Notes under the pieces: generated by a model
What the model saw: only the letters and a program-made list of their open reading frames with translations
The model's database searches: none
Told to the model about the DNA's origin: nothing
Assembly (NCBI GenBank): GCA_934503275.1
Contig: CAKSVD010000005.1
Coordinates: forward strand, 37,863 to 101,862
Source of the DNA: an uncultured Faecalibacterium sp.
GTDB lineage: Bacteria > Bacillota > Clostridia > Oscillospirales > Ruminococcaceae
Reading direction: 5' to 3'
DNA: 64,000 bases
Program-made: the position numbers and the translations under genes
In this document: one piece after another, positions 1 to 64,000 of the stretch
How positions within the stretch are numbered: the stretch's first letter is position 1
Layout of the letters: every line of letters begins with the position of its first letter

Positions 1-1
1 T

Positions 2-649
2 ATGATCCAGAAGCTGCAGCCCCGCTGCAATATCATCGTGGTCACCGAGCACCCGGAGTATGCGCTGGAGGCGCTGCAGATCTTCGTCAGCGGTTTTCTG
101 CTCAAGCCCGCTAACGAATCTGATGTGCGCAATGTGCTGGAAAATCTGCGCTACCCGCCGGAAACGGCGCCTGTGGGCATCAAGATCCAGTGCTTCGGCA
201 ACTTCGAGATCTTTGTGGGCGGACGTCCGCTCTCCTTCAAGCGCAGCAAGAGCAAGGAACTGCTGGCTTACCTTGTGGACCGCAACGGTGCCACCTGCAC
301 CAACGGCGAGATGCTGGCTGTCCTGTGGGAGGATAAGCCCGACACCGCCTCGCTGCACAGCCACCTGCGCAACCTGATCTTTGACCTCAGCCACACGCTG
401 GAGGATGCAGGGGTCAACGGGCTGCTGGTACGCGGCCGCAGCACCTTGGCGCTGGATACCAGCAAGGTGGACTGCGATTATTATAACTTCCTGCGGGGAG
501 ACCGCTCGGCCTTCAACTCCTACCGGGGCGAGTATATGACCCAGTATTCCTGGGCAGAGGTCACACGTTCGGCGCTGCGCCAGCAGGCCGCAGCTACGCC
601 TAAAAGCGGGTCTATCCCAAGCTATTACGTCCCGCCCATGGGCTTTTAA
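2..649 (+). CDS. Response regulator with C-terminal winged-helix (SARP-like) domain, 3' part
   Basis: The gene enters from the left edge in an open frame, so its true start lies outside the window. The first ~45 residues are the second half of a receiver domain, ending in the conserved lysine-proline pair (LLKP) that closes the phosphoacceptor pocket. Residues ~60-150 form a winged-helix of the SARP/OmpR kind (CFGNFEIFVGG, KRSKSKELLAYLVDR). A short tail (GEYMTQYSWAE) resembles the start of a bacterial transcriptional activation domain but stops early. It is probably a DNA-binding regulator that responds to a histidine kinase. The cognate kinase and targets are not visible. A palindromic terminator follows directly. 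Confidence 0.8.
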   Translation: MIQKLQPRCNIIVVTEHPEYALEALQIFVSGFLLKPANESDVRNVLENLRYPPETAPVGIKIQCFGNFEIFVGGRPLSFKRSKSKELLAYLVDRNGATCTNGEMLAVLWEDKPDTASLHSHLRNLIFDLSHTLEDAGVNGLLVRGRSTLALDTSKVDCDYYNFLRGDRSAFNSYRGEYMTQYSWAEVTRSALRQQAAATPKSGSIPSYYVPPMGF

Positions 650-665
650 AACTGCAAAAAACACC

Positions 666-702
666 AAAGGCTGCTGCGCAAAACAATGCGCAGCAGCCTT
701 TA
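666..702. terminator. Bidirectional intrinsic terminator between convergent genes
   Basis: A perfect 13-bp inverted repeat (667-679 with 688-700; GGCTGCTGCGC core) lies between the convergent regulator and ogt genes. The minus-strand side runs into a T-rich tract and the plus side into TTTAT. Confidence 0.8.
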
Positions 703-710
703 TCATTCTC

Positions 711-1181
711 TCAAAACCGCTCCAGCTCCAGCAGATATTCCTTGATATCCAGCCCCTCGGCGTAGCCGGTCAGACTGCCGTCTGCGCCAATGACCCGGTG
801 ACAGGGCACCACGATGCACAGCGGGTTGCAGTGACAGGCGCTGCCCACGGCGCGGCTTGCCTTGGGCTTGCCCAGCGCCGCCGCCAGTTGACCGTAGGTG
901 CGCACCTCCCCGTAGGGGATCTTGCGCAGCTGCGCCCATACCGCCTGCTGAAAGGCCGTGCCTTTTGCCGCCAGCGGCAGGTCGAACTCCCGGCGCACCC
1001 CGGCAAAATATTCGTTCAGCTGCTCCTCGGCCTCCTGCAGCAGGGGCGTTTCCACCACCCTGCGGGGCAGCGGTTCCAGTTCCGGCGCGCCGTCCGGGCA
1101 AAAATGTACCCCGCACAGCGCGTCGTTTTCCTCCTCCAGACAGATGGCACCAAGGATGCTGTTGATGTACCAGACGTTCAA
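711..1181 (-). CDS. ogt: Methylated-DNA--[protein]-cysteine S-methyltransferase
   Basis: Suicide DNA-repair protein that takes the alkyl group from O6-alkylguanine or O4-alkylthymine onto its own cysteine. The active-site motif PCHRV (Cys127) is intact, followed by the GSLTGYAEG loop. The conserved helix (FQQAVWAQLRKIPYGEVRTYGQLA) precedes it. I chose the TTG at 1181 because AGGAAAGGAAGAGG lies 6 nt upstream; an in-frame TTG at 1205 would place that purine tract inside the coding region. The result is 156 aa, normal for Ogt enzymes without an Ada regulatory domain. It is divergent from the sirtuin gene. Confidence 0.93.
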   Translation of the reverse strand: MNVWYINSILGAICLEEENDALCGVHFCPDGAPELEPLPRRVVETPLLQEAEEQLNEYFAGVRREFDLPLAAKGTAFQQAVWAQLRKIPYGEVRTYGQLAAALGKPKASRAVGSACHCNPLCIVVPCHRVIGADGSLTGYAEGLDIKEYLLELERF

Positions 1182-1210
1182 AACCGGCCTCTTCCTTTCC
1201 TGCAAGAATG

Positions 1211-1219
1211 TGCTATACT
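1211..1219 (+). promoter_or_regulatory. Extended -10 promoter for the sirtuin gene
   Basis: TG-C-TATACT (extended -10) sits about 50 bp before the sirtuin ATG. No good -35 is seen, as expected for an extended -10 promoter. Confidence 0.45.
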
Positions 1220-1268
1220 GGTACTATCTTAACACAAAAGCTTCCGTGAGGAAAGGGGCGTTTCAACT

Positions 1269-1991
1269 ATGGTCAAGGCACTGGAAGACATTATTGCAAA
1301 AAGCAGCAGCATCGTCTTTTTCGGCGGCGCAGGCGTTTCTACGGAAAGCGGCATCCCGGATTTCCGCAGCGTGGACGGGCTGTACCACCAGAAATACGAC
1401 TACCCGCCCGAAACCATCCTCAGCCATACCTTCTGGGAGGAAAACCCGGAGGAGTTTTACCGTTTTTACCGCGATAAGATGATCGTAAAGGGCGCAAAGC
1501 CTAATGCCGCTCATCTGCGACTGGCAAAGCTGGAACAGCAGGGCAAGCTGCGTGCGGTGGTCACCCAGAACATCGACGGCCTGCATCAGGCGGCGGGCAG
1601 CAAAACCGTGTACGAACTGCACGGCAGCACCCTGCGCAACTACTGCACCCGCTGCGGCAGGTTCTACGATGTGGATTTTGTCGCAAACAGCACCGGCGTG
1701 CCCCGCTGCACCGAGTGCGGCGGCATCGTAAAGCCGGACGTGGTGCTATACGAGGAGGGCTTGGACGAGGAGGTGCTGTCCGGTGCAGTGGATGCCATCC
1801 GCCATGCCGATACCCTTATCATCGGCGGTACCAGTCTGGTGGTGTATCCTGCCGCCGGGCTCATCCGATACTTCCGGGGTGACAACTTGGTGGTCATCAA
1901 TATGCAGCCCACCGGGGCTGATGCCTCTGCCGACCTGTGCATTGCAAAGCCCATCGGGCAGGTGCTGAGCGAGGACATCTCGCTGGACTGA
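1269..1991 (+). CDS. cobB: NAD-dependent protein deacylase, Sir2 family
   Basis: Sirtuin that removes acyl groups from lysine side chains using NAD+ and yields nicotinamide and O-acyl-ADP-ribose. Visible family signatures are GAGVSTESGIPDFR near residue 20 (NAD binding), TQNIDGLH near 99, the catalytic histidine His118 in ELHG, and a structural zinc site of four cysteines (126, 129, 147, 150). GGTSLVVYPA near 186 closes the NAD pocket. The 240-aa length is typical of bacterial class U/III sirtuins. The start is supported by AGGAAAGGGG upstream. It stands alone between ogt (divergent) and an uncharacterised gene. Confidence 0.93.
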   Translation: MVKALEDIIAKSSSIVFFGGAGVSTESGIPDFRSVDGLYHQKYDYPPETILSHTFWEENPEEFYRFYRDKMIVKGAKPNAAHLRLAKLEQQGKLRAVVTQNIDGLHQAAGSKTVYELHGSTLRNYCTRCGRFYDVDFVANSTGVPRCTECGGIVKPDVVLYEEGLDEEVLSGAVDAIRHADTLIIGGTSLVVYPAAGLIRYFRGDNLVVINMQPTGADASADLCIAKPIGQVLSEDISLD

Positions 1992-2082
1992 TTTTTACAC
2001 TGTAAGGCGCGCTGTTTCGCGCCGGTTCGCACGCAGTTTTCCGTATGCTGATGGAAAGAACATCAGAACGGAGGAACTGCAA

Positions 2083-2712
2083 ATGATCCAGGTATGCGAC
2101 CCGCCGCGTCGGCGGCAGGTACGGCGTCTTTCCGCCGAGGAATTTTTTACATTGGTGCGCTGCGGCGGGGCGGGGTTTTACCGCCCCTGCTCCGAGGTGC
2201 TGCGGATGCTGACCGTAGGCGAGGCGTGGGGCACATCCGGGGCGGCGCTGCTGGTGCTGCCCCTCACCGCCGATACCGCTGCCGCAGCGGCACTGCGCAG
2301 CTGGCTGGGGCGTCGGCAGCTGGAGGACGGCTGTCTGCTTACCCCGCTGGTGAATACCGGCGAAGAACTGCCCGCCCGGCTGGTGGAAGTTGCCGCAGCC
2401 CGGGCAGACCGGCTGCGCCGCAAGGGCACGGCATGGGCGGTAGTGGAGTGCACCGAAACCGCGGCGGCACTGTTGCCGTTGTATTTTCGGCAGGGCTTTG
2501 GGCTGCGGGCGCTGCGCCCGCTGGAAAGCCTTGCGCCCTGCTTTTTGCTGCGCACCGGCTGTGTGCCCGCCCGCACCGCGCCGGTGTGGGTGCCGCTGGA
2601 AGATAGGGTGCAGTTGGCGCTGCTGCTGGCAAAGGGCTATGCCGCGCTGGACAGCCGCCCCTACGGCGGCAGCCTTGCGCTGGCACTTTATCCGCTGAAA
2701 GAAACGGAATAA
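2083..2712 (+). CDS. Uncharacterised protein, possibly GNAT-like
   Basis: A 209-aa protein of unknown function with a GGAGGA ribosome-binding site. Its second half (FRQGFGLRALRPLESLAPCFLL, split across the motif) resembles the last strands of a GNAT acetyltransferase fold, where a 'Y..GF' turn follows the acetyl-CoA helix. The diagnostic acetyl-CoA loop (Q/RxxGxG/A) is not clear, so the assignment is weak. It is rich in Ala, Leu and Arg. It lies 27 bp upstream of the hydroxyacid dehydrogenase on the same strand and is probably co-transcribed with it. Confidence 0.6.
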   Translation: MIQVCDPPRRRQVRRLSAEEFFTLVRCGGAGFYRPCSEVLRMLTVGEAWGTSGAALLVLPLTADTAAAAALRSWLGRRQLEDGCLLTPLVNTGEELPARLVEVAAARADRLRRKGTAWAVVECTETAAALLPLYFRQGFGLRALRPLESLAPCFLLRTGCVPARTAPVWVPLEDRVQLALLLAKGYAALDSRPYGGSLALALYPLKETE

Positions 2713-2739
2713 CGTAAAGCAGAGAGGGAATGGAAAATT

Positions 2740-3702
2740 ATGAAGGCAGTGATTCTGGAAAGCTATGTGATGGAAGAAGGGGATTTGGACTGGTCCGGGG
2801 TAAAGGCACTGGTGCCGGACACCACCAGCTATGTGCGCACCGACTACGCCGATATTGCACTCCGCATCGGGGATGCAGAACTGGTGCTCATCAACAAGTG
2901 CCGCATTGACGAAGCAGTGCTGGCGCAGTGTCCGAGCCTTAAATGGGTGGGCATCATCGCCACCGGCACGGATAATATCGACCTTGATGCCTGCCGCCGC
3001 CATGGGGTGGCAGTGGCCAACGTGCCGGGGTACTCTACTTATAGTGTGGCGCAGATGACCTTCAGCCTGCTGCTGGCCATCTGCCAGTGTGCCCAGCGGT
3101 ACGACCGGGCAGTAAAGGCCGGGTACTGGCAGCTGGGCATCCCGGCAGAGTACGGTCTGCTGCCGCAGGTGGAGCTGCTGGGCAAGAACTTTGGTATCTA
3201 CGGCTACGGCAGCATCGGCCGCCAGACCGCCCGCATTGCAAAAGCCTTTGGCATGGAGGTGCTGGTGTGCACCCGCACGGTGCGCCCGGAGTACGCCGCC
3301 GATGGGGTGGAGTTCGTGGATTTTGACACCCTGCTTGCCCGCAGCGATGTGCTCAGCCTGCATTGCCCGGCCACCCCGGAAACCCGCGGGCTGATGAGCC
3401 GGGATGCCCTTGCAAAAATGAAGCCCGGTGCTATTCTGCTGAACACCGCCCGGGGTGCACTGGTGGACGAGGAAGCCGTAGCCGATGCGCTGGAAAGCGG
3501 CAAGCTTGCCTTTTACGGCGCCGATGCCTTTGCCACCGAGCCGCTGCCGCCCCAAAGCCGTTTGCGCGGTCTGCCGGGCGCGGTGCTCACCCCGCACATT
3601 GCATGGACTACCAAGGAAGCGCTGCAGCGGCTGATGGATATCACCACCGGCAACCTGCGCAGCTTTCTGGCCGGGAAAGGCGAGAATATCGTTGACCCTT
3701 GA
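2740..3702 (+). CDS. D-2-hydroxyacid dehydrogenase (glycerate dehydrogenase-like)
   Basis: NAD(P)H-dependent reductase of 2-keto acids, 320 aa. The Rossmann motif GYGSIG is at residues 155-160. The substrate-domain signatures LHCPATPETRGLM, NTARGALVDEEAV (catalytic Arg region) and HIAW (catalytic His) are all present. FATEPLPP fits the catalytic Glu segment. The overall pattern is closest to hydroxypyruvate/glycerate dehydrogenases, but substrate cannot be read from sequence alone. The ribosome-binding site is AGAGAGGG. It probably forms a short operon with the upstream gene. Confidence 0.88.
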   Translation: MKAVILESYVMEEGDLDWSGVKALVPDTTSYVRTDYADIALRIGDAELVLINKCRIDEAVLAQCPSLKWVGIIATGTDNIDLDACRRHGVAVANVPGYSTYSVAQMTFSLLLAICQCAQRYDRAVKAGYWQLGIPAEYGLLPQVELLGKNFGIYGYGSIGRQTARIAKAFGMEVLVCTRTVRPEYAADGVEFVDFDTLLARSDVLSLHCPATPETRGLMSRDALAKMKPGAILLNTARGALVDEEAVADALESGKLAFYGADAFATEPLPPQSRLRGLPGAVLTPHIAWTTKEALQRLMDITTGNLRSFLAGKGENIVDP

Positions 3703-3830
3703 TTTTGGCAGGGCGTTGTACTATACTGTTCCATGATCTCAGGCTTTCCCGGCAAAAGAACTGCCGTAAAAATAACATATGCACAAGAGTATCCGGCAGC
3801 CTTGCCGCTGCTCTGAGGGAGGTAAAAGTA

Positions 3831-4322
3831 ATGAGTTACGCCATCGTATTCAGCAGCAAAACCGGCAACACCGCACTGCTGGCACAGACCCTGCAGGAGC
3901 AGCTGCCGCAGACAGACTGCTGCTATTTCGGCGCACCGAACGCTGCCGCATTGGCAGCAGATACCCTGTATGTGGGTTTCTGGACGGACAAGGGCAAGGC
4001 CGATGCTGACACACTGGAGTTTTTGAAGCAGTTCCACGGCAAGCGGGTATTCCTGTTCGGCACTGCAGGCTTTGGCGGCAGTGCGCCCTACTTTGAAAAG
4101 ATCCTTGCCGCCACCCGGGAGGCGCTGGACGGCAGCAACACCGTCATTGGCAGCTTTATGTGCCAGGGCAAAATGCCGGTGTCCGTCCGGCAGCGGTACG
4201 AGGCTATGAAGGCAAAGCCTTTACATATCCCCAATCTGGACGCCCTGATCGAAAACTTCGATAAGGCGCTCTCCCACCCGGATGCCGCAGATCTGGAACA
4301 GCTGAAGCAGGCTATAAAGTGA
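3831..4322 (+). CDS. Flavodoxin family protein
   Basis: A 163-aa flavodoxin-fold protein. The N-terminal FMN phosphate loop FSSKTGNTALLA is the clearest evidence. YVGFWTDKGKAD and FLFGTAGFGGS are the second and third flavin loops. It would carry electrons as FMN semiquinone/hydroquinone or act as a small FMN oxidoreductase. The ATG at 3831 is chosen because GGGAGG lies 8 nt upstream. Reading further upstream in frame gives no family-like sequence. A strong terminator follows, so this is the last gene of its unit. Confidence 0.85.
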   Translation: MSYAIVFSSKTGNTALLAQTLQEQLPQTDCCYFGAPNAAALAADTLYVGFWTDKGKADADTLEFLKQFHGKRVFLFGTAGFGGSAPYFEKILAATREALDGSNTVIGSFMCQGKMPVSVRQRYEAMKAKPLHIPNLDALIENFDKALSHPDAADLEQLKQAIK

Positions 4323-4333
4323 GCAAAAAGGAG

Positions 4334-4366
4334 CGGCCGCACATGGTTTTGTGCGGCCGTTTTTTC
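4334..4366. terminator. Intrinsic terminator, GC stem with T-run
   Basis: Perfect 9-bp stem CGGCCGCAC/GTGCGGCCG with an 8-nt loop and seven Ts on the plus side. The minus side reads into CTCCTTTTTG, so it can serve both the flavodoxin gene and the convergent peptidase gene. Confidence 0.9.
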
Positions 4367-4381
4367 TGTATGGGACAAATG

Positions 4382-5074
4382 CTAGTCAATGGTGGTTTTG
4401 GTGCGTCCGATGCCAATGACGGCGGTGGAGATCTTTTTCCAGCTGTCGCAGCCGCACACGCCGTCCACCCGCAGGCTGGTACGCTTCTGGTAGCCGCGCA
4501 GCGCCTGCTCGGTGCGGGCACCAAAGATGCCGTCGATGCGGCTGCCGGTCTGGTAGCCAAGGGTGGAAAGTGCATCCTGCAAAACCATGACATAGCAGCC
4601 CCGGCTGCCCCGGCGCAGGGTGGGGTAGCCTGCGGTGGTGCCGCTGCAGGCCGGGGTGCCGTAGCGGCGGTCAAAGTGCACCCATGTGGGGGTCTGGCTC
4701 AGCGGCTCCACATAGCCCCATGCGCCGCTAGCGCGGGCGGCGTTGTAAATAGCGGTGCGCTGGCGCTGGTCAAGGCTTTGCCCTACGTCAAACGCTACCC
4801 CTGCGTAGTGCTGGCTGCGGGTGCCATGGCCGCCCTCCCAGATACGGCGGAAGGCGTACCCCACCGGGATGCCCCTGCCGTATTTGCGGCGGGTCAGGTT
4901 CCACGCCTCCATGGCGGCAATGGTGGTCCACAGGGTAGGGCTGGCCGATTTGCCCCGGAACTCCCGCAGCCGCAGGGTGGTCAGGGTACTGTAAGGCATG
5001 GGGTCGTTCTCGTTCAGGTTTGCGTAGGTGTACACCTTGTTTTCGTAGGCGTCATAGATCAAAAGGCGTGCCAT
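4382..5074 (-). CDS. M15-type peptidoglycan peptidase with C-terminal peptidoglycan-binding domain
   Basis: A 230-aa protein with an N-terminal D,D-/L,D-carboxypeptidase-like (VanY/M15) domain. Zinc ligands are visible in the pattern SQHYAGVAFD (His89, Asp96) and WVHFD (His133). Residues ~150-215 form one PG_binding_1 module (LRRGSRGCYVMVLQDAL, DGIFGARTEQALRGYQ). No signal peptide is visible, so it may act inside a forespore or be released by lysis or another route. It lies only 3 bp downstream of the SleC-like gene, so the two are surely co-transcribed and probably act together on peptidoglycan. Confidence 0.82.
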   Translation of the reverse strand: MARLLIYDAYENKVYTYANLNENDPMPYSTLTTLRLREFRGKSASPTLWTTIAAMEAWNLTRRKYGRGIPVGYAFRRIWEGGHGTRSQHYAGVAFDVGQSLDQRQRTAIYNAARASGAWGYVEPLSQTPTWVHFDRRYGTPACSGTTAGYPTLRRGSRGCYVMVLQDALSTLGYQTGSRIDGIFGARTEQALRGYQKRTSLRVDGVCGCDSWKKISTAVIGIGRTKTTID

Positions 5075-5077
5075 CCC

Positions 5078-7690
5078 TCATTCCTCCTTCTCGCTGCCGC
5101 AGGGGTCGGTGCACTGGGCTTGCAAAGCTTGCCATGTTTCGCGGTACACGATGCCGTTTACCAGCTGCAGCCCCGCCTGCTGCTGGACAGCCCGCACGGC
5201 GGCAGCGTCTGCCGCGCCAAAGCGGTTGTTATCGGCCACATAGTCCTCGCCGCAGGAAAGCTGTGCCCGGCGGTTGAGCCAGCGCTCCACCTGTCCCACC
5301 TCCTGCCCGGCGCTGCCCTCGGCGATGGCGCGCCCCGGGTAGGCAGTGCCGGGTGGCGTGTCTCTATCGGGGTTCGGGGCATGAGCGGCCAACTGCAAGC
5401 TCAGCGCTTCCACCGCCGTCCATGTGTCGGCATCTGCAATGCCGGTCTGCTCCAGTCCAAGCAGCTGCTGGGCGCTGCGGGTAGCGGTGGCAGTTTCCTC
5501 GGTATAACGGTCGGCAAGGGGCGGGGCCTCTACGCTGGAAAAATAATAGGCGATGCGCCGCAAAAGCAGATTGTAGTACAGTACGGTTTCGCCGCTGCTG
5601 CCCACCGTCAGCGGGGTGCCGGGGTAGGGCAGACGTTTTAAGGTGACCACCGGGCCGGAAGAACGCAGCTGGCTGGCGCGGCCATAGAGGGAGTTCCATG
5701 TGGTGCGCCCCACCACGCCGTCCACGGTAAGCCCCGCAAACCGCTGGTACGCCCGCACCGCCCGCTCGGTGTCCGCGCCAAACTTTCCGTCAATGCTTAC
5801 CGGCGGGATGCTGCTCTCGTAGGCGCTCATGAGGTAGAGGTAAAATTGCAGTTCCCGCACCGCTGTGCCGGCAGAGCCGGTGCGCAGCACGCCCGGGTAC
5901 TCGCCGGGGCGCAGGGAAGAGGAGAGCAGCCGGTTGGCGATATCGTTGTACACCTCGTACAGCTTTTGCCATGTGGTGCGCCCCACCACTCCGTCTGCTG
6001 TCAGCCCGAAATAGCGCTGGAACCGCCGCACAGCCGCTGCCGTGCCCGCGCCGAATTTTCCGTCCACGGTCACATTTTCAAGGCTTGTGTACACGGTGCG
6101 GGCGATCTTCAGCCAGAACTGCACCAGCCGCACATTCTGCCCGGAGGCACCCTCCCGCAGCGGCGTGCCGGGGTAGGCGTTGGGGGTGCCGTTGTCGGAC
6201 TGGATGCTCAAAAATTCGTCGTACAACTCCTTCCAGGTAGTCTGCCCCACTATGCCGTCTACGGTAAGGCCGTATTTGCGCTGGAAGGCGCGCACCGCAT
6301 TGGCGGTGGCAGTGCCGTATACGCCGTCCACCGTTACGGAGGGGATGGCGCTGTCGTACTGCGCCAGCGTGTTCAGCCAGAACTGTACCTGCTCCACTGC
6401 GCTGCCGGAAGCGCCGGTGCTCAGCACCGTGCCGTTCCATGTGCCGCTGGACAGGGTGCCGGTGGCGGTCTCGCCCTCGCTGGTCAACTCGGCGAGGTCC
6501 TTTACCGATACATAGATGTAGCTGATCTTGTACCATGTCTGCCGCCCCACCACGCCGTCGGCGGTCAGGTTGAACTGTTTCTGGAACGCCCGCACCGTGG
6601 CGGCCATCCGGCTGCCGAATACGCCGTCTACCGTCAATTTTCCAAGGAAGGGGTAGTCCTTGGCAATGCGGTTCAGCTGCCTTTGCAGGGTGAATACCGC
6701 CGTGCCGCGGCTGCCCTGCCGCAGCGGGGTGCCGGGGTAGCTTTGCGGGATGGAGCGGATATTTTTGGTGCGCACGATCTCGATGCTGCTGCCGTAGTAG
6801 TAGCGCAGGATCTGTAAAGCGCTGCGCCCGTTGTTGGCCAGCGTCACCGTGCCCCATTGCTTGAGCCCCGGGCAGGTGACCGATTTGCCGTCGCAGTACT
6901 CGGAATAATAGGGGTTCACTGTGCCGCGCTTGCGCAGATAGGTGTTGAAGATATCGTCCGTGATGCGCACCATCACTTCAAATACCGTGCGCCCGTGGAC
7001 GTAGTACTGGTCGTAGCTGGTGGAGTTGGTGATGTTGAAGGTGTAGCCCTTGCTGGGGTACCACTCGGTATAGATGCGGTTCAGCGCCAGCGAGATCTGG
7101 CAGTGGATGTTGGCCCGCAGTGCCTGCTCCGGCCATGTGGGGTACACCTCACTGGAGGCAACGTTGGCAATATAATCCCGGAAGGATACCGTCACATTGC
7201 GGGCAGAAGCTGCCGGTTTGCCCAGATGCACCGTGATATTTTTGGGGATGACGACCTGATCCAGCACCCGGGGCGTGCAGTGCTGCACCGGCTGCGGGCC
7301 GCTGCCGCCGCTGCCCGCAAACAAAGCGTGAGGCGGGATGACGATGGGCGAGTCCGGGATGTCCTTGCCTTCCTCCGTGTCGGGCAGCATCTGGGGCTGT
7401 GCAAGCGTTACCTGTCCGGCGAAGATCTGGATGCCCTCAATGCGCACGGTGCGGTAGCCGGGCTTTGCGGCGGTCAGGCTGACAATGGCGTAGGGGCGGG
7501 TGGTGTTGTCCTCGTCCAGCGAGAGGGCGCAGGCGGGGGCTTCAACGGGGATATCGGCGGCGCTGCCGGTCGCATCGGTGATGCAGTGCAGGGTAAAGCC
7601 GTCCCCCTGCACCACAACGGTCACCCCCTCCATGGGGGCAGACTGGCGTGCCGCAAAGGTCTGGATGCGGAGAGTTCCGGTGTTTTTCAT
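5078..7690 (-). CDS. SleC-like peptidoglycan-binding protein with six binding modules
   Basis: An 870-aa protein. Residues 1-~100 form a carboxypeptidase-regulatory-like beta domain. Residues ~150-300 closely resemble the central domain of clostridial SleC-type cortex-lytic proteins as I remember them (YIANVASSEVYPTWP, LNRIYTEWY, YCDGKSVTCPGL), itself related to SpoIID. Six PG_binding_1-type modules follow at about 318-393, 421-494, 506-582, 598-670, 689-764 and 784-858; the last two are degenerate. There is no signal peptide. The ATG at 7690 follows AAAGGAG at about 9 nt; in-frame sequence upstream is not conserved in character. It is co-transcribed with the M15 peptidase. A role in spore cortex or wall turnover is inferred. 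Confidence 0.8.
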   Translation of the reverse strand: MKNTGTLRIQTFAARQSAPMEGVTVVVQGDGFTLHCITDATGSAADIPVEAPACALSLDEDNTTRPYAIVSLTAAKPGYRTVRIEGIQIFAGQVTLAQPQMLPDTEEGKDIPDSPIVIPPHALFAGSGGSGPQPVQHCTPRVLDQVVIPKNITVHLGKPAASARNVTVSFRDYIANVASSEVYPTWPEQALRANIHCQISLALNRIYTEWYPSKGYTFNITNSTSYDQYYVHGRTVFEVMVRITDDIFNTYLRKRGTVNPYYSEYCDGKSVTCPGLKQWGTVTLANNGRSALQILRYYYGSSIEIVRTKNIRSIPQSYPGTPLRQGSRGTAVFTLQRQLNRIAKDYPFLGKLTVDGVFGSRMAATVRAFQKQFNLTADGVVGRQTWYKISYIYVSVKDLAELTSEGETATGTLSSGTWNGTVLSTGASGSAVEQVQFWLNTLAQYDSAIPSVTVDGVYGTATANAVRAFQRKYGLTVDGIVGQTTWKELYDEFLSIQSDNGTPNAYPGTPLREGASGQNVRLVQFWLKIARTVYTSLENVTVDGKFGAGTAAAVRRFQRYFGLTADGVVGRTTWQKLYEVYNDIANRLLSSSLRPGEYPGVLRTGSAGTAVRELQFYLYLMSAYESSIPPVSIDGKFGADTERAVRAYQRFAGLTVDGVVGRTTWNSLYGRASQLRSSGPVVTLKRLPYPGTPLTVGSSGETVLYYNLLLRRIAYYFSSVEAPPLADRYTEETATATRSAQQLLGLEQTGIADADTWTAVEALSLQLAAHAPNPDRDTPPGTAYPGRAIAEGSAGQEVGQVERWLNRRAQLSCGEDYVADNNRFGAADAAAVRAVQQQAGLQLVNGIVYRETWQALQAQCTDPCGSEKEE
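5117..6739 (-). repeat. Six tandem peptidoglycan-binding module repeats within the SleC-like gene
   Basis: Protein-level repeats of about 75 residues with spacer PYPGTPL-type linkers and a core TVDGxxGxxTxxAVRxFQ...GLTxDGVVGxxTW. Repeats 1-4 keep the core; repeats 5 and 6 (ADRYTEETATA, ADNNRFGAADAA) have lost the VDG aspartate-glycine turn. DNA identity between copies is only moderate, so they are old duplications. Confidence 0.85.
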
Positions 7691-7780
7691 GGAGATACGC
7701 TCCTTTGCTGGTAAAAGTATGCTTCTGCCCCAGCGTATTCCGTCCGGCGCCCGGGCGTGCATGGCAATGCCCACAGCAAA

Positions 7781-7803
7781 CAAAAAAGCCGCCCGAAGGC
7801 GGC
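7781..7803 (-). terminator. Terminator of the redox operon
   Basis: On the minus strand, GCCGCC-TTCG-GGCGGC followed by TTTTTTG just after the TlpA-like gene. Confidence 0.9.
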
Positions 7804-7816
7804 AGGGGAGAATCGC

Positions 7817-8698
7817 TTATTTGGCGCTGTCTTTGGCAAGGGCGGCGTCAATATTTTTTTGCAGGGCGGCAAGGTTTTCTTCCTTGTCGATGCCGCCCAG
7901 CAGGGGCTGGCCCACAACATTGCCGTCCCGGTCAAAAACGTAGGTGGTGGGGAAGGCCATGATGTTCAGTGCAAACTTGCCGGCCTCGCTGCCGGAGGCA
8001 AAGTAGATGTTGCGGTAGCTTGCGCCCTTTGTAGCCAGCAGCTTTTTGGCGGCATCAATGCCCTGCTGGTTGCCGTCCAGCGTCTCGGTGTTGATGCCGA
8101 CTACCTCGCCGCCCTGTGCCTTGACCTTCTCGTTCAGGGCGTTCAGATCGTCCAGTTCCTCCACGCAGGGCTTGCAGCCGTTGAACCAGAAGTTCACCAC
8201 CGTAAAGGCGTTGCCCGCAAACAGGCTGTTGTCCACCGGGTTGCCCTCTAAATCGCTGCCCTCAAACTGAGGGAAGGCGGTGCCCTGTGCGGCAGCACCG
8301 GAAGCGGCCGCGTCCGCGGGGGCAAGGGCAGCGATCTGATTTTCGATATCCCGAATCTTTTCTGCATCTGCGGTCAGGGTCTTGTACTCCTCATCCGAGA
8401 ACTGGTCCTTTGCCTTTTCCACGGCGCTGAGCAGAAAATCGCCGTAGTTCGTGCTGAGGGTGGTCTCGGTCACGTTCTTGTCCATGGAAGTGAACACCTT
8501 TTCCCACAGGGCATCGTTTGCGGAAAGGATCTCGTTTTCCTCGGCCAGCAGCTGCTCCTCGGTCTTGCTTTCCGCTGCCGCAGAGGAAGCGGAAGAAGAG
8601 GAAGAAGAGGATGCAGAGGATGCGCCCTGCCCGCAGGCGGCAAGGCTGAAAGCCAGCGTAAGGCTGAGCATGAGTGCGGTTACACGGTTAAGCTTCAT
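7817..8698 (-). CDS. TlpA-like thioredoxin-fold lipoprotein
   Basis: Membrane-anchored extracytoplasmic thiol:disulfide oxidoreductase, 293 aa. The N-terminus is a lipoprotein signal with lipobox LAAC (Cys22), followed by a serine/alanine-rich linker and a helical segment to about residue 125. The thioredoxin/AhpC-TSA domain covers ~140-293 with the redox motif NGCKPC (Cys175, Cys178). FPTTYVFDRDGNVV contains the expected cis-Pro region. The ribosome-binding site is GGAG at 8 nt. It is 4 bp downstream of the polyferredoxin gene. The pairing suggests that electrons from the membrane iron-sulfur protein reduce this TlpA. Its physiological substrate is unknown. Confidence 0.9.
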   Translation of the reverse strand: MKLNRVTALMLSLTLAFSLAACGQGASSASSSSSSSASSAAAESKTEEQLLAEENEILSANDALWEKVFTSMDKNVTETTLSTNYGDFLLSAVEKAKDQFSDEEYKTLTADAEKIRDIENQIAALAPADAAASGAAAQGTAFPQFEGSDLEGNPVDNSLFAGNAFTVVNFWFNGCKPCVEELDDLNALNEKVKAQGGEVVGINTETLDGNQQGIDAAKKLLATKGASYRNIYFASGSEAGKFALNIMAFPTTYVFDRDGNVVGQPLLGGIDKEENLAALQKNIDAALAKDSAK

Positions 8699-8702
8699 GG
8701 TT

Positions 8703-9596
8703 TTACTCCTTTGTTGTTTCAGTGTTTGATTGGTCTCCCAGCCCGAATTTATACTGGATGGCGTCCGTGGGACAGGCTTTCATGCACATCCCGCAGCGGA
8801 TACATTCGGTGTGGTTGGGGGTCTTGGTAATGTCTACGTCCATCTTGCAGGCCCTTGCACAGGCGCCGCAGGAAACGCACTTGTGGGTGTCTACGCGCAT
8901 CTGGAACAGCGAGACCTTGTTCAGCAGCGCATAGAACGCGCCCAGCGGGCACAGCCACTTGCAGAAGGGGCGGTAGAACACCACGCTGCCTACGATGACC
9001 GCCAGCAGGATGCAGGCCTTCCATGTGAACAGCTTGCCCAGCGCAGCGCGGATGCCCGCATTGGTCAGGGAGAGGGGAATGGCGCCCTCCAGCACGCCCT
9101 GCGGGCAGAGATACTTGCAGAAGAAGGGGTCGCCCATGCCCAGCTCATTGACCGCCAGCAAAGGCAGCAGCACCACCATGACCAGCAGCACCGCATACTT
9201 TAAATAGCGCAGCGGCTTTAACTTTTTGGTGGAAAGCTTGGGGGAGGGAATCTTGTGCAAAAGTTCCTGAAACCACCCGAACGGGCAGAGAAAGCCGCAG
9301 ATGAACCGCCCCAGCAGCACCCCGAAGAGGATGAGGATGCCGGTGATGTAGTAGGAAAAGCGGAATTTGGAGGAGCCTACCACCGCTTGGAACGCTCCCA
9401 CCGGGCAGGCACCGGCAGCGCCCGGGCAGGAATAGCAGTTCAGCCCCGGTACGCAGACGTATTTTCCGCTGCCCTGATACAGCGTCCCTTTGGCAAAGTT
9501 GGGCAGGTGGATGTTGGTCAAAAGGGTCGCCCCGGCCTGTATAAAGCCCCGGAACCGGGCGAGGGGCGTTAGTTTTTTCTTATCCAATGCCCACAC
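8703..9596 (-). CDS. Membrane 4Fe-4S polyferredoxin (NapH/RnfB-like 4Fe-4S binding protein)
   Basis: A 297-aa multi-pass membrane protein with about five hydrophobic segments. It has CxxxCP clusters facing the membrane boundary (CGFLCPFGW, CKYLCPQG, CKWLCPLG) and two C-terminal ferredoxin motifs (CVSCGACARACKMD and CIRCGMCMKACPTD). This is the NapH/YccM-type electron-transfer family. It starts inside the 3' end of the CXXC microprotein gene: GTG at 9596 (used here) or TTG at 9587, both behind GGAG. The overlap implies translational coupling. With the downstream TlpA-like lipoprotein it probably moves electrons across the membrane. Confidence 0.88.
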   Translation of the reverse strand: MWALDKKKLTPLARFRGFIQAGATLLTNIHLPNFAKGTLYQGSGKYVCVPGLNCYSCPGAAGACPVGAFQAVVGSSKFRFSYYITGILILFGVLLGRFICGFLCPFGWFQELLHKIPSPKLSTKKLKPLRYLKYAVLLVMVVLLPLLAVNELGMGDPFFCKYLCPQGVLEGAIPLSLTNAGIRAALGKLFTWKACILLAVIVGSVVFYRPFCKWLCPLGAFYALLNKVSLFQMRVDTHKCVSCGACARACKMDVDITKTPNHTECIRCGMCMKACPTDAIQYKFGLGDQSNTETTKE

Positions 9597-9723
9597 ACTC
9601 CATACACAGCCGGATGGCCTTTGAAAATACGGTGTCTGCCTCGCCCCGCCACACGCCGAACAGCAGCATCAGCGCCCCGGCGGCAAGCAAAAGCAGCTGC
9701 GCCTGTTTTTTTGTCATGAACAT
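9580..9723 (-). CDS. CXXC microprotein (CD1871A-type)
   Basis: A 47-aa protein with a single membrane segment (AQLLLLAAGALMLLFGV) and a C-terminal CxxC in a conserved ending, RLCMECVGIG. This is the hallmark of the small CD1871A-type CXXC family that precedes polyferredoxin genes in Firmicutes. The ATG at 9723 is chosen because AGGAGG ends 5 nt upstream; ATGs at 9726 and 9717 are alternatives. It overlaps the polyferredoxin gene by 17 bp. The two cysteines could pass thiol electrons to TlpA or bind metal; the function is not established. Confidence 0.8.
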   Translation of the reverse strand: MFMTKKQAQLLLLAAGALMLLFGVWRGEADTVFSKAIRLCMECVGIG

Positions 9724-9750
9724 CATAGCCTCCTGTTGTTTGATGGCACC

Positions 9751-9756
9751 AGTATA
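9751..9756 (-). promoter_or_regulatory. -10 element for the redox operon
   Basis: TATACT on the minus strand about 27 bp before the microprotein start. There is no convincing -35, so an activator may be needed. The direct repeats at 9789-9808 lie upstream of it. Confidence 0.4.
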
Positions 9757-9788
9757 CACCATGTGGGATAAAATTTCTGCTAAGAAAA

Positions 9789-9808
9789 TCTTAACACGAA
9801 TCTTAACA
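9789..9808. promoter_or_regulatory. Direct repeat TCTTAACA x2 (PhoP/OmpR-type box candidate)
   Basis: Two exact copies of TCTTAACA start 12 bp apart (9789 and 9801) in the divergent region between the redox operon and the two-component system. TTAACA-N6-TTAACA resembles the direct-repeat boxes bound by PhoB/PhoP-type regulators. The box ends 8 bp before the plus-strand -10, where a -35 would be, which fits an activator-dependent, autoregulated promoter. Confidence 0.5.
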
Positions 9809-9813
9809 TCGCC

Positions 9814-9822
9814 TGCTATAAT
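9814..9822 (+). promoter_or_regulatory. Extended -10 promoter for the two-component system
   Basis: TG-C-TATAAT, a perfect extended -10, 60 bp before the regulator start. The -35 position is occupied by the TCTTAACA repeats. Confidence 0.65.
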
Positions 9823-9881
9823 CTGTTATAATGAAGAAAAACGCAAGAAACGGATTTTTTATGGGAAAGGTGGAAAATAAA

Positions 9882-10559
9882 ATGCGCCTTTTGGTGGTAG
9901 AGGACGAGCACTCCCTGCGGGAGGACATTGCCCGAAAGCTGCGGCTGTCCGGATACGAGGTGGATGCCTGTGCAGACGGCGAAGCCGCGCTGGAAGCACT
10001 GGCGGCAGAGCGGTACGACCTTGTGCTGCTGGACCTCAACCTGCCCAAGGTGGACGGGATGCAGGTGCTGCGCAGCTTACGGCAGCACGACCTTGAGACC
10101 TGTGTGCTGATCTTATCGGCGCGCAGTGAGATCGCAGATAAGGTGGAAGGGCTGGATGCCGGGGCAAACGATTATCTTTCCAAGCCCTTCCATCTTGCAG
10201 AACTGGAGGCCCGGGTGCGCAGCCTGACCCGGCGCAAGTTCATCCAGCAGGATGTCTGCCTGTGCTGCGGGCGGCTCAGCTTCAACACCCGCAGCCGGGT
10301 TGCCACGGTGGACGGCCAGACCCTTGCCCTGACGCGGAAGGAGAGCGGCGTACTGGAATATCTGCTGCTGCATCAGGGACGCCCGGTCAGTCAGGAGGAG
10401 CTCATCGAGCACGTCTGGGACGGCAGTGTGGATAGCTTCAGCAACTCTATCCGGGTGCATATCTCTGCCCTGCGCAAAAAGCTGCGGGCGGCATTGGGGT
10501 ACGACCCCATCCGCAACCGCATCGGGGAAGGCTACGAGATCGGAGGAGAGGTACAATGA
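9882..10559 (+). CDS. OmpR/PhoB-family response regulator
   Basis: A 225-aa DNA-binding response regulator. The receiver domain has the acidic pocket EDE near residue 7, phosphoacceptor Asp51 (LLDLNLPKVDG), and Lys101 (SKPF). The C-terminal winged-helix (residues ~125-222) has the LTRKESGVLEYLL and NSIRVHISALRKKL recognition-helix pattern of the OmpR/PhoB class. The ATG at 9882 follows GGAAAGGTGG; an ATG at 9861 is possible but adds a non-conserved extension. The stop overlaps the kinase start by 4 bp (ATGA). The repeats in its own promoter make autoregulation likely. Confidence 0.93.
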   Translation: MRLLVVEDEHSLREDIARKLRLSGYEVDACADGEAALEALAAERYDLVLLDLNLPKVDGMQVLRSLRQHDLETCVLILSARSEIADKVEGLDAGANDYLSKPFHLAELEARVRSLTRRKFIQQDVCLCCGRLSFNTRSRVATVDGQTLALTRKESGVLEYLLLHQGRPVSQEELIEHVWDGSVDSFSNSIRVHISALRKKLRAALGYDPIRNRIGEGYEIGGEVQ

Positions 10560-11704
10560 AGCGTTTGTCCCTGCAATGGCGCATCACCCTGCTGACGGCG
10601 CTGCTCATCGCCTGCGCCTGCGTGTGCATGAACCTGCTTTTATACCGCACTGGCGTTACCGGCATGGACGCCCTTAACGGCTTTATGATGCAGTATCAGC
10701 CCGGCAGCACGGATCCCTTGACTATTGAGATCCCGCAGGAGGAAATGTCCAGCCTATTGGCGCATTTTTCGCAGGAAGTCTACGATGCAAAGGTGGTTTT
10801 TGGCCGCAAGGGCTGGTGCATCACTGCTGTGGTCACCATCGTCAGCGCAGCTATCGCTTATTTTGTCAGCGGCAGAGCGTTGAAACCTTTGCAGCAGCTT
10901 GCGCAGCAGGCGCAGCGGGTCGATCAGGACAGCATTGCCACCGTCCGTCTGGACGAAAACACCGTGCAGGAATTCGGGCAGCTGAGCCGGTCGGTGAACC
11001 GGATGCTGGATGGTCTGGCGCAGTCCTTTGAACTGCAGCGGCAGTTTGCGGGCAACGCCGCCCACGAGCTGCGCACCCCGCTGGCTATTTTGCAGACAAA
11101 GCTGGAGCTGTTTACAGAGGAGCACCCGGCCATGGATGCTGAGACCGCCGGGCTGGTCAGTTCTCTGCGGGAGCAGCTGGACCGCCTGACCGCCCTTGTG
11201 CGCACTTTATTAGAGATGAGCAATCTGCAATCGGTCTCCCGCACCGACCACATTGCCCTTGCGCCGCTGGTGGAGGAGATATTGACGGACCTGACCCCCC
11301 TTGCTCAGAAAAACAACATCTCCCTGCAGCAGGACTGCGAGGAGATTGGCATGGTGGGCAGCGATGCGCTGATCTACCGGCTGGTGTTCAATTTGGTGGA
11401 AAACGGCATCAAGTATAACCGCCCTGGCGGCGCGGTGTGCGTCAGCCTGCGGCAGGAAAAACAGACTGCTGTGCTGCGCATTGCGGATACCGGCTCGGGC
11501 ATCCCCGCAGACTGCCGGGAGAGCATCTTCCAGCCCTTTTTCCGGGTGGATAAGTCCCGTAGCCGGGAGATGGGCGGCGTTGGGCTGGGCCTTGCCCTTG
11601 TGCGGGAGATCGCCGTGCTGCACGGCGGCAGTGTGACCGTGGAACGCAGCAGCGAAAACGGCACCACCTTTGCCGTCACCCTGCCGCTGGCACAGCCCTG
11701 CTGA
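10556..11704 (+). CDS. Sensor histidine kinase
   Basis: A 382-aa membrane sensor kinase translated from an ATGA overlap with the response regulator. Transmembrane helices lie at about 11-30 and 88-105, enclosing a short (~55 aa) extracytoplasmic loop. A HAMP segment follows (GRALKPLQQLAQQAQRV). The phosphoacceptor is His170 in NAAHELRTPL. The ATPase has an N-box (NLVENGIKYN), G1 (IADTGSGIP), F-box (FFRVDKSRS) and G2 (GGVGLGLALV). The small loop suggests it senses something in or near the membrane. Proximity to the redox operon suggests a redox or envelope cue, which is inference. Confidence 0.93.
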   Translation: MKRLSLQWRITLLTALLIACACVCMNLLLYRTGVTGMDALNGFMMQYQPGSTDPLTIEIPQEEMSSLLAHFSQEVYDAKVVFGRKGWCITAVVTIVSAAIAYFVSGRALKPLQQLAQQAQRVDQDSIATVRLDENTVQEFGQLSRSVNRMLDGLAQSFELQRQFAGNAAHELRTPLAILQTKLELFTEEHPAMDAETAGLVSSLREQLDRLTALVRTLLEMSNLQSVSRTDHIALAPLVEEILTDLTPLAQKNNISLQQDCEEIGMVGSDALIYRLVFNLVENGIKYNRPGGAVCVSLRQEKQTAVLRIADTGSGIPADCRESIFQPFFRVDKSRSREMGGVGLGLALVREIAVLHGGSVTVERSSENGTTFAVTLPLAQPC

Positions 11705-11800
11705 AATCGGGCGGGACTGGGGCTTTATTTTTGGCGCACGGGGGAGTATACTGGAAGCAGAAGACCCCGGAAAATAAGAAGGACAAAGGAGATACTGAAA

Positions 11801-12682
11801 ATGCAGGCAACCATTCACAACGAATTTCTGACCCTGACTGTGGACACCCACGGTGCAGAGGCCGTCAGCCTGAAGAACGCCGCAGGCGAAGAACTGCTCT
11901 GGCAGGCCGACCCCGCCATCTGGAAGCGCCACGCGCCCATTCTGTTCCCGTGGACAGGCAAGCTGGTTGGCGGCACCTTTGCAGCCAAGGGAAAAACCTG
12001 GAAGGGCGGCCAGCACGGCTTTGCCCGGGATCTGGAGCACACCCTGCTGCGGGCAGAAGGGGATACCATCCAGCTGGAGTTGCGCGCAGACGATGCCATC
12101 AAGGCAGAGCGCTTCCCTTATGACTTTGTGCTTACCAGCACCTTCCGTCTGGAGGGCAAGACCGTACATCATACCCTGCAGGTGACGAACCCCGGCACGG
12201 AGCAGCTGCGCTTTGGCATCGGCTTCCACCCGGCGTTCAATGTGCCGTTCGATGCCAAGCACACCACCACCGACTACGAGTTCCGCTTTGACCAGCCGGA
12301 AAGCCCGGTCATCCTCGATGCCCGCCCTAACGGCCTGCTGAGCGGCAAGAGTTATTACCAGTGGAAGAACCAGCAGGCCATCCCGCTGACCGATGACCTG
12401 TTTGCCAACGACAGCTTCTGCATGGCAGGCCTGCGCACAGGTACCATCGGCATCTGCGAGAAGGACACCGGCCGCAATATCACCTGCAAGGTGGAGGGCT
12501 ACCCCTATTCGCTCATCTGGTCGGCTCCCGCAAAGCCGGTGCGCTTTGTGTGCATTGAGCCGTGGCACAGCCTGCCCGCCGCTGAGACCGACCCGCAGGA
12601 CTGGGAGCAGCGCGCCGCAGCCGCCTGCCTTGCCCCCGGCGAAAGCTGGCAGACCACCCTTAGCACCACCTTTGACCGGTAA
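11801..12682 (+). CDS. Aldose 1-epimerase family protein (LacX-like)
   Basis: A 293-aa beta-sandwich galactose mutarotase-fold enzyme that interconverts anomers of hexoses or acts on phosphorylated sugars. The family pattern is visible: LTLTVDTHGAEAVSLKN at the start, a LWQADPAIWKRHAPILFPW segment (split here for length), GQHGFARD with the conserved His, and IGFHPAFN with the second His. The ribosome-binding site is AAAGGAG at 10 nt. A TATACT (11747-11752) provides a likely -10. It stands alone between the kinase and the toxin-antitoxin-like locus. Substrate is not predicted by context. Confidence 0.88.
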   Translation: MQATIHNEFLTLTVDTHGAEAVSLKNAAGEELLWQADPAIWKRHAPILFPWTGKLVGGTFAAKGKTWKGGQHGFARDLEHTLLRAEGDTIQLELRADDAIKAERFPYDFVLTSTFRLEGKTVHHTLQVTNPGTEQLRFGIGFHPAFNVPFDAKHTTTDYEFRFDQPESPVILDARPNGLLSGKSYYQWKNQQAIPLTDDLFANDSFCMAGLRTGTIGICEKDTGRNITCKVEGYPYSLIWSAPAKPVRFVCIEPWHSLPAAETDPQDWEQRAAAACLAPGESWQTTLSTTFDR

Positions 12683-12714
12683 GAAAAAAGCACGCAGAAA
12701 CGAAACGGCGTGCT
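12682..12714 (-). terminator. Terminator for the 27-codon peptide transcript
   Basis: Read on the minus strand: AGCACGC, a 12-nt loop, GCGTGCT and six Ts. It lies about 100 nt beyond the peptide stop codon and just after the aldose epimerase stop on the other strand. The plus side has no T-run. Confidence 0.75.
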
Positions 12715-12715
12715 C

Positions 12716-12744
12716 TTGACAGAAACCTCAAAAGTGGGTATACT
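12716..12744 (+). promoter_or_regulatory. Consensus promoter for the antisense RNA
   Basis: TTGACA (12716-12721), a 17-bp spacer and TATACT (12739-12744). No protein-coding gene follows in this direction; transcription would start near 12751 and meet a strong terminator at 12843. Confidence 0.85.
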
Positions 12745-12750
12745 GTAAAT

Positions 12751-12843
12751 AGAAAAGGCACTGCGACAAGCGGTCAGCCCTTTTGATGTAAGTTCTTAAA
12801 GACTAAGAACCGTCACCGGCCAGGGTGGCGGTTCTCGCTTTTT
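12751..12843 (+). ncRNA. Putative antisense RNA (antitoxin-like), about 93 nt
   Basis: Bounded by a consensus promoter and an intrinsic terminator. It would fold into a 5' hairpin (AAAAGGC...CCCTTTT arms, 12753-12784), a small inverted repeat (GTTCTTA/TAAGAAC, 12792-12810) and the terminator stem. It is fully complementary to the 3' part of the convergent peptide mRNA, including its last ten codons and stop. This is the geometry of 3'-overlapping type I antitoxin RNAs such as RatA and SR4. No Rfam family is recognised by eye. Confidence 0.65.
12806..12843 (+). terminator. Terminator of the antisense RNA
   Basis: AGAACCGTCACC (12806-12817) pairs with GGTGGCGGTTCT (12824-12835) with one G-U pair, then CGCTTTTT. 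The stem also encodes the last codons of the peptide on the opposite strand. Confidence 0.9.
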
Positions 12844-12896
12844 ACCTTGATGGTAAATACCAATCCGAAGATATGGAACGTCAAAGTAATTGGCAT
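12813..12896 (-). CDS. 27-aa hydrophobic/basic peptide, type I toxin candidate
   Basis: A 27-codon ORF (starts MPITLTFHIF, ends ENRHPGR) with a nearly perfect Shine-Dalgarno AAAGGAGGTGA, 8 nt before the ATG. Residues 3-16 are hydrophobic and the tail is basic and polar, as in many type I toxins. It has its own promoter (12975-13003), a 5'-terminal hairpin and its own terminator (12682-12714), giving a predicted mRNA of about 290 nt for an 84-nt ORF. The 3' UTR overlaps the antisense RNA completely. Toxicity is inference from architecture; I do not recognise a named family. An alternative is a leaderless regulatory peptide. Confidence 0.65.
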   Translation of the reverse strand: MPITLTFHIFGLVFTIKVKSENRHPGR

Positions 12897-12944
12897 AAGC
12901 TTCACCTCCTTTCGGAAGTGGGGCCGAACCGCCTGCCGTTATGT

Positions 12945-12970
12945 GCAGTGCCTTGCTGCCGAAGCAGCAA
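12945..12970 (-). other. 5'-terminal hairpin and fold-back arm of the peptide mRNA
   Basis: At the predicted 5' end of the minus transcript, TTGCTGC-TTCG-GCAGCAA forms a perfect tetraloop hairpin (12953-12970). It is followed at once by AAGGCACTGC (12945-12954 on the minus strand). The exact complement, GCAGTGCCTT, is in the 3' UTR (12755-12764). A 5'-3' fold-back of this kind keeps several type I toxin mRNAs untranslated until processing. Confidence 0.6.
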
Positions 12971-12974
12971 TTCT

Positions 12975-13003
12975 ATAATAGCATATAATTCGACAAATGA
13001 CAA
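12975..13003 (-). promoter_or_regulatory. Promoter of the peptide mRNA
   Basis: On the minus strand, TTGTCA (12998-13003), a 17-bp spacer ending TGC, and TATTAT (12975-12980): a good extended -10 promoter. It begins 3 bp after the proS terminator. Confidence 0.8.
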
Positions 13004-13005
13004 GT

Positions 13006-13040
13006 AAAACCCCCGGAGCGTTTTTTGCTCCGGGGGTTTT
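13006..13040 (-). terminator. Terminator of proS
   Basis: Perfect 14-bp stem AAAACCCCCGGAGC/GCTCCGGGGGTTTT with a 7-nt loop, 25 bp after the proS stop codon. The stem is symmetrical and may work in both directions. Confidence 0.92.
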
Positions 13041-13064
13041 GTATCGGGTTAGAAAGGCAAATGC

Positions 13065-14504
13065 TTAGTAAGCAACGCCCCAGTAGACCATGGCCTTGGC
13101 GGGCTTACCGCAGCAGGGGCACACATCGCTCAGCTGCTCCTGCTCAAAGGGCATACAACGGCTGGAAAGTCCGGCCTCTTCCTTCATCTTCATCTCGCAG
13201 GCCAGATCGCCGCACCACATGGTCTTGATGTAGCCGGTGTTGGCTTTTGCCAGCTCCTTCACCTCGTCCATGGTGGTAGCAGCCCAGGTGCGCTTTTCGC
13301 GGTTTTCCAGCGCACGCTGGTACAGATCCTTGCGCAGAGCCTCCAGCTGGGCGGGAATGGCAGTTTCCAACTCGTCCAAGCCTACAAAGACCTTCTCGCG
13401 GGTGTCGCGGCGCACCAGAACGCACTGGTTCTTTTCCAGATCCTTGGGGCCAATCTCAAGGCGCAGGGGCACGCCCTTCATCTCCCACTGGGCAAACTTC
13501 CAGCCGGGGGCGTTGTCGCTGTCGTCCAGCTTCACGCGGGCGTATTTGCTGATCTTTTCGGCCAGCTCGGCAGCCTTCTCAGAGACGCCGGGCTTGTGGG
13601 CGGCAATGGGCACCACCACCACCTGAATGGGCGCAATGGCCGGGGGCAGGATCAGGCCGTCGTCATCGCCGTGGGTCATGATGATGGCACCCACCAGACG
13701 GGTAGAAACACCCCAGCTGGTCTGGAACGGATGATGCAGCTGGTTGTCGCGGCCGGTAAAGGTGACATCGTAAGCCTTGCTGAACTTGTCGCCAAAGTAG
13801 TGGCTGGTGCCGCTCTGCAAAGCCTTGCCGTCCTTCATCATGGCCTCGATGGTGTAGGTGGCCTCAGCACCGGCAAACTTTTCCTTGTCGGTCTTGCGGC
13901 CCTTCACCACGGGGATCGCCAGATCCTGCTCGCAGGTGTCTGCGTAGCAGTTCAGCTGCTGCTGGGTCTCTGCCTCGGCCTCGGCAGCGGTCTCGTGGAT
14001 GGTGTGACCCTCCTGCCACCAGAACTCGCGGCTGCGCAGGAAGGGACGGGTGGTCTTTTCCCAGCGCACCACGCTGCACCACTGGTTGTACTTCATGGGA
14101 AGCTCGCGGTAGCTGTGCAGCACGCGGGACCAGTGGTCGCAGAACATGGTCTCGCTGGTGGGACGCACCGCCAGACGCTCCTCCAGCTTGTCGGAGCCGC
14201 CCATCGTGACCCACGCCACCTCCGGCGCGAAGCCATTGACGAGTTCGCCTTCCTTCTGCAGCAGGCTCTCCGGGATCAGCACCGGCATAGCCACATTCTC
14301 ATGGCCGGTAGCCTTGAACCGGGTATCCAGATCCTTCTGGATCAGTTCCCAGATGGCCTGACCATAGGGGCGCAGGATGATAAAGCCCTTCACACTGGAA
14401 TACTCCACCAGTTCTGCTTTCACGCAGATGTCGGTGTACCACTGTGCAAAGTTTTCTTCCTGACTGGTGATCGCCTGCACGAGCTTCTTGTTGTCTTTTG
14501 CCAT
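13065..14504 (-). CDS. proS: Prolyl-tRNA synthetase, short (archaeal/eukaryal-like) type
   Basis: Class II synthetase that charges tRNA-Pro, 479 aa. Motif 2 ([20 protein letters not shown]), motif 3 ([19 protein letters not shown], split) and an anticodon-binding domain are present. It lacks the long editing insertion of typical bacterial ProRS. It carries the C-terminal zinc-type extension ending in [18 protein letters not shown], both marks of the archaeal/eukaryal-like ProS type 3 found in many clostridia. The ATG at 14504 follows GGGAGGATAT. The leader is only about 60 nt, so there is no room for a T-box. A terminator lies upstream, after acpP. Confidence 0.95.
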
Positions 14505-14564
14505 TTTGTTATATCCTCCCAAGGCCGTGCGCCAAACGCGGCGCGTTCCGCACGAACCATAATA

Positions 14565-14614
14565 AAGCCCCGCCTGCCTGCACGGCCGTGTGCCGCACTG
14601 CAAAGGCGGGGCTT
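14565..14614 (-). terminator. Terminator between acpP and proS
   Basis: 10-bp stem AAGCCCCGCC/GGCGGGGCTT enclosing a 30-nt region; the minus side continues TTTATTATGG. It separates acpP from proS. Confidence 0.7.
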
Positions 14615-14627
14615 CTGCCTAAAAAAA

Positions 14628-14864
14628 TCAGTTCTGCGCGTGGCTGTCCACAAAGTTTACCACATCGCCTACGGTGCGCAGGGACTCGATGGCGTCGTCC
14701 GGCACCTCGATGCCAAACTCGTCCTCCAGCGTCATCACCATATCCACGATATCCAGACTGTCGGCCTCAAAATCGCTCATGATATCGCTTTCCAGCGTGA
14801 TCTTTGCCGGGTCAACGTCCAGCTGCTCAGCCAGCAATGCACGGATTTTTTCAAAAGTATCCAT
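14628..14864 (-). CDS. acpP: Acyl carrier protein
   Basis: A 78-aa acidic carrier for acyl chains in fatty-acid synthesis. The phosphopantetheine attachment site is the serine in EADSLDIVDMV. The helical pattern and the acidic composition match AcpP. The ATG at 14864 follows GGAG; upstream in-frame sequence is not ACP-like. It is expressed from its own strong promoter (14977-15005) and ended by a terminator, so it is monocistronic here, away from a fab cluster. Confidence 0.95.
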   Translation of the reverse strand: MDTFEKIRALLAEQLDVDPAKITLESDIMSDFEADSLDIVDMVMTLEDEFGIEVPDDAIESLRTVGDVVNFVDSHAQN

Positions 14865-14976
14865 TCCTGTGGTCTCCTTTTTGCAGTTGTATTGCATACG
14901 CGTACAGTCCGCCGTGCCCCGGAAAAGCCTCCGGTCTCCGGCACAGCCTTGCCTACTGTACAAAGCGCTCTCTTTT

Positions 14977-15005
14977 TTTATATCCCATGCAGTGCGTATT
15001 GTCAA
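14977..15005 (-). promoter_or_regulatory. Consensus promoter for acpP
   Basis: On the minus strand, TTGACA (15000-15005), 17-bp spacer, TATAAA (14977-14982). It leaves a leader of about 105 nt before acpP. Confidence 0.85.
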
Positions 15006-15055
15006 GCCCTGTTTTGCAGCAACTGAAGAAAATTGTCTGAAAGCTGCTTTTTCCC

Positions 15056-15084
15056 TTGACATCTCGTGCCGGTTTTTTTACTAT
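15056..15084 (+). promoter_or_regulatory. Promoter for dapF
   Basis: TTGACA (15056-15061), 17-bp spacer, TACTAT (15079-15084), about 57 bp before dapF. The AT-rich stretch offers other -10 hexamers within a few bases. Confidence 0.6.
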
Positions 15085-15140
15085 TATATAGTAATGAGTT
15101 TACAGGGACTGACCGGTCCCTTTTATAAGGAGCGATAAGC

Positions 15141-15980
15141 ATGAAGCTTTCATTCACCAAAATGCAGGGCTGCGCCAACGATTATATCTATCTGGATTGC
15201 CGCACTTCCGGCGTGCCGGAGGATATCGCAGCGCTTTCACAGCGGCTGTCCCGGCGGCACTTTTCCATCGGCGCGGACGGCATCATCTGCATCTGCGCAC
15301 CGGTCACAGCCGGGGCAGACGCCATGATGCGCATCTTTAATGCGGACGGCAGCGAGGGCAAGATGTGCGGCAACGGCATCCGCTGCGTGGCCGAGTGGTT
15401 GTATACCCACGGCACGGCAAAGCCGAAGCTTGCCATCGACACCCTCAGCGGCTTAAAGACCGTTGCCCGCATGGGCGAGGGGCTGTGGCAGGTGGAGATG
15501 GGCGCCTACACCGCAATGGCGGCGGCGCTGCCCGCCGTGAACATGGGCGAAGGACCGCTGGTGGACCTGCCCCTGGAGGTGGAAGAGAACCTGTGGCGGG
15601 TGACCTGCATCAGTGTGGGCAACCCCCACTGCGTGACCATTGTGCCGGATGTGGACAGTCTGAAGCTGGAGCAGATCGGCCCGGGCTTTGAGCACCACGA
15701 AAACTTCCCGGAGCGCATCAACACCGAGTTTGTGCAGGTGGTGGACGCCACCCACCTGAAGATGCGTGTGTGGGAGCGTGGCAGCGGCGAGACATGGGCC
15801 TGCGGCACCGGCACCTGCGCCACCGTGGCAGCCCTGACCGAGTTGGGCGTCTGCCCCGCCGGAGAGGACGTCCATGTACAGCTGCGCGGCGGCGAACTGA
15901 CCATCCGGGTACTGCCCGGCAAGCAGCTGCTGATGACCGGCGCTGCCGAGACCGTGTGCGAGGGCACGACCGAAGTTTAA
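15141..15980 (+). CDS. dapF: Diaminopimelate epimerase
   Basis: Converts LL- to meso-diaminopimelate for lysine and peptidoglycan synthesis, by a cofactor-independent two-cysteine mechanism. Both catalytic cysteines are in place: Cys76 in MCGNGIRC and Cys221 in ACGTGTC. The N-terminal KMQGCANDYIYLD segment and the FSIGADGI motif match the family. The length is 279 aa, normal. The ribosome-binding site is AAGGAG. It is followed by a palindromic repeat and then by dapL, the enzyme that makes its substrate. Confidence 0.96.
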   Translation: MKLSFTKMQGCANDYIYLDCRTSGVPEDIAALSQRLSRRHFSIGADGIICICAPVTAGADAMMRIFNADGSEGKMCGNGIRCVAEWLYTHGTAKPKLAIDTLSGLKTVARMGEGLWQVEMGAYTAMAAALPAVNMGEGPLVDLPLEVEENLWRVTCISVGNPHCVTIVPDVDSLKLEQIGPGFEHHENFPERINTEFVQVVDATHLKMRVWERGSGETWACGTGTCATVAALTELGVCPAGEDVHVQLRGGELTIRVLPGKQLLMTGAAETVCEGTTEV

Positions 15981-15984
15981 ATAA

Positions 15985-16129
15985 GAACCCTCTCAGTCGC
16001 CTGACGGCGACAGCTCTCCCGAAGGGCAAGCTTTTCTGCATCAAAAGAAAAAGTTTCCCTTCAAAGCGAAAAAGCTCCCCCTCTCGGGGGAGCTGGCATC
16101 GAGCGAATGCGAGATGACTGAGAGGGTTC
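15985..16129. repeat. Palindromic intergenic element, 145 bp, 14-bp perfect terminal inverted repeats
   Basis: Termini GAACCCTCTCAGTC (15985-15998) and GACTGAGAGGGTTC (16116-16129) are exact inverted repeats. Internal arms (AGCTCTCCC and GGGGGAGCT) allow further folding. It has no ORF. It looks like the dispersed 'CCCTCTCAGTC' palindromes or MITE-like elements I associate with Oscillospirales genomes. It sits between dapF and dapL and would be transcribed as a long hairpin. Confidence 0.8.
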
Positions 16130-16156
16130 CACAATATAGAAGCGAGGGAAAGTATC

Positions 16157-17344
16157 ATGAAGATGAACAAGCATTACAACGAACTGAAGGCCAGCTACCT
16201 GTTCGTGGACATTGCTCACAAGGTGGCTGCGTATCAGGAAGCACACCCGGAAAAGGAGATCATCCGTCTGGGCATCGGCGATGTGACCCAGCCGCTGGCA
16301 AAGTGCGTGGTGCAGGCCATGCGCGATGCCGCTGAGGAGATGGGCACTAAGGAGGGCTTCCACGGCTACGGCCCGGAGCAGGGCTACCCCTTCCTCAAGC
16401 AGGCCATTCAGGGCTACTACGCCGGCCGCGGCACCCAGCTTGCCGAGGACGAGATCTTTATCTCGGACGGCGCCAAGAGCGACCTTGCAAACCTGCTGGG
16501 TCTGTTCGATGTGGACAACACCGTGCTGGTACCGGACCCCGTGTACCCCACCTATGTGGATGATAACGTCACCGATGGCCGCAAGATCATCTATAGCCGC
16601 ACCGGGCAGGAGAATGGCTTCCTCGGGATGCCGGACGAGAGCGTAAAGGCAGATATCATCTATATCTGCAGCCCCAACAACCCCACCGGCGCTGCCTACA
16701 CCCGCGCACAGCTGAAGGCATGGGTGGATTACGCCCGCAAGAACGATGCCATCATCCTGTACGATGCCGCCTACGAGTGCTTTATCTCGGAGGGCGAGCT
16801 GGCCCGCAGCATCTTCGAGATCGAGGGTGCACGCCAGTGCGCTGTGGAGATCTGCTCCTTCTCCAAGATCGCAGGCTTTACCGGCACCCGCTGCGGCTAC
16901 ACCGTAGTGCCCAAGGAGTTGGAGCGCGAGGGCATGAGCCTGAATAAGCTGTGGCTGCGCCGCCAGACTACCAAGTTCAACGGTGTGCCCTATGTGGTGC
17001 AGCGCGCCGCTGCCGCCGTGTTCACTGAGAGCGGCATGGCCGAGATCCAGTCCAATCTGGATTACTACCGCCGCAATGCAAAGGTGATCGCCGATGCACT
17101 GGACGAGTGCGGCGTGTGGTACTGCGGCGGCAAGAACAGCCCCTACATCTGGCTGCGCTGCCCCGGCAACATGAAGAGCTGGCAGTTCTTTGACTGGCTG
17201 CTGGAAAACTGCGGCGTTGTGGGCACCCCCGGCGTGGGCTTCGGCGAGTGCGGCGAGGGCTACTTCCGCCTGACCGCCTTCGGCGATGCGGAAAAGACCA
17301 AGCTTGCCGCCGAGCGCATCAAGACCGCTATCAAGGCGCTGTAA
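16157..17344 (+). CDS. dapL: LL-diaminopimelate aminotransferase
   Basis: PLP enzyme (395 aa) that turns tetrahydrodipicolinate directly into LL-diaminopimelate with glutamate as amino donor. It bypasses the succinylase and acetylase routes. The PLP lysine is in SFSKIAGFTGTRCGY (about Lys237). Other signatures are RLGIGDVTQPL, SPNNPTGA and FISDGAKSD. These fit DapL rather than a general aspartate aminotransferase, and the neighbouring dapF supports this. Start at 16157 behind GAGGG; an ATG two codons in (16163) is also possible. Confidence 0.93.
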   Translation: MKMNKHYNELKASYLFVDIAHKVAAYQEAHPEKEIIRLGIGDVTQPLAKCVVQAMRDAAEEMGTKEGFHGYGPEQGYPFLKQAIQGYYAGRGTQLAEDEIFISDGAKSDLANLLGLFDVDNTVLVPDPVYPTYVDDNVTDGRKIIYSRTGQENGFLGMPDESVKADIIYICSPNNPTGAAYTRAQLKAWVDYARKNDAIILYDAAYECFISEGELARSIFEIEGARQCAVEICSFSKIAGFTGTRCGYTVVPKELEREGMSLNKLWLRRQTTKFNGVPYVVQRAAAAVFTESGMAEIQSNLDYYRRNAKVIADALDECGVWYCGGKNSPYIWLRCPGNMKSWQFFDWLLENCGVVGTPGVGFGECGEGYFRLTAFGDAEKTKLAAERIKTAIKAL

Positions 17345-17356
17345 AACCTATAAAAA

Positions 17357-17397
17357 TAGCACCCGCTGTCCATTTTGGATGGCGGGTGTATTTTTTT
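17357..17397 (+). terminator. Terminator of dapL
   Basis: GCACCCGC-TGTCC / GGATG-GCGGGTGT hairpin followed by seven Ts. Confidence 0.88.
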
Positions 17398-17407
17398 GTG
17401 CACCCTC

Positions 17408-17436
17408 TTGACAAGTCTGTATCTACTGTATATACT
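17408..17436 (+). promoter_or_regulatory. Consensus promoter of the GntR-ABC operon
   Basis: TTGACA (17408-17413), 17-bp spacer, TATACT (17431-17436), about 40 bp before the GntR gene. Confidence 0.9.
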
Positions 17437-17446
17437 GTACATATAC
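17428..17446. promoter_or_regulatory. Probable autorepressor operator
   Basis: Perfect palindrome GTATAT-N7-ATATAC covering the -10 hexamer. Position and symmetry suit binding by the YtrA-type repressor encoded immediately downstream. Confidence 0.65.
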
Positions 17447-17477
17447 GGACGAAACACAAGCGTCAAAGGAGCAGCCG

Positions 17478-17849
17478 ATGGAACTGTTTATCAACAACAA
17501 AAGCGGCGCGCCCATCTATGACCAGATCTACAACCAGATCAAGCAGCAGATCATCAGCGGGGCTTTGCAGCCGGACGAGGCCATGCCCTCCATCCGGGGG
17601 CTGGCACGGGATCTGCGCATCAGCGTCATTACCACCAAGCGCGCCTACGATGAACTGGAAAAAGAGGGCTTTCTTTATGCAGTACCGGCAAAGGGCTTTT
17701 TTGTAGCCCCTAAAAATACCGAGTTACTGCGGGAAGAAAACCTGAAAAAGATTGAAGAGCACCTTACCGAGGCCGTCCGCCTGTCCGCGTCCTGCGGGCT
17801 GAGCAGGGAAGAACTGCGGGAGATGCTGGAACTACTGTGGGAGGGCTGA
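17478..17849 (+). CDS. GntR-family transcriptional regulator, YtrA subfamily
   Basis: A 123-aa repressor. Residues ~10-75 are the GntR winged-helix (PIYDQIYNQIKQQIISG, MPSIRGLARDLRIS, VITTKRAYDELEKEGF). Only a short helical tail of about 45 aa follows, which defines the YtrA subfamily. YtrA regulators usually control an adjacent ABC transporter and respond to cell-wall antibiotics. Here the ABC genes follow with no terminator. A palindrome over the promoter -10 is a likely autoregulatory operator. Confidence 0.92.
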   Translation: MELFINNKSGAPIYDQIYNQIKQQIISGALQPDEAMPSIRGLARDLRISVITTKRAYDELEKEGFLYAVPAKGFFVAPKNTELLREENLKKIEEHLTEAVRLSASCGLSREELREMLELLWEG

Positions 17850-17851
17850 AT

Positions 17852-18697
17852 ATGAACGCACTGGAACTGCAGGGGCTTACAAAGCACTATAAGGACTTTA
17901 CCCTTGGACCGCTGGATCTGACCCTGCCCGGCGGCACCATCTGCGGCCTGATCGGTGAAAATGGCGCGGGCAAAAGCACCACCATCCGGCTGATCTTAGA
18001 CATGGTGCAGCGGGACGGCGGCACCGTGACCATTCTTGGCAGGGACAGCCGCACCGCTTCTGTCCGCACCAAGGAGGAGATCGGCGTGGTGCTGGGCAGC
18101 GATGGCATCCCCCTGTGCCTGAACGCTGTGGAGGTGGGCAAGGTGATGGCAGGCATCTACCACAACTGGGACGCTGGTGACTACACGGCGTTTTGCCGGA
18201 AATTTGACCTGCCGCCGGACAAAAAGTATAAGGATTACTCCGCTGGAATGCAGAGGAAGCTGTGCATTGCGGTGGCGCTTTCCCACCACGCAAAGCTGCT
18301 GCTGCTGGATGAAGCCACCAATGGGCTGGACCCGGTGGTGCGGGATGAAGTGGTGGATATCCTGCTGGATTTTGCCCGGGACGAAGAACGCTCCATCCTC
18401 ATTTCCTCCCACATTGTCAGCGACCTGGAAAAGCTGTGCGATACCATTGCATTCCTGCACAAGGGCAGGCTGCTGCTGTGCGAAGAAAAAGATGCTTTGC
18501 GGGAAGAATATGCCTTGTGGCACGGCACGGCGGCGCAGCTGGCGGCACTGGATGTACGGGTGTACGGCAAGCGGGTAACGCCCTACGGGGTCGAGGCGCT
18601 GGTGCGCCGGGACGCAATGCCTGCCGGGGCCAATCTTTCCCCGGCGAGCATCGAAGAATTGTTTGTGCTGATGGTGAAAGAGGAGTGTGCAGAATGA
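17852..18697 (+). CDS. ABC transporter ATP-binding protein
   Basis: A 281-aa ATPase. Walker A is GENGAGKST, the signature is YSAGMQRKL, and Walker B is LLLLDEATNGLDP; the switch His lies in SSHIVSD. It matches the EcsA/YtrB/bacitracin-export type rather than an importer. The ATG at 17852 follows GGGAGGG and begins 2 bp after the GntR stop codon. The stop overlaps the permease start by 4 bp. It powers the membrane subunit encoded next; the substrate is unknown. Confidence 0.93.
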   Translation: MNALELQGLTKHYKDFTLGPLDLTLPGGTICGLIGENGAGKSTTIRLILDMVQRDGGTVTILGRDSRTASVRTKEEIGVVLGSDGIPLCLNAVEVGKVMAGIYHNWDAGDYTAFCRKFDLPPDKKYKDYSAGMQRKLCIAVALSHHAKLLLLDEATNGLDPVVRDEVVDILLDFARDEERSILISSHIVSDLEKLCDTIAFLHKGRLLLCEEKDALREEYALWHGTAAQLAALDVRVYGKRVTPYGVEALVRRDAMPAGANLSPASIEELFVLMVKEECAE

Positions 18698-19338
18698 AAG
18701 GCTTGTTGCTAAAGGACGCTTATCAGATATGGCACTATGCCAAAGGTGTCATTGTGGCCGCCGTGGTCATGATGGGCGCAGGCGTGGTTACCATCATGAA
18801 TGGGGCCAATTTCTTTATTGTATATGCGGGCTTTCTGATGGGCATGATGCCCATGACCCTGCTGGCCTATGATCAGGCCAGCAAATTCAGCGAGTACAGC
18901 GGCGTGCTTCCGGTGACAAAAGAACAGCTGGTGGGCAGCAAATACATCATTGGCCTGTGCGGGCTGGTGCTGGCGGAACTCTTCGCCGCCGCAGCCCTTG
19001 GCGTGGCAAGCCTGCACTGGACAGCTGTGGACCATGCGCTTGTGGTTTCCACGCTGGTGCAGGTAGGCATGACCACCCTGCTCGGCAGTACCATCCTGCT
19101 GCCGTTGAGCTACCGCTTCGGCTACGAAAAGGCAAAATATGCGTTTTATCTTATGGTCGGCCTGGTTGCGGCTCTGATGGGGTTTGGCGTGTCCGCCAAT
19201 GAGGACGGCCTGGCCCGGAACCTTCTGCCGCAGGGCGTTCCGCCACTGGCTCTGCTGGGCATTGTACTGATCGTTCTGGGGCTGTACTCCCTCTCTTGGC
19301 GGCTGTCGGTGGCCTGGTACGGAAAGGCAGAGCAGTAA
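18694..19338 (+). CDS. ABC-2 type permease
   Basis: A 214-aa membrane protein with about six hydrophobic helices (for example VIVAAVVMMGAGVVTI and LALLGIVLIVLGLYSL). It starts within an ATGA overlap with the ATPase gene, so it is translationally coupled. MKGLLLKD at the start and SGVLPVTKEQLVGSKYI in the first cytoplasmic loop are typical of ABC-2 permeases of YtrA-controlled exporters. It forms the transporter with the preceding ATPase. Confidence 0.85.
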   Translation: MKGLLLKDAYQIWHYAKGVIVAAVVMMGAGVVTIMNGANFFIVYAGFLMGMMPMTLLAYDQASKFSEYSGVLPVTKEQLVGSKYIIGLCGLVLAELFAAAALGVASLHWTAVDHALVVSTLVQVGMTTLLGSTILLPLSYRFGYEKAKYAFYLMVGLVAALMGFGVSANEDGLARNLLPQGVPPLALLGIVLIVLGLYSLSWRLSVAWYGKAEQ

Positions 19339-19339
19339 G

Positions 19340-19498
19340 ATGAAGAAAAGTCAAATTGCGGGCATCCTGTTCGGTGTTGCTATGGGCGCTTTGTTCAGCG
19401 TGTCACTGGGAACAGTCGGTTTTGTGCTGGGTGCCAACTTTGCAAGTCTGGGCATGGTGATGTTCAAAGGATTGGATGACCCACAGGATAAAAAGTAA
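19340..19498 (+). CDS. 52-aa membrane microprotein at the end of the GntR-ABC operon
   Basis: A 52-codon ORF starting 1 bp after the permease stop, with GGAAAGG upstream. It has a hydrophobic span of about 30 residues (AGILFGVAMGALFSVSLG, VGFVLGANFASLGMVMF) and a charged tail ending DDPQDKK. Its position before the operon terminator suggests a small accessory subunit of the transporter. No family is recognised. Confidence 0.7.
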   Translation: MKKSQIAGILFGVAMGALFSVSLGTVGFVLGANFASLGMVMFKGLDDPQDKK

Positions 19499-19511
19499 GA
19501 TGTAAAAAAGT

Positions 19512-19553
19512 GCGCCGCCCCTGCCGGAAAAGCTTCTCCGGTAAGGGCGGCGC
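19512..19553. terminator. Bidirectional terminator between convergent operons
   Basis: Stem GCGCCGCCC/GGGCGGCGC with an inner CCGGA/TCCGG pair. The minus side continues CACTTTTTTAC; the plus side is TGTATTTATT. Confidence 0.88.
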
Positions 19554-19558
19554 TGTAT

Positions 19559-19798
19559 TTATTTCTCGGGCTTTTCGGCGGTTTTCTGCGCGGCTTCCAG
19601 TTCATCCACCCGCTTTTGCAGGGCGGTGATCTTGTCGTCCATTTTCAGGAACGTCCAGACCAGAACAGCCAGCACTAACGCAGGAGGAACGACCATCCAC
19701 AGGGACTGCCGACACCAGAGCAGCAGCGAATAGCCGCCGAATACGGTAAAGAGAAACACCGCAAACAGGCTTGCAGCCAGCACAGCAAAAAATCCCAT
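19559..19798 (-). CDS. Small membrane protein with C-terminal coiled coil
   Basis: A 79-aa protein starting MGFFAVL at 19798 behind AAAGGAG. Two hydrophobic helices (FAVLAASLFAVFLFTVF and VVPPALVLAVLVWTFL) are followed by a short coiled coil (KITALQKRVDELEAAQ). No family is recognised. It lies 19 bp after the YhcH-family gene on the same strand and shares its transcript. Confidence 0.75.
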   Translation of the reverse strand: MGFFAVLAASLFAVFLFTVFGGYSLLLWCRQSLWMVVPPALVLAVLVWTFLKMDDKITALQKRVDELEAAQKTAEKPEK

Positions 19799-19817
19799 GC
19801 AGAAAATCTCCTTTCGG

Positions 19818-20294
19818 TTATTCTTCCGTTTCTTCCTCGTCCGGATCCAGCTCAATGCTGAACACGGCTTTTTTCAGCTTGCCGCAGCCCTGCGCCTTCA
19901 GGCCGGATTTATACGGCTCCCCGGCCAGATACAGGGCAAAACGTCCCTCGCACAGCATTCCGGCAATGCTGGTGCCGGCAGTGCCTACGGTGGTGTCGGC
20001 GGCTTCATCGGCGGGCTTGGTGGGAGTCAACTCCGCGAGGCTCACCTCAAACAACTCGCTGCCGTCTAAGTCGGTCTCCAGCGTGATGTGGTTGTCATGC
20101 CGCTGGAACAGTGCCTTGTCGGAGGTCTGGGGCGTGACGGTGCTCACGGTGACCACGGCCTTTTCGCCGTCGATGCGGGTGCGCCCGGCGGGCAGGGTGG
20201 TGATATCCCGCGCCATGATGTACTCGATGACAGTGTCCAGATTGTCGCTTACGCCCAGATAGTTGGGCAGGTTGTTCAGGGTATCGTAGATCAT
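19818..20294 (-). CDS. YhcH/YjgK/YiaL family protein
   Basis: A 158-aa member of the DUF386 cupin-like family, whose E. coli relatives (YiaL, NanQ) act on sugars such as sialic acid anomers. The conserved start MIYDTLNNLPNYLG and the central QRHDNHITLETDLDG segment (the family has H..yiDi) are visible. The C-terminus carries an acidic tail. No sialic-acid genes lie nearby, so the substrate remains open. GGAGG lies 10 nt before the ATG. Confidence 0.82.
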   Translation of the reverse strand: MIYDTLNNLPNYLGVSDNLDTVIEYIMARDITTLPAGRTRIDGEKAVVTVSTVTPQTSDKALFQRHDNHITLETDLDGSELFEVSLAELTPTKPADEAADTTVGTAGTSIAGMLCEGRFALYLAGEPYKSGLKAQGCGKLKKAVFSIELDPDEEETEE

Positions 20295-20435
20295 GGGAAA
20301 AGTCCTCCATCTGTATCGTTTTGGTTACCAGTATGGTATCACAGGTTTGGAGCAGATGCAACATCTACGGTGTTTTGCCCGCTGCGGGTCATCTTTTTAT
20401 GCCTGCAAGCACGCCAGCCGGAGCGTTTTGCTTTG

Positions 20436-21425
20436 TTATGCTTCTTTATTTTTATCCAGCGCATCAAATTGCTGCAGGATCTGGGGGTCTTTCAGCTTGA
20501 TGACCTTGCCGGAGAGGTAGTGCAGGGTGTTTTCCTCCGGCACATCCAGAAAACTGATGCGCACGGCGCACAGCGCCTGCGTCTTGGTGCCGGTGCGCTC
20601 GTTCATCTTGCGGTTGCCGTATTTGATATCGCCCAGCACCGGCTTGCCCAGATAGGCCAGATGGGCGCGGATCTGGTGGGTACGCCCGGTGACAAGGCCG
20701 ATCTTGCACAGGGCAAAGGGGCCTGCGGTGCGCAGCACATCCACATCCGTGATGATCTGCTTGCGGCGCTCGTCCTGCGATTGATGGGCGTGGATGCTGA
20801 CCTTGTTGTTCTTCTCGTCGTGTTCCCACCATGCGGTGAACCGCCCGGACTGCGGGATGCCCACCGTGATGGTGTAGTACTCCTTTTTCAGCAGGTCGGT
20901 GCGGATGATCTCGTTCATGTCCCGCAGGGCGGCGTAGTTCTTAGCAGCGATCACCAGCCCCTCGGTGCCGCGGTCCAGCCGGTTGCAGATGCCGGGCTTG
21001 AAGCGGTTCTCGCCGTGGGGGTCGTATTCGCCCTTCTGGGTCAGGTACTGGGTAAAGGCGTCTACCAGATTGGCGTCGCCGGTGCGGTCGCTGTGGCACA
21101 GCAGATGGGTGGGCTTGTACAGCACTGCAAGGTTCTCGTCCTCGTAGATGACGGTCACCTTGGGCTGATTGGGCTGCTTTTTGGGGGCGGCCTTCTGCAC
21201 CGGCTTTGCGCCCTCGGGCGGGAAGAACTCGTCGTTGATGTACAACTCGATCAGATCCCCCGCCTGCAAACGGTACTCCGGCGCGGCCTTTTTGCCGTTC
21301 ACCTTCACCCGCTTGTTGCGGAAACTCTTGTATAGCAGGCTGGTGGGAAAATCGCGGGTCATGCTCTGCACAAAGCGCGAAAGACGCACGCCGTCATCGT
21401 TGGCGGTGGCAGTAAATTGTTTCAT
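20436..21425 (-). CDS. RluA-family RNA pseudouridine synthase
   Basis: A 329-aa enzyme that isomerises uridine to pseudouridine in rRNA or tRNA. It has an N-terminal S4 RNA-binding domain (residues ~12-65) and a catalytic domain with the signature NRLDRGTEG (catalytic Asp151). The RTHQIRAHLAYLGKPVLGD-type motif follows (split: GRTHQIRAHL, GKPVLGD). The linker (AKPVQKAAPKKQPN) is Pro/Lys-rich. The modified base cannot be told from sequence (RluC/RluD-like). It is divergent from radC. Confidence 0.92.
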   Translation of the reverse strand: MKQFTATANDDGVRLSRFVQSMTRDFPTSLLYKSFRNKRVKVNGKKAAPEYRLQAGDLIELYINDEFFPPEGAKPVQKAAPKKQPNQPKVTVIYEDENLAVLYKPTHLLCHSDRTGDANLVDAFTQYLTQKGEYDPHGENRFKPGICNRLDRGTEGLVIAAKNYAALRDMNEIIRTDLLKKEYYTITVGIPQSGRFTAWWEHDEKNNKVSIHAHQSQDERRKQIITDVDVLRTAGPFALCKIGLVTGRTHQIRAHLAYLGKPVLGDIKYGNRKMNERTGTKTQALCAVRISFLDVPEENTLHYLSGKVIKLKDPQILQQFDALDKNKEA

Positions 21426-21534
21426 AAAGCTATCCTCATCGTTTTTGTCAGAATCATGCTTTTATAGTAATACAGGCGGGGCGGGAAGTCAACGCACATT
21501 CCGGCGCAAAATCCGGGTTATTTTTGCAGAACGC

Positions 21535-21563
21535 TTGTGTTTGCGTCGCAAAATGGGTACTAT
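21535..21563 (+). promoter_or_regulatory. Promoter for radC
   Basis: TTGTGT (21535-21540), 17-bp spacer, TACTAT (21558-21563). Confidence 0.55.
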
Positions 21564-21594
21564 AAGAGGAGAACATACAAAAAGGAGTACCGCT

Positions 21595-22314
21595 ATGGCA
21601 GAGAATAAACGGCACAAGGGACATCGCCAGCGGATGCGGGAGCGGGTGCAAAGCTACGGGCTGGACAGTCTGGCCGAGCACGAGGCGCTGGAATATGTGC
21701 TTTACCTGACCAACGCCCAAAAGGATACCAACGGTATCGCCCACGACCTGATCGACCGGTTCGGAGATTTTGCGGCGGTGCTGGAGGCCAGCGAGGAGGA
21801 ACTGTGCACCGTGGAGGGCGTAGGCCCCGCTACCGCCCGGATGCTGCATCTGCTGCCCCAGATCAGCCGGTACTATGGCCGCAGCCGCACCAGCACCACC
21901 CGCTGCATCAAGACCACCGAGCAGATGGGCAGCTACCTGATGGCAAAGTTTGCGTGGTCGGACTACGAGCGTGCTATGCTGGTCAGTCTGGACAGACGCA
22001 AACGGGTGCGCGCCGCCGTCTGGCTGCGGAAGGGCAGTTCCGACCGGGTCGATCTGGATATCAAGAGTGTGGTAGAAGCCGCCATCAAGGGCGGTACGGA
22101 CGCCGTGGTGCTTTGCCACAACCACCCCAACGGGATGGCGCTGCCCTCGCTGGAGGACATGGAAGCTACCGGCAGCATTGCCCGGGCGCTGGGGCTGGTG
22201 AATGTGCACCTGCTGGATCACTTTATCCTGACCGACACCGAGTGTTTTTCCATGCGGGACGCCAACCGCCTGCCTATCTACGATTTCAAGACCGGTACGC
22301 TGTTCTGGCCTTAA
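21595..22314 (+). CDS. radC: RadC-like JAB/MPN domain protein
   Basis: A 239-aa protein. An N-terminal helix-hairpin-helix region (GVGPATARMLHLLP) is joined to a C-terminal JAMM metalloprotease-like domain. HNHPNGMALPSLED supplies the His-x-His-x-Asp zinc ligands, and the upstream Glu lies near RVDLDIKSVVEAA. The biochemical role of chromosomal RadC is not settled despite its DNA-repair name. The ATG at 21595 follows AAAGGAG; it is the first gene of its unit and uvrB follows with its own promoter. Confidence 0.9.
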   Translation: MAENKRHKGHRQRMRERVQSYGLDSLAEHEALEYVLYLTNAQKDTNGIAHDLIDRFGDFAAVLEASEEELCTVEGVGPATARMLHLLPQISRYYGRSRTSTTRCIKTTEQMGSYLMAKFAWSDYERAMLVSLDRRKRVRAAVWLRKGSSDRVDLDIKSVVEAAIKGGTDAVVLCHNHPNGMALPSLEDMEATGSIARALGLVNVHLLDHFILTDTECFSMRDANRLPIYDFKTGTLFWP

Positions 22315-22326
22315 AACAAAAAACTG

Positions 22327-22355
22327 TTTACATTATAAAATATGCGTGCTATAAT
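22327..22355 (+). promoter_or_regulatory. Promoter for uvrBA
   Basis: TTTACA (22327-22332), 17-bp spacer ending TGC, TATAAT (22350-22355). No LexA/SOS-box is recognisable next to it. Confidence 0.8.
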
Positions 22356-22408
22356 ACAACTTGAAATAACAACTGATTGTGGTTATGCGCACGGAAGGGA
22401 GAGAAACG

Positions 22409-24466
22409 ATGGCAGAGGAAAAATTTGAACTGGTGTCGAACTATGCCCCCACCGGCGACCAGCCTCAGGCAATCGCGCAGCTGGTGGAGGGGGTGCAGCG
22501 GGGCGACCGCTGCCAGACCCTGCTGGGCGTGACCGGCAGCGGCAAGACCTTTACCATGGCCAATGTCATTGCCCAGTGCAACCGTCCCACGCTGGTGCTG
22601 GCGCACAACAAAACGCTGGCGGCGCAGCTGTGTACCGAGTTCCGCTCGTTTTTCCCCAACAATGCGGTGGAGTACTTCGTCAGCTACTACGACTACTACC
22701 AGCCGGAGGCCTACATCCCCAGCACCGATACCTATATTGAAAAGGACAGCGCCATCAACGACGAGATCGACCGCCTGCGCCACTCGGCTACGGCGGCGCT
22801 TTCCGAGCGGCGGGACGTCATTATTGTGGCATCGGTGTCCTGCATCTACTCGCTGGGCGACCCCATCGACTACCGCAGCATGGTCATCAGTCTGCGCCCC
22901 GGGATGCAGATGGAGCGGGACGAACTGTGCAAAAAACTGGTCACCCTGCAATACGAGCGCAACGACGTGAATTTTGTGCGCAATAAGTTCCGGGTGCACG
23001 GCGATACGGTGGATATCTATCTGGCCTATATGAGCGAACTGGCCATCCGGGTGGAGTTTTTCGGGGACGAGATCGACCGCATTACCGAGTTCAACCCCCT
23101 GACCGGCTCCAAGCAGAACGTGGTCAAGCACGTTGCCATCTTCCCGGCCAGCCACTATATCGTCAGCGCCGAAAAAAAGGCCGCTGCGCTGGAAAAGATC
23201 CGCGCCGAGTGCGACGCACAGGTCAAGCAGTTCACTGCCGAGGGCAAGCTGATCGAGGCGCAGCGCATTGCCCAGCGCACCAACTATGACATCGAGATGC
23301 TGAACGAGGTGGGCATCTGCAAGGGCATCGAAAACTACTCGGCGGTGCTGTCCGGCCGTGCGCCGGGCAGTATGCCCACCACGCTGCTGGATTATTTCCC
23401 GGAGGATTTTCTGCTCTTCGTGGACGAGAGCCACGTCACCCTGCCGCAGGTGCGCGCCATGTACGGCGGCGACTACGCCCGCAAAAAAACGCTGGTGGAG
23501 TATGGCTTCCGTCTGCCGTCTGCTTTTGATAACCGCCCCCTGAAATTTGAGGAGGTGGAGTCCAAACTCAACCAGATGATCTTTGTCTCCGCCACCCCCG
23601 GCGAGTACGAGCGCCGGAACAGTTCGCAGGTGGCGCAGCAGGTCATCCGTCCCACGGGTCTTTTGGACCCGGTCATCTCGGTGCGCCCGGTGGAAGGGCA
23701 GGTGGTGGATTTGCTGGGCGAGATCAACGCCCGCATCCAGCGGCAGGAGCGGGTACTGGTGACTACCCTGACCAAAAAGATGGCCGAGGACCTCACCGAT
23801 TACCTTACCGAGCAGGGGATCAAGGTCAAGTATATGCACCACGAGGTGGATACCTTTGAGCGGATGGAGATCATCAAGGATCTGCGCTTGGGCAGCATCG
23901 ACGTAGTGGTGGGTATCAACCTGCTGCGCGAAGGTCTGGACCTGCCGGAGGTGAGCCTTGTGGCCATTCTGGATGCCGACAAGGAGGGCTTTCTGCGCAG
24001 CGAGACCAGCCTGATCCAGACCATCGGCCGCGCCGCCCGCAACGCGGAGGGCATGGTTATCATGTACGCCGATGTGGTGACCGATAGCATGGAGCGTGCC
24101 ATCACTGAGACCGAGCGCCGCCGCGCCATCCAGATGGCCTATAATGAGGAACACGGCATCGTGCCCAAGACCATCGTCAAGGCCATTGCGGACAGCATCG
24201 AGATCAGCGATAAGGCCGAAAACGCCAAGCGCAATACCCGCCGCATGGGCAAGATGGAGCGGGAGGCTGCCATCGAGCGCCTGACCCGCGAGATGAAGGA
24301 AGCCGCAAAGCTGCTGGAATTTGAGCACGCAGCCTTCCTGCGCGACCAGATCGACCGCCTGCGCCGGGGCGAGAACCCCACCGTGGACTCCGCCGCCGAG
24401 ACCGAGCGCAAGCAGAACCGTGCACAGACACAACGAAAAGGGAGAAAATACCTTGGCAAACGATAA
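22409..24466 (+). CDS. uvrB: Excinuclease ABC subunit B
   Basis: DNA-damage verification helicase of nucleotide excision repair, 685 aa. Walker A is GVTGSGKT (about residue 40). The damage-probing beta-hairpin ([12 protein letters not shown]) and the helicase motifs ([34 protein letters not shown]) are intact. A C-terminal UVR coiled coil ([18 protein letters not shown]) binds UvrC. The ATG at 22409 follows GGAAGGGAG. It overlaps uvrA by 14 bp, so the two are coupled. Confidence 0.97.
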
Positions 24467-27320
24467 GATCATCATCAAGGGTGCCCGCGAGCACAATCTG
24501 AAAAATATCAACCTGACCCTCCCGCGGGAAAAGCTGATCGTCATGACCGGTCTTTCCGGTTCGGGCAAGTCCAGTCTGGCCTTCGACACCATTTACGCCG
24601 ACGGCCAGCGCCGCTATGTGGAAAGCCTTTCCAGCTACGCCCGGATGTTTCTGGGCCGGATGGATAAGCCGGACGTGGACGAGATCACCGGCCTTTCGCC
24701 GGCCATCTCCATCGACCAAAAGACCACCAGCCATAATCCCCGCTCCACCGTGGGCACCGTGACCGAGATCTACGATTATCTGCGCCTGCTGTACGCCCGC
24801 ATCGGCGTGCCGCACTGCCCGGTGTGTGGGCGGGTCATCAGCCAGCAGACCGTGGATGAGATGGTGGATGCCGTCCTCAAACTGGAGGAGGGCACAAAGT
24901 TCCAGATCTTAGCCCCGGTGGTGCGTCAGCGCAAGGGCACCCAGCAGAAGGAACTGGACGCCGCCCGCCGCGCAGGCTATGCCCGTGTGAAAATCGACGG
25001 CAATCTGTATGATCTGGACGAGGAGATCAGTCTGGAAAAGAACATCAAGCATACAGTGGAGATCGTGGTGGACCGCCTTGCCCTGCGCAAGGGCATCCGC
25101 AGCCGTCTGGCCGATTCGCTGGAGACCGCGCTGGCGCTCACCGGCGGCGTGGCCGAGGTGGACGTTATCGGCGGCGAGTGCATGACCTTTAGCCAGAACT
25201 TTGCCTGCCCGGAGCACGGCATTTCCATCAGCGACCTGTCGCCCCGGCTGTTCTCCTTCAATAACCCGCTGGGCGCCTGCGAAAAATGCACCGGCCTTGG
25301 CACCTTTATGCGGGTGGACGAGGACCGTATTCTGCCCAACCGCAGCCTTTCCATCCGGGAAGGTGCTATCAAGGCCAGCGGCTGGTACTACGCCGAGGGC
25401 TCGGTGAGCGAGATGTACTACCTTGGTCTCGGTAAAAAATACGGCTTTACGCTGGATACGCCCATCAAGGAGATGAGCACCGAGGCGGTAAACGCCCTGC
25501 TCTACGGCACCAACGGCGAAAAGATCGAGATGCACCGCACCAACGAGTTCGGCAGCGGGGTGTACTACAACACCTTTGAGGGCATCGTGGAAAATCTGGA
25601 GCGCCGCTTCCGCGAGACCAACAGTGAGTGGATGAAGGAAGAGATCGGCAGCTTTATGTCCGGTGTGGAGTGTCCGGACTGCCACGGTCAGCGCCTGAAG
25701 CCGGTGGTGCTTGCCGTGACCATCGGGGACAAGAACATCAGCCAGTTCTGTGAGATGTCTATCCGGGATGAACTGGAGTTTATCAGGCAAAACGAGCCGA
25801 ACCTCACCGAAAAGCAGCAGCAGATCGGTGGCCAGATCATGAAGGAGATCAAGAACCGCCTGCAATTTTTGCAGAGCGTGGGTCTGGATTACCTCACGCT
25901 GGCCCGGGCGGCGGGCACGCTTTCCGGCGGCGAGAGCCAGCGCATCCGCCTGACCACCCAGATCGGCAGCGCCCTGTCCGGCGTGCTCTATGTGCTGGAC
26001 GAGCCATCCATCGGCCTGCATCAGCGGGACAACGATAAGCTTATCGCCACCCTGAAAAACCTGCGGGATCTGGGCAATACGGTCATCGTGGTCGAGCATG
26101 ACGAGGACACCATGCGCAACGCGGATTATATCGTGGACGTAGGCCCCGGTGCCGGTGTGCACGGCGGCGAGATCGTAGCCGCAGGCAGCGTAAAGGATAT
26201 CTGCAAGGCCAAGCGCAGCATTACCGGCGACTATCTCTCCGGCCGCAAGCGCATTGCAGTGCCCCAGACCCGCCGCACCGGCAACGGCCACTGCCTGACC
26301 GTAAAGGGCGCGCGGGAAAATAACCTGCGCAACATCGACGTCAGCTTCCCGCTGGGGGAGTTCATCTGTGTCACCGGCATTTCCGGCTCGGGCAAGTCCA
26401 GCCTTATCAACGAGATCCTGTACAAAACGCTGGCCAGCGAACTGAACGGTGCCCGCTCCCGCGCCGGCAAGTGCGATGGGGTAGAGGGGCTGGAGTTCGT
26501 GGATAAGGTCATCGGCATCGACCAGCAGCCCATCGGCCGCACCCCGCGCTCCAACCCCGCCACCTACACCGGTGTGTTCAACGATATCCGCACCGTGTTC
26601 TCCCAGACGCAGGACGCCAAAATGCGGGGTTACGGCCCGGGACGGTTCAGCTTCAACGTCAAGGGCGGCCGCTGTGAAGCCTGCGAGGGCAACGGCATTC
26701 TGCAGATCGAGATGCACTTTTTGCCGGACGTCTATGTGCCCTGCGAGGTGTGCAAGGGCGCACGCTACAACCGCGAAACGCTGGAAGTAAAGTATAAGGA
26801 AAAGACCATTGCGGATGTGCTGAACATGACCGTGGAGGAAGCGGTGGTGTTCTTTGCCAACCAGCCCAAGATCGCCCGCAAGCTGCAAACGCTGCTGGAC
26901 GTGGGTCTTGGCTATGTCACCTTGGGGCAGAGCGCCACCACCCTGTCCGGCGGCGAGGCGCAGCGTGTGAAGCTGGCCAACGAACTTGCCCGCCGCGGCA
27001 CTGGCAAAACGGTGTATATTCTGGACGAGCCCACCACCGGCCTGCACATTGCAGACGTGCACCGCCTGATCGAGGTGCTGCAAAAGCTGGTGGACGTGGG
27101 CAATACGGTCATCGTCATCGAGCATAATCTTGATCTCATCAAGTGCGCCGACCATATCATCGACCTTGGCCCCGAGGGCGGCAGCGCCGGCGGCGAGATC
27201 GTGGCCGAGGGCACCCCGGAGCAGGTGGCCGCTGTGCCCGGCAGCTTTACCGGCCAGTACCTGCGCCCGCTGCTGGAACGCGACCGCGCGCAGCGCGCCG
27301 CAGAAGCGGAAAAGCACTGA
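24453..27320 (+). CDS. uvrA: Excinuclease ABC subunit A
   Basis: DNA-damage sensor ATPase of nucleotide excision repair, 955 aa. It has two ABC modules: Walker [10 protein letters not shown] near residue 30 and GISGSGKSS in the second half, with signatures [10 protein letters not shown] and [10 protein letters not shown]. Zinc modules include [14 protein letters not shown] and CEACEGNG...[10 protein letters not shown]. The TTG at 24453 is used because AAAAGGGAG lies 8 nt upstream and the family consensus ([15 protein letters not shown]) begins just after. Start lies inside uvrB. Confidence 0.96.
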
Positions 27321-27405
27321 CAAAAACAGCAAAAAACGAAAAAGCGCGTATCCGTGTAAAAATCAGACTTTTCTCAGAAAAAACCAAAAATAATCAAAAA
27401 ATCTG

Positions 27406-27434
27406 TTGACAAAACGGCCTTGCCTGAGTATAAT
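27406..27434 (+). promoter_or_regulatory. Perfect consensus promoter for tRNA-Pro
   Basis: TTGACA (27406-27411), 17-bp spacer, TATAAT (27429-27434), all bases consensus. Confidence 0.93.
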
Positions 27435-27477
27435 ATTTCTTGTCGCCACGCTTCGGTAGGGAAGCGGCGGTCGATAT

Positions 27478-27555
27478 CCGGGTGTAGCGCAGTTTTGGTA
27501 GCGCGCTTGAATGGGGTTCAAGAGGCCGTGAGTTCGATTCTCGCCACTCGGACCA
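27478..27555 (+). tRNA. tRNA-Pro (anticodon GGG)
   Basis: Cloverleaf: acceptor CCGGGTG pairs with CACTCGG with one G-U. The anticodon stem CTTGA/TCAAG holds the loop ATGGGGT, giving anticodon GGG. The T-arm is GTGAG-TTCGATT-CTCGC. The 3' CCA is encoded. Confidence 0.96.
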
Positions 27556-27561
27556 AATAAC

Positions 27562-27611
27562 AATAATCCGAACTTGTTTCCGATAGGAGATGGGTTCGGA
27601 TTATTTATTTT
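27562..27611 (+). terminator. Terminator of tRNA-Pro
   Basis: Perfect 12-bp stem AATAATCCGAAC/GTTCGGATTATT with a 20-nt loop, then TATTTT. The rest of the gap to 27701 shows nothing further. Confidence 0.8.
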
Positions 27612-27701
27612 CTGCGAGTCTTTTATACTTTATTTCCATATATGTTCCGGCCTCCGTAAATTGCGTGTTATCAATGTAAAGGCGCGGCGTTTTCGCCCGA
27701 G

Positions 27702-28172
27702 TTACAGAATATACTCCATCTGCCGCTCCTTGGTTTTCATGCCCATTTTTTCATAAAAGCGTTCTGCCGATGTGTTCCCCGCCCAGACGTTCAGGGTTAC
27801 CTCGTAGCAGCCCAGCGCTTTTGCCTGCTGCTTTACATATTCGAACAGGCTTTCCCCGATGTGCTGCCCGCGAGCCTGCCTGTCAACGCAGAGGTCATCA
27901 ATGAACAGCGACTTGAAGGGCACCATGTTGGTGGAAAAAGGCTGCTCCTTCAGCTGACAGAAGGCATAGCCCATGCACATATCATCCTCGTTCACGGCAA
28001 CGTAGATGGGCTTATCCTCCTGCTTCAAAAGTTCTGCTAACTCACAGACGGTGTATTTTGTGGTGCCGGGAATAAAAATATCCGGGCGTATCTCTGCGTG
28101 GATCTGCAGCACCTGCCCCAGCAGTGCAAGCAGTCTGGGAATGTCTTTTTCCTCGGCCTTACGAATCTTCAT
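27702..28172 (-). CDS. GNAT family N-acetyltransferase
   Basis: A 156-aa acetyl-CoA-dependent acyltransferase. The coenzyme loop RQARGQHIGESLFEYVKQQA (R-x-x-G-x-x-I/G) and the closing NTSAERFYEKMGM segment are classical. LFIDDLCVD is the beta-4 strand before the loop. The start at 28172 (MKIRKAEEKD) follows GGAAGGAG. Substrate unknown; such genes often act on amino-acid or peptide N-termini. Monocistronic. Confidence 0.9.
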   Translation of the reverse strand: MKIRKAEEKDIPRLLALLGQVLQIHAEIRPDIFIPGTTKYTVCELAELLKQEDKPIYVAVNEDDMCMGYAFCQLKEQPFSTNMVPFKSLFIDDLCVDRQARGQHIGESLFEYVKQQAKALGCYEVTLNVWAGNTSAERFYEKMGMKTKERQMEYIL

Positions 28173-28265
28173 TGCTCTATGCTCCTTCCATTTTCTGGTT
28201 TTTGCATTTCCAGTATACCACACCGGGCGGCAGCGGAAAAGAGAAAATGCAACCCCCCGATAGCA

Positions 28266-28303
28266 AAAAAACGCGAGCGACCGCTTTGGCCACTCGCGTT
28301 TTT
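28266..28303 (-). terminator. Terminator between amidohydrolase remnant and GNAT gene
   Basis: 11-bp stem AAAAACGCGAG/CTCGCGTTTTT; both sides are rich in A or T, so it may act in both directions. Confidence 0.85.
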
Positions 28304-28321
28304 ATATGTTGGGCAGATCGC

Positions 28322-28684
28322 TTAAACCAGATACGGATCCAGCAGGGCGTCTACCTCTTTTTTGCGTTTAGGGGAGGGCTTTTTCACGGCACGGCCGCGG
28401 CAGACCACCAGTTCCAGATGCTGCAAGGCACGCAGATCCTCCAACGGGTTTTCGCGGGTCACGATAAAATCTGCGCTTTTGCCGGGCACGATAGAGCCGG
28501 TCACGTCGCCGATGCCCGCCAGCTGCGCGTTGCGCAGGGTGGCCGTGTAGAGGGCGAAACGGTCTGCACCCGCATCTGCGATGGCGGTGATCTTATCGTT
28601 CTCGGTCAGCAGCACCTTGCCCCGTACCGGCTCCATCTGCTCGGTGCCGTCCAGAAGGATGCCGTTTGTGTATGCGCGCTTCAT
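28322..28684 (-). CDS. Amidohydrolase remnant with the catalytic barrel deleted
   Basis: A 120-aa intact frame. Residues 1-~38 (MKRAYTNGILLDGTEQMEPV) match the very start of a metal-dependent amidohydrolase of about 400 aa. From ~42 on (LYTATLRNAQLAGIGDVTGS, GKSADFIVTRENPLEDL) it matches the end. The roughly 280-residue TIM barrel between them, with every metal-binding His and Asp, is missing. The join near 28560 keeps frame. It retains a ribosome-binding site (GGAAAGAGGA) and a terminator, so it may still be translated as the beta-sandwich half-domain. It cannot be a hydrolase. Pseudogene or repurposed microprotein. Confidence 0.8.
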   Translation of the reverse strand: MKRAYTNGILLDGTEQMEPVRGKVLLTENDKITAIADAGADRFALYTATLRNAQLAGIGDVTGSIVPGKSADFIVTRENPLEDLRALQHLELVVCRGRAVKKPSPKRKKEVDALLDPYLV

Positions 28685-28727
28685 GTGTTTCGTCCTCTTT
28701 CCGTTTTATTTTACGGTGCAGGTTGCA

Positions 28728-30266
28728 TTACCCGTCCAATTTCTCCTGCGCCCGGTATTGCAGCGCTTCCAGCAGAGAGTCCTCGTCCAGCAGGGTCTTA
28801 CCGGCAAGGTCAGCCACAGTGCGGGCAACCCGCAAAATGCGGTCGTGCGCCCGGGCGGAAAGCCCCAGTGCATCGTAGGAACTGCGCAGCAGCTGCTCGG
28901 CGCCGGGGGTCATGCGGCAGATGCGCCGCACCTGCCCGGCGTTCAGCTGGGCGTTGCAGTGCACTCCCTTAAAGCCCGGGGCAGCGTAGCGCTTGGCCTG
29001 AATGGCGCGGGCGGCCAGCACCTGCTTGCGCAATTCGGCGCTGCTCACGGAGGGTGCAGCGGTGTGCAGTTCGTCAAAGGCGATGGGGTCCATCTCCACG
29101 CACAGGTCGATGCGGTCCAAAAGCGGGCCGGACACCCGGCTGCGGTACTGCCGTACCGCACTGGGCGAGCAGGTGCAGGCGCGGGTGGGGTGGCCGTAGT
29201 AGCCGCATTTGCAGGGGTTCATAGCGGCTACCAGCTGGAAGTGGCTGGGGTAGGTTGCGCTTCCGGCGGCGCGGCTCACGGTGATCTGGCCGTCCTCCAG
29301 CGGCTGGCGCAGTACCTCCAGACTCTCGCGGGAAAACTCTGGCAGTTCGTCCAAAAACAACACGCCGCAGTTGGCAAGACTGCACTCGCCCGGGCGGAAC
29401 TGTGCCCCGCCGCCGGCAAGGGCGGCAGCGCTGGCCGAGTGGTGCGGGCTGCGGAAGGGACGGGCAGAGATCAGCCCGCGCCCCTGCGGCAGCTGTCCGG
29501 CAATGGAGTAGATTTTAGTTGTCTCCACCGCTTCTTCCCGGGTCAGGGGCGGCAGAATGCCCGGCAGGCGCTTTGCCAGCATGGATTTGCCGGTGCCGGG
29601 TGCGCCCGTTAAAAGCACGTTGTGCCCGCCTGCGGCCGCAATGACCATAGCACGCTGCGCCAGCGATTGCCCCATCACGTCCGCAAAATCCGGCACCTGC
29701 TGCCATGCGTCCTCCGGGTCAAAGGGGATGGCGGCGGCAGGGGAGAGGGTACGGATGCCCTTCAGCGCCTCCACCACCTCCCGGGCGGTATGGGCGGGGT
29801 AGACGGTCATGGTGTCGGCACAGGCCTCGGCTGCCTCGGCGGCGTTCTCTGCCGGAACGTACAGCGCCCGGATGCCGTGCTCGGCAGCGGCAAGCGCCAT
29901 GGGCAGTACGCCGGATACCGGGCGCAGACTGCCGTCCAGTGCAAGCTCGCCCAGAAAGGCGGCGTCGGCGGGAATCTCCTCCAGCTGGCCGCTGGCGGTC
30001 AGCAGCGCCAAAAGCAGCGGCAGATCGTACACCGGGCCGGTCTTGCGCACATCGGCAGGGGCGAGGTTGATAGTGATGCGCCGGTCCGGGAAACGGAAGC
30101 CAAGGTTTTTGATGGCGGCGCGCACCCGGTCGGCGCTTTCCCGCACGGCAGAGTCCGGCAGGCCGACGATGGAAAACGCGGGCAGCCCGCCGGAAACATC
30201 GGCCTCCACCGCTACGGCAAAGCCGCGCAGTCCGTTCAGGCCAAAGCTGTTGGTCACAGAATACAT
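28728..30266 (-). CDS. comM: YifB/ComM family Mg-chelatase-like AAA+ ATPase
   Basis: A 512-aa protein with an N-terminal Lon-like fold (FAVAVEADVSGGLPAFSIVG), an AAA+ module (Walker A GAPGTGKSM, Walker B GVLFLDELPEF) and a C-terminal Mg_chelatase_C helical region. In naturally transformable bacteria ComM is a branch-migration helicase that helps integrate foreign DNA, so the gene hints at DNA uptake or general recombination. The ATG at 30266 follows GGGAGGG. Its promoter is consensus and leaves a leader of about 95 nt. Confidence 0.92.
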   Translation of the reverse strand: MYSVTNSFGLNGLRGFAVAVEADVSGGLPAFSIVGLPDSAVRESADRVRAAIKNLGFRFPDRRITINLAPADVRKTGPVYDLPLLLALLTASGQLEEIPADAAFLGELALDGSLRPVSGVLPMALAAAEHGIRALYVPAENAAEAAEACADTMTVYPAHTAREVVEALKGIRTLSPAAAIPFDPEDAWQQVPDFADVMGQSLAQRAMVIAAAGGHNVLLTGAPGTGKSMLAKRLPGILPPLTREEAVETTKIYSIAGQLPQGRGLISARPFRSPHHSASAAALAGGGAQFRPGECSLANCGVLFLDELPEFSRESLEVLRQPLEDGQITVSRAAGSATYPSHFQLVAAMNPCKCGYYGHPTRACTCSPSAVRQYRSRVSGPLLDRIDLCVEMDPIAFDELHTAAPSVSSAELRKQVLAARAIQAKRYAAPGFKGVHCNAQLNAGQVRRICRMTPGAEQLLRSSYDALGLSARAHDRILRVARTVADLAGKTLLDEDSLLEALQYRAQEKLDG

Positions 30267-30366
30267 GATGTCCCTCCCTGCATGACGCATGGTTTGTCAA
30301 AAATGCCAAAAGTGGAAAATAATGGATATATTTGCCATGCTTCGACAGTTTTTTCTGTTTAAAATC

Positions 30367-30395
30367 ATTATAGTAAAGCACAGGAAAGTTGTCAA
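30367..30395 (-). promoter_or_regulatory. Consensus promoter for comM
   Basis: On the minus strand, TTGACA (30390-30395), 17-bp spacer, TATAAT (30367-30372). Confidence 0.9.
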
Positions 30396-30421
30396 TGCAG
30401 CAGAAAGGAGAACGAGGGATC

Positions 30422-30769
30422 ATGACAAATGGGGAATGCTGCCGTTATATCCGTACTTATTCAGAACTGGAGGGCCTGCAGCACGCCTGTACGCTGGTGT
30501 ACTGCGCCGCTTCCACCCCGCAGGGGGTGCTGGTACAGCTGCGTCGGGAGCAGGGCGGCAAGGTGCGCACCAGCGCAGTGCTTGCCCCGGCCGGCAGCTT
30601 TGGTCGGGTGATGCGGCTGCTGCGCTACCTGTGCGAAAACGGCGTGGGACCGGAGCAGTGGCTGGAGGTGCTGGAGGATGTACACCAGCCTTACCAGCTG
30701 CTGGATACATCGAAAAACGCAATGAACATAGCAGAAGAACCGGTTTTTTGTGGCATTTGCCGGTTTTAA
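30422..30769 (+). CDS. Uncharacterised small protein, perhaps DUF6514-like
   Basis: A 115-aa protein starting MTNGECC at 30422 behind AAAGGAG. It has an N-terminal beta-rich part (TLVYCAAS, GVLVQLRR) and a helical end (GRVMRLLRYLCENGVGPEQW, LEVLEDV). The last part resembles the layout of the DUF6514 family of Firmicutes, but I cannot confirm this. Five cysteines are scattered, two as CGIC near the C-terminus. It lies between the comM promoter region (divergent) and the phosphohexomutase. Confidence 0.6.
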   Translation: MTNGECCRYIRTYSELEGLQHACTLVYCAASTPQGVLVQLRREQGGKVRTSAVLAPAGSFGRVMRLLRYLCENGVGPEQWLEVLEDVHQPYQLLDTSKNAMNIAEEPVFCGICRF

Positions 30770-30797
30770 GGGCATAAACTTCGGCCATATTACGCAA

Positions 30798-30826
30798 TTG
30801 ACATAAGCGGAGCAAGAGTTTATAGT
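30798..30826 (+). promoter_or_regulatory. Consensus promoter for the phosphohexomutase
   Basis: TTGACA (30798-30803), 17-bp spacer, TATAGT (30821-30826). Confidence 0.88.
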
Positions 30827-30894
30827 ATAAGTAGGTTTACACAAACCGTTTCACTTAGGGGAAAAAGATTTTAAACAAAGGTAAGGTGTACAAG

Positions 30895-32577
30895 ATGTAT
30901 CTGGATGAATATAAGCGCTGGCTGGCAGCGGATCTGGAGGATGCAGACCTGAAGCCGGAACTGGCAAAGGTCGAAGGCAATGACGATGAGATCAAGGATC
31001 GCTTTGCTGTGGCGCTGAAGTTTGGCACCGCAGGTCTGCGCGGCGTGCTGGGTGCCGGTACCAACCGCATGAACATCTATGTTGTCCGTCAGGCAACGCA
31101 GGGTCTGGCAAACTGGGTACTGACCCAGGGCGGTACCCAGACCGTGGCCATCAGCTACGACAGCCGCCTGAAGAGCGACGTCTTTGCCAAGACCGCCGCA
31201 GGCGTTCTGGCAGCCAACGGCATCAAGGTGCGCATCTATGATGCCCTGATGCCTGTGCCCGCCCTGAGTTTTGCTACCCGTTACTACAACTGCAACGCAG
31301 GTATCATGGTCACCGCCTCCCACAACCCGGCCAAGTACAACGGCTACAAGGCCTATGGCCCGGACGGCTGCCAGATGACCGATGACGCCGCCGCCATCGT
31401 CTACGACGAGATCCAGAAGACCGATGTGCTCACCGGTGCAAAGTACATCTCCTTTGCCGAGGGCGTGGAGAACGGCATGATCCGCTTTGTGGGCGATGAC
31501 TGCAAAAAGGCACTGTACGATGCCATCGAAGCACGTCAGGTGCGCCCGGGCCTGTGCAAGACTGCCGGTCTGAAGCTGGTGTACAGCCCGTTGAACGGCT
31601 CCGGCCTTGTGCCCGTGACCCATGTGCTCAATGATATGGGCATCACCGATATCACCATCGTGCCCGAGCAGGAGTACCCCAACGGCTACTTCACCACCTG
31701 CTCCTACCCCAACCCCGAGATCTTCGAGGCACTGAAGCTGGGTCTGGAGTTGGCCACCAAGACCGGTGCAGACCTGATGCTGGCTACCGACCCCGACGCT
31801 GACCGCGTGGGTATTGCCATGAAGTGCCCGGACGGCAGCTATGAACTGGTGTCCGGCAACGAGATGGGCGTTCTGTTGCTGGACTACATCTGCGCAGGCC
31901 GCATCGAGAAGGGCACCATGCCCAAGAACCCTGTGGCGGTCAAGTCCATCGTGTCCACCCCGCTGGCAGACGCTGTGGCAAAGCACTACGGTGTGGAGAT
32001 GCGCAATGTGCTGACTGGCTTCAAGTGGATCGGCGACCAGATCGCCAACCTCGAGGCTGCCGGTGAGGTTGACCGCTTCATCTTCGGCTTTGAGGAGAGT
32101 TACGGCTATCTGGCTGGCCCCTACGTCCGCGATAAGGACGCCGTCATCGGCTCCATGCTCATCTGCGAGATGGCCGCTTACTACCGCAGCATTGGTTCCT
32201 CCATCAAGCAGCGTCTGGAAGAGATCTACGCCCAGTACGGCCGCTACCTGAACAAGGTGGACAGCTTTGAGTTCCCCGGCCTGACCGGCATGGAAAAGAT
32301 GGCTTCCATCATGCAGAAGCTGCGTGACCAGCCCCCTGTGGAGCTGGCCGGCCATAAGGTGGTCAAGGTGACCGACTACAAGAAGCCGGAGGAGACCGGC
32401 CTGCCCGCTGCCAACGTGCTGATCTACACGCTGGAAAACGGCGCTACCGTGGTGGTGCGTCCCTCCGGCACCGAGCCGAAGATCAAGACCTATTTCACCA
32501 CGCTGGGCAAGGATCTGGCCGAGGCACAGGCACAGAAGGACGCTCTGGCTGCTGCCATCGAGCCTATCCTGAAGTAA
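30895..32577 (+). CDS. pgcA: Phospho-sugar mutase (phosphoglucomutase/phosphomannomutase)
   Basis: Interconverts hexose 1- and 6-phosphates through a phosphoserine, 560 aa. The active serine is in TASHNPAKYNGYK. The Mg2+ loop is ATDPDADRVGI. The sugar loop is FGFEESYGYL and the phosphate-binding loop is RPSGTEPKIK. Length and sequence fit the PgcA/PMM2-type alpha-phosphoglucomutase of Firmicutes. The ATG at 30895 follows AAAGGTAAGGTG; the GTG three codons earlier overlaps that site. Monocistronic, with own promoter and terminator. Confidence 0.92.
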   Translation: MYLDEYKRWLAADLEDADLKPELAKVEGNDDEIKDRFAVALKFGTAGLRGVLGAGTNRMNIYVVRQATQGLANWVLTQGGTQTVAISYDSRLKSDVFAKTAAGVLAANGIKVRIYDALMPVPALSFATRYYNCNAGIMVTASHNPAKYNGYKAYGPDGCQMTDDAAAIVYDEIQKTDVLTGAKYISFAEGVENGMIRFVGDDCKKALYDAIEARQVRPGLCKTAGLKLVYSPLNGSGLVPVTHVLNDMGITDITIVPEQEYPNGYFTTCSYPNPEIFEALKLGLELATKTGADLMLATDPDADRVGIAMKCPDGSYELVSGNEMGVLLLDYICAGRIEKGTMPKNPVAVKSIVSTPLADAVAKHYGVEMRNVLTGFKWIGDQIANLEAAGEVDRFIFGFEESYGYLAGPYVRDKDAVIGSMLICEMAAYYRSIGSSIKQRLEEIYAQYGRYLNKVDSFEFPGLTGMEKMASIMQKLRDQPPVELAGHKVVKVTDYKKPEETGLPAANVLIYTLENGATVVVRPSGTEPKIKTYFTTLGKDLAEAQAQKDALAAAIEPILK

Positions 32578-32597
32578 AACGATCCCAAAGCATTTGC

Positions 32598-32634
32598 GGG
32601 GCTGCTGCACGTTTTTGTGCAGCAGCCCTTTTTT
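32598..32634 (+). terminator. Terminator of the phosphohexomutase gene
   Basis: Perfect 12-bp stem GGGCTGCTGCAC/GTGCAGCAGCCC with a T5-containing loop, followed by six Ts. Confidence 0.95.
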
Positions 32635-32660
32635 GCGTTTATCGGAGCGTTGCAGTGGTA

Positions 32661-32800
32661 AAAGCCTTCCCCCAGTCGGGGGAAGGTGGATGCGAACGCA
32701 GTGAGCAGACGGATGAGGGTGCGGGCAAACAGGCAGTTTGTGGGAAATGACCCCTCATCTGGCGCTGCGCACCACCTTCCCCACAAGGGGGGAAGGCTTA
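32661..32800. repeat. Palindromic intergenic element, about 140 bp
   Basis: Ends AAGCCTTCCCCC and GGGGGGAAGGCTT are inverted repeats. Each end also folds on itself (CCTTCCCCC...GGGGGAAGG and CCTTCCCC...GGGGGAAGG). Inner arms GATGAGGG and CCCTCATC pair too. This is a second family of dispersed palindrome, different in sequence from the one at 15985. It contains no ORF and lies upstream of the ispDF operon promoter. Confidence 0.8.
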
Positions 32801-32845
32801 AGAGGAAATATGCAGCACAGATGCACTTTTGCTGTATAAAATCGG

Positions 32846-32874
32846 TTGAAGTTTGCGCTGTGATACGCTATAAT
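32846..32874 (+). promoter_or_regulatory. Promoter of the ispDF-cdaA-relA operon
   Basis: TTGAAG (32846-32851), 17-bp spacer, TATAAT (32869-32874). No further clear promoter or terminator interrupts the next 14 kb. Confidence 0.85.
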
Positions 32875-32941
32875 AAAATATGGTTTATTATAAGCAGCTG
32901 TGGGCGTGCAGCGCGGCACAGCGGCAGGGTAGGTGGAAGAG

Positions 32942-34108
32942 ATGGAAAAAACTGTATCGGCGATATTGGTGGCAGCGGGCTCCTCGACTCGCATGGGTTT
33001 TGATAAGCTCAGCTTTGATCTGGGGGGCGAAACGGTGCTGCACCGCAGCATCCGCGCCTTTGCCCAGTGTCCGCAGGTTACCGAACTTGTGCTGGTGGCG
33101 GGCAAAAACCGTGATTTTGTGGTGCAGCAGGCGGCGGATTGCCCAAAGCCTGTGCAGATCGTGGCGGGCGGGGCTACCCGTGCCGAGAGCGCAAAAAACG
33201 GTGTGCTGGCGGCGCACGGAGAACTGGTGGCGGTGCACGATGCCGCCCGCCCCTTTGTGAGCGCAGCGGTCATTACGGCGGCGCTGGAGGCCGCTGCCCG
33301 GTGCGGCGCGGCTGCCCCGGCAGTTCCGGTGAAGGATACCATCAAGGCCGCTGTCCGGGGCGATGGCAAAGCAGTGCCTCCGGACTGCGTGGTGCAGATG
33401 ACCCCGGACCGCAGCACCCTGTATGCGGTGCAGACTCCCCAGTGCTTTGACCGTGCAGCGTATCTTGCGGCGCTGGCAGAACTGGACGAGACCCGCGCCC
33501 GCCTTGTTACCGATGATTGCAGCCTGTTTGAACTGACCGGACGCCCGGTGCAGCTGACGCAGGGCGACTATGCAAACCTGAAGATCACCACCCGGGAGGA
33601 TCTGCCCCGCCCGGCACAGAGGAAGGAAACGGAAATGCGTATTGGACACGGCTATGATGTACATCGTTTGGTAGAGCAGCGCAAGCTGATCCTTGGCGGG
33701 GTGGAGATCCCCTTTGAAAAAGGCCTGCTGGGGCATTCGGATGCAGACGTGCTGACCCATGCGGTGATGGATGCCGTGCTGGGCGCAGCGGCGCTGGGGG
33801 ATATCGGTCAGCATTTCCCGGACAATGATCCGGAGTATGCCGGTGCTGACAGCCTGAAGCTGGCCTGCCGCGTGGCGCAGATCCTCAAGGAGCACGGCTG
33901 GCGCATTGAGAACATCGACGCCACCCTGCTGTGCCAGCGTCCCAAGCTTGCACCCCATATCCCGGCCATGCGTGCCAATCTGGCGGCGGCCTTCGGCCTG
34001 CCGGTGGAGGCGGTAAGTGTAAAAGCTACTACGGAGGAGCATCTGGGCTTTACCGGCGAGGGGCTGGGCATTGCTGCCCACGCAGTCGCCCTGATCGAAG
34101 CGGTGTAA
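32942..34108 (+). CDS. ispDF: Bifunctional IspD-IspF isoprenoid (MEP pathway) enzyme
   Basis: A 388-aa fusion that performs two non-adjacent steps of the MEP pathway. Residues ~1-225 are IspD, the CTP-dependent cytidylyltransferase ([25 protein letters not shown]). After a short linker ([10 protein letters not shown]), residues ~232-388 are IspF ([47 protein letters not shown]). All the IspF zinc ligands appear present. The ATG at 32942 follows GGTAGGTGG. The fusion is better known from Proteobacteria such as Campylobacter, but it also occurs in some clostridia. Confidence 0.94.
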
Positions 34109-34124
34109 GGGGGGGCACACACGC

Positions 34125-35027
34125 ATGACACTGAATGCGATCATCGCAAATTTTCAGACCTTTAAAATTGTCGATCTGCTGGATATCATCATCATCGCGT
34201 TCCTGATCTACCAGCTGCTTGGCATCATCAACCGCACCCGCGCCGGGCAGCTTGCCAAGGGCGCACTGCTGGTCATGGTCGTGTATCTGGTGGCCAACAC
34301 CCTGAATATGCGCACCGTTACATGGCTGCTCAATTCGCTGCTGCAGGTCGGTCTGCTCACCCTTGTGGTGCTGTTCCAGCCCGAGATCCGCCGCGCGCTG
34401 GAGCGCATGGGCCAGACCGACCAGTGGGCCTCCAAGCTGTTCAACGTAAAGGGACGCTACAACGACCCCAGCCTTAAGGGCGCATGGCGCAGCGCCATCA
34501 TTGCCATCTGTGATGCCGCCGAGCGCTTTTCTGAGACCAAGACCGGCGCCCTCATCGTGCTGGAGCGCCACACCAACCTTTCCGAGATCGTGCGCACCGG
34601 CACCCCGGTGAACAGCGCGGTCAATCTGGAGGTGCTGGGCACCATCTTCTACGAGGGCACGCCCCTGCATGATGGCGCTGCCATCATCGAAAACGGCCGC
34701 ATCAAGGCGGCGGGCTGCGTGCTGCCCCTTTCCAACAATCTGGATCTGGGCAAGGATATGGGCACCCGCCACCGCGCCTGTCTTGGCATTGCGGAAAACT
34801 CCGACGCTATTGCTATCGTGGTCAGCGAGGAGACCGGCATCATCTCCATGGCCAAAAATGGTGTGCTGATCCGTCATTTTGACCGCCAGAGCCTGTATAC
34901 CCGCCTCATCGACGAGATGATCCCCAAGGAGTCTACGGTGGAAAAGAACACCGCCGACAGCTGGGTGGAGCAGGCGAAAAAGCTGTGGAACTGGATCAGC
35001 CAGAAGGGGGAGGACGAGCAGCAATGA
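34125..35027 (+). CDS. cdaA: Diadenylate cyclase CdaA
   Basis: Membrane-bound synthase of the second messenger c-di-AMP, 300 aa. Three N-terminal helices (DIIIIAFLIYQLLGII, LLVMVVYLVANTL, LLQVGLLTLVVLF) precede the DAC domain. The catalytic motifs are DGAAII and GTRHRACLG. c-di-AMP controls potassium and osmotic balance and wall homeostasis in Firmicutes. The stop codon overlaps the cdaR start (ATGA), giving fixed stoichiometry with its regulator. In many Firmicutes glmM follows cdaR; here it does not. Confidence 0.96.
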   Translation: MTLNAIIANFQTFKIVDLLDIIIIAFLIYQLLGIINRTRAGQLAKGALLVMVVYLVANTLNMRTVTWLLNSLLQVGLLTLVVLFQPEIRRALERMGQTDQWASKLFNVKGRYNDPSLKGAWRSAIIAICDAAERFSETKTGALIVLERHTNLSEIVRTGTPVNSAVNLEVLGTIFYEGTPLHDGAAIIENGRIKAAGCVLPLSNNLDLGKDMGTRHRACLGIAENSDAIAIVVSEETGIISMAKNGVLIRHFDRQSLYTRLIDEMIPKESTVEKNTADSWVEQAKKLWNWISQKGEDEQQ

Positions 35028-36328
35028 GCAACCAGCCGAACAAGACGAACGGCGCAAAGCCTGCCGTCCGCAAAAAAAAGAATCTTCTGGATGACCGCCG
35101 CATCCGGCTGGCACTGTCCGTGCTGGGCGCCATCGTTGCATGGATGGTGGTCACCATCATCGTTCAGCCCGGCACCACCAACACCATCTATAATGTGCCG
35201 GTGGATTATACCTACGACTCCGCCGCCTATACCTCCCGGGGCCTGAGCATCGTCAGTGCCGAGGACAAGACCGTGAACCTGAAGCTTTCCGGCGATGGCT
35301 ACACCATCGGCGGGCTCAGCGCCTCGGATTTTGTGGTCTACCCGGACTGGTCCAGCGTGCGCGACAGCGGCGAAAAGACCCTGCGGCTGCTGGTGCGCGG
35401 CGCAAACGGCCTGCTCAACGGCGTGACCGTGACCATGGAGGGCAGCGACAACACGGTGGACGTTGTATTTGACGTGGTGGAGGAAAAGACTCTGCCCGTT
35501 ACCGTTACCACCAACTATCTGCGCGTTGCGGAGGGCTATATCCTTTATAGCACCGAGGTCTCCAAGGATACTGTTACCCTGTCCGGCCCCAGCAGCGAAC
35601 TGAGCAAGGTGGCCACCTGCACCGCCGAGGCGTCTTACAGTAGTGAACTGACCGAGTCGGTCACGCTGAACACCCCTCTGCGCTTCTATAGCAGCGGCGG
35701 CAAGGAGATCAAGTTCCAGTACACCACGCTGGAGGAGAGCAATGTGGACGTGACGCTGCAGGTGTACAAGATGGCGACCCTGCCGGTGAAGGTGAACTTT
35801 ATCAATGCGCCGCGCGGGTTCGATAATTCGGTGCTGAGTTATGCCCTCAGCTGCAAGCAACTCAAGGTGGCAGGCCCGGCAGAAAAGATCGATGCACTGT
35901 CCACCTTGTCCATCGGCACCATCGACCTTTCTACCTTCAGCCTGAACAAGGTGTACGAGATGCCCATTGAGTTGCCGACAGATATCTATCTGCTGGATAA
36001 TATCTCCACCATCACGGTCAGCTTTGACTGCTCCGGGCTGGAGACCAAGACCATGAACCTGCCCGCCAGCTGCGTGCAGGTGGTCAACCTGCCCTCCACC
36101 TATCAGCTGACGGTGGAGACCGAGCGGCTGATGAACGTGACCCTCTGCGGCCCCAAGGGCGCTATGGAGACCCTGACCCCCGAGCAGGTGGTCATTGAGA
36201 TCGATGCCGAGGACTTTGCCGTGGCTACCGGCCAGCAGAACATTGCCTGCCGGCTGTATGTGCCCTCCAACGGCAAGATCTTTGCACTGGGCAGCTATGT
36301 GCTGCAGTGCCGCATTGAAAGCAACTAA
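35024..36328 (+). CDS. cdaR: CdaR regulator with YbbR-like domains
   Basis: A 434-aa protein with one N-terminal membrane helix (LALSVLGAIVAWMVVTIIV, near residue 27) and an extracytoplasmic part made of about four YbbR repeats (patterns such as IYNVPVDYTYD, VTVTTNYLRVAEGYIL). CdaR binds and modulates CdaA. It is translated from an ATGA overlap with cdaA. The length is typical for clostridial CdaR. Confidence 0.92.
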   Translation: MSNQPNKTNGAKPAVRKKKNLLDDRRIRLALSVLGAIVAWMVVTIIVQPGTTNTIYNVPVDYTYDSAAYTSRGLSIVSAEDKTVNLKLSGDGYTIGGLSASDFVVYPDWSSVRDSGEKTLRLLVRGANGLLNGVTVTMEGSDNTVDVVFDVVEEKTLPVTVTTNYLRVAEGYILYSTEVSKDTVTLSGPSSELSKVATCTAEASYSSELTESVTLNTPLRFYSSGGKEIKFQYTTLEESNVDVTLQVYKMATLPVKVNFINAPRGFDNSVLSYALSCKQLKVAGPAEKIDALSTLSIGTIDLSTFSLNKVYEMPIELPTDIYLLDNISTITVSFDCSGLETKTMNLPASCVQVVNLPSTYQLTVETERLMNVTLCGPKGAMETLTPEQVVIEIDAEDFAVATGQQNIACRLYVPSNGKIFALGSYVLQCRIESN

Positions 36329-36349
36329 AGTAAAAGGATAACACAACAA

Positions 36350-37945
36350 ATGATTCTGGTTCGCAACATCCGTCTGCCCCTCTCCGCAGGGGAGCCGCAG
36401 GCATTTGAAAAGGCGCTGCACACCCTGCGGGTGCCCCGCAGCAGGGTAGAGCACACCGGCGTGGCAAAGCTTTCGGTGGACGCCCGCCACGGCCAGCCCA
36501 AGCTGGTGTATACCGTGGCGGTCACCCTCAAGCAGCCCGGGGAGGAGGCCGCCCTTGCGGCGCGCTGCCCGGACGCCGCTCTGCACCGCCGGGCAGACTT
36601 TACCCTGCAACCCGGCACCCAGCCGCTTGCGCACCGCCCTGTGGTGTGCGGACTGGGCCCGGCGGGTCTGTTTGCGGCCCTGCTGCTGGCCCGGCAGGGG
36701 TACCGCCCCATTGTGCTGGAGCGCGGCCCTGCGCTGGATGCCCGTGTGCAGGCAGTGGAGCACTTTTCTGCCACCGGTCAGCTGGACCCCAACGCCAACA
36801 TCCAGTTCGGCGAGGGCGGCGCGGGCACTTTCTCGGATGGCAAACTGACCACCCGCATCGGGGATGAACTGTGCGATTTTGTCACCGAGGTGTTTTTGCA
36901 GCACGGTGCCCCGGCAGAGATCGCGTGGAAGCAAAAGCCCCATGTGGGCACCGACCTGCTGCGCGGCGTCATCACCTCCATCCGCAAGGAAATCGAGTCT
37001 CTGGGCGGCGAGGTGCACTTCAACACCGCCCTTACCGGGCTGGAACGCAAAAACGGTCAGCTTGTGGGCATCACTACTACAAATGGAAGCTTTGCCTGCG
37101 AGACACTGGTATTTGCAGTGGGACACTCAGCACGGGATACCTTCGGGATGCTGATGGACAGCGGCCTTGTGCTGGAGTGCAAGCCCTTCAGTGTGGGCTT
37201 CCGCGCCGAGCACCTGCAAAGCGAGATCGAAAAAAGCCTGTACCACGAAGCCGCCGGGCATCCGGCGCTGCCCCGGGGCGAATACCAGCTTTCTCAGCAC
37301 GTCGGCGACCGGTGCGTGTACACCTTCTGTATGTGCCCCGGCGGTCAGGTGGTGGCTTCGGCCAGTGAGGAAGAGCGTGTTGTGACCAACGGCATGAGTT
37401 ACCACGCTCGCAGCGGCAAAAACGCCAACGCGGCGGTGGTGGTCAGCGTGGGTGGGGCAGACTTTGCCAACGATCCCCGCCGCGCCATCGCCTTCCAGCG
37501 GGAACTGGAGGCAAAGGCCTACACAGCAGGCCGTGCAGCCGGAGCCTACGCCGCCCCGGCAGAGAATGTGCAAAGCTTTCTGGAAGGGCGTGGGCAGCTG
37601 TGCATCGGCAGTGTGCAGCCCACCTACGACCGTGGCGTGACCGCCGCAGATCTGGGCGCACTGCTGCCCTGGGAGCTGGCGGATACCCTGCGGGCGGGTC
37701 TGCGCGCCTACGAGCGCAAAATCGCGGGCTACACTGCGCCGGACGCCATCCTGACCGGCCTTGAGACCCGCACCAGCAGCCCGGTACGGCTCAAACGGGA
37801 AGAGGACTTTGTGTGCACCCAGCTGGCAGGGCTTTACCCCTGCGGCGAAGGTGCGGGATATGCGGGCGGCATTGTGAGCGCCGCCGTGGATGGCCTGCGG
37901 GTGGCCCGCGCCATCATCAGCCGGTATGCACCGGCAGAAGGGTGA
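36350..37945 (+). CDS. FAD-dependent oxidoreductase (COG2509-type)
   Basis: A 531-aa flavoprotein. An N-terminal domain of about 90 aa with a two-stranded pattern (VRNIRLPL, LVYTVAVTL) is followed by a dinucleotide fold (VVCGLGPAGLFAALLLARQG). Other family blocks are FGEGGAGTFSDGKLTT, the NAD-like segment VFAVGHSARDTF, and the C-terminal YPCGEGAGYAGGI. This widespread COG2509 family of predicted FAD dehydrogenases is uncharacterised. It is 21 bp after cdaR, inside the long operon. Confidence 0.87.
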   Translation: MILVRNIRLPLSAGEPQAFEKALHTLRVPRSRVEHTGVAKLSVDARHGQPKLVYTVAVTLKQPGEEAALAARCPDAALHRRADFTLQPGTQPLAHRPVVCGLGPAGLFAALLLARQGYRPIVLERGPALDARVQAVEHFSATGQLDPNANIQFGEGGAGTFSDGKLTTRIGDELCDFVTEVFLQHGAPAEIAWKQKPHVGTDLLRGVITSIRKEIESLGGEVHFNTALTGLERKNGQLVGITTTNGSFACETLVFAVGHSARDTFGMLMDSGLVLECKPFSVGFRAEHLQSEIEKSLYHEAAGHPALPRGEYQLSQHVGDRCVYTFCMCPGGQVVASASEEERVVTNGMSYHARSGKNANAAVVVSVGGADFANDPRRAIAFQRELEAKAYTAGRAAGAYAAPAENVQSFLEGRGQLCIGSVQPTYDRGVTAADLGALLPWELADTLRAGLRAYERKIAGYTAPDAILTGLETRTSSPVRLKREEDFVCTQLAGLYPCGEGAGYAGGIVSAAVDGLRVARAIISRYAPAEG

Positions 37946-37955
37946 GAAAATTTTG

Positions 37956-39308
37956 ATGTACGATCGTGAAAACGATAACCGAAATAGCGAAGGCCGGCAG
38001 GTACAGCAGGAGCTGGAGGACCAGCTGCGTGCCTTTGGCGACACCATGACTGATGCCTTTGCCCACGGCTTTGAGGGCAGGGGCATGGATATCGGTGACC
38101 GGGCGTGGGATGTGGGCAAAGCCGCCGTCCATGCCGCCAACTATGGCATCGGGGAGGCGGCAAAGGCCTTCCGGCAGAGGCGCAGAGGTTCCCCCTACGG
38201 GGATGCAAAGCAGCCTTTCCGCGAAGGTGCTGCGGATGCCGACCCCGCCGGGATGCCCGGCTGGTTCCAGCAGATCTTTGCAAAACCGGAGCCTACCCCG
38301 GTGGAAAATATCCGTATCAGCGCAAAAAAACGATATAGCGCAGGCTGCACCCTGCTGGCTGTGGGCATCACCTTTGCGGTGATCTTCGGTCTGGGCGGCA
38401 TTGGCTGCATCGTGGCGGCGGAGGCCGTTCTGCCCGGCCTTATTACGGAGACCGTGATCGGTGACACGGTGGCCACGGCCGCGGAGGGCATGACCTATAC
38501 CTTTACCACCGGCGCTTCCATGGCCACGACGGTGCTGGAGATCACAGGCAATGTGTTGACCCTTGTCGCCTGTGGCTTTGGTGCCATGATCGCCGCCGGT
38601 GCAAGCCGCTTTTCCGCTTCCAAAAAGCTGGGGGCGTTGGCAGATGCAGCCGAAAAGCTGAACGCGCAGAAGGGGCTTTCGGTGGAAATGCTGGCAGACC
38701 TGACCCACCAGACCAAGAAAAAAGCGCTGAAAAAGCTGCGCAGCTACATCCATAAGGGCTGGCTGAACGCGTGGCTGGACGATGAGACCGAAACGCTCTA
38801 CCTGACGGCAGAGGACTACCGCGCCGCCAAGGAGAAAGCCGCCGCAGCCGCCGCGCAGCCGCAGCCGGAAAAGGCGGAAACTGGCGATACTCCGCTCAAT
38901 CTCGATACTGCCCGCCGCTTTGCTGCCGTGCTGGAAAAAGAGCAGCAGCTTATGCAGGACGCGCAGGCGCGGGAAGAACTGGCGGCGATGTATAAGACCA
39001 CTACCGCCATCTGCGACTGGCTGGAGGCACATCCGGAAAGCCAGCCCAAGACTCGCCGCTTTGCGGAATATTATATCCCCACCACCCTCAAGCTGCTGCA
39101 CACCTACAACGACGTGCAGGGGCAGCAGGGCGAAAACGCCGAGACCATCCGCCGGGATATCGCGGGTATCCTGCACACCTTGAATCAGGCGTATGAGAAC
39201 CTGTACAACAATCTGCTTTCGGACGTAGCCATGGACATTTCTTCCGAGATCGCCGCTTTGCAGGGAATGCTGGCCAACGATGGCCTGACCGGGAGGGAAT
39301 TTGAATGA
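37956..39308 (+). CDS. XpaC-like protein (5-bromo-4-chloroindolyl phosphate hydrolysis family)
   Basis: A 450-aa protein. The N-terminal ~110 aa are helical and polar. Two to three membrane helices follow at about 130-230 (LLAVGITFAVIFGLGGIGCIV, VLTLVACGFGAMIAAG). The C-terminal ~100 aa match the XpaC family block (RRFAEYYIPTTLKLLHTYND, DIAGILHTLNQAYENLYNNL). XpaC proteins often accompany TelA-type proteins; none is seen here. The name comes from an indirect phenotype, so function is unknown. ATG at 37956 chosen after AGAAGGGTGAG. It overlaps recJ by 4 bp. Confidence 0.82.
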   Translation: MYDRENDNRNSEGRQVQQELEDQLRAFGDTMTDAFAHGFEGRGMDIGDRAWDVGKAAVHAANYGIGEAAKAFRQRRRGSPYGDAKQPFREGAADADPAGMPGWFQQIFAKPEPTPVENIRISAKKRYSAGCTLLAVGITFAVIFGLGGIGCIVAAEAVLPGLITETVIGDTVATAAEGMTYTFTTGASMATTVLEITGNVLTLVACGFGAMIAAGASRFSASKKLGALADAAEKLNAQKGLSVEMLADLTHQTKKKALKKLRSYIHKGWLNAWLDDETETLYLTAEDYRAAKEKAAAAAAQPQPEKAETGDTPLNLDTARRFAAVLEKEQQLMQDAQAREELAAMYKTTTAICDWLEAHPESQPKTRRFAEYYIPTTLKLLHTYNDVQGQQGENAETIRRDIAGILHTLNQAYENLYNNLLSDVAMDISSEIAALQGMLANDGLTGREFE

Positions 39309-41437
39309 CCTACCGTGCTTGGGAACAAAAACCGCTGGACCGCACCGCTGTGCGGGAACTGACCGCCGCCATTGCCGAACAGGCAGCGGCGCAGCTGGAA
39401 GAGCAGGCCATGGACGAAGCGCCGTGGTCAGACGAAAAATATAAGGCCGTGCTGGCTGCGCAGCAAAAGGAAAACGCCCTGCTGGCAGGCATCCTTGCTG
39501 CCCGGGGCGTCACCGACCCCGCCGAAGCGCTGACCTTGCTGGCAGGGGAGGAGGAACTTTCCGACCCTACGCTGCTCACGGATATGGATGCCGCCTGTCA
39601 GCGCATCTGGCAGGCCATCGACAACGGCGAGACCATCGCCGTGTTCGGCGATTACGATGTGGACGGCGTGACCGCCACCGCCCTGCTGTATCAGCACCTC
39701 AAGGGCATGGGTGCGACTGTAAAGTGTATGCTGCCCAGCCGCGAGGGGGACGGCTACGGCCTGTCCAAAAACGCCATCCAGTCCATGCACAACAAGGGTT
39801 GCACCCTCATCGTGACCGTAGATAACGGCATCTCTGCTGTGGAGGAAGCCGACTTTGCGGCTTCACTGGGCATGGACCTGATCATTACCGACCACCATCT
39901 GCCGCCGGAGACTTTGCCCAAGGCTGTGGCCGTGGTGGACCCCCGCCGGAAGGATGACCACAGCCCCTTCAAGGGTCTGTGCGGCGCGGGCGTGGCCTTC
40001 AAGCTTTGCGCCGCGCTGGACGGCTGTCCGCCAGAGGAAATGCTGGATTACTGCGGCGACCTTGCCGCCGTAGGCACCGTGGCGGACGTGATGCCGCTGG
40101 TGGGGGAGAACCGCACCCTTGTCAAGGCCGGGCTGCGGCAGCTGCAACAGACCGACCGCCCCGGCTTTGGGGCGCTTTTAGAGGAAGTTGGCCTTGCGGG
40201 CAAGCCTATCACCGCCGAGAATATCAGCTACGCCATCGCGCCCCGCATCAACGCGGCAGGCCGCATGGATAACGCCGTTACCGCCCTGCAGCTGGTGCTC
40301 TGTGAGGACCCGGACAGAGCTGAGGAACTGGCGCACAAGCTGAACGAGATCAACGCCCACCGGCAGGAGACCGAGCAGCAGATCTTCAAAGCCGCCGAAG
40401 AGTTGCTGGAGCAGCAGCCCGAGCGCTTGGATGACCGCATTATGCTGCTGTGGGGACGGGACTGGCACCCCGGCGTCATCGGCATCGTGGCGTCCCGGCT
40501 GGTGGAGCGCACCGGACGCCCGGTCATCGTGGTCACCATTGATGAGCACGGCGAGGGCAAGGGCAGCGGGCGCAGCGTGCAGGGCTTTAACCTGCACACC
40601 TGCATCGGCTCCTGTGCCGACCTTCTGGTGCGCTACGGCGGCCACGCCATGGCGGCGGGACTTTCCGTTCGCGAGGAAAACCTGCCCGAACTGCGCCGCC
40701 GCCTGAACGAGTGGGCTGCCCGGGAGTGCCCTGTGCTGCACACCCCGCCCCTTACCTGTGACGTGACCATCCATCTGGATCGCATCACCGTAGAAAGCGT
40801 GCGGCATCTGGAGCAGCTGGCACCCTACGGAGCCGAGAACCCCACCCCGGTGTTCCTGCTGCAAAGCGCCGTGGTGGACGGCGTATACCCGGTATCGGAA
40901 GGGCGGCACAGCCGCCTGCGGCTGCGGCAGGGCAATAGCTGCCTGTACGCCGTCTGGTTCGGGATGCCCGCCGAGCAGCTGCCCTACGCATTGGGCGATG
41001 TGGTGGACGCGGCGCTGAACCTTTCGGTCTACGAGTCCGCCCGGGGCGCGCAGCTTTCCGGCCGCATCCTCGACCTGCACCCGGCGGGGCTGGGCGCAGA
41101 ACTGGCACGGCAGGCTGCACTGGTGCAGGCGCTGCGCCGGGGTACCCCCCTGACTGAAGAACAAAAGAAACAGATCGCCCCCGCCCGCACGGATATCATT
41201 GCCGTGTACCGGGAACTGCAGTCCCGCCGCTGGCACGCCGAGGACCTGCAGCCCCTGTGCGCAAAGCTGGGCGAGGAGCAGACCGGCAAAACGCTGGTGG
41301 CGGTTGCCGCCTTAGAGCAGGTGGGGCTGATCACCGCAGCGGAAAAAGGCGGGGCAAAGTTCTGGGAACTGGTGCCGACAGCAGGCAAAAAGAACCTTGC
41401 CGATGCCCCCATCCTGAAATGTCTGGAGGAACTATAA
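39305..41437 (+). CDS. recJ: Single-stranded-DNA-specific exonuclease RecJ
   Basis: 5'-3' ssDNA exonuclease for recombination and mismatch repair, 710 aa. DHH-family motifs are intact: FGDYDVDGVTATALLY, VTVDNGISAVEEA, and TDHHLPPETLP; the DHHA1 part has RYGGHAMAAGLSV. A C-terminal extension of about 150 aa follows the OB fold region, as in many Firmicutes RecJ proteins. Start overlaps the previous stop (ATGA) and the stop abuts relA with no gap. Confidence 0.94.
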   Translation: MTYRAWEQKPLDRTAVRELTAAIAEQAAAQLEEQAMDEAPWSDEKYKAVLAAQQKENALLAGILAARGVTDPAEALTLLAGEEELSDPTLLTDMDAACQRIWQAIDNGETIAVFGDYDVDGVTATALLYQHLKGMGATVKCMLPSREGDGYGLSKNAIQSMHNKGCTLIVTVDNGISAVEEADFAASLGMDLIITDHHLPPETLPKAVAVVDPRRKDDHSPFKGLCGAGVAFKLCAALDGCPPEEMLDYCGDLAAVGTVADVMPLVGENRTLVKAGLRQLQQTDRPGFGALLEEVGLAGKPITAENISYAIAPRINAAGRMDNAVTALQLVLCEDPDRAEELAHKLNEINAHRQETEQQIFKAAEELLEQQPERLDDRIMLLWGRDWHPGVIGIVASRLVERTGRPVIVVTIDEHGEGKGSGRSVQGFNLHTCIGSCADLLVRYGGHAMAAGLSVREENLPELRRRLNEWAARECPVLHTPPLTCDVTIHLDRITVESVRHLEQLAPYGAENPTPVFLLQSAVVDGVYPVSEGRHSRLRLRQGNSCLYAVWFGMPAEQLPYALGDVVDAALNLSVYESARGAQLSGRILDLHPAGLGAELARQAALVQALRRGTPLTEEQKKQIAPARTDIIAVYRELQSRRWHAEDLQPLCAKLGEEQTGKTLVAVAALEQVGLITAAEKGGAKFWELVPTAGKKNLADAPILKCLEEL

Positions 41438-43780
<2,343 letters not shown>

Positions 43781-43784
43781 CGCA

Positions 43785-44246
43785 ATGCGAGCAGTCATTC
43801 AGGCCGTGTCCTCCGCCAGTGTGCGGGTGGAAGGCGGCGAGCCCCGCGCCATCGGGCCGGGAATCATGATCCTGCTGGGGGTCAAGGACACCGACACGCT
43901 GGATATCGTGCCCAAGCTTGCCGATAAATGTGCGGGTCTGCGCATTTTCCCGGATGCCGAGGGTAAGCTGAACCTGAGCGCCCGGGATCTGGGCTATTCC
44001 GCGCTGGTGGTCAGCCAGTTCACCCTTTATGGCGACACCAAAAAAGGCTACCGTCCCAGCTTTATCAAGGCTGCAAAGCCGCCCCTCTCGGTGGATGCCT
44101 ACGAGTTGTTCCTTGCCGAGATGGCTAAGCACGGCCTCAAGGATGTGCAGCACGGCGAGTTCGGCGCTCATATGCAGGTGTCGCTGGTGAACGAGGGCCC
44201 CTGCACCATCATCATTGATACCGACGAGTGGAAAAAGAAGGAGTAA
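43785..44246 (+). CDS. dtd: D-aminoacyl-tRNA deacylase
   Basis: A 153-aa proofreading enzyme that removes D-amino acids (and glycine from tRNA-Ala) from tRNA. The motif SQFTLYGDTKKGYRPSF and the C-terminal NEGPCTI (family GPVT-type cross-subunit motif, here with Cys) are visible. It follows relA by 4 bp, an order (rel-dtd) conserved in Firmicutes. Confidence 0.94.
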   Translation: MRAVIQAVSSASVRVEGGEPRAIGPGIMILLGVKDTDTLDIVPKLADKCAGLRIFPDAEGKLNLSARDLGYSALVVSQFTLYGDTKKGYRPSFIKAAKPPLSVDAYELFLAEMAKHGLKDVQHGEFGAHMQVSLVNEGPCTIIIDTDEWKKKE

Positions 44247-44248
44247 CG

Positions 44249-44866
44249 ATGCAAGGTTTTCACATTCCTGCGGCACCGCCGCTGTATACCAATACCTTTC
44301 TGCTCATTTCCGATGCGGGCCATGCCGTGGTCATCGATCCGGCGTCAGAGGTGCATAGCTACGACGAAATTTTAAAGCAGCACAACGCCACCCTTACCAC
44401 CATCCTGTGCACCCACGGCCACTACGACCATGTGGGCAGCGCTGCCGCGTTGAAAGCGGAGTGGAACGCTACCCTCTACTGTGAAAAGGCAGACCTTGCC
44501 GGAGACCGGATGTACCCGCTTTCCGCTGCGGACTGCGGCTACACGGAAGGGGAGCAGATCGCGGTGGACGAGTTGCGCTTTACCGCGTGGCACACCCCCG
44601 GCCACACCCCCGGCAGCGTGGTACTGCTGTGCGGCGAGCATCTTTTCTGCGGTGATACGCTGTTTGCTGGCAGCGTTGGTCGCACCGACCTTGAGGGCGG
44701 CAGCAGCGCACAGATGGCAGAAAGCCTGCGCAAGCTGGCACAGCTGCCCATCCCCCGCGAAACACAGGTGCTGCCCGGCCACGGCGAATTTTCCACCTTT
44801 GGCGCGGAATTGGACAATAACTACTATATCCGCAGCGCCCTGCGCGGCGGCAACGACATTTTTTAA
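44249..44866 (+). CDS. MBL-fold metallohydrolase (glyoxalase II-like)
   Basis: A 205-aa metallo-beta-lactamase-fold hydrolase. The metal motif is THGHYDHVGS. Further ligands lie in HTPGHTPGSV, CGDTLFAGSVGR and LPGHGEFS. This pattern is that of the glyoxalase II/YcbL-like group; the substrate may be a thioester. The ATG at 44249 follows AAGGAG. It sits in the rel-dtd-MBL-hemZ order common in Firmicutes. Confidence 0.9.
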   Translation: MQGFHIPAAPPLYTNTFLLISDAGHAVVIDPASEVHSYDEILKQHNATLTTILCTHGHYDHVGSAAALKAEWNATLYCEKADLAGDRMYPLSAADCGYTEGEQIAVDELRFTAWHTPGHTPGSVVLLCGEHLFCGDTLFAGSVGRTDLEGGSSAQMAESLRKLAQLPIPRETQVLPGHGEFSTFGAELDNNYYIRSALRGGNDIF

Positions 44867-44878
44867 AGAGAGAACGAC

Positions 44879-46348
44879 ATGAAAATCTATATCACTGGGC
44901 TGCCCTCCGGGTACGAGGTGGAGCACCTTGCCCGCCTGTTTTACCCCATGGCACCCTTGTCCCTGACCCCGCCGGAGCCTGCCGAGGACTGTCTGTGGGC
45001 AGAAAAGACCGATACCGGTCTGCGGGTGCTGGTGCGGCAGGGGGAAAAAAGCAAAATGCTGGAAGCCCCGCTGCCGCTGCCGGTGGAGCAGGGCGGCGAA
45101 ACCCCGGAGTTTGCCCTTGCCAGCCTGACCTATGATCTGCTGCGCCAGTGGACGGGCATCCGCCCGCCCTGGGGCAAAATGACCGGTGTGCGCCCGGTGC
45201 GGCTGATCCACGATAAGCGCGCCGCCGGGTGGAGCGAAGCACAGATCGACCGCTTCTTTTTGCAGCGGTTCGACTGCTCGGAGCAAAAATACAAGATGGC
45301 GAAGGAAATTGCCGACCTGCAGGAGCCTATTTTGCAGCTGGGCAGCGCGCCCAAGACGTATAGCATGTATATCGGCATCCCGTTCTGCCCCTCCCGGTGC
45401 AGCTATTGTAGCTTTGTCAGCTGCAATCTGGACCGCGACCGCAAGCTGGTGCAGCCTTATGTGGACTGCCTGTGCAGGGAGGTTGCAGAGATCCGGGTGC
45501 AGGCCGAGCGAGCCGGGCTGACATTATGCAGCATCTACATCGGTGGCGGCACCCCCACCAGCCTTTCTGCAGCCCAGCTGCGGCAGCTCATGGGCACCGT
45601 TCGGGAGAATTTTGACCTGAGCAAGGTCGTAGAATATACCGTGGAGGCAGGCCGCCCGGACTGCACCGATGCCGAAAAACTGGCGGTCATCAAGGAATAC
45701 GGCGCTACCCGCATCTCCATCAACCCGCAGACCTTCTCGGACACGGTGCTGGCAAACATCGGCCGCAAGCACTCGGCACAGGATATTCTGGCTTGCTACG
45801 CCGATGCCCGCCGCGCCGGGCACGAGGACATCAACATGGACCTCATTGCCGGTCTGCCCGGGGATACGGTAGAGGGCTTTGAACACAGCCTGCGGCAGGC
45901 CATAGCCTTGCAGCCGGAGAATATCACCGTCCACACCCTTACCCTCAAGCGGGCGTCCCGCATCGTCATCGAGGACCAGAGGGAGAACGACTACGCGGAC
46001 GTAGCCGCCATGCTGGAAAAGTGCCATCTGCTGGCCGAAGCGGGCTACCGCCCCTATTACCTTTACCGGCAGAAGAATACACTGCAAAATCTGGAAAACG
46101 TGGGCTGGTGCAAGCCGGGTCACGAGGGTTACTATAATATCTATATCATGGAGGAAGTCCAGACCATCCTCTCGGCGGGTGCGGGCGGCAGCACCAAACT
46201 GGTGGCCGATGGGGGCAAACGGATGCAGCGCATCTTCAATTTTAAGTATCCGAACGAGTATATCCAGCGCTTTGCGGAGGTACTGGAACGGAAAAAAGGA
46301 GTTGCTGAGTTTTATGATCACGATCTGGGTACCAAAACGACTGGTTGA
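44879..46348 (+). CDS. hemZ: Coproporphyrinogen III dehydrogenase-like radical SAM protein HemZ
   Basis: A 489-aa radical SAM protein. The [4Fe-4S]/SAM motif is FCPSRCSYCSF (near residue 169). YIGGGTPTSLS and NPQTFSD are further HemN-type blocks. The N-terminal ~160 aa and the ending differ from HemN, matching HemZ. No other haem synthesis genes are in the window, and many HemN-like proteins are methyltransferases or haem-handling proteins, so the reaction is uncertain. It overlaps the nucleoside kinase gene by 35 bp. Confidence 0.9.
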   Translation: MKIYITGLPSGYEVEHLARLFYPMAPLSLTPPEPAEDCLWAEKTDTGLRVLVRQGEKSKMLEAPLPLPVEQGGETPEFALASLTYDLLRQWTGIRPPWGKMTGVRPVRLIHDKRAAGWSEAQIDRFFLQRFDCSEQKYKMAKEIADLQEPILQLGSAPKTYSMYIGIPFCPSRCSYCSFVSCNLDRDRKLVQPYVDCLCREVAEIRVQAERAGLTLCSIYIGGGTPTSLSAAQLRQLMGTVRENFDLSKVVEYTVEAGRPDCTDAEKLAVIKEYGATRISINPQTFSDTVLANIGRKHSAQDILACYADARRAGHEDINMDLIAGLPGDTVEGFEHSLRQAIALQPENITVHTLTLKRASRIVIEDQRENDYADVAAMLEKCHLLAEAGYRPYYLYRQKNTLQNLENVGWCKPGHEGYYNIYIMEEVQTILSAGAGGSTKLVADGGKRMQRIFNFKYPNEYIQRFAEVLERKKGVAEFYDHDLGTKTTG

Positions 46349-47249
46349 AGTAGACCTGTATAACGTAGCAGCCCGCAGCCCGCAGGCGCTGGCACAGCTG
46401 AGCGAGAACAGCTACGCCCGGCGGGTGCAGTATGCCGCCCAGAAGGTACGCGGCTCCGGGGCAAAGATCGTTATGCTGACCGGCCCTTCGGCCAGCGGCA
46501 AGACTACCAGCGCCCACTGTCTGGCAAAGGCTCTGGTGCAGCAGGGCACCCCGGCACAGGTGGTCAGTCTGGACAACTTTTTTAAAGGCGCTGCCTACTA
46601 CCCCAAAATGCCGGACGGCACGCTGGACTACGAAAACCTTGAAACGCTGGATCTGCCCCTCATCAAGCAGTGCCTGCACCAACTCAGCGAGACCGGCAAG
46701 ACCGAGTTGCCTATCTACGATTTTGCCGCCGAGCAGCGCGCTGCCGAGGTAGAGCCCATCGATCTGCAGGGCGGTGTGTGCATCGTTGAGGGCATCCATG
46801 CCCTCAACCCGGAGTTGACCGGCCTTGTGCCGGATGATCAGATCTACCGCATCTACGCGGGTCTGCGGGAGGAATACTGCATTGATGGCCGCCGGGTCAT
46901 CAATACGCAGGACATCCGCCTGTGCCGCCGCACCCTGCGGGATGCCGCAGCCCGCGGCCGCAGCCCCGCCAAGACTCTTTCCATGTGGGACAGGGTGCTG
47001 GATGGCGAGACCCGCTATATCAAGGGCTTCAAGACCACTGCAGATTTTCTGCTGGACACCTCCTTTACCTATGAGCTGGGACTGATCTCCCGGCTGCTGG
47101 GCGAGGTGCGCCGTCAGTTCACGCTGGAGGGCCATAACGCCGAACTGTGGGACGAGACAGCCCGCCGCTTTGAGCAGGTAGATCCGCTGCCGCTGGAACT
47201 GTTGCCCGCCGACAGTATGTTGCGCGAGTTCTACGACAGCCGCGCCTGA
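46314..47249 (+). CDS. Nucleoside (uridine-like) kinase
   Basis: A 311-aa P-loop kinase of the phosphoribulokinase/uridine kinase family. Walker A is GPSASGKTT, the nucleoside-site segment is VVSLDNFFK, and VEGIHALNPEL contains the Walker B Glu. It lacks the TGS domain found in some Firmicutes homologues. The ATG at 46314 lies inside hemZ with AAAGGAG about 12 nt upstream, so translation is likely coupled. It is the last gene of the long operon. Confidence 0.85.
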   Translation: MITIWVPKRLVEVDLYNVAARSPQALAQLSENSYARRVQYAAQKVRGSGAKIVMLTGPSASGKTTSAHCLAKALVQQGTPAQVVSLDNFFKGAAYYPKMPDGTLDYENLETLDLPLIKQCLHQLSETGKTELPIYDFAAEQRAAEVEPIDLQGGVCIVEGIHALNPELTGLVPDDQIYRIYAGLREEYCIDGRRVINTQDIRLCRRTLRDAAARGRSPAKTLSMWDRVLDGETRYIKGFKTTADFLLDTSFTYELGLISRLLGEVRRQFTLEGHNAELWDETARRFEQVDPLPLELLPADSMLREFYDSRA

Positions 47250-47315
47250 CAAGTGAAAAATGCGTAAAATTTGTTTCCAAACCAGCACCAAACTGTAAAA
47301 ATTGCGGTGCATTCG

Positions 47316-47344
47316 TTGCAATTGCCATAACGCTGCGCTATAAT
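47316..47344 (+). promoter_or_regulatory. Promoter for the zinc-ribbon gene
   Basis: TTGCAA (47316-47321), 17-bp spacer, TATAAT (47339-47344). Confidence 0.85.
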
Positions 47345-47421
47345 GGGAATACGACCCCGGTATGGCGCAGGATGCGCCGCCATCTGCAGAGAATACTGCC
47401 AGAATAAGAGAGGTGTCTATT

Positions 47422-47847
47422 ATGGATTTTAATAAGATCAAAGCATTGGGTCTGGAATATGCCGAAAAGGGCAAGAACGCCGCCATGGATTTGGCCGAAA
47501 AGGGCAAGACGCAGGCGCTGCTGGTCAACGAGCAGGGCAAGCTGCTCAAGGCACAGCGTCAGCTGGGTGCACTGGTCTACAGCCTTGCCAAGGGCAAGGA
47601 GGAAAACCAGCCGCTGGTGGATAAATACATCGAGATGATCGATACCATCGAGCAGGAGATCACCCGCCTGAAGGCTACCCTGACCCCTGCCGAGGCTGCT
47701 GAGGTGGACTACGAAGCCCCCGTGGAGGAGGCAGAAGAAGCCGCCCCAGAGCAGCCCGCTCAGTCTGCCCGCAAGACCTGCCCGCAGTGCGGTGCGCCCG
47801 TCTCGGACGATGCACTGTTCTGCAATAAGTGCGGCGCACAGCTGTAA
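47422..47847 (+). CDS. Coiled-coil zinc-ribbon protein
   Basis: A 141-aa protein. Residues ~1-95 are helical and rich in Lys, Glu and Ala, with near repeats (YAEKGKNAAMDLAEKGKTQA). An acidic linker (EAPVEEAEEAAPEQ) leads to a C-terminal zinc ribbon (CPQCGAPVSDDALFCNKCG). Such proteins are common in clostridia; function is unknown. ATG at 47422 behind AGAGAGG. It has its own promoter and terminator. Confidence 0.8.
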   Translation: MDFNKIKALGLEYAEKGKNAAMDLAEKGKTQALLVNEQGKLLKAQRQLGALVYSLAKGKEENQPLVDKYIEMIDTIEQEITRLKATLTPAEAAEVDYEAPVEEAEEAAPEQPAQSARKTCPQCGAPVSDDALFCNKCGAQL

Positions 47848-47870
47848 GCCGGTAACCGGAAAAAGCTGCA

Positions 47871-47909
47871 ACAGGGCGGTATCCCCCACAGGATACCGTC
47901 CTGTTTTTG
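47871..47909 (+). terminator. Terminator of the zinc-ribbon gene
   Basis: 14-bp stem ACAGGGCGGTATCC/GGATACCGTCCTGT (one G-U) followed by TTTTTG. Confidence 0.9.
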
Positions 47910-47959
47910 TGAAAAGCGCAGAAAACCATGAAAAATGCAGGAAAAATGCGCCTTTTTGC

Positions 47960-47988
47960 TTGAAAAAACGCAAAAATTGCGGTAGAAT
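47960..47988 (+). promoter_or_regulatory. Promoter for mazG and following genes
   Basis: TTGAAA (47960-47965), 17-bp spacer, TAGAAT (47983-47988). Confidence 0.75.
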
Positions 47989-48020
47989 CTACAATATCTT
48001 TTCAAAAGGAGATGGAACGT

Positions 48021-48737
48021 GTGCTGGACTGGAGCCCACAGCCGCCCTATACGGCGGAGCAGCTGCTGCAGGTGATCCGCATCCTGCGGGACCCGGAAAA
48101 CGGCTGTCCGTGGGATAAGGTGCAGACCCATGCGTCCATCCGCAAAAATTTTCTGGAAGAGACCTGCGAAGCGCTGGAAGCCATTGACGCAGACGATGCC
48201 GTTCTGCTCCGGGAGGAGTTGGGAGACGTGCTGATGCAGGTGGTGTTCCACGCCGCCATAGAGGAAGAGCGGGGACGCTTTACCTTTGAGGATGTGTGCC
48301 GCAACGTCTGCGAAAAGCTGGTGTTCCGGCACCCCAACATCTTTGCGTCCTCCGCAGCGGAAAACGCCGGTATAAATGGCTGGGATGCGCTCAAAAATAA
48401 GGAAAAGGGGCGCACCACTCTGGCCGACGAGCTGGCAACCGTGCCTGCTACGCTGCCCGCGCTCATGCGGGCGCAAAAGCTGCAAAAGCGTGCCGCCGGG
48501 CATGGCCTTGGGCAGCAGGACGCAGCCGCAGCGCAGCACCAGCTGGAAGCCGCCGTGCAGTCCTTTGCCAAGGCTGAGGACGCCGCAAAGCAGGAGGCCG
48601 CAGGCCAGTTGCTTTTTGCAGCAGTGAACGCCGCCCGGCTTGCTGGGGTGGATGCAGAGGAAGCACTGACCTTTGCGTCCAAGCGCTTTACACAGCAGTG
48701 TCTGGAACAGGAACAAAGCGGTACTCAGGTCGAATGA
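48021..48737 (+). CDS. mazG: Nucleoside triphosphate pyrophosphohydrolase MazG
   Basis: House-cleaning NTP pyrophosphatase, 238 aa. The first MazG domain is clear: CPWDKVQTHASIRKNFLEE with EExxE metal ligands, then LREELGDVLMQVVFHA. The second half contains another, weaker MazG-like region (NGWDALKNKEKGRTT). The GTG at 48021 is preferred because AAAAGGAG lies 9 nt upstream; the in-frame ATG at 48012 would abut that site. It corresponds to yabN at the head of the yabN-yabO-yabP-yabQ-divIC-yabR block. Confidence 0.92.
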   Translation: MLDWSPQPPYTAEQLLQVIRILRDPENGCPWDKVQTHASIRKNFLEETCEALEAIDADDAVLLREELGDVLMQVVFHAAIEEERGRFTFEDVCRNVCEKLVFRHPNIFASSAAENAGINGWDALKNKEKGRTTLADELATVPATLPALMRAQKLQKRAAGHGLGQQDAAAAQHQLEAAVQSFAKAEDAAKQEAAGQLLFAAVNAARLAGVDAEEALTFASKRFTQQCLEQEQSGTQVE

Positions 48738-48793
48738 CCTGCTCCGATAGAACGTGAGAAACTTAAAGATGAAAACAGATGGAGGCAAATAGT

Positions 48794-49063
48794 ATGACCA
48801 AGACCGACTTGATCGCACAGGTTGCGGCAAACACCGAAATGAGCAAGAAGAGTGCAGAGCAGGCTGTCAGCGCCGTTTTTGAGGCACTGGGCAAGGCAAT
48901 GACCGAGGGCGAGAAGATCACCATCTCCGGCTTCGGCACCTTTGAGGTGCGCGAGCGTGCCGAGCGTCAGGGCATCAACCCCCGCACCCGCGAGCCCATC
49001 ACCATCGCTGCTTCCCGCAGCATCGTGTTCAAGCCCGGCAAGTCCCTGAAGGACACCCTGTAA
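48794..49063 (+). CDS. hup: HU family DNA-binding protein
   Basis: An 89-aa nucleoid protein. The dimerisation half (MTKTDLIAQVAANTEMSKKSAEQAV) is split here by function: helices 1-2, then the beta-arm signature GFGTFEVRERAERQGINPRT and the ending FKPGKSLKDTL. ATG at 48794 behind GGAGG. A strong terminator follows. Confidence 0.95.
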   Translation: MTKTDLIAQVAANTEMSKKSAEQAVSAVFEALGKAMTEGEKITISGFGTFEVRERAERQGINPRTREPITIAASRSIVFKPGKSLKDTL

Positions 49064-49076
49064 TCGGTTCTGTCAC

Positions 49077-49112
49077 GCCGCCGCTGCCTGCACAAGGTGC
49101 GGCGGCTTTTTT
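49077..49112 (+). terminator. Terminator of hup
   Basis: 8-bp stem GCCGCCGC/GCGGCGGC followed by six Ts. Confidence 0.9.
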
Positions 49113-49136
49113 GCTGAAAAGAAAGGAACAACGCCC

Positions 49137-49382
49137 ATGCGTCTGGATAAATATCTCAAGGTTTCCCGCCTCATCAAGCGCCGCACCGTGGCAAACGAGG
49201 TGGCGGATGCAGGCCGCATCCTCATCAATGGCAAGGTAGCCAAGGCCAGTCAGGCCGTCAACGCCGGGGACATCATCGAAGTCACCTTCGGCAACCGTCC
49301 CATCAAGGTGCGGGTGCTCTCGGATGTGGAGCCCCGCACGAAAGACGTTGCCCGCGAAATGTACGAGGTGATCGCGGAATAA
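49137..49382 (+). CDS. rqcP: S4-domain RNA-binding protein RqcP (YabO)
   Basis: An 81-aa S4-domain protein (MRLDKYLKVSRLIKRRTVAN, GRILINGKVAKAS). In B. subtilis RqcP binds stalled 50S subunits and helps RqcH add alanine tails. Gene order with yabP and yabQ downstream supports orthology to YabO. RBS AAAGGA about 8 nt upstream. Confidence 0.92.
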   Translation: MRLDKYLKVSRLIKRRTVANEVADAGRILINGKVAKASQAVNAGDIIEVTFGNRPIKVRVLSDVEPRTKDVAREMYEVIAE

Positions 49383-49427
49383 CCGCCCCCTCTGCCCGCA
49401 TACAATGCTGGCAGAGGGGGACTGCCT

Positions 49428-49706
49428 ATGGAAAAAGCTGCCGCAAAGCCGCCGCTGCCCCATGACCTGATCTTGGAGAGCCGCAGCAGGCTGACCGTCA
49501 CCGGGGTGCAGCGGGTGCTGCATTGCAGCGCCGAAAGCGCTGCGCTGGAGACCGGCAAGGGCATTTTGCACCTGTCCGGTGCGCAGATCAGTATGCAGAC
49601 ACTGGATCTGGAAGCCGGGGAAGCGAAGCTGACCGGGCGGTTCGATGGGCTGGAGTATACCGCCGCCCGTGCAGCCGGCAGCTTTTGGCACCGGCTGCTG
49701 CGCTGA
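49428..49706 (+). CDS. yabP: Sporulation protein YabP
   Basis: A 92-aa YabP/YqfC-family protein. The family pattern LILESRSRLTVTGVQRVLHC, then GILHLSGAQISMQTLDLEAG and LTGRFDGLEYT, is clear. YabP is a mother-cell sporulation protein made under sigma-E in Bacillus and is needed, like YqfC, for normal spore assembly. Its stop overlaps the yabQ start by 1 bp (TGATG). It is a strong sign of present or recent sporulation ancestry. Confidence 0.88.
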   Translation: MEKAAAKPPLPHDLILESRSRLTVTGVQRVLHCSAESAALETGKGILHLSGAQISMQTLDLEAGEAKLTGRFDGLEYTAARAAGSFWHRLLR

Positions 49707-50179
49707 TGGTACAGGTACTGCTGCCCGCCCGGCTCTTGCAGGAAGCCGGTGCCTGCGCTCTGCTGGGCGCTGCCCTTGGTGCGGCGCGGGCGTTTCTGCC
49801 CGTGCGGGGCAGGGCGGCTTTTGTGCCGGACGTGCTGCTTTCCGGCGCGGTGCTGCTGGCGTGTCAGAGTTACGCCGCCGGGTACAGTGCCGCCGGGGTG
49901 CTGCGGTGGTACATGGTGCTGGCAGCCCTTGCCGCCGCCCTTTGCACTGCCGGGGTTCTGGGCATCCCGCTGCGGGCGCTGGGGCGGGGGATAGGGGCTG
50001 TTTTGCGCCTGCCCAGCCGTATTTTGTACCGTTTTGCGCCGCAGCCCCTGCACCGCCGCCGCGCTGCGGGCAAAACCACCCGCAAATTACGCCGGAACGC
50101 AGAAAGAACCGCAAAAAAATCCAAAAAGAACTTGCCAAACCAGCGGGCATTGTTGTATAATTCAAACGTATCAAAGTAA
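49706..50179 (+). CDS. yabQ: Spore cortex biosynthesis protein YabQ
   Basis: A 157-aa protein with about four hydrophobic helices (LLGAALGAARAFLPV, VLLSGAVLLACQSYAAGY, WYMVLAALAAALCTAGVL) and a basic tail (HRRRAAGKTTRKLRRN). This layout and its place after yabP fit YabQ, a membrane protein needed for cortex formation in B. subtilis. The C-terminus overlaps the divIC promoter. Sequence similarity is weak, as usual in this family. Confidence 0.75.
   Translation: MVQVLLPARLLQEAGACALLGAALGAARAFLPVRGRAAFVPDVLLSGAVLLACQSYAAGYSAAGVLRWYMVLAALAAALCTAGVLGIPLRALGRGIGAVLRLPSRILYRFAPQPLHRRRAAGKTTRKLRRNAERTAKKSKKNLPNQRALLYNSNVSK
50132..50161 (+). promoter_or_regulatory. Promoter for divIC
   Basis: TTGCCA (50132-50137), 18-bp spacer, TATAAT (50156-50161). 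It lies inside the 3' end of yabQ and would free divIC and yabR from the sporulation genes. Confidence 0.75.
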
Positions 50180-50225
50180 GAGAACAGACGCAGAAGGTCT
50201 GCTGTTCAGACAGGAGCATAAGGCT

Positions 50226-50531
50226 ATGACGAATACGGGACGCAAAAAACGCAGAAAGAATGCAGTGGTCACCATGGCGTTCCGCCTGTTTTTCGTGCTG
50301 CTTTTGCTGAGTATGCTGGCGGCTTATATCTCCAATCAGGTCACCATCAGCTCCAAGCGGGCAGAACTGGAAACACTGAACGAACAGGTGGCGCAGCAAC
50401 AAACAGAAAATCAGGAACTGCAGCGCGTACTGAGCGGCGATGCCGACCAGATCACCGAGTGGGTCGCACGCGACTCTTACAACTACGCCGCACCCAACGA
50501 GCGCATCTTTGTGGATGTGACCGGTAACTGA
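50226..50531 (+). CDS. divIC: Septum formation initiator DivIC/FtsB
   Basis: A 101-aa bitopic division protein. A basic cytoplasmic start (TGRKKRRKNA) is followed by one membrane helix (LFFVLLLLSMLAAYI) and a coiled coil (KRAELETLNEQVAQQQTENQ). The C-terminal domain has DADQITEWVARDSYNY. It acts with FtsL and DivIB in septal wall synthesis. The gene order yabQ-divIC-yabR is conserved. RBS AGGAG. Confidence 0.9.
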   Translation: MTNTGRKKRRKNAVVTMAFRLFFVLLLLSMLAAYISNQVTISSKRAELETLNEQVAQQQTENQELQRVLSGDADQITEWVARDSYNYAAPNERIFVDVTGN

Positions 50532-50576
50532 CCACGCGGCAGGTCAAGAGTTTTGGAAAACAAGGAGTATTGAGTT

Positions 50577-51131
50577 TTGGCAATTGAGGTAGGGAACGTA
50601 TTCGAAGGCCGCGTGACCGGTGTAAAGCCCTTTGGCGCATTTGTTGCGCTGCCGGAGGGACGTGTCGGCATGGTCCACATTTCCGAGGTATCCAACGAGT
50701 TCGTGCAGGATATCAACACCGTGCTGCACGATGGCGATGAAGTAAAGGTGCAGGTCATCAACATTGCGCCGGACGGCAAGATCGCACTGTCCATCAAGCG
50801 GCTGCTGCCCCCGGCTCCGCGGCAGCCCCGGGAAGGCCGCGGCCCTGCAGGCCCCCGTCCGGGTGGCTTCCGCGGCGGGCAGGAGGGTGGACGCTCCGGT
50901 GGCGGGCGCGGCGCAGGCCGTGCCCCCCGTGAGGGCGGCAGAGGCTCTGCCCGGGAGGCTGCGCCCCGTGTGTGGCAGCCCAAGACACCCACTCGCTCCG
51001 ACAATCTGAGCTTTGAGGACATGATGAGCCGCTTCAAGAGCCAGAGCGAGGAAAAAATGGCGGACCTCGATCACGAGACGAACAACCGCCGGGGCGGCGG
51101 CTACGCGCCCCGCAGCCGCCGTGGCCGCTGA
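50577..51131 (+). CDS. yabR: S1-domain RNA-binding protein (YabR-like) with Gly/Arg-rich tail
   Basis: A 184-aa protein. Residues ~1-72 are one S1 domain (IEVGNVFEGRVTGVKPFGAFV, VKVQVINIAPDGKIALSIK). Residues ~80-135 are a Gly/Arg/Pro-rich low-complexity stretch, resembling RGG boxes. A short helical segment (SFEDMMSRFKSQSEEKM) follows, then a second basic patch. The TTG at 50577 follows AAGGAG at 9 nt. The RGG-rich insertion is more extended than in Bacillus YabR. Confidence 0.9.
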   Translation: MAIEVGNVFEGRVTGVKPFGAFVALPEGRVGMVHISEVSNEFVQDINTVLHDGDEVKVQVINIAPDGKIALSIKRLLPPAPRQPREGRGPAGPRPGGFRGGQEGGRSGGGRGAGRAPREGGRGSAREAAPRVWQPKTPTRSDNLSFEDMMSRFKSQSEEKMADLDHETNNRRGGGYAPRSRRGR

Positions 51132-51168
51132 GCCATCGCATCAGCTGGGATCACAAGGAACACAGGCA

Positions 51169-51200
51169 GGCCTGTCCCCGGTCGGACAGGTCTGTTTTTT
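51169..51200 (+). terminator. Terminator after yabR
   Basis: AGGCCTGTCC/GGACAGGTCT hairpin followed by GTTTTTT. Confidence 0.85.
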
Positions 51201-51225
51201 CGGTACAGAACAGAAAGGAACTACC

Positions 51226-52422
51226 ATGCCCGCAAAATTTGAACTGATCGCCCCCTGCTTTTTCGGGTGCGAATCCACCGCTAAATTTGAGTTGACCCGC
51301 ATCGGCGCAGAGAACATCCGGGTGGAGGATGGTCGTCTGAGTTTCTGCGGCGGGGCAGAGATGATCGCCGCCGCAAACCTCAACCTGCGCACCGTGGAGC
51401 GCGTGATGCTGCTGCTGGCGCGCTATAAGGCCACCACCTTCGACGAACTGTTCGACGGCGTGTACGCCATTCCGTGGGAGGAGTTTCTGCCCGTGGACGC
51501 CGCCTTCCCGGTTACAGGCTCTTCCCTGAACAGCCAGCTGACCAGCATCCCTGCCTGCCAGAGCGTCATCAAAAAGGCAGTGGTCAAGCGCCTGATGAAG
51601 GGACACCGCACCACCGTGCTGCCCGAGAGCGGCGTGGAGTACAAGGTGCGCTTTATGCTGCGCAAAAATGTGTGCGAGATCATGCTGGACACCACCGGCG
51701 AGGGTCTGCACAAGCGCGGCTACCGCCGCAACGCCATGGAAGCCCCCCTGCGCGAGACGCTGGCGGCTACCATTGCTGACCTTGGCCGTGTGCGCCGCGA
51801 CAGCTTGGTGGAGGACCCCTTCTGTGGCAGCGGCACGTTGCTGATCGAAGCCGCGCAGAAGGCCATGAACATCGCCCCTGGCCTGAAGCGCCGCTTTGCT
51901 GCCGAGCGTTACAGCTTTGTGCCCACCGCCCTGTGGGCAGAGCAGCGCCAGAAGGCACTGGCAGAGTCCAAGCTGGACGTGGGCTTTGAGGCCTTTGGCT
52001 ACGATATCGACCCCGCCGCCGTGGCACAGGCCAACGTCAACGCCAAGCTGGCCGGTGTGGAGAACCGCTGCCACTTTGAGGTGGCGGATGTTGCCACCTT
52101 TGCCGCAAAGCCGGAAGCCATTGTGCTGACGAACCCCCCGTACGGCGAGCGTCTGGGCACCATTGAGGGTGCCGCTAAGCTGGCGCGCACACTGGGACAG
52201 CAGATGGAAGCAAACCCCTGCGCCGGTCTGTACGCCATTACCGCTGATATGGATTTTGAGCTGCACTACGGCAAGCGCGCCAACAAGCGCCGCAAAATGT
52301 ACAACGGCATGATCCCCTGCCAGCTGTATATGTACTATAACGCCCCCAAGACCGAGAAGATGGCAAAGCCTATGCCCAAATCCGGCTTTGACGGCAAGCG
52401 CACCCATTTTGAAAAGAAGTAA
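51226..52422 (+). CDS. Class I SAM-dependent RNA methyltransferase, RlmL/YpsC-like
   Basis: A 398-aa rRNA methyltransferase. An N-terminal ferredoxin-like/THUMP part (residues ~1-160) precedes the Rossmann domain. DPFCGSGTLLIEAA binds SAM and TNPPYGERL is the catalytic NPPY motif. LHKRGYRR is the family's linker signature. It should methylate N2 of a 23S rRNA guanosine, but the position is not deducible. ATG at 51226 follows AAAGGA. It stands alone between two terminators. Confidence 0.92.
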   Translation: MPAKFELIAPCFFGCESTAKFELTRIGAENIRVEDGRLSFCGGAEMIAAANLNLRTVERVMLLLARYKATTFDELFDGVYAIPWEEFLPVDAAFPVTGSSLNSQLTSIPACQSVIKKAVVKRLMKGHRTTVLPESGVEYKVRFMLRKNVCEIMLDTTGEGLHKRGYRRNAMEAPLRETLAATIADLGRVRRDSLVEDPFCGSGTLLIEAAQKAMNIAPGLKRRFAAERYSFVPTALWAEQRQKALAESKLDVGFEAFGYDIDPAAVAQANVNAKLAGVENRCHFEVADVATFAAKPEAIVLTNPPYGERLGTIEGAAKLARTLGQQMEANPCAGLYAITADMDFELHYGKRANKRRKMYNGMIPCQLYMYYNAPKTEKMAKPMPKSGFDGKRTHFEKK

Positions 52423-52492
52423 GGGCATTTAAGCCCCGCTCCCGGCAGACATTACACGGAAAAGTGTGCCTTTTGCCGGGAAAATCCGGCAC

Positions 52493-52544
52493 AAACACCC
52501 GCAGACGATCTTTTGCACAAAAAAGACGGTCTGCGGGTGTTTTT
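52493..52544 (+). terminator. Terminator after the methyltransferase gene
   Basis: 14-bp stem AAACACCCGCAGAC/GTCTGCGGGTGTTT with a 22-nt loop, then Ts. A second hairpin (CCCGGCA...TGCCGGG, 52441-52480) precedes it. Confidence 0.88.
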
Positions 52545-52611
52545 AATGGGGGATAACGATTTTACAAAATTTGGCATAATGACAAATTACGGCAGTTTTT
52601 GCATCCGGTGG

Positions 52612-52640
52612 TTGCGCTGGCGCATAAAAAGGATTATACT
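52612..52640 (+). promoter_or_regulatory. Promoter for the DUF5685-like gene
   Basis: TTGCGC (52612-52617), 17-bp spacer, TATACT (52635-52640). Confidence 0.65.
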
Positions 52641-52692
52641 AATCTTATTGACCGTAGGATGCAATGCTATACAGAAAGGATGGCTGGCTCTT

Positions 52693-53562
52693 ATGAAGGG
52701 ACGGATGCGGCCCTATCTGCCGGAACTGACGATCCGGGATTACAACACCTATATGCGTTATCTCCGTGGGGTGCGGCGGCAGATGTATAAGTCTTACGGC
52801 TTTTACGCCTGCCATCTGCTGCGCACCAACGGGGTGCTGTTTGCCATCCTGTCCGACAGTCTGGCGGGGCGTATGCCCACCTGCAAGCGGCAGCGGGTGC
52901 CCGGTACGCTGTTCCAGCGCAGCATGATGTGCCAGACGCTGGGCATCCGGCAGGCGGCGCAGACGGAGATCCTGATGGGCTGGCATAACCTGCAGGACCG
53001 CAAGTACAACGAGCTGCGCCCGGCTAAGCGTCTGCGCCGCGCAGCGGATAAGCTGCTGCTGCGCCGCGCCTACGAGAAAGCACGGCAGGAAAACCCGGCA
53101 CTGGAGCGGCTGTTTGCGCAGGAGCGGGAGCAGGCGGTAGTGCAGATGAACCTGAGCGCCAAAAACTACGCCCTTGCCGCCGAGCCCATGAGCAACGTTT
53201 ACGGCGCTTTGTACTCTACGCTGGCCACGGATGACCCCAACCAGCGCAAGAGTATGCGGTATATCGGCAGCTGCATCGGCCGCATCTTCTATCTGCTGGA
53301 CAAGGCCGAGCGCTTTGAGACCGACCGCCGCAACGGCCAGTACAACGTGTTTGTGGTCAACGAACTCAACGGACAGGCTGCCGCCATAGAGAATGCCCGG
53401 CGGCAGGCGCTGGCTGCGGTCAACGACCTGATGCGGGCGTACAAGATGCTGGATCTCAAGTTGAACGACACCCTGCTGAACAATATCATGATCCTGGGTC
53501 TGCAACACGCGGTCTACCCGCTGGAGCAGGACGCCGACACCGAAAAATGGGAGATCCCATGA
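52693..53562 (+). CDS. DUF5685-like protein lacking the usual cysteine motif
   Basis: A 289-aa, mainly helical, basic protein. The start (MRPYLPELTIRDYNTYMRYL) and the region GSCIGRIFYLLDKAERFETDRRNGQYN match the DUF5685 layout as I remember it. Family members normally have YCGLC near residue 25; here the same place reads YLRGVRR, so the putative metal site is lost. Function unknown. ATG at 52693 is the first good start after the promoter; AAAGGA lies 12 nt upstream. Its stop overlaps the next gene by 4 bp. Confidence 0.7.
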   Translation: MKGRMRPYLPELTIRDYNTYMRYLRGVRRQMYKSYGFYACHLLRTNGVLFAILSDSLAGRMPTCKRQRVPGTLFQRSMMCQTLGIRQAAQTEILMGWHNLQDRKYNELRPAKRLRRAADKLLLRRAYEKARQENPALERLFAQEREQAVVQMNLSAKNYALAAEPMSNVYGALYSTLATDDPNQRKSMRYIGSCIGRIFYLLDKAERFETDRRNGQYNVFVVNELNGQAAAIENARRQALAAVNDLMRAYKMLDLKLNDTLLNNIMILGLQHAVYPLEQDADTEKWEIP

Positions 53563-54116
53563 AGAAACGAAAAAGCAAAAGCTGGTCCATGGCCTACTGC
53601 GGCATGGCGGCGGCACTGTGCGTGGCACTGATGCTGCTGGGCACCATTATCCCCATTGCCATGTTCATCGCGCCGGCGGTGGCCAGCTTTCTCATCGCAA
53701 CGGTGTGCATGGAGTGCGGCATCACCATGGCATGGACGGCCTACGCAGCCGTCAGTCTGCTGGGGCTGCTCTTTGTGCCAGATAAGGAAATCGCCCTGAT
53801 CTTCACGGTGCTGCTGGGCTATTACCCACTGGTGAAGCCCCGGTTTGACCGCATCCGTCCCCAGGCTTTGCAGCTGGTGTGTAAGCTGCTGCTGTGCAAC
53901 GCGGCGGTGCTGGCCATGTACGGTCTGCTGCTGGTGCTGGTACCGGCGGGCAGCGTTTCGCAGGAACTGCGCACCACCGCGCTGGCAATGTCTCTGCTCA
54001 CACTGGGCATGGGCAACGTGGCCTTTGCTCTGTACGACCGCGCACTGTGCAATATGCTGCTGCTGTACAAGCTGAAGTGGCAGCCCAAGCTGCATAAGAT
54101 GCTGGGGATGCACTGA
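53559..54116 (+). CDS. Multi-pass membrane protein (ECF S-component-like)
   Basis: A 185-aa protein with about five membrane helices, starting after a basic leader (KKRKSKSW). The first helix pattern (MAYCGMAAALCVALMLLG) resembles the AAxxAALxxAL motif of ECF-transporter S components, which bind vitamins and contact the T subunit. No EcfT or EcfA gene is near, and length and hydropathy are the only other support. It is coupled by ATGA overlap to the DUF5685-like gene. Confidence 0.6.
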   Translation: MKKRKSKSWSMAYCGMAAALCVALMLLGTIIPIAMFIAPAVASFLIATVCMECGITMAWTAYAAVSLLGLLFVPDKEIALIFTVLLGYYPLVKPRFDRIRPQALQLVCKLLLCNAAVLAMYGLLLVLVPAGSVSQELRTTALAMSLLTLGMGNVAFALYDRALCNMLLLYKLKWQPKLHKMLGMH

Positions 54117-54159
54117 GATTCCCCAAAAATATTGAAAGAAGGAATGTGTACCACAAGCT

Positions 54160-54345
54160 GACGCAAAGCGCCGGGCCACACGGGTGACAGCCGTGAGGGT
54201 GACGAGGAGAGGAATCATCGAAAGATTCGGCGGATGTTTCTCCGGCTGAGGGCTATACCAGCCGCAGAACAGGGCAAAAACCGGCAGCAATACCGGAACA
54301 GAACCCTGCAAAGAAAGCCATACAAGAACATAGACTTTGATAGAG
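54160..54345 (+). ncRNA. glmS ribozyme-riboswitch
   Basis: The glmS ribozyme core is recognisable: AGCGCC at 54167-54172 (cleavage expected between A54167 and G54168), GGGTGACGAGG (54197-54207), ATCGAAAGATTCGGCGGATG (54215-54234) and CCGGCTGAGGG near 54243. Glucosamine-6-phosphate acts as the cofactor for self-cleavage, which destabilises the glmS mRNA. About 60 nt separate it from the glmS start codon. Confidence 0.93.
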
Positions 54346-54403
54346 GAAACTGACTGTGTAGCAGCGCATTTGGCGCGCCGCAGCCGGTCTGGAGGTGTTT
54401 TGT

Positions 54404-56224
54404 ATGTGTGGCATTGTAGGTTATGTTGGTATGCGCAGCGCCCAGCAGGTGCTGCTGGATGGCTTGGAGAAGCTGGAGTACCGCGGGTACGATTCCGCCG
54501 GTGTGGCGCTCACCCAGCGGGATGGTATCCGCGTGGTCAAAAGCAAGGGGCGGCTTTCCACCCTGCGCAGCAAGTTGGAGGAGTTGGCATTGCCCCAGAG
54601 TGGCTGCGGCATCGGCCATACTCGCTGGGCGACCCACGGCGAGCCCAGCGACGTGAACAGCCACCCGCACTCCACGCCCCGGGTCAGCATCGTGCACAAC
54701 GGCATTATTGAGAACTACGGCGCTTTGAAGGAGCGCCTTATCGCCAAGGGCTACACCTTTACCAGCGAGACCGACACCGAGGTGCTGGTAAAACTCATCG
54801 ACAGCTGCTATCAGGGCGAGCCGCTGCAGGCTTTGCAAGCTGCGCTTGCCAAGGTACGGGGCAGCTACGCGCTGGCGGTGCTGTTCAAGGACTATCCGGA
54901 CACCATCTTTGCGGTCAAGCGGGAAAGCCCGCTCATTGTGGGCTGGGGCGAGGGTGAAAACTTTGTGGCTTCGGATATCCCGGCGCTGCTCAAGTACACT
55001 CGCAGCTACAGTGTGCTGGAGGAAGGGGACATGGCCGTGTGCACGGCACAGGGCATCCGTTTCTATAACGAGTTCGGCGAGGCGGTGGAACGTGAAAAGC
55101 TGACCGCAGACTGGGATATGGAGGCCGCCGAAAAGGGCGGCTACCCCCACTTTATGCTCAAGGAGATCAACGAGCAGCCCGCCGCCATCACAGCAACGGT
55201 CAGTCCCCGGGTGGAAAACGGCCTGCCGGAGCTGCGCATCCCGGAATTGACGGACGAGAAGCTGCGCAGCATCGGCACGGTGCATCTGGTGGGCTGCGGC
55301 ACGGCCATGCACGCCGGTATGGTGGGCAAGACTGCCATCGAGGCGCTGGCGCGGGTGCCCGCACAGGTGGATATCGCCAGCGAGTTCCGCTACCGCGACC
55401 CCATCCTGAAGCCGGAGGATCTGGTCATCATCATCAGCCAGTCCGGCGAGACCAGCGACACGCTGGCCGCCCTCAAGCTTGCCAAGAGCCGGGGCGTACC
55501 GGTGCTGGCCATTGTGAACGTAGTGGGCAGCAGCATTGCCCGGGCGGCGGATTACGTCATGTACACCTACGCCGGGCCGGAGATCGCGGTAGCGTCCACC
55601 AAGGCCTATATGGTGCAGCTGTGCGTGCTATATCTGTTTGCCCTGCGTCTGGCCTACGCACGCGGGCAGTTGACCGAGGAAAAGACCAAGTACTACACTG
55701 CCCAGCTGCTGCACGCGGCAGAGGTCATCAAGCCCCGCCTTGCAGACTGCGAACAGATCAAGTACCTTGCCAGCCGCTATGTGAACACCCAGAGCTGCTT
55801 TTTCATCGGGCGCGGGTTCGATTACGCCCTCTCGCTGGAGGGCAGCCTGAAGCTGAAGGAGATCAGCTATGTGCACTCGGATGCCTACGCGGCAGGCGAA
55901 CTGAAGCACGGCACCATCAGCCTGATCACGGATGGCGTGCCGGTGATTGCGCTGGCCACCCAGAAGAACGTCTACGAAAAGACCATCTCCAACGCCAAGG
56001 AGACCCGCAGCCGCGGCGCACGGGTGTTGCTGTTCACCACCAAGGACGCGGAGGTGCCGGAGGGCGTTGCCACCGAGGTCATCCGCTTGGACGAGTACGA
56101 TGACATCCTGATGCCATTACAGCTTATCGTACCCTTGCAGCTGTTCGCCTACTACATGGCGGTGCTGCGCGGCTGTGACGTGGATAAGCCCCGCAACCTT
56201 GCCAAGAGCGTAACTGTGGAGTAA
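54404..56224 (+). CDS. glmS: Glutamine--fructose-6-phosphate aminotransferase (isomerising)
   Basis: First committed enzyme of UDP-GlcNAc synthesis, 606 aa. The N-terminal Ntn glutaminase domain has the nucleophile Cys2 (MCGIVGYVG) and YRGYDSAG. Two SIS isomerase domains follow (SQSGETSDTLAAL; GAGELKHGT-like AAGELKHGTISL), ending in the conserved DKPRNLAKSVTVE. The ATG at 54404 is fixed by processing to expose Cys2; GGAGG lies 8 nt upstream. Feedback control by the glmS ribozyme in the leader is expected. Confidence 0.97.
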   Translation: MCGIVGYVGMRSAQQVLLDGLEKLEYRGYDSAGVALTQRDGIRVVKSKGRLSTLRSKLEELALPQSGCGIGHTRWATHGEPSDVNSHPHSTPRVSIVHNGIIENYGALKERLIAKGYTFTSETDTEVLVKLIDSCYQGEPLQALQAALAKVRGSYALAVLFKDYPDTIFAVKRESPLIVGWGEGENFVASDIPALLKYTRSYSVLEEGDMAVCTAQGIRFYNEFGEAVEREKLTADWDMEAAEKGGYPHFMLKEINEQPAAITATVSPRVENGLPELRIPELTDEKLRSIGTVHLVGCGTAMHAGMVGKTAIEALARVPAQVDIASEFRYRDPILKPEDLVIIISQSGETSDTLAALKLAKSRGVPVLAIVNVVGSSIARAADYVMYTYAGPEIAVASTKAYMVQLCVLYLFALRLAYARGQLTEEKTKYYTAQLLHAAEVIKPRLADCEQIKYLASRYVNTQSCFFIGRGFDYALSLEGSLKLKEISYVHSDAYAAGELKHGTISLITDGVPVIALATQKNVYEKTISNAKETRSRGARVLLFTTKDAEVPEGVATEVIRLDEYDDILMPLQLIVPLQLFAYYMAVLRGCDVDKPRNLAKSVTVE

Positions 56225-56251
56225 CAGGGGAGAGGTAGCGTTATATTATTT

Positions 56252-56379
56252 GAAAGTCTGGAAAATCTGCGGAGCTTGTCGGGGCAAAGCCCCTCCATCT
56301 GCTTGTGCAGACCGCTCTGCCGCTTAAAAGCCCCACTGGGGCTTTCATTGCTGCGCAAACGCGGATCTTCCAGACTTTC
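56252..56379. repeat. Palindromic intergenic element, about 128 bp
   Basis: Ends GAAAGTCTGG and CCAGACTTTC are exact inverted repeats, extending to about 17 matches in 20. Two inner hairpins are visible (GGGGCAAAGCCCC at 56281-56293 and AAAGCCCCACTGGGGCTTT at 56327-56345). Ts follow the right end, so it may also end glmS transcription. It is a third palindrome type in this window. Confidence 0.75.
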
Positions 56380-56397
56380 TTTTTCACAGGTAAACAC

Positions 56398-56439
56398 AAA
56401 GCCGCCCGCTGCACGAAATGGTGTGCAGCGGGCGGCTTT
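56398..56439 (-). terminator. Terminator of the export operon
   Basis: Near-perfect 17-bp stem AAAGCCGCCCGCTGCAC/GTGCAGCGGGCGGCTTT after the BIG2 gene; the minus side continues TGTGTTT. Confidence 0.88.
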
Positions 56440-56465
56440 GTTATATGCGGGAAGAGCAGGGGCGC

Positions 56466-57989
56466 TTACCAGAACCAGTAGCGCTTCTTGAATGCGATGT
56501 AGGTAATGGCGATAATAACGATCACCACGCCACCGGCGATGAAGAAGGTCCAGTTGATATTGCTGAACCGCAGGTTTTGGTTGGTCAGCAGGTAGCGGCC
56601 GGCAGTGTCGGCGGTGATCACACCGTCTTTATAGCTGTTCAGATACTGCCACTTGTTGGTGATGGTGTTGTACAGGTACAGGCGGGAGTAATTGCTTACA
56701 TCCAACTCCAGCTGCACCGCGCAGGGAAGAGTACGGCCATTGTCCAACTCGAACTCCAGCCCTTCTGCGCTCTCGGTGAAAGTGATAGCAGTGTCGATCT
56801 CGCTGGTGGTGCTCTTCACATCCTTACCGGAAACGTTCAGGGTGTATCCGTCGCCCACCACGCACAGGGTCTTGCCGGTGGTGCGCAGGGCGTTCAGGAT
56901 ATCGCCGGTCACGGTGGGCACCTCAGACTGGCTGAACACTACCTGATCCTCACTGCTGTCCTGAATGGTCTGCACCACAGGGTCCAGCGGGATAGAAGTG
57001 TTGTCGTCCGGGGTGTCCGTGTTGTCAGCGCTGCTGTCACTGCCGGAGGCAGCGTCTGCCGAGCGGTTCACGATGACCGTGACCAGGGCAGTGGCCTTGC
57101 CGTTGGAGATGGTAATGGAGGTAGAACCGGTGCCTACCGCCGTGACCACGCCCGAGGGGCTGACCGTGGCAATGCTGCTGTTGCCGGACTTGAAGGTGAA
57201 GGACTGGGATGCACTGGCAGGGGTAGCCTTGGCAGTGATGGTACGGGTGGCACCGGGCTTGAGCACGATGTAGTTGGTGCTGGGGGTGATCACCTGACCG
57301 CTGTTGCTCGATACAGTGCCGCTTGTGCCGGTGGAACCGTCCGTGGGCAGGGCAAGCACCGTAACGGTGGTGGTGGCTACCACAGAGCCGCAGGTGGCAG
57401 TAATGGTGGCTTTACCCGGGGCTACGCCGGTCACGCGGCCAAAGCTGTTGACCGTGGCCACCTTCTCGTTCGAGGAGGTCAGGGTGACGGTGGCGTAGTT
57501 GGAGGCGGAGGTGGGGCGCACCTGCAGGGAAGCAGACACCGAGTTGCCCACATAGATGGTATTGGAGGAAAGAGCAAGATCCATCTCGGTAACGATCATG
57601 GAAGAATCCATGGAAACCACGATGGTGTAGGCGCAGATCTGATTGCCGGCTGCAGCGGTAATGGTGGCAGTGCCAACGCCCACAGCCTGTACCACGCCGC
57701 TGCTGCTTACGGTCAGCACGCTGCTGTCATCGGTCAGATAGACCACAGAGTCGGTGCTGTAGCTGGGCTTGACCACGGGGGACAGCTGCTGGGAAGCACC
57801 CAGCAGCATATTGGCAGAGTAGCTGCCGGTGGCAATGCTCTCGGCGGGGATGTCCTGAGACCATGGCAGTGAAACGCCGTTCTGCTCCTCAAGGGGCAGG
57901 CCGGCGGCGGCAGCGCTCAGTGCGGTGCCGCATACCAGCACACCCAGCATCAGCACACAGGCGGCCAGTTTCTTTGCGGTTCGAATCAT
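56466..57989 (-). CDS. Secreted surface protein with BIG2 (Ig-like) domains and C-terminal anchor
   Basis: A 507-aa extracellular protein. A signal peptide (LAACVLMLGVLVCGTALSAAAA) is followed by about three bacterial Ig-like group 2 repeats (ending SSSGVVQAVGVGTATIT, NSFGRVTGVAPGKATIT and SPSGVVTAVGTGSTSIT). A Ser/Asp-rich linker, a beta-rich domain of about 130 aa and one membrane helix (FFIAGGVVIVIIAITYIAF) with a short basic tail complete it. BIG2 repeats usually serve adhesion or display. It is the last gene of the export operon, so its expression is tied to the C39-ABC/HlyD system. Confidence 0.88.
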   Translation of the reverse strand: MIRTAKKLAACVLMLGVLVCGTALSAAAAGLPLEEQNGVSLPWSQDIPAESIATGSYSANMLLGASQQLSPVVKPSYSTDSVVYLTDDSSVLTVSSSGVVQAVGVGTATITAAAGNQICAYTIVVSMDSSMIVTEMDLALSSNTIYVGNSVSASLQVRPTSASNYATVTLTSSNEKVATVNSFGRVTGVAPGKATITATCGSVVATTTVTVLALPTDGSTGTSGTVSSNSGQVITPSTNYIVLKPGATRTITAKATPASASQSFTFKSGNSSIATVSPSGVVTAVGTGSTSITISNGKATALVTVIVNRSADAASGSDSSADNTDTPDDNTSIPLDPVVQTIQDSSEDQVVFSQSEVPTVTGDILNALRTTGKTLCVVGDGYTLNVSGKDVKSTTSEIDTAITFTESAEGLEFELDNGRTLPCAVQLELDVSNYSRLYLYNTITNKWQYLNSYKDGVITADTAGRYLLTNQNLRFSNINWTFFIAGGVVIVIIAITYIAFKKRYWFW

Positions 57990-58045
57990 GTTGTTTGTAC
58001 CTCTTTGGGGGTTGTAAGGGGGGGCATCCTGCCGTGTGGTCCGTT

Positions 58046-59158
58046 TTAGCGGAACAGCACGCCCAGTGCCTCCATGGCATACTCAAAATAGGTGACCTGA
58101 TCGTATTCCACGCGGGCGGTCACGCTCATACCGTTGGAAAGATCCACCTTATCGCCGCTGCGGCTCACCACATAGGTGGCGTCGGGCTTGATGGTCATCT
58201 TGTAGTAGGAGCCGTTGCTGCTGGCGGTCACATCGCTGTCAATGGAAGTGACGGTGCCGGTCAGCGTGCCGTAGGAATACTCGGACAGGCCGGTAATGGC
58301 GATCTTGCAGGGGTCGCCGACGTGCAGCAGGGGACGGTCGTTCACCGTCACCATGGCCATGATCTCCAGATCATCGTTCTCGCTGGCAACGGTAGCCAGT
58401 GCAGAACCCGCGCTCAGCACCATGCCCTCCTTGTAGGGGGTGTCCATGTGGATCACGCCGGAGGTGGGCGCGTAGATGAAGTAATCGTTGGCACCGGTAT
58501 TCAGGGAATCCAGCTGTGCCTGCAGGTTATCCACGTTGACCTGTGCACTGGTAATGCTCTGGGAGATGGACTGCATGGTAGAGTAGTACAAAGACTCCAG
58601 CTCGCTCTGGTTCTGCTCCATCAGGGCCTTGATCTGGGTGTCGGAGTAACCGGCAGCCTGATAGGTAGTGGCGTCAAAGGTCTTTTGCGCTACCTGACTT
58701 TTGTAGGTCTGGTACTGGTAGTAGTAGGGCTGATCCTCGGCGCTGGTCTCATCAAAGTAGTTGGTGTCATCCTGAATGCACTTAAGCAGCTTGTTGTACT
58801 GATCCAGCTGCTTCTGGTAGATATCCAGCTGGCTTTGCAGGTTGTCCTTCTGCATATCCAGATCAGTGCTCTTCAGCCGGGCGATCAGGTCGCCCTCGTT
58901 CACATAGCTGCCCTCAGAGACATACAACTCGGTGATGGAGCCGGAGTAGCTGGACATGATGTAGGTTTTGTTGGCGGCCTGCACCACACCGCTGTTCTGG
59001 CTGACATAGATGCGGTTGGTCTGGGTGCTCCAGATCACCAGAAAGATCATGAACAGGCCGGTCAGAATGACAAAGGCGTACCCGTAAGGGGGCAGCTTTT
59101 TGTCCATCATGATCCGGCGATCCTGCAGATCCGAAAGGTTCTGAATGGTTGTCGTCAT
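58046..59158 (-). CDS. HlyD-family membrane fusion/adaptor protein
   Basis: A 370-aa secretion accessory protein with one N-terminal membrane helix (YAFVILTGLFMIFLVIW). A lipoyl-like half motif (SGSITELYVSEGSYVNEGDLIARL) is followed by a long coiled-coil hairpin with many Gln and Tyr, then the second lipoyl half (SGVIHMDTPYKEGMVLSAG) and a beta-barrel domain. This is the HlyD/BlpB-type partner of C39-ABC exporters. It starts 2 bp after the GyrI-like gene stop, so they are co-translated. Confidence 0.9.
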   Translation of the reverse strand: MTTTIQNLSDLQDRRIMMDKKLPPYGYAFVILTGLFMIFLVIWSTQTNRIYVSQNSGVVQAANKTYIMSSYSGSITELYVSEGSYVNEGDLIARLKSTDLDMQKDNLQSQLDIYQKQLDQYNKLLKCIQDDTNYFDETSAEDQPYYYQYQTYKSQVAQKTFDATTYQAAGYSDTQIKALMEQNQSELESLYYSTMQSISQSITSAQVNVDNLQAQLDSLNTGANDYFIYAPTSGVIHMDTPYKEGMVLSAGSALATVASENDDLEIMAMVTVNDRPLLHVGDPCKIAITGLSEYSYGTLTGTVTSIDSDVTASSNGSYYKMTIKPDATYVVSRSGDKVDLSNGMSVTARVEYDQVTYFEYAMEALGVLFR

Positions 59159-59160
59159 AA

Positions 59161-59616
59161 TTATTTGGTCTCCATAAATACGTCGATCACGGCATCGTCA
59201 TCGTCCTGATTGACATAGATGGTATAGTTGTCGCCGGTCAGCTTGATGTCGTTTTCAAAGGCCATGATCTGCAGCTTGGCGGTAGCCAGCTGGTTGTGGT
59301 CCAGCGGGCCGGTGTAGTGGGCGTACAGGCAGTTCTTCACCCGCAGCACAGCATCCATGTGGTAGCCGGGCTCCATCTGGGTGATCATCTGGGTAGCCTG
59401 CTGCATCATGTACAGTTCCGGCACATGATCCGGGCCGGTGCCCATCTTGACGGCCTGCACCAGTGGGCCGATGGGCTGTGCGCCGTTGCTCTTCATAAAG
59501 TTCTGCATCTGGGTCAGGATGACCGGCAGGTTGCCCAGTTCCTCCGGGCGCACAGCACGGGAGAGAACATTGGTCAGCTTGAGCGTCTTGTTTTCAGCAA
59601 CTTTGATCTCGTTCAT
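59161..59616 (-). CDS. Stand-alone GyrI-like/effector-binding domain protein
   Basis: A 151-aa protein whose C-terminal half reads like the last part of a GyrI-like (AraC effector-binding) fold: AHYTGPLDHNQLATAKLQIM, a central GDNYTIYVNQDDDD and the final strand VIDVFMET. The first half has PVILTQMQNFMKSNG and PELYMMQQ. Such folds bind small hydrophobic molecules. No DNA-binding domain is present. Lying between the C39-ABC transporter and the HlyD gene, it could bind or protect against the exported compound. Similarity is weak, so this is a hypothesis. Confidence 0.6.
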   Translation of the reverse strand: MNEIKVAENKTLKLTNVLSRAVRPEELGNLPVILTQMQNFMKSNGAQPIGPLVQAVKMGTGPDHVPELYMMQQATQMITQMEPGYHMDAVLRVKNCLYAHYTGPLDHNQLATAKLQIMAFENDIKLTGDNYTIYVNQDDDDAVIDVFMETK

Positions 59617-59661
59617 GATAAATTACCCCTAATCCTGTTATTTTTTGGATGAAAGCCGAAA

Positions 59662-59696
59662 CAAAAGAGTGCCCGGAAGCGTCTGCCTCCGGGCAC
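59662..59696 (-). terminator. Hairpin between the C39-ABC and GyrI-like genes
   Basis: 9-bp stem GTGCCCGGA/TCCGGGCAC, followed on the minus strand by CTCTTTTG. A second small stem (TTCCCGCC/GGCGGGAA, 59719-59740) precedes it. It may reduce read-through to the accessory genes. Confidence 0.55.
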
Positions 59697-59780
59697 ACCA
59701 TAACGAGGCATTCTTCAGTTTCCCGCCGGGCGGGAAAAAATGTATGCTGCATCCGGGCAAACGCTGCGGATGCGGTGCGG

Positions 59781-62117
59781 TCAGTAGGTGATGGACTCGC
59801 CGTCATCGTCCTCTTCCACCACGGCAGAGGACGTCTGCGGAGCGGACTCGGGCTTGCGCTTGCGGAAGATGCCCTGCTGCATATTCCACAGTTCGGCATA
59901 GCGGCCATCCATTGCCATCAGTTCATCATGGGTACCGCGCTCCACGATCTTGCCGTGATCCATCACAAGGATCAGGTCACAGTCACGCACAGTGGAAAGA
60001 CGGTGCGCCACGATCAGCATGGAGCGGTCTGCCAGCTGCTCGTAGATCATATTGAAAATCAGCGTCTCGGTGGCAAAGTCCAGATTACTGGTGGACTCGT
60101 CCAGAATGTAGAGGTTAGAGTCCTTCAGGAAGGCACGCGCCAGTGCGATACGTTGCTTCTCACCGCCGGACAGGCCGTTGCCGGCTTCCTCCAGATAGGT
60201 GTTGTATTGCAGCGGCAGGTGACGAATAAACTCGTGGGCGTCTGCCTTCTTGGCAGCCTCCTTCACCTCGTCCATCGTGGCGTCCATGCGGGAGATGCGG
60301 ATGTTGTCGTAGATGGTCTTACTGAACAACTCGATGTTCTGGGGCACATAGGCAATGGCGCGGCGCACCGAATGATTGGTGTACTCGGTCAGATTCACGC
60401 CGTTCACATCGATCTCGCCGGCCTCGGGGTCGTAGTACTTCAGCAACAGCTTGGTGATGGTGGATTTGCCGCTGCCGCTGCCGCCCACCAGCGCCACCTT
60501 TTTACCGGCGGGGATGGTGAAGCTGACGTGATCCAGTGCGGGAGCGCGATTGCCGTAGCGGAAGGTGACGTCCTTGAACTCGATATCGCCCTCCACCTTG
60601 GTCAGTTCGGTCTGCTCCACGCCATCGGCGGTCTCGTACTCGGCGGGGTAGTCCATGATCTCGGTCAGACGCTTCATGGAGATGCTGGCCTCCTGAATCT
60701 GCATCTGCAAGCCGATCAGGTTGCTCAACGGGGAGGTGAAGTAGCCGGACAGGGTGCTGAAAGCCATAAAGCCGCCCAGCGTCATTTCGCCGTTCAGCAC
60801 CTGCGTGATGCCCACATAGGTGGTCAGCATACTGAAGCCGGTGGAGATGAAGGAGGAAATCAGACCCTGCGTGGTGCTGATGCGGCTGGAACGCAGGCTG
60901 ATCTTCAGACTCTTCATGTACTCGCGTTCCAGATTATCCAGCTCGGTCTGCTCGTTAGCGTTGCACTTGACAGTCTCGATGCCGCGCAGGCTCTCGATCA
61001 TCTGGCTGTTCAGCGCAGCAGACTGTGCCATGCTCTCTTCGTTGATCTTCTTATAGGGCTGCTTATACACCAGCACCAGCAGGATGCTGACCAGCGCCAT
61101 GAACAGCGAGATGGAGAACAGCATGGCGTTCATGCGGAACAGGATGATGCCGGTGATGACTGCCATGGAGATATCCATCACAAGGCTCAGCGCAATGCTG
61201 GTAAAGATGGACTTGATGGTGTTTGCATCCGAGTAACGGGTGGTGATATCACCGGTTTTGCGGGTGGCAAAGAACTTCATGGGCAGGTTGAAGATGTGCC
61301 CGAAGTAACCCAGCATCAGCGGGATATCGATCTTGATGGACAGATGGATCAGCACCCATTGCCGCACAAAGCCGATCAGGGTACTGGTAATACTGACCAC
61401 GCTGAACACTAGGATCAATGTGACCAGCAGGCTGTTCAGTCCGTAGGGCAGCACCTCGTCCATCAAGATCTTATTGAACATGGAGGACGCGATGCCCAGA
61501 ATGGTGGTGATGACCGAACTGAGAATGGCGTAGAAGAACAGCTTCTTCTGGGGCAGCAGCAGGTTGATATACCGCTTCATCATGCCGCCCTTTTCGATCT
61601 TGCCGCCCTTGAACTCCGAGGTGGGGTTCAACAGCAGCAGCACGCCGGTAAAGTTCTTATAGAACTCGTCCAGACTGATCTTTTTCAACTCCGTGCCGGG
61701 GTCGCCGATGATGACGTAATCCTTGCACTTGTGCTTTTTGCCCTTTTCTTCTTCCTCTTTGCGGGTCTCGGCGTCCTGCAGCATATGCTTGCGGCGCGCG
61801 CCGTCATCCTTGATAGTGGTCTTTTTGAACACCACAACAAAGTGAGCCAGACCCTGATCGGTGATCACCTGTGCAATGCAGGGAAGCGAGAAATCGCTCA
61901 GGAAGTTTTCGCGGTCCACACGGACTGCGGCGGAGGTAAAACCAAGCTCATTGGCGGCTTTTTGCAGGCCTACAAGGTTGGTGCCTTTCAGGTCCGTGCC
62001 CATCATATCCCGCAGACGGGTGATGGTCACTTCCTTTTTGTAGTGCAGGCACACCATGGCCAGACAGGCAGCCGCACAGTCGGTGGTATCATGCTGCCGG
62101 ACGTAGGTATAACGCAT
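59781..62117 (-). CDS. Peptidase-containing ABC transporter (PCAT, C39 peptidase)
   Basis: A 778-aa exporter that cleaves a leader peptide and exports the core. The C39 peptidase (residues 1-~150) has QHDTTDCAAAC with catalytic Cys14, His92 (GLAHFVVVF) and Asp139 (IIGDPG). Between His and Asp lies an unusual Lys/Glu-rich insertion (about 103-131). Six membrane helices span ~180-480. The NBD has Walker A GGSGSGKST, signature LSGGEKQRIALARA and Walker B LYILDESTSNLD. The C-terminal tail is acidic. Partners are the HlyD protein and GyrI-like protein downstream. No substrate peptide is recognised. Confidence 0.92.
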   Translation of the reverse strand: MRYTYVRQHDTTDCAAACLAMVCLHYKKEVTITRLRDMMGTDLKGTNLVGLQKAANELGFTSAAVRVDRENFLSDFSLPCIAQVITDQGLAHFVVVFKKTTIKDDGARRKHMLQDAETRKEEEEKGKKHKCKDYVIIGDPGTELKKISLDEFYKNFTGVLLLLNPTSEFKGGKIEKGGMMKRYINLLLPQKKLFFYAILSSVITTILGIASSMFNKILMDEVLPYGLNSLLVTLILVFSVVSITSTLIGFVRQWVLIHLSIKIDIPLMLGYFGHIFNLPMKFFATRKTGDITTRYSDANTIKSIFTSIALSLVMDISMAVITGIILFRMNAMLFSISLFMALVSILLVLVYKQPYKKINEESMAQSAALNSQMIESLRGIETVKCNANEQTELDNLEREYMKSLKISLRSSRISTTQGLISSFISTGFSMLTTYVGITQVLNGEMTLGGFMAFSTLSGYFTSPLSNLIGLQMQIQEASISMKRLTEIMDYPAEYETADGVEQTELTKVEGDIEFKDVTFRYGNRAPALDHVSFTIPAGKKVALVGGSGSGKSTITKLLLKYYDPEAGEIDVNGVNLTEYTNHSVRRAIAYVPQNIELFSKTIYDNIRISRMDATMDEVKEAAKKADAHEFIRHLPLQYNTYLEEAGNGLSGGEKQRIALARAFLKDSNLYILDESTSNLDFATETLIFNMIYEQLADRSMLIVAHRLSTVRDCDLILVMDHGKIVERGTHDELMAMDGRYAELWNMQQGIFRKRKPESAPQTSSAVVEEDDDGESITY

Positions 62118-62222
62118 AGATGTTTCCTTTTATTCTACAGATTTATTCAAACGACACAAAGCTGCCCTGCCGCCCGTGCTTGCCACACAAGGCCGCCGGC
62201 TGGCCTGCTGATTTGACCAACG

Positions 62223-62267
62223 AAAAAACTGCGCTCCTGCACGGCAGCTTTCTGACCGGGGGAGCGC
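62223..62267 (-). terminator. Leader terminator upstream of the C39-ABC gene
   Basis: On the minus strand GCGCTCC, a 23-nt loop, GGAGCGC, then AGTTTTTT. It lies about 105 nt before the transporter start and about 65 nt after the promoter start, so it could terminate a short leader RNA. The loop sequence AAAGCTGCC can pair with GGCAGCTTT at 62158-62166 downstream. Confidence 0.6.
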
Positions 62268-62335
62268 CTGTCTGTGGGGGCAGAAAAGGCTGTGCGGACT
62301 GCACAACATCTTTTCCACGCCTATAAACTTATAAA

Positions 62336-62364
62336 AGTATACCACAACCATCCTGGTTCTTCAA
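62336..62364 (-). promoter_or_regulatory. Promoter of the C39-ABC operon
   Basis: On the minus strand TTGAAG (62359-62364), 17-bp spacer, TATACT (62336-62341). It leaves a leader of about 210 nt. Confidence 0.8.
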
Positions 62365-62376
62365 GGCGATATTTTT

Positions 62377-62406
62377 TAAGAATAGCTAAGAATGGTTAAG
62401 AATAGG
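62377..62406. promoter_or_regulatory. Three 10-bp-phased direct repeats upstream of the C39-ABC promoter
   Basis: TAAGAATAGC, TAAGAATGGT and TAAGAATAGG follow one another with an exact 10-bp period, upstream of the -35. Their spacing puts each copy on the same face of the helix. This is a plausible operator for an OmpR-, LytTR- or AraC-type activator. The core CTTAACC/CTTAGC resembles TCTTAACA at 9789-9808. Confidence 0.6.
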
Positions 62407-62426
62407 TGAAATAAGATACAGAAAAA

Positions 62427-62458
62427 CAAAAAAAGCGATGGAAAAATATCCATCGCTT
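62427..62458 (-). terminator. Terminator of tRNA-Asn
   Basis: On the minus strand AGCGATGG, an 8-nt loop, CCATCGCT, then TTTTTT. Confidence 0.9.
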
Positions 62459-62460
62459 GC

Positions 62461-62537
62461 TGGCGCCTCTTGCCTGACTCGAACAGGCGACACCCTGATT
62501 AACAGTCAGGTGCTCTAACCGACTGAGCTAAAGAGGC
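62461..62537 (-). tRNA. tRNA-Asn (anticodon GTT)
   Basis: Minus-strand cloverleaf: acceptor GCCTCTT/AAGAGGC, discriminator G and encoded CCA. D-arm AGCTCAGTCGGTTAGAGC. Anticodon stem CCTGA/TCAGG with loop CTGTTAA, giving anticodon GTT. T-arm CTG-TTCGAGT-CAG region. Confidence 0.96.
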
Positions 62538-62558
62538 ATAACAGTGACTGCGAGAAAT

Positions 62559-62587
62559 ATTATACCGCAGTCACCGCGCTTTTGCAA
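62559..62587 (-). promoter_or_regulatory. Promoter of tRNA-Asn
   Basis: On the minus strand TTGCAA (62582-62587), 17-bp spacer, TATAAT (62559-62564). Confidence 0.88.
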
Positions 62588-62684
62588 GCCTTTTTTACAA
62601 AAATACGGAAATCAATTTTTGCGGCTTGCCCCGGAGCGAAAGCCTTTGACCCTTGGGGAAAGCACAGAGCTCTTCACGAAACAT

Positions 62685-62727
62685 AAAAAAGCAGCGCAGA
62701 AACGCCTGTAGGTGCTTCTGCGCTGCT
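62685..62727 (-). terminator. Terminator of typA
   Basis: 12-bp stem AGCAGCGCAGAA/TTCTGCGCTGCT with a T-run on the minus side, 23 bp after the typA stop. Confidence 0.9.
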
Positions 62728-62749
62728 ATAATAAGGATGCTTTTTGAGA

Positions 62750-64000
62750 TTACTTCAGCTTGCTCTTGGCCTTCATACGCTGGTCGTGGTTCAGGATCTG
62801 CTTGCGGATGCGCAGATTCTCCGGGGTGACCTCCAGCAGCTCGTCCTGTGCCAGGAACTCCAGGCAGCCCTCCAGGCTCAGCTTGCTGATGGGGATCAGG
62901 CGCAGAGCGTCGTCGGAGCCGGAAGAACGGGTGTTGGTCAGGTGCTTGGTCTTGCAGACGTTCACGTCCACATCCTCGCCGGAAGCGGTGTAGCCGATGA
63001 CCATGCCCTCGTACACCTTCTCGCCGGGGCCCACCAGCAGGGTGCCGCGCTGCTGAGCGTTGAACAGGCCGTAGGTGACGGCCTCGCCGGTCTCAAAGCT
63101 GACCAGAGAACCGGTGGAGCGGTTGGCGATCATGCCAGCCCAGACGTCATAGCCGTCGAAGATCTGGTTGATGATGCCCTCGCCGTGGGTATCGGTCAGG
63201 AACTGGTTGCGGTAGCCGAACAGGCCGCGGCTGGGCATCCGGAACTCCAGACGCACACGGTCAGAGCCCAGGGACTCCATCTGCTGCAGGATGGCCTTGC
63301 GCTGGCCCAGACCGGTCATGACGGCACCCTGATACTGGGTGGGCACGTCGATGACGACATGCTCCATGGGCTCGTAAGTCTTGCCGTCGATCACCTTGGT
63401 CAGAACGTGCGGGGGAGAGACCTGCAGCTCGTAGCCCTCGCGGCGCATGGTCTCGATCAGGATGGACAGGTGCATCTCACCACGGCCCATGACACGGAAG
63501 GAATCAGTGGTGGCGGAGTCCTCCACCTTCAGGGCCACGTCCTTCAGCAGCTCCTTCTGCAGACGGTCGCGGATCTGACGGCTGGTGACGAACTTGCCCT
63601 CACGGCCGGCCAGCGGGCTGTCGTTGACCGAGAAGGTCATCTCCACGGTGGGGTCGTTGATCTTGACGAAGGGCAGCGGCTCCACGTTGGAGGGGCTGCA
63701 CAGGGTGTTGCCGATGGTCACGTCCGGCAGACCGGAGAATGCCACGATATCACCTGCGGTGATGTTATCGCAGGGCTGACGGCCGTTGGCCTGGAAGTCA
63801 TACAGCTTGGTCAGACGGCCGCGCATCTTCAGGTCGGGGTTGTGCCAGTCGCAAACGACCACTTCCTCGCCCACCTTGGCAACGCCGTTCTGGATACGGC
63901 CGATGCCGATACGACCCACGAACTCGTTGTAGTCCACAGAGGACACCAGCATCTGGAAGGGAGCCTCAGGGTCACCCTCGGGCGGCTTGATGGTGCTCAG
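62750..64000 (-). CDS. typA: Ribosome-associated GTPase TypA/BipA, 3' part
   Basis: The gene runs off the right edge; the frame stays open to base 64000. About 416 residues are visible, beginning just after the GTPase domain. Domain 2 starts (LVSSVDYNEFVGRIGIGRI), followed by domains III and V (RGEMHLSILIETMRREGYEL, SRGLFGYRNQFLTDTHGEG) and the BipA-specific C-terminal domain (RSSGSDDALRLIPI). BipA assists 50S subunit assembly, chiefly under stress or at low temperature. The ending (MKAKSKLK) is basic. Confidence 0.95.
   Translation of the reverse strand: MSTIKPPEGDPEAPFQMLVSSVDYNEFVGRIGIGRIQNGVAKVGEEVVVCDWHNPDLKMRGRLTKLYDFQANGRQPCDNITAGDIVAFSGLPDVTIGNTLCSPSNVEPLPFVKINDPTVEMTFSVNDSPLAGREGKFVTSRQIRDRLQKELLKDVALKVEDSATTDSFRVMGRGEMHLSILIETMRREGYELQVSPPHVLTKVIDGKTYEPMEHVVIDVPTQYQGAVMTGLGQRKAILQQMESLGSDRVRLEFRMPSRGLFGYRNQFLTDTHGEGIINQIFDGYDVWAGMIANRSTGSLVSFETGEAVTYGLFNAQQRGTLLVGPGEKVYEGMVIGYTASGEDVDVNVCKTKHLTNTRSSGSDDALRLIPISKLSLEGCLEFLAQDELLEVTPENLRIRKQILNHDQRMKAKSKLK

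Follow-up and report, generated by a model that had tools for sequence, protein, structure and literature searches.

In the type I toxin-antitoxin pairs txpA/RatA and bsrG/SR4, an antisense RNA overlaps the 3' end of a short toxin mRNA, the Shine-Dalgarno (SD) sequence, which is very strong in txpA, is hidden in a few G-C pairs, and the loci reside in prophages (PMC3531473, PMC6562991). The same accounts describe pairing with RatA as creating a substrate of RNase III (PMC3531473, PMC6562991), a helix of the txpA mRNA, SL4, that is cut at nucleotides 96-98 and 218-220 and cannot form when RatA is bound (PMC3531473), and the toxins of the txpA/bsrG type as transmembrane helices (PMC6562991). In par(pAD1), two direct repeats in the DNA give the RNAs a second complementary region and the terminator is bidirectional (PMC7472228). 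In aapA, a 5'-3' long-distance interaction closes the toxin mRNA, and this folding is conserved at various loci (PMC6733600).

The candidate type I locus analysed here comes from an uncultured Faecalibacterium sp. (contig CAKSVD010000005.1) and lies in a stretch of 64,000 nucleotides, the whole of which is referred to as the window. The preliminary description had likened its layout to txpA/RatA and bsrG/SR4, and the comparison holds for the antisense RNA at the mRNA 3' end, the SD stem and the residence in prophages, the likeness being one of described layout. On the same descriptions, txpA also has a long helix that is undone by RatA, whereas the txpA and bsrG toxins are transmembrane helices and the window peptide is not predicted as such. 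With Fst/RNAII of par(pAD1), as described (PMC7472228), the locus shares a convergent small mRNA and antisense RNA, an SD stem-loop and a sequestered mRNA 5' end. However, where Fst/Ldr par loci have direct repeats (DRa/DRb), the repeats here are inverted in the DNA, so that the 5' ends of both RNAs are alike and the mRNA pairs with itself; and where the par(pAD1) terminator is bidirectional, the shared hairpin here is stronger on the antisense strand. The 5'-3' closed toxin mRNA is a feature in common with aapA/IsoA and hok/Sok, as these are portrayed in the source for aapA (PMC6733600). Nevertheless, the long-distance interaction of aapA is described as hiding the SD, which here is hidden locally regardless of the 3' arm, and the antisense RNA of the present locus covers the 3' half of the mRNA, unlike those of aapA/IsoA and hok/Sok as described.

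In the largely open-access literature, to the extent that its text was available, no description was found of peptide classes exchanged on one self-closing chassis or of a beta-hairpin cargo, and none of six peptide strings occurs in that literature; Faecalibacterium and names beginning with Ruminococc- are absent from the available part of a review of Clostridia. Type I toxin-antitoxin systems are a known kind, for which Fozo and colleagues reportedly made a genome-wide search in 2010; the predicted beta-hairpin cargo and the self-closing chassis are a new form of it.

Layout of the locus

Two putative convergent transcription units lie between two housekeeping genes, an aldose 1-epimerase gene (PF01263) and proS, the flank on the proS side being a prolyl-tRNA synthetase (PF09180, PF03129, PF00587). 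All the elements that the preliminary description had listed for the minus unit (promoter, UUCG hairpin, SD, 27-codon ORF and terminator) and for the plus unit (promoter, structured RNA and terminator) were located in the sequence and are given in Table 1, with transcript ends placed from the sequence. The minus terminator, which has a loop of 12 nt, was missed by a hairpin scan with a limit of 8.

Table 1. Features of the candidate toxin-antitoxin locus, in window coordinates
Feature	Position	Strand	Basis or remark
Candidate toxin mRNA promoter, TTGTCA-N17-TATTAT	12975..13003	-	consensus score 10/12
5'-terminal UUCG hairpin of the mRNA	12954..12969	-	sequence and folding
Fold-back 5' arm, GGCACUGC...CGGCAGGCGGUUCGGCCC	12921..12952	-	pairs with 12757-12780 of the same mRNA
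SD-sequestering hairpin, CACUUCC-GAAA-GGAGGUG	12903..12920	-	folding
27-codon ORF MPITLTFHIFGLVFTIKVKSENRHPGR, candidate toxin, predicted beta-hairpin	12813..12896	-	
Fold-back 3' arm, in the mRNA 3' UTR	12757..12780	-	antisense RNA 5' part lies on the opposite strand
Candidate toxin mRNA intrinsic terminator	12684..12713	-	read by eye
Antisense RNA promoter, TTGACA-N17-TATACT	12716..12744	+	consensus score 11/12
Antisense RNA, candidate antitoxin, about 92 nt	12751..12842	+	start placed from the -10 box, end from the U-run
Antisense terminator stem	12806..12835	+	reverse strand codes ENRHPGR and has a C-A mismatch

Between positions 12400 and 13300 two promoters were found, against 0.3 (sd 0.6) in dinucleotide shuffles. 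The mRNA stretch 12967-12757 folds at -88.6 kcal/mol with its 5' and 3' arms paired (z -6.4 against dinucleotide shuffles), and the antisense RNA, which extends over the mRNA 3' UTR and the final codons of the ORF, also folds better than its shuffles (z -3.0). Since this layout recurs in 54 loci and the RNAs fold beyond shuffled sequences, the locus is more than a chance arrangement.

The 5'-terminal hairpin is found in several Faecalibacterium copies, and others are without it, the -10 box standing directly before GGCRCUG. The SD hairpin has variants in L009/L053 and L011. The locus has no Rfam match above the gathering score, and the 12 sub-gathering matches that appear at a relaxed threshold are to unrelated families and fall for the most part on the proS terminator. 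Elsewhere in the window, a glmS ribozyme (RF00234, 72.5 bits) occupies 54156-54319 of the + strand.

Peptides, their distribution and the shared chassis

The locus is one of a family widespread among gut Clostridia. When 61 related genomes were searched in six frames, the peptide turned up at 13 places in 11 of them (16 were listed, the remaining three being weak and unrelated). With a peptide profile, matches appeared in nine genomes among the 396 of the family and in 14 among the 394 of the order; two of the weakest, L074 and L086, resemble other genes. A search with the first 23 bases of the antisense RNA retrieved 60 genome stretches, from Faecalibacterium, Gemmiger, Oscillibacter, Anaerotruncus, Dysosmobacter, Yanshouia and others, and from Clostridia and Bacillota metagenome-assembled genomes. 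An 18-base core of it was matched in 17 viral contigs, though six (L153/L164, L156/L160 and L158/L166) are without the locus. An SD-led peptide is present in 76 loci, after one false match (ORF L146-1203) was dropped; merged so as to be less than 85% alike, these give 54 non-redundant loci from Clostridia and phage contigs. The preliminary description had suggested searching relatives for the peptide, and in these 54 loci peptide, SD and antisense terminator recur together. The copies are dispersed, as the flanks differ between many of them.

In the viral contig L157 the locus is flanked by a tail-sheath gene on one side and, on the other, by a gene that weakly matches tape-measure proteins (phrog_12798, E 3e-8) but has its best match to a family of unknown function; another contig, L163, carries an integrase and a further copy. 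Scanning viral contigs with a pattern of the 5' arm returned 27 stretches, 21 of them new, of which three are real loci (L173 and L185, which are one sequence, and L175) and the other 18 are chance-like. A BLAST search of plasmids with the window stretch returned a single record, and so did a search of phages with the L157 stretch. Copies are also seen side by side, two to five chassis per row (L193, L095, L106, L110, L132, L220 and L231), and the rows of L132 and L193 combine beta-type and helical cargo. In the plasmid pMM35_01 of Vescimonas fastidiosa (NZ_AP023416.1, L245), two adjoining chassis copies lie between jag and a TatD gene; they are without a feature in the PLSDB gene table, which PLSDB itself describes as incomplete, and there are six places in the record.

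The peptide is constrained: over codons 2-17, upstream of the antisense overlap, pN/pS is 0.33 in 31 loci (pN 0.21, pS 0.65), a rough ratio given that pS is close to saturation. Variants include MPITLTFHILQWTVTIKVTSRNRHSAK and MRITLHIGAFTVTIIVKSRNRHPGR. AlphaFold2, run with 35 sequences, returns a two-stranded hairpin with strands at residues 6-12 and 15-21 of 30 (mean pLDDT 80.8, rising to 93 over residues 11-20, pTM 0.34), and the peptide is accordingly predicted to be a beta-hairpin and not a membrane helix. Its best 19-residue Kyte-Doolittle mean is 1.3, and the usual threshold for a transmembrane segment is about 1.6. By prediction, then, it is without the hydrophobic alpha-helical transmembrane segment of the membrane class, and of the words "hydrophobic/basic" in the preliminary description the first was too strong. 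The basic tail, KSxNRHPGR, is encoded by the antisense of the terminator, and the terminator on the opposite strand may be the reason why the alignment shows no variation at N, R and H. Some copies end ahead of it (MPITLTFHLFGLTFTIRVKK), so that the tail is not essential.

The peptide had also been said to be no recognizable named toxin, and we likewise found no family match above a cut-off. The window peptide's sole listing in Pfam is MpPF26 (E 0.02, 15.2 bits against a cut-off of 37.2), and it has no match to Hol_Tox (PF16935) at E values up to 10. For the beta-type peptides tested, NCBIfam gave no match, and PHROG gave a single weak one (phrog_4193, E 0.003), from one variant.

The antisense gene also occurs opposite peptides of other kinds. 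A covariance model of this gene, R1, built from 45 sequences, matches at E 0.001 in 93 genomes from a sample of 295 of the order, and in 71 from a sample of 291 of the class, though the weaker matches may be generic promoter-terminator pairs. Among the best 80 of 93 R1 matches located in 61 loci, several of which belong to the training set of the model, 69 face an SD-led ORF that ends at the terminator, compared with 188 of 4000 random places; five of the 69 ORFs are implausible frames (L224, L225, L229, L233 and L238). Peptides resembling membrane helices lie opposite 49 of the same best 80 matches and 40 of 4000 random places. At L229 an alternative frame reads as a short membrane-like peptide. 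One such cargo is recognizable: the L213 peptide exceeds the Hol_Tox cut-off (32 against 23.3 bits, E 1.1e-7). In 31 genomes of the genus there are seven Hol_Tox matches in four genomes, five of them over the cut-off, and all seven sit opposite an R1 match. The B. subtilis control genome, too, is matched by Hol_Tox, the family to which TxpA belongs. One RNA chassis thus faces unrelated membrane peptides, Hol_Tox among them. The peptides of L198 (MKRLTLTIQFDKFTVTIVIKKR) and L200 (MKITLVIEFLEYVLRIAFRKK) look intermediate between the beta type and the membrane-helix type, and may show how the cargo changed.

Loss of one half of the locus was scored from the antisense side. Of 63 matches, three at contig edges and one duplicate were removed, leaving 59 loci with enough flank, of which 49 keep the peptide and 10 have a damaged toxin half (L100, L104, L105, L107, L116, L137, L141, L143, L144 and L145). 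These are hand-corrected counts, from 50 with and nine without an ORF in the raw scoring: L141 and L144 were moved to lost, their ORF being the end of another gene, and L113 to intact, its SD lying outside the pattern. In L131 and L148 the scored ORF differs from the peptide, yet the peptide is present. Because L104/L143 and L141/L144 share contexts, perhaps eight damage events are represented; in L137 the ORF is kept and the SD region is interrupted. Two Faecalibacterium genomes keep the antisense gene at the galM-proS site itself (L020/L022, equal to L104/L143) with 98-100% identity; there, about 200 bp of other DNA with a long near-perfect hairpin replaces the toxin half (L020 and L022, in G023 and G027). 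Conversely, L068 has lost the antisense half and a lengthened ORF persists. The preliminary description had named relatives with a broken peptide frame and persisting RNAs as evidence against its reading. Such relatives do occur, but as one-sided loss of the toxin-mRNA half, and loss that falls mostly on this side is what a toxin-antitoxin locus would be predicted to undergo.

The peptide might instead be a non-toxic small protein, for example a membrane or signalling peptide, that is under antisense control incidentally, and it is indeed not membrane-helical by prediction and resembles no toxin profile. We nevertheless regard this as unlikely, given that the chassis also bears Hol_Tox and other membrane-like peptides, that the peptide half is lost while the antisense gene stays, and that copies are found in phage contigs and tandem arrays.

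Fold-back of the mRNA and the antisense RNA

The 5' end of the window mRNA pairs with its own 3' UTR over 24 bp. In most copies the mRNA starts with GGCRCUGC or a variant, followed by CGGCAGGCGGUUNGCC, complementary to the 3' UTR; the 5' arm is rearranged in a few (L075, L083/L136 and L085). Across the 54 non-redundant loci the duplex of a locus's own arms has a mean of -56.1 kcal/mol, compared with -49.1 (sd 0.62) when arms are permuted, and none of 10,000 permutations was as good. Own pairing is stronger than the mean of the same 5' arm with foreign 3' arms in 49 of the 54 loci, and than the mean of foreign 5' arms with the same 3' arm in 45. As many loci had been found via the 3' arm, the comparison was repeated on the 21 loci from the peptide search, the window included, with a similar outcome (-54.0 against -43.8, sd 1.23; 0/10,000; own better in 20 of 21). 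All the permutations in this section treat the loci as unrelated by descent and hence overstate the strength of the result.

The outer end of the helix shows the variation directly. In 17 of the 21 loci (L067 was missed by the pattern, and L075, L083 and L085 were excluded for their rearranged arms), 135 of 136 cells of the outermost eight pairs are paired (129 Watson-Crick and six G-U), the remaining one being A-C. Seven of the eight pairs vary, as in GGCRCUGC/GCAGYGCC, GAGUGCUG/CAGCACUC, GAGCAUUG/CAAUGCUC and GAGUCUGC/GCAGGCUC, and none of 10,000 permutations was as good, likewise among the 10 distinct arm pairs, the arms having been located by patterns written after some of them had been seen. 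Pairs were counted from end-anchored arms because a MAFFT alignment misaligned several rows. Compensatory changes thus appear to keep the 5'-3' fold-back of the mRNA.

It recurs with other cargo. In the helical-type loci (49 units merged to 41, of which 40 non-redundant ones were used and L029, which has no duplex, was omitted), the own-arm duplex has -43.3 kcal/mol against -29.3 (sd 0.86) permuted (0/10,000), the own arm doing better than the mean of the others at 36 of the 40 loci. Of the two strands, that of the mRNA gives the stronger duplex in 51 of the 54 beta-type loci (weaker in three) and in 34 of the helical-type loci (weaker in six), a preference beyond what an inverted repeat in DNA requires.

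This last observation bears on the possibility that the locus is a MITE-like mobile element, with the arms as the terminal inverted repeats recognized by a transposase and the RNAs as incidental. The arms are inverted repeats in the DNA, and the copies are dispersed and sometimes in tandem, as such an element would have it. Nevertheless, the stronger pairing in both types of loci means that G-U pairs are tolerated on the mRNA strand, the 5' arm has an extra bulge, both promoters lie outside the arms and yet keep their position, the ORF, SD hairpin and terminator are conserved, and unrelated ORFs occupy the same place. We therefore hold a mobile element of this kind to be very unlikely.

A lock on the SD, as in aapA, was considered as a function of the fold-back and is not supported. 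The SD is predicted to be unpaired with a probability of 0.04 in the complete mRNA and of 0.03 once the 3' arm is removed (48 of the 54 loci scored), the SD remaining paired, and hidden, in either case because of the local hairpin. That the 5' arm has a role in ribosome standby is a guess.

The overlap makes the antisense RNA complementary to the mRNA, and over the 24 nt that face the 3' arm the complementarity is exact. The antisense 5' part consequently resembles the mRNA 5' arm, both being complements of the 3' arm. In the window the antisense 5' part pairs with the 3' arm at -54.5 kcal/mol, against -42.1 for the mRNA's own arm, and with this stronger energy the antisense RNA should outcompete the latter. 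The terminator hairpin is stronger on the antisense strand in all 54 loci (-18.3 against -12.3), in 46 of them owing to a U-G pair where the mRNA has a C-A mismatch, and looks built to stop the antisense RNA while the mRNA passes.

An antisense promoter scoring at least 10/12 was found at 29 of the 30 loci scored (28 of 29 if L026, a locus retrieved by DNA similarity, is set aside), compared with nine of 600 shuffles; at L085 none was found within the stretch scored. The scoring left out the unrelated L012-L014 and seven loci in which the peptide pattern failed: L069 has an in-frame stop, L073 is without its 5' half, L089 and L090 are locus-like, L074 and L086 resemble other genes, and L068 is the locus described above.

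A candidate type I toxin-antitoxin system and what it would mean

The distribution of damaged loci leaves one further reading, a pair of regulatory RNAs of which the antisense RNA would be the important one, with targets in other genes, and the ORF a relic or a translation sensor; antisense genes without an intact toxin half (L104/L056, L143/L052, L145/L060, L100, L105, L107, L116, L141 and L144) fit it, but the pN/pS of 0.33, the ORF kept in 49 of 59 antisense-first loci and the distinct peptide classes at one place make it exceedingly unlikely.

The locus probably works as a type I toxin-antitoxin system. This had been the reading of the preliminary description, and it is supported, short of proof, by the antisense promoter at nearly every locus scored, by the chassis shared with Hol_Tox peptides, by the mostly one-sided loss of the toxin half and by the copies in phage contigs. 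The anatomy of the locus, its conservation, the covariation of the fold-back, the SD hairpin and the strand-specific terminator are established at the level of sequence. Counted against it are a peptide not predicted to be a transmembrane helix, an SD predicted to stay paired with or without the 3' arm, so that the fold-back is not by itself the lock on translation, and, at L068, the loss of the antisense half with the ORF kept. The 5'-3' fold-back, the size of the family, the exchangeable cargo and the probably non-helical peptide were beyond the view of the preliminary description.

As a type I system, the locus would operate as follows. The minus transcript would be a toxin mRNA under double restraint, by the local SD hairpin and by the clamping of its 5' end to the 3' UTR, and the plus transcript an antisense RNA whose terminator lies within the last part of the ORF. 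With its first 24 nt, which resemble the mRNA 5' arm, the antisense RNA would displace that arm and pair with the 3' half of the mRNA, and the duplex would be passed to RNase III and decay. Were the antisense RNA lost, for example along with a prophage or plasmid, the stable mRNA would eventually be translated into a short cationic beta-hairpin peptide that would harm the cell. For this course we infer transcription, decay by RNase III, toxicity and an event that opens the SD hairpin.

Whether the Clostridia-wide chassis, with its self-closing mRNA and an antisense RNA that copies the mRNA 5' end, is a safety catch onto which unrelated toxins are swapped, and whether it carries in Oscillospirales the first small beta-hairpin peptides among type I toxins, we put together at about an even chance. 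If so, roughly one in three of the genomes sampled from the order (the R1 matches, of which the weaker are perhaps generic) would carry silent type I loci that, for the beta-type peptide, go unnamed in the family libraries searched, and R1 would be a handle for finding them. With orphan antisense genes in view, one may ask whether antitoxin RNAs are retained because they guard against copies that enter the genome. The locus would offer a non-helical peptide toxin and a self-closing mRNA, both testable, and the chassis would explain how one control device is shared among unrelated toxins.
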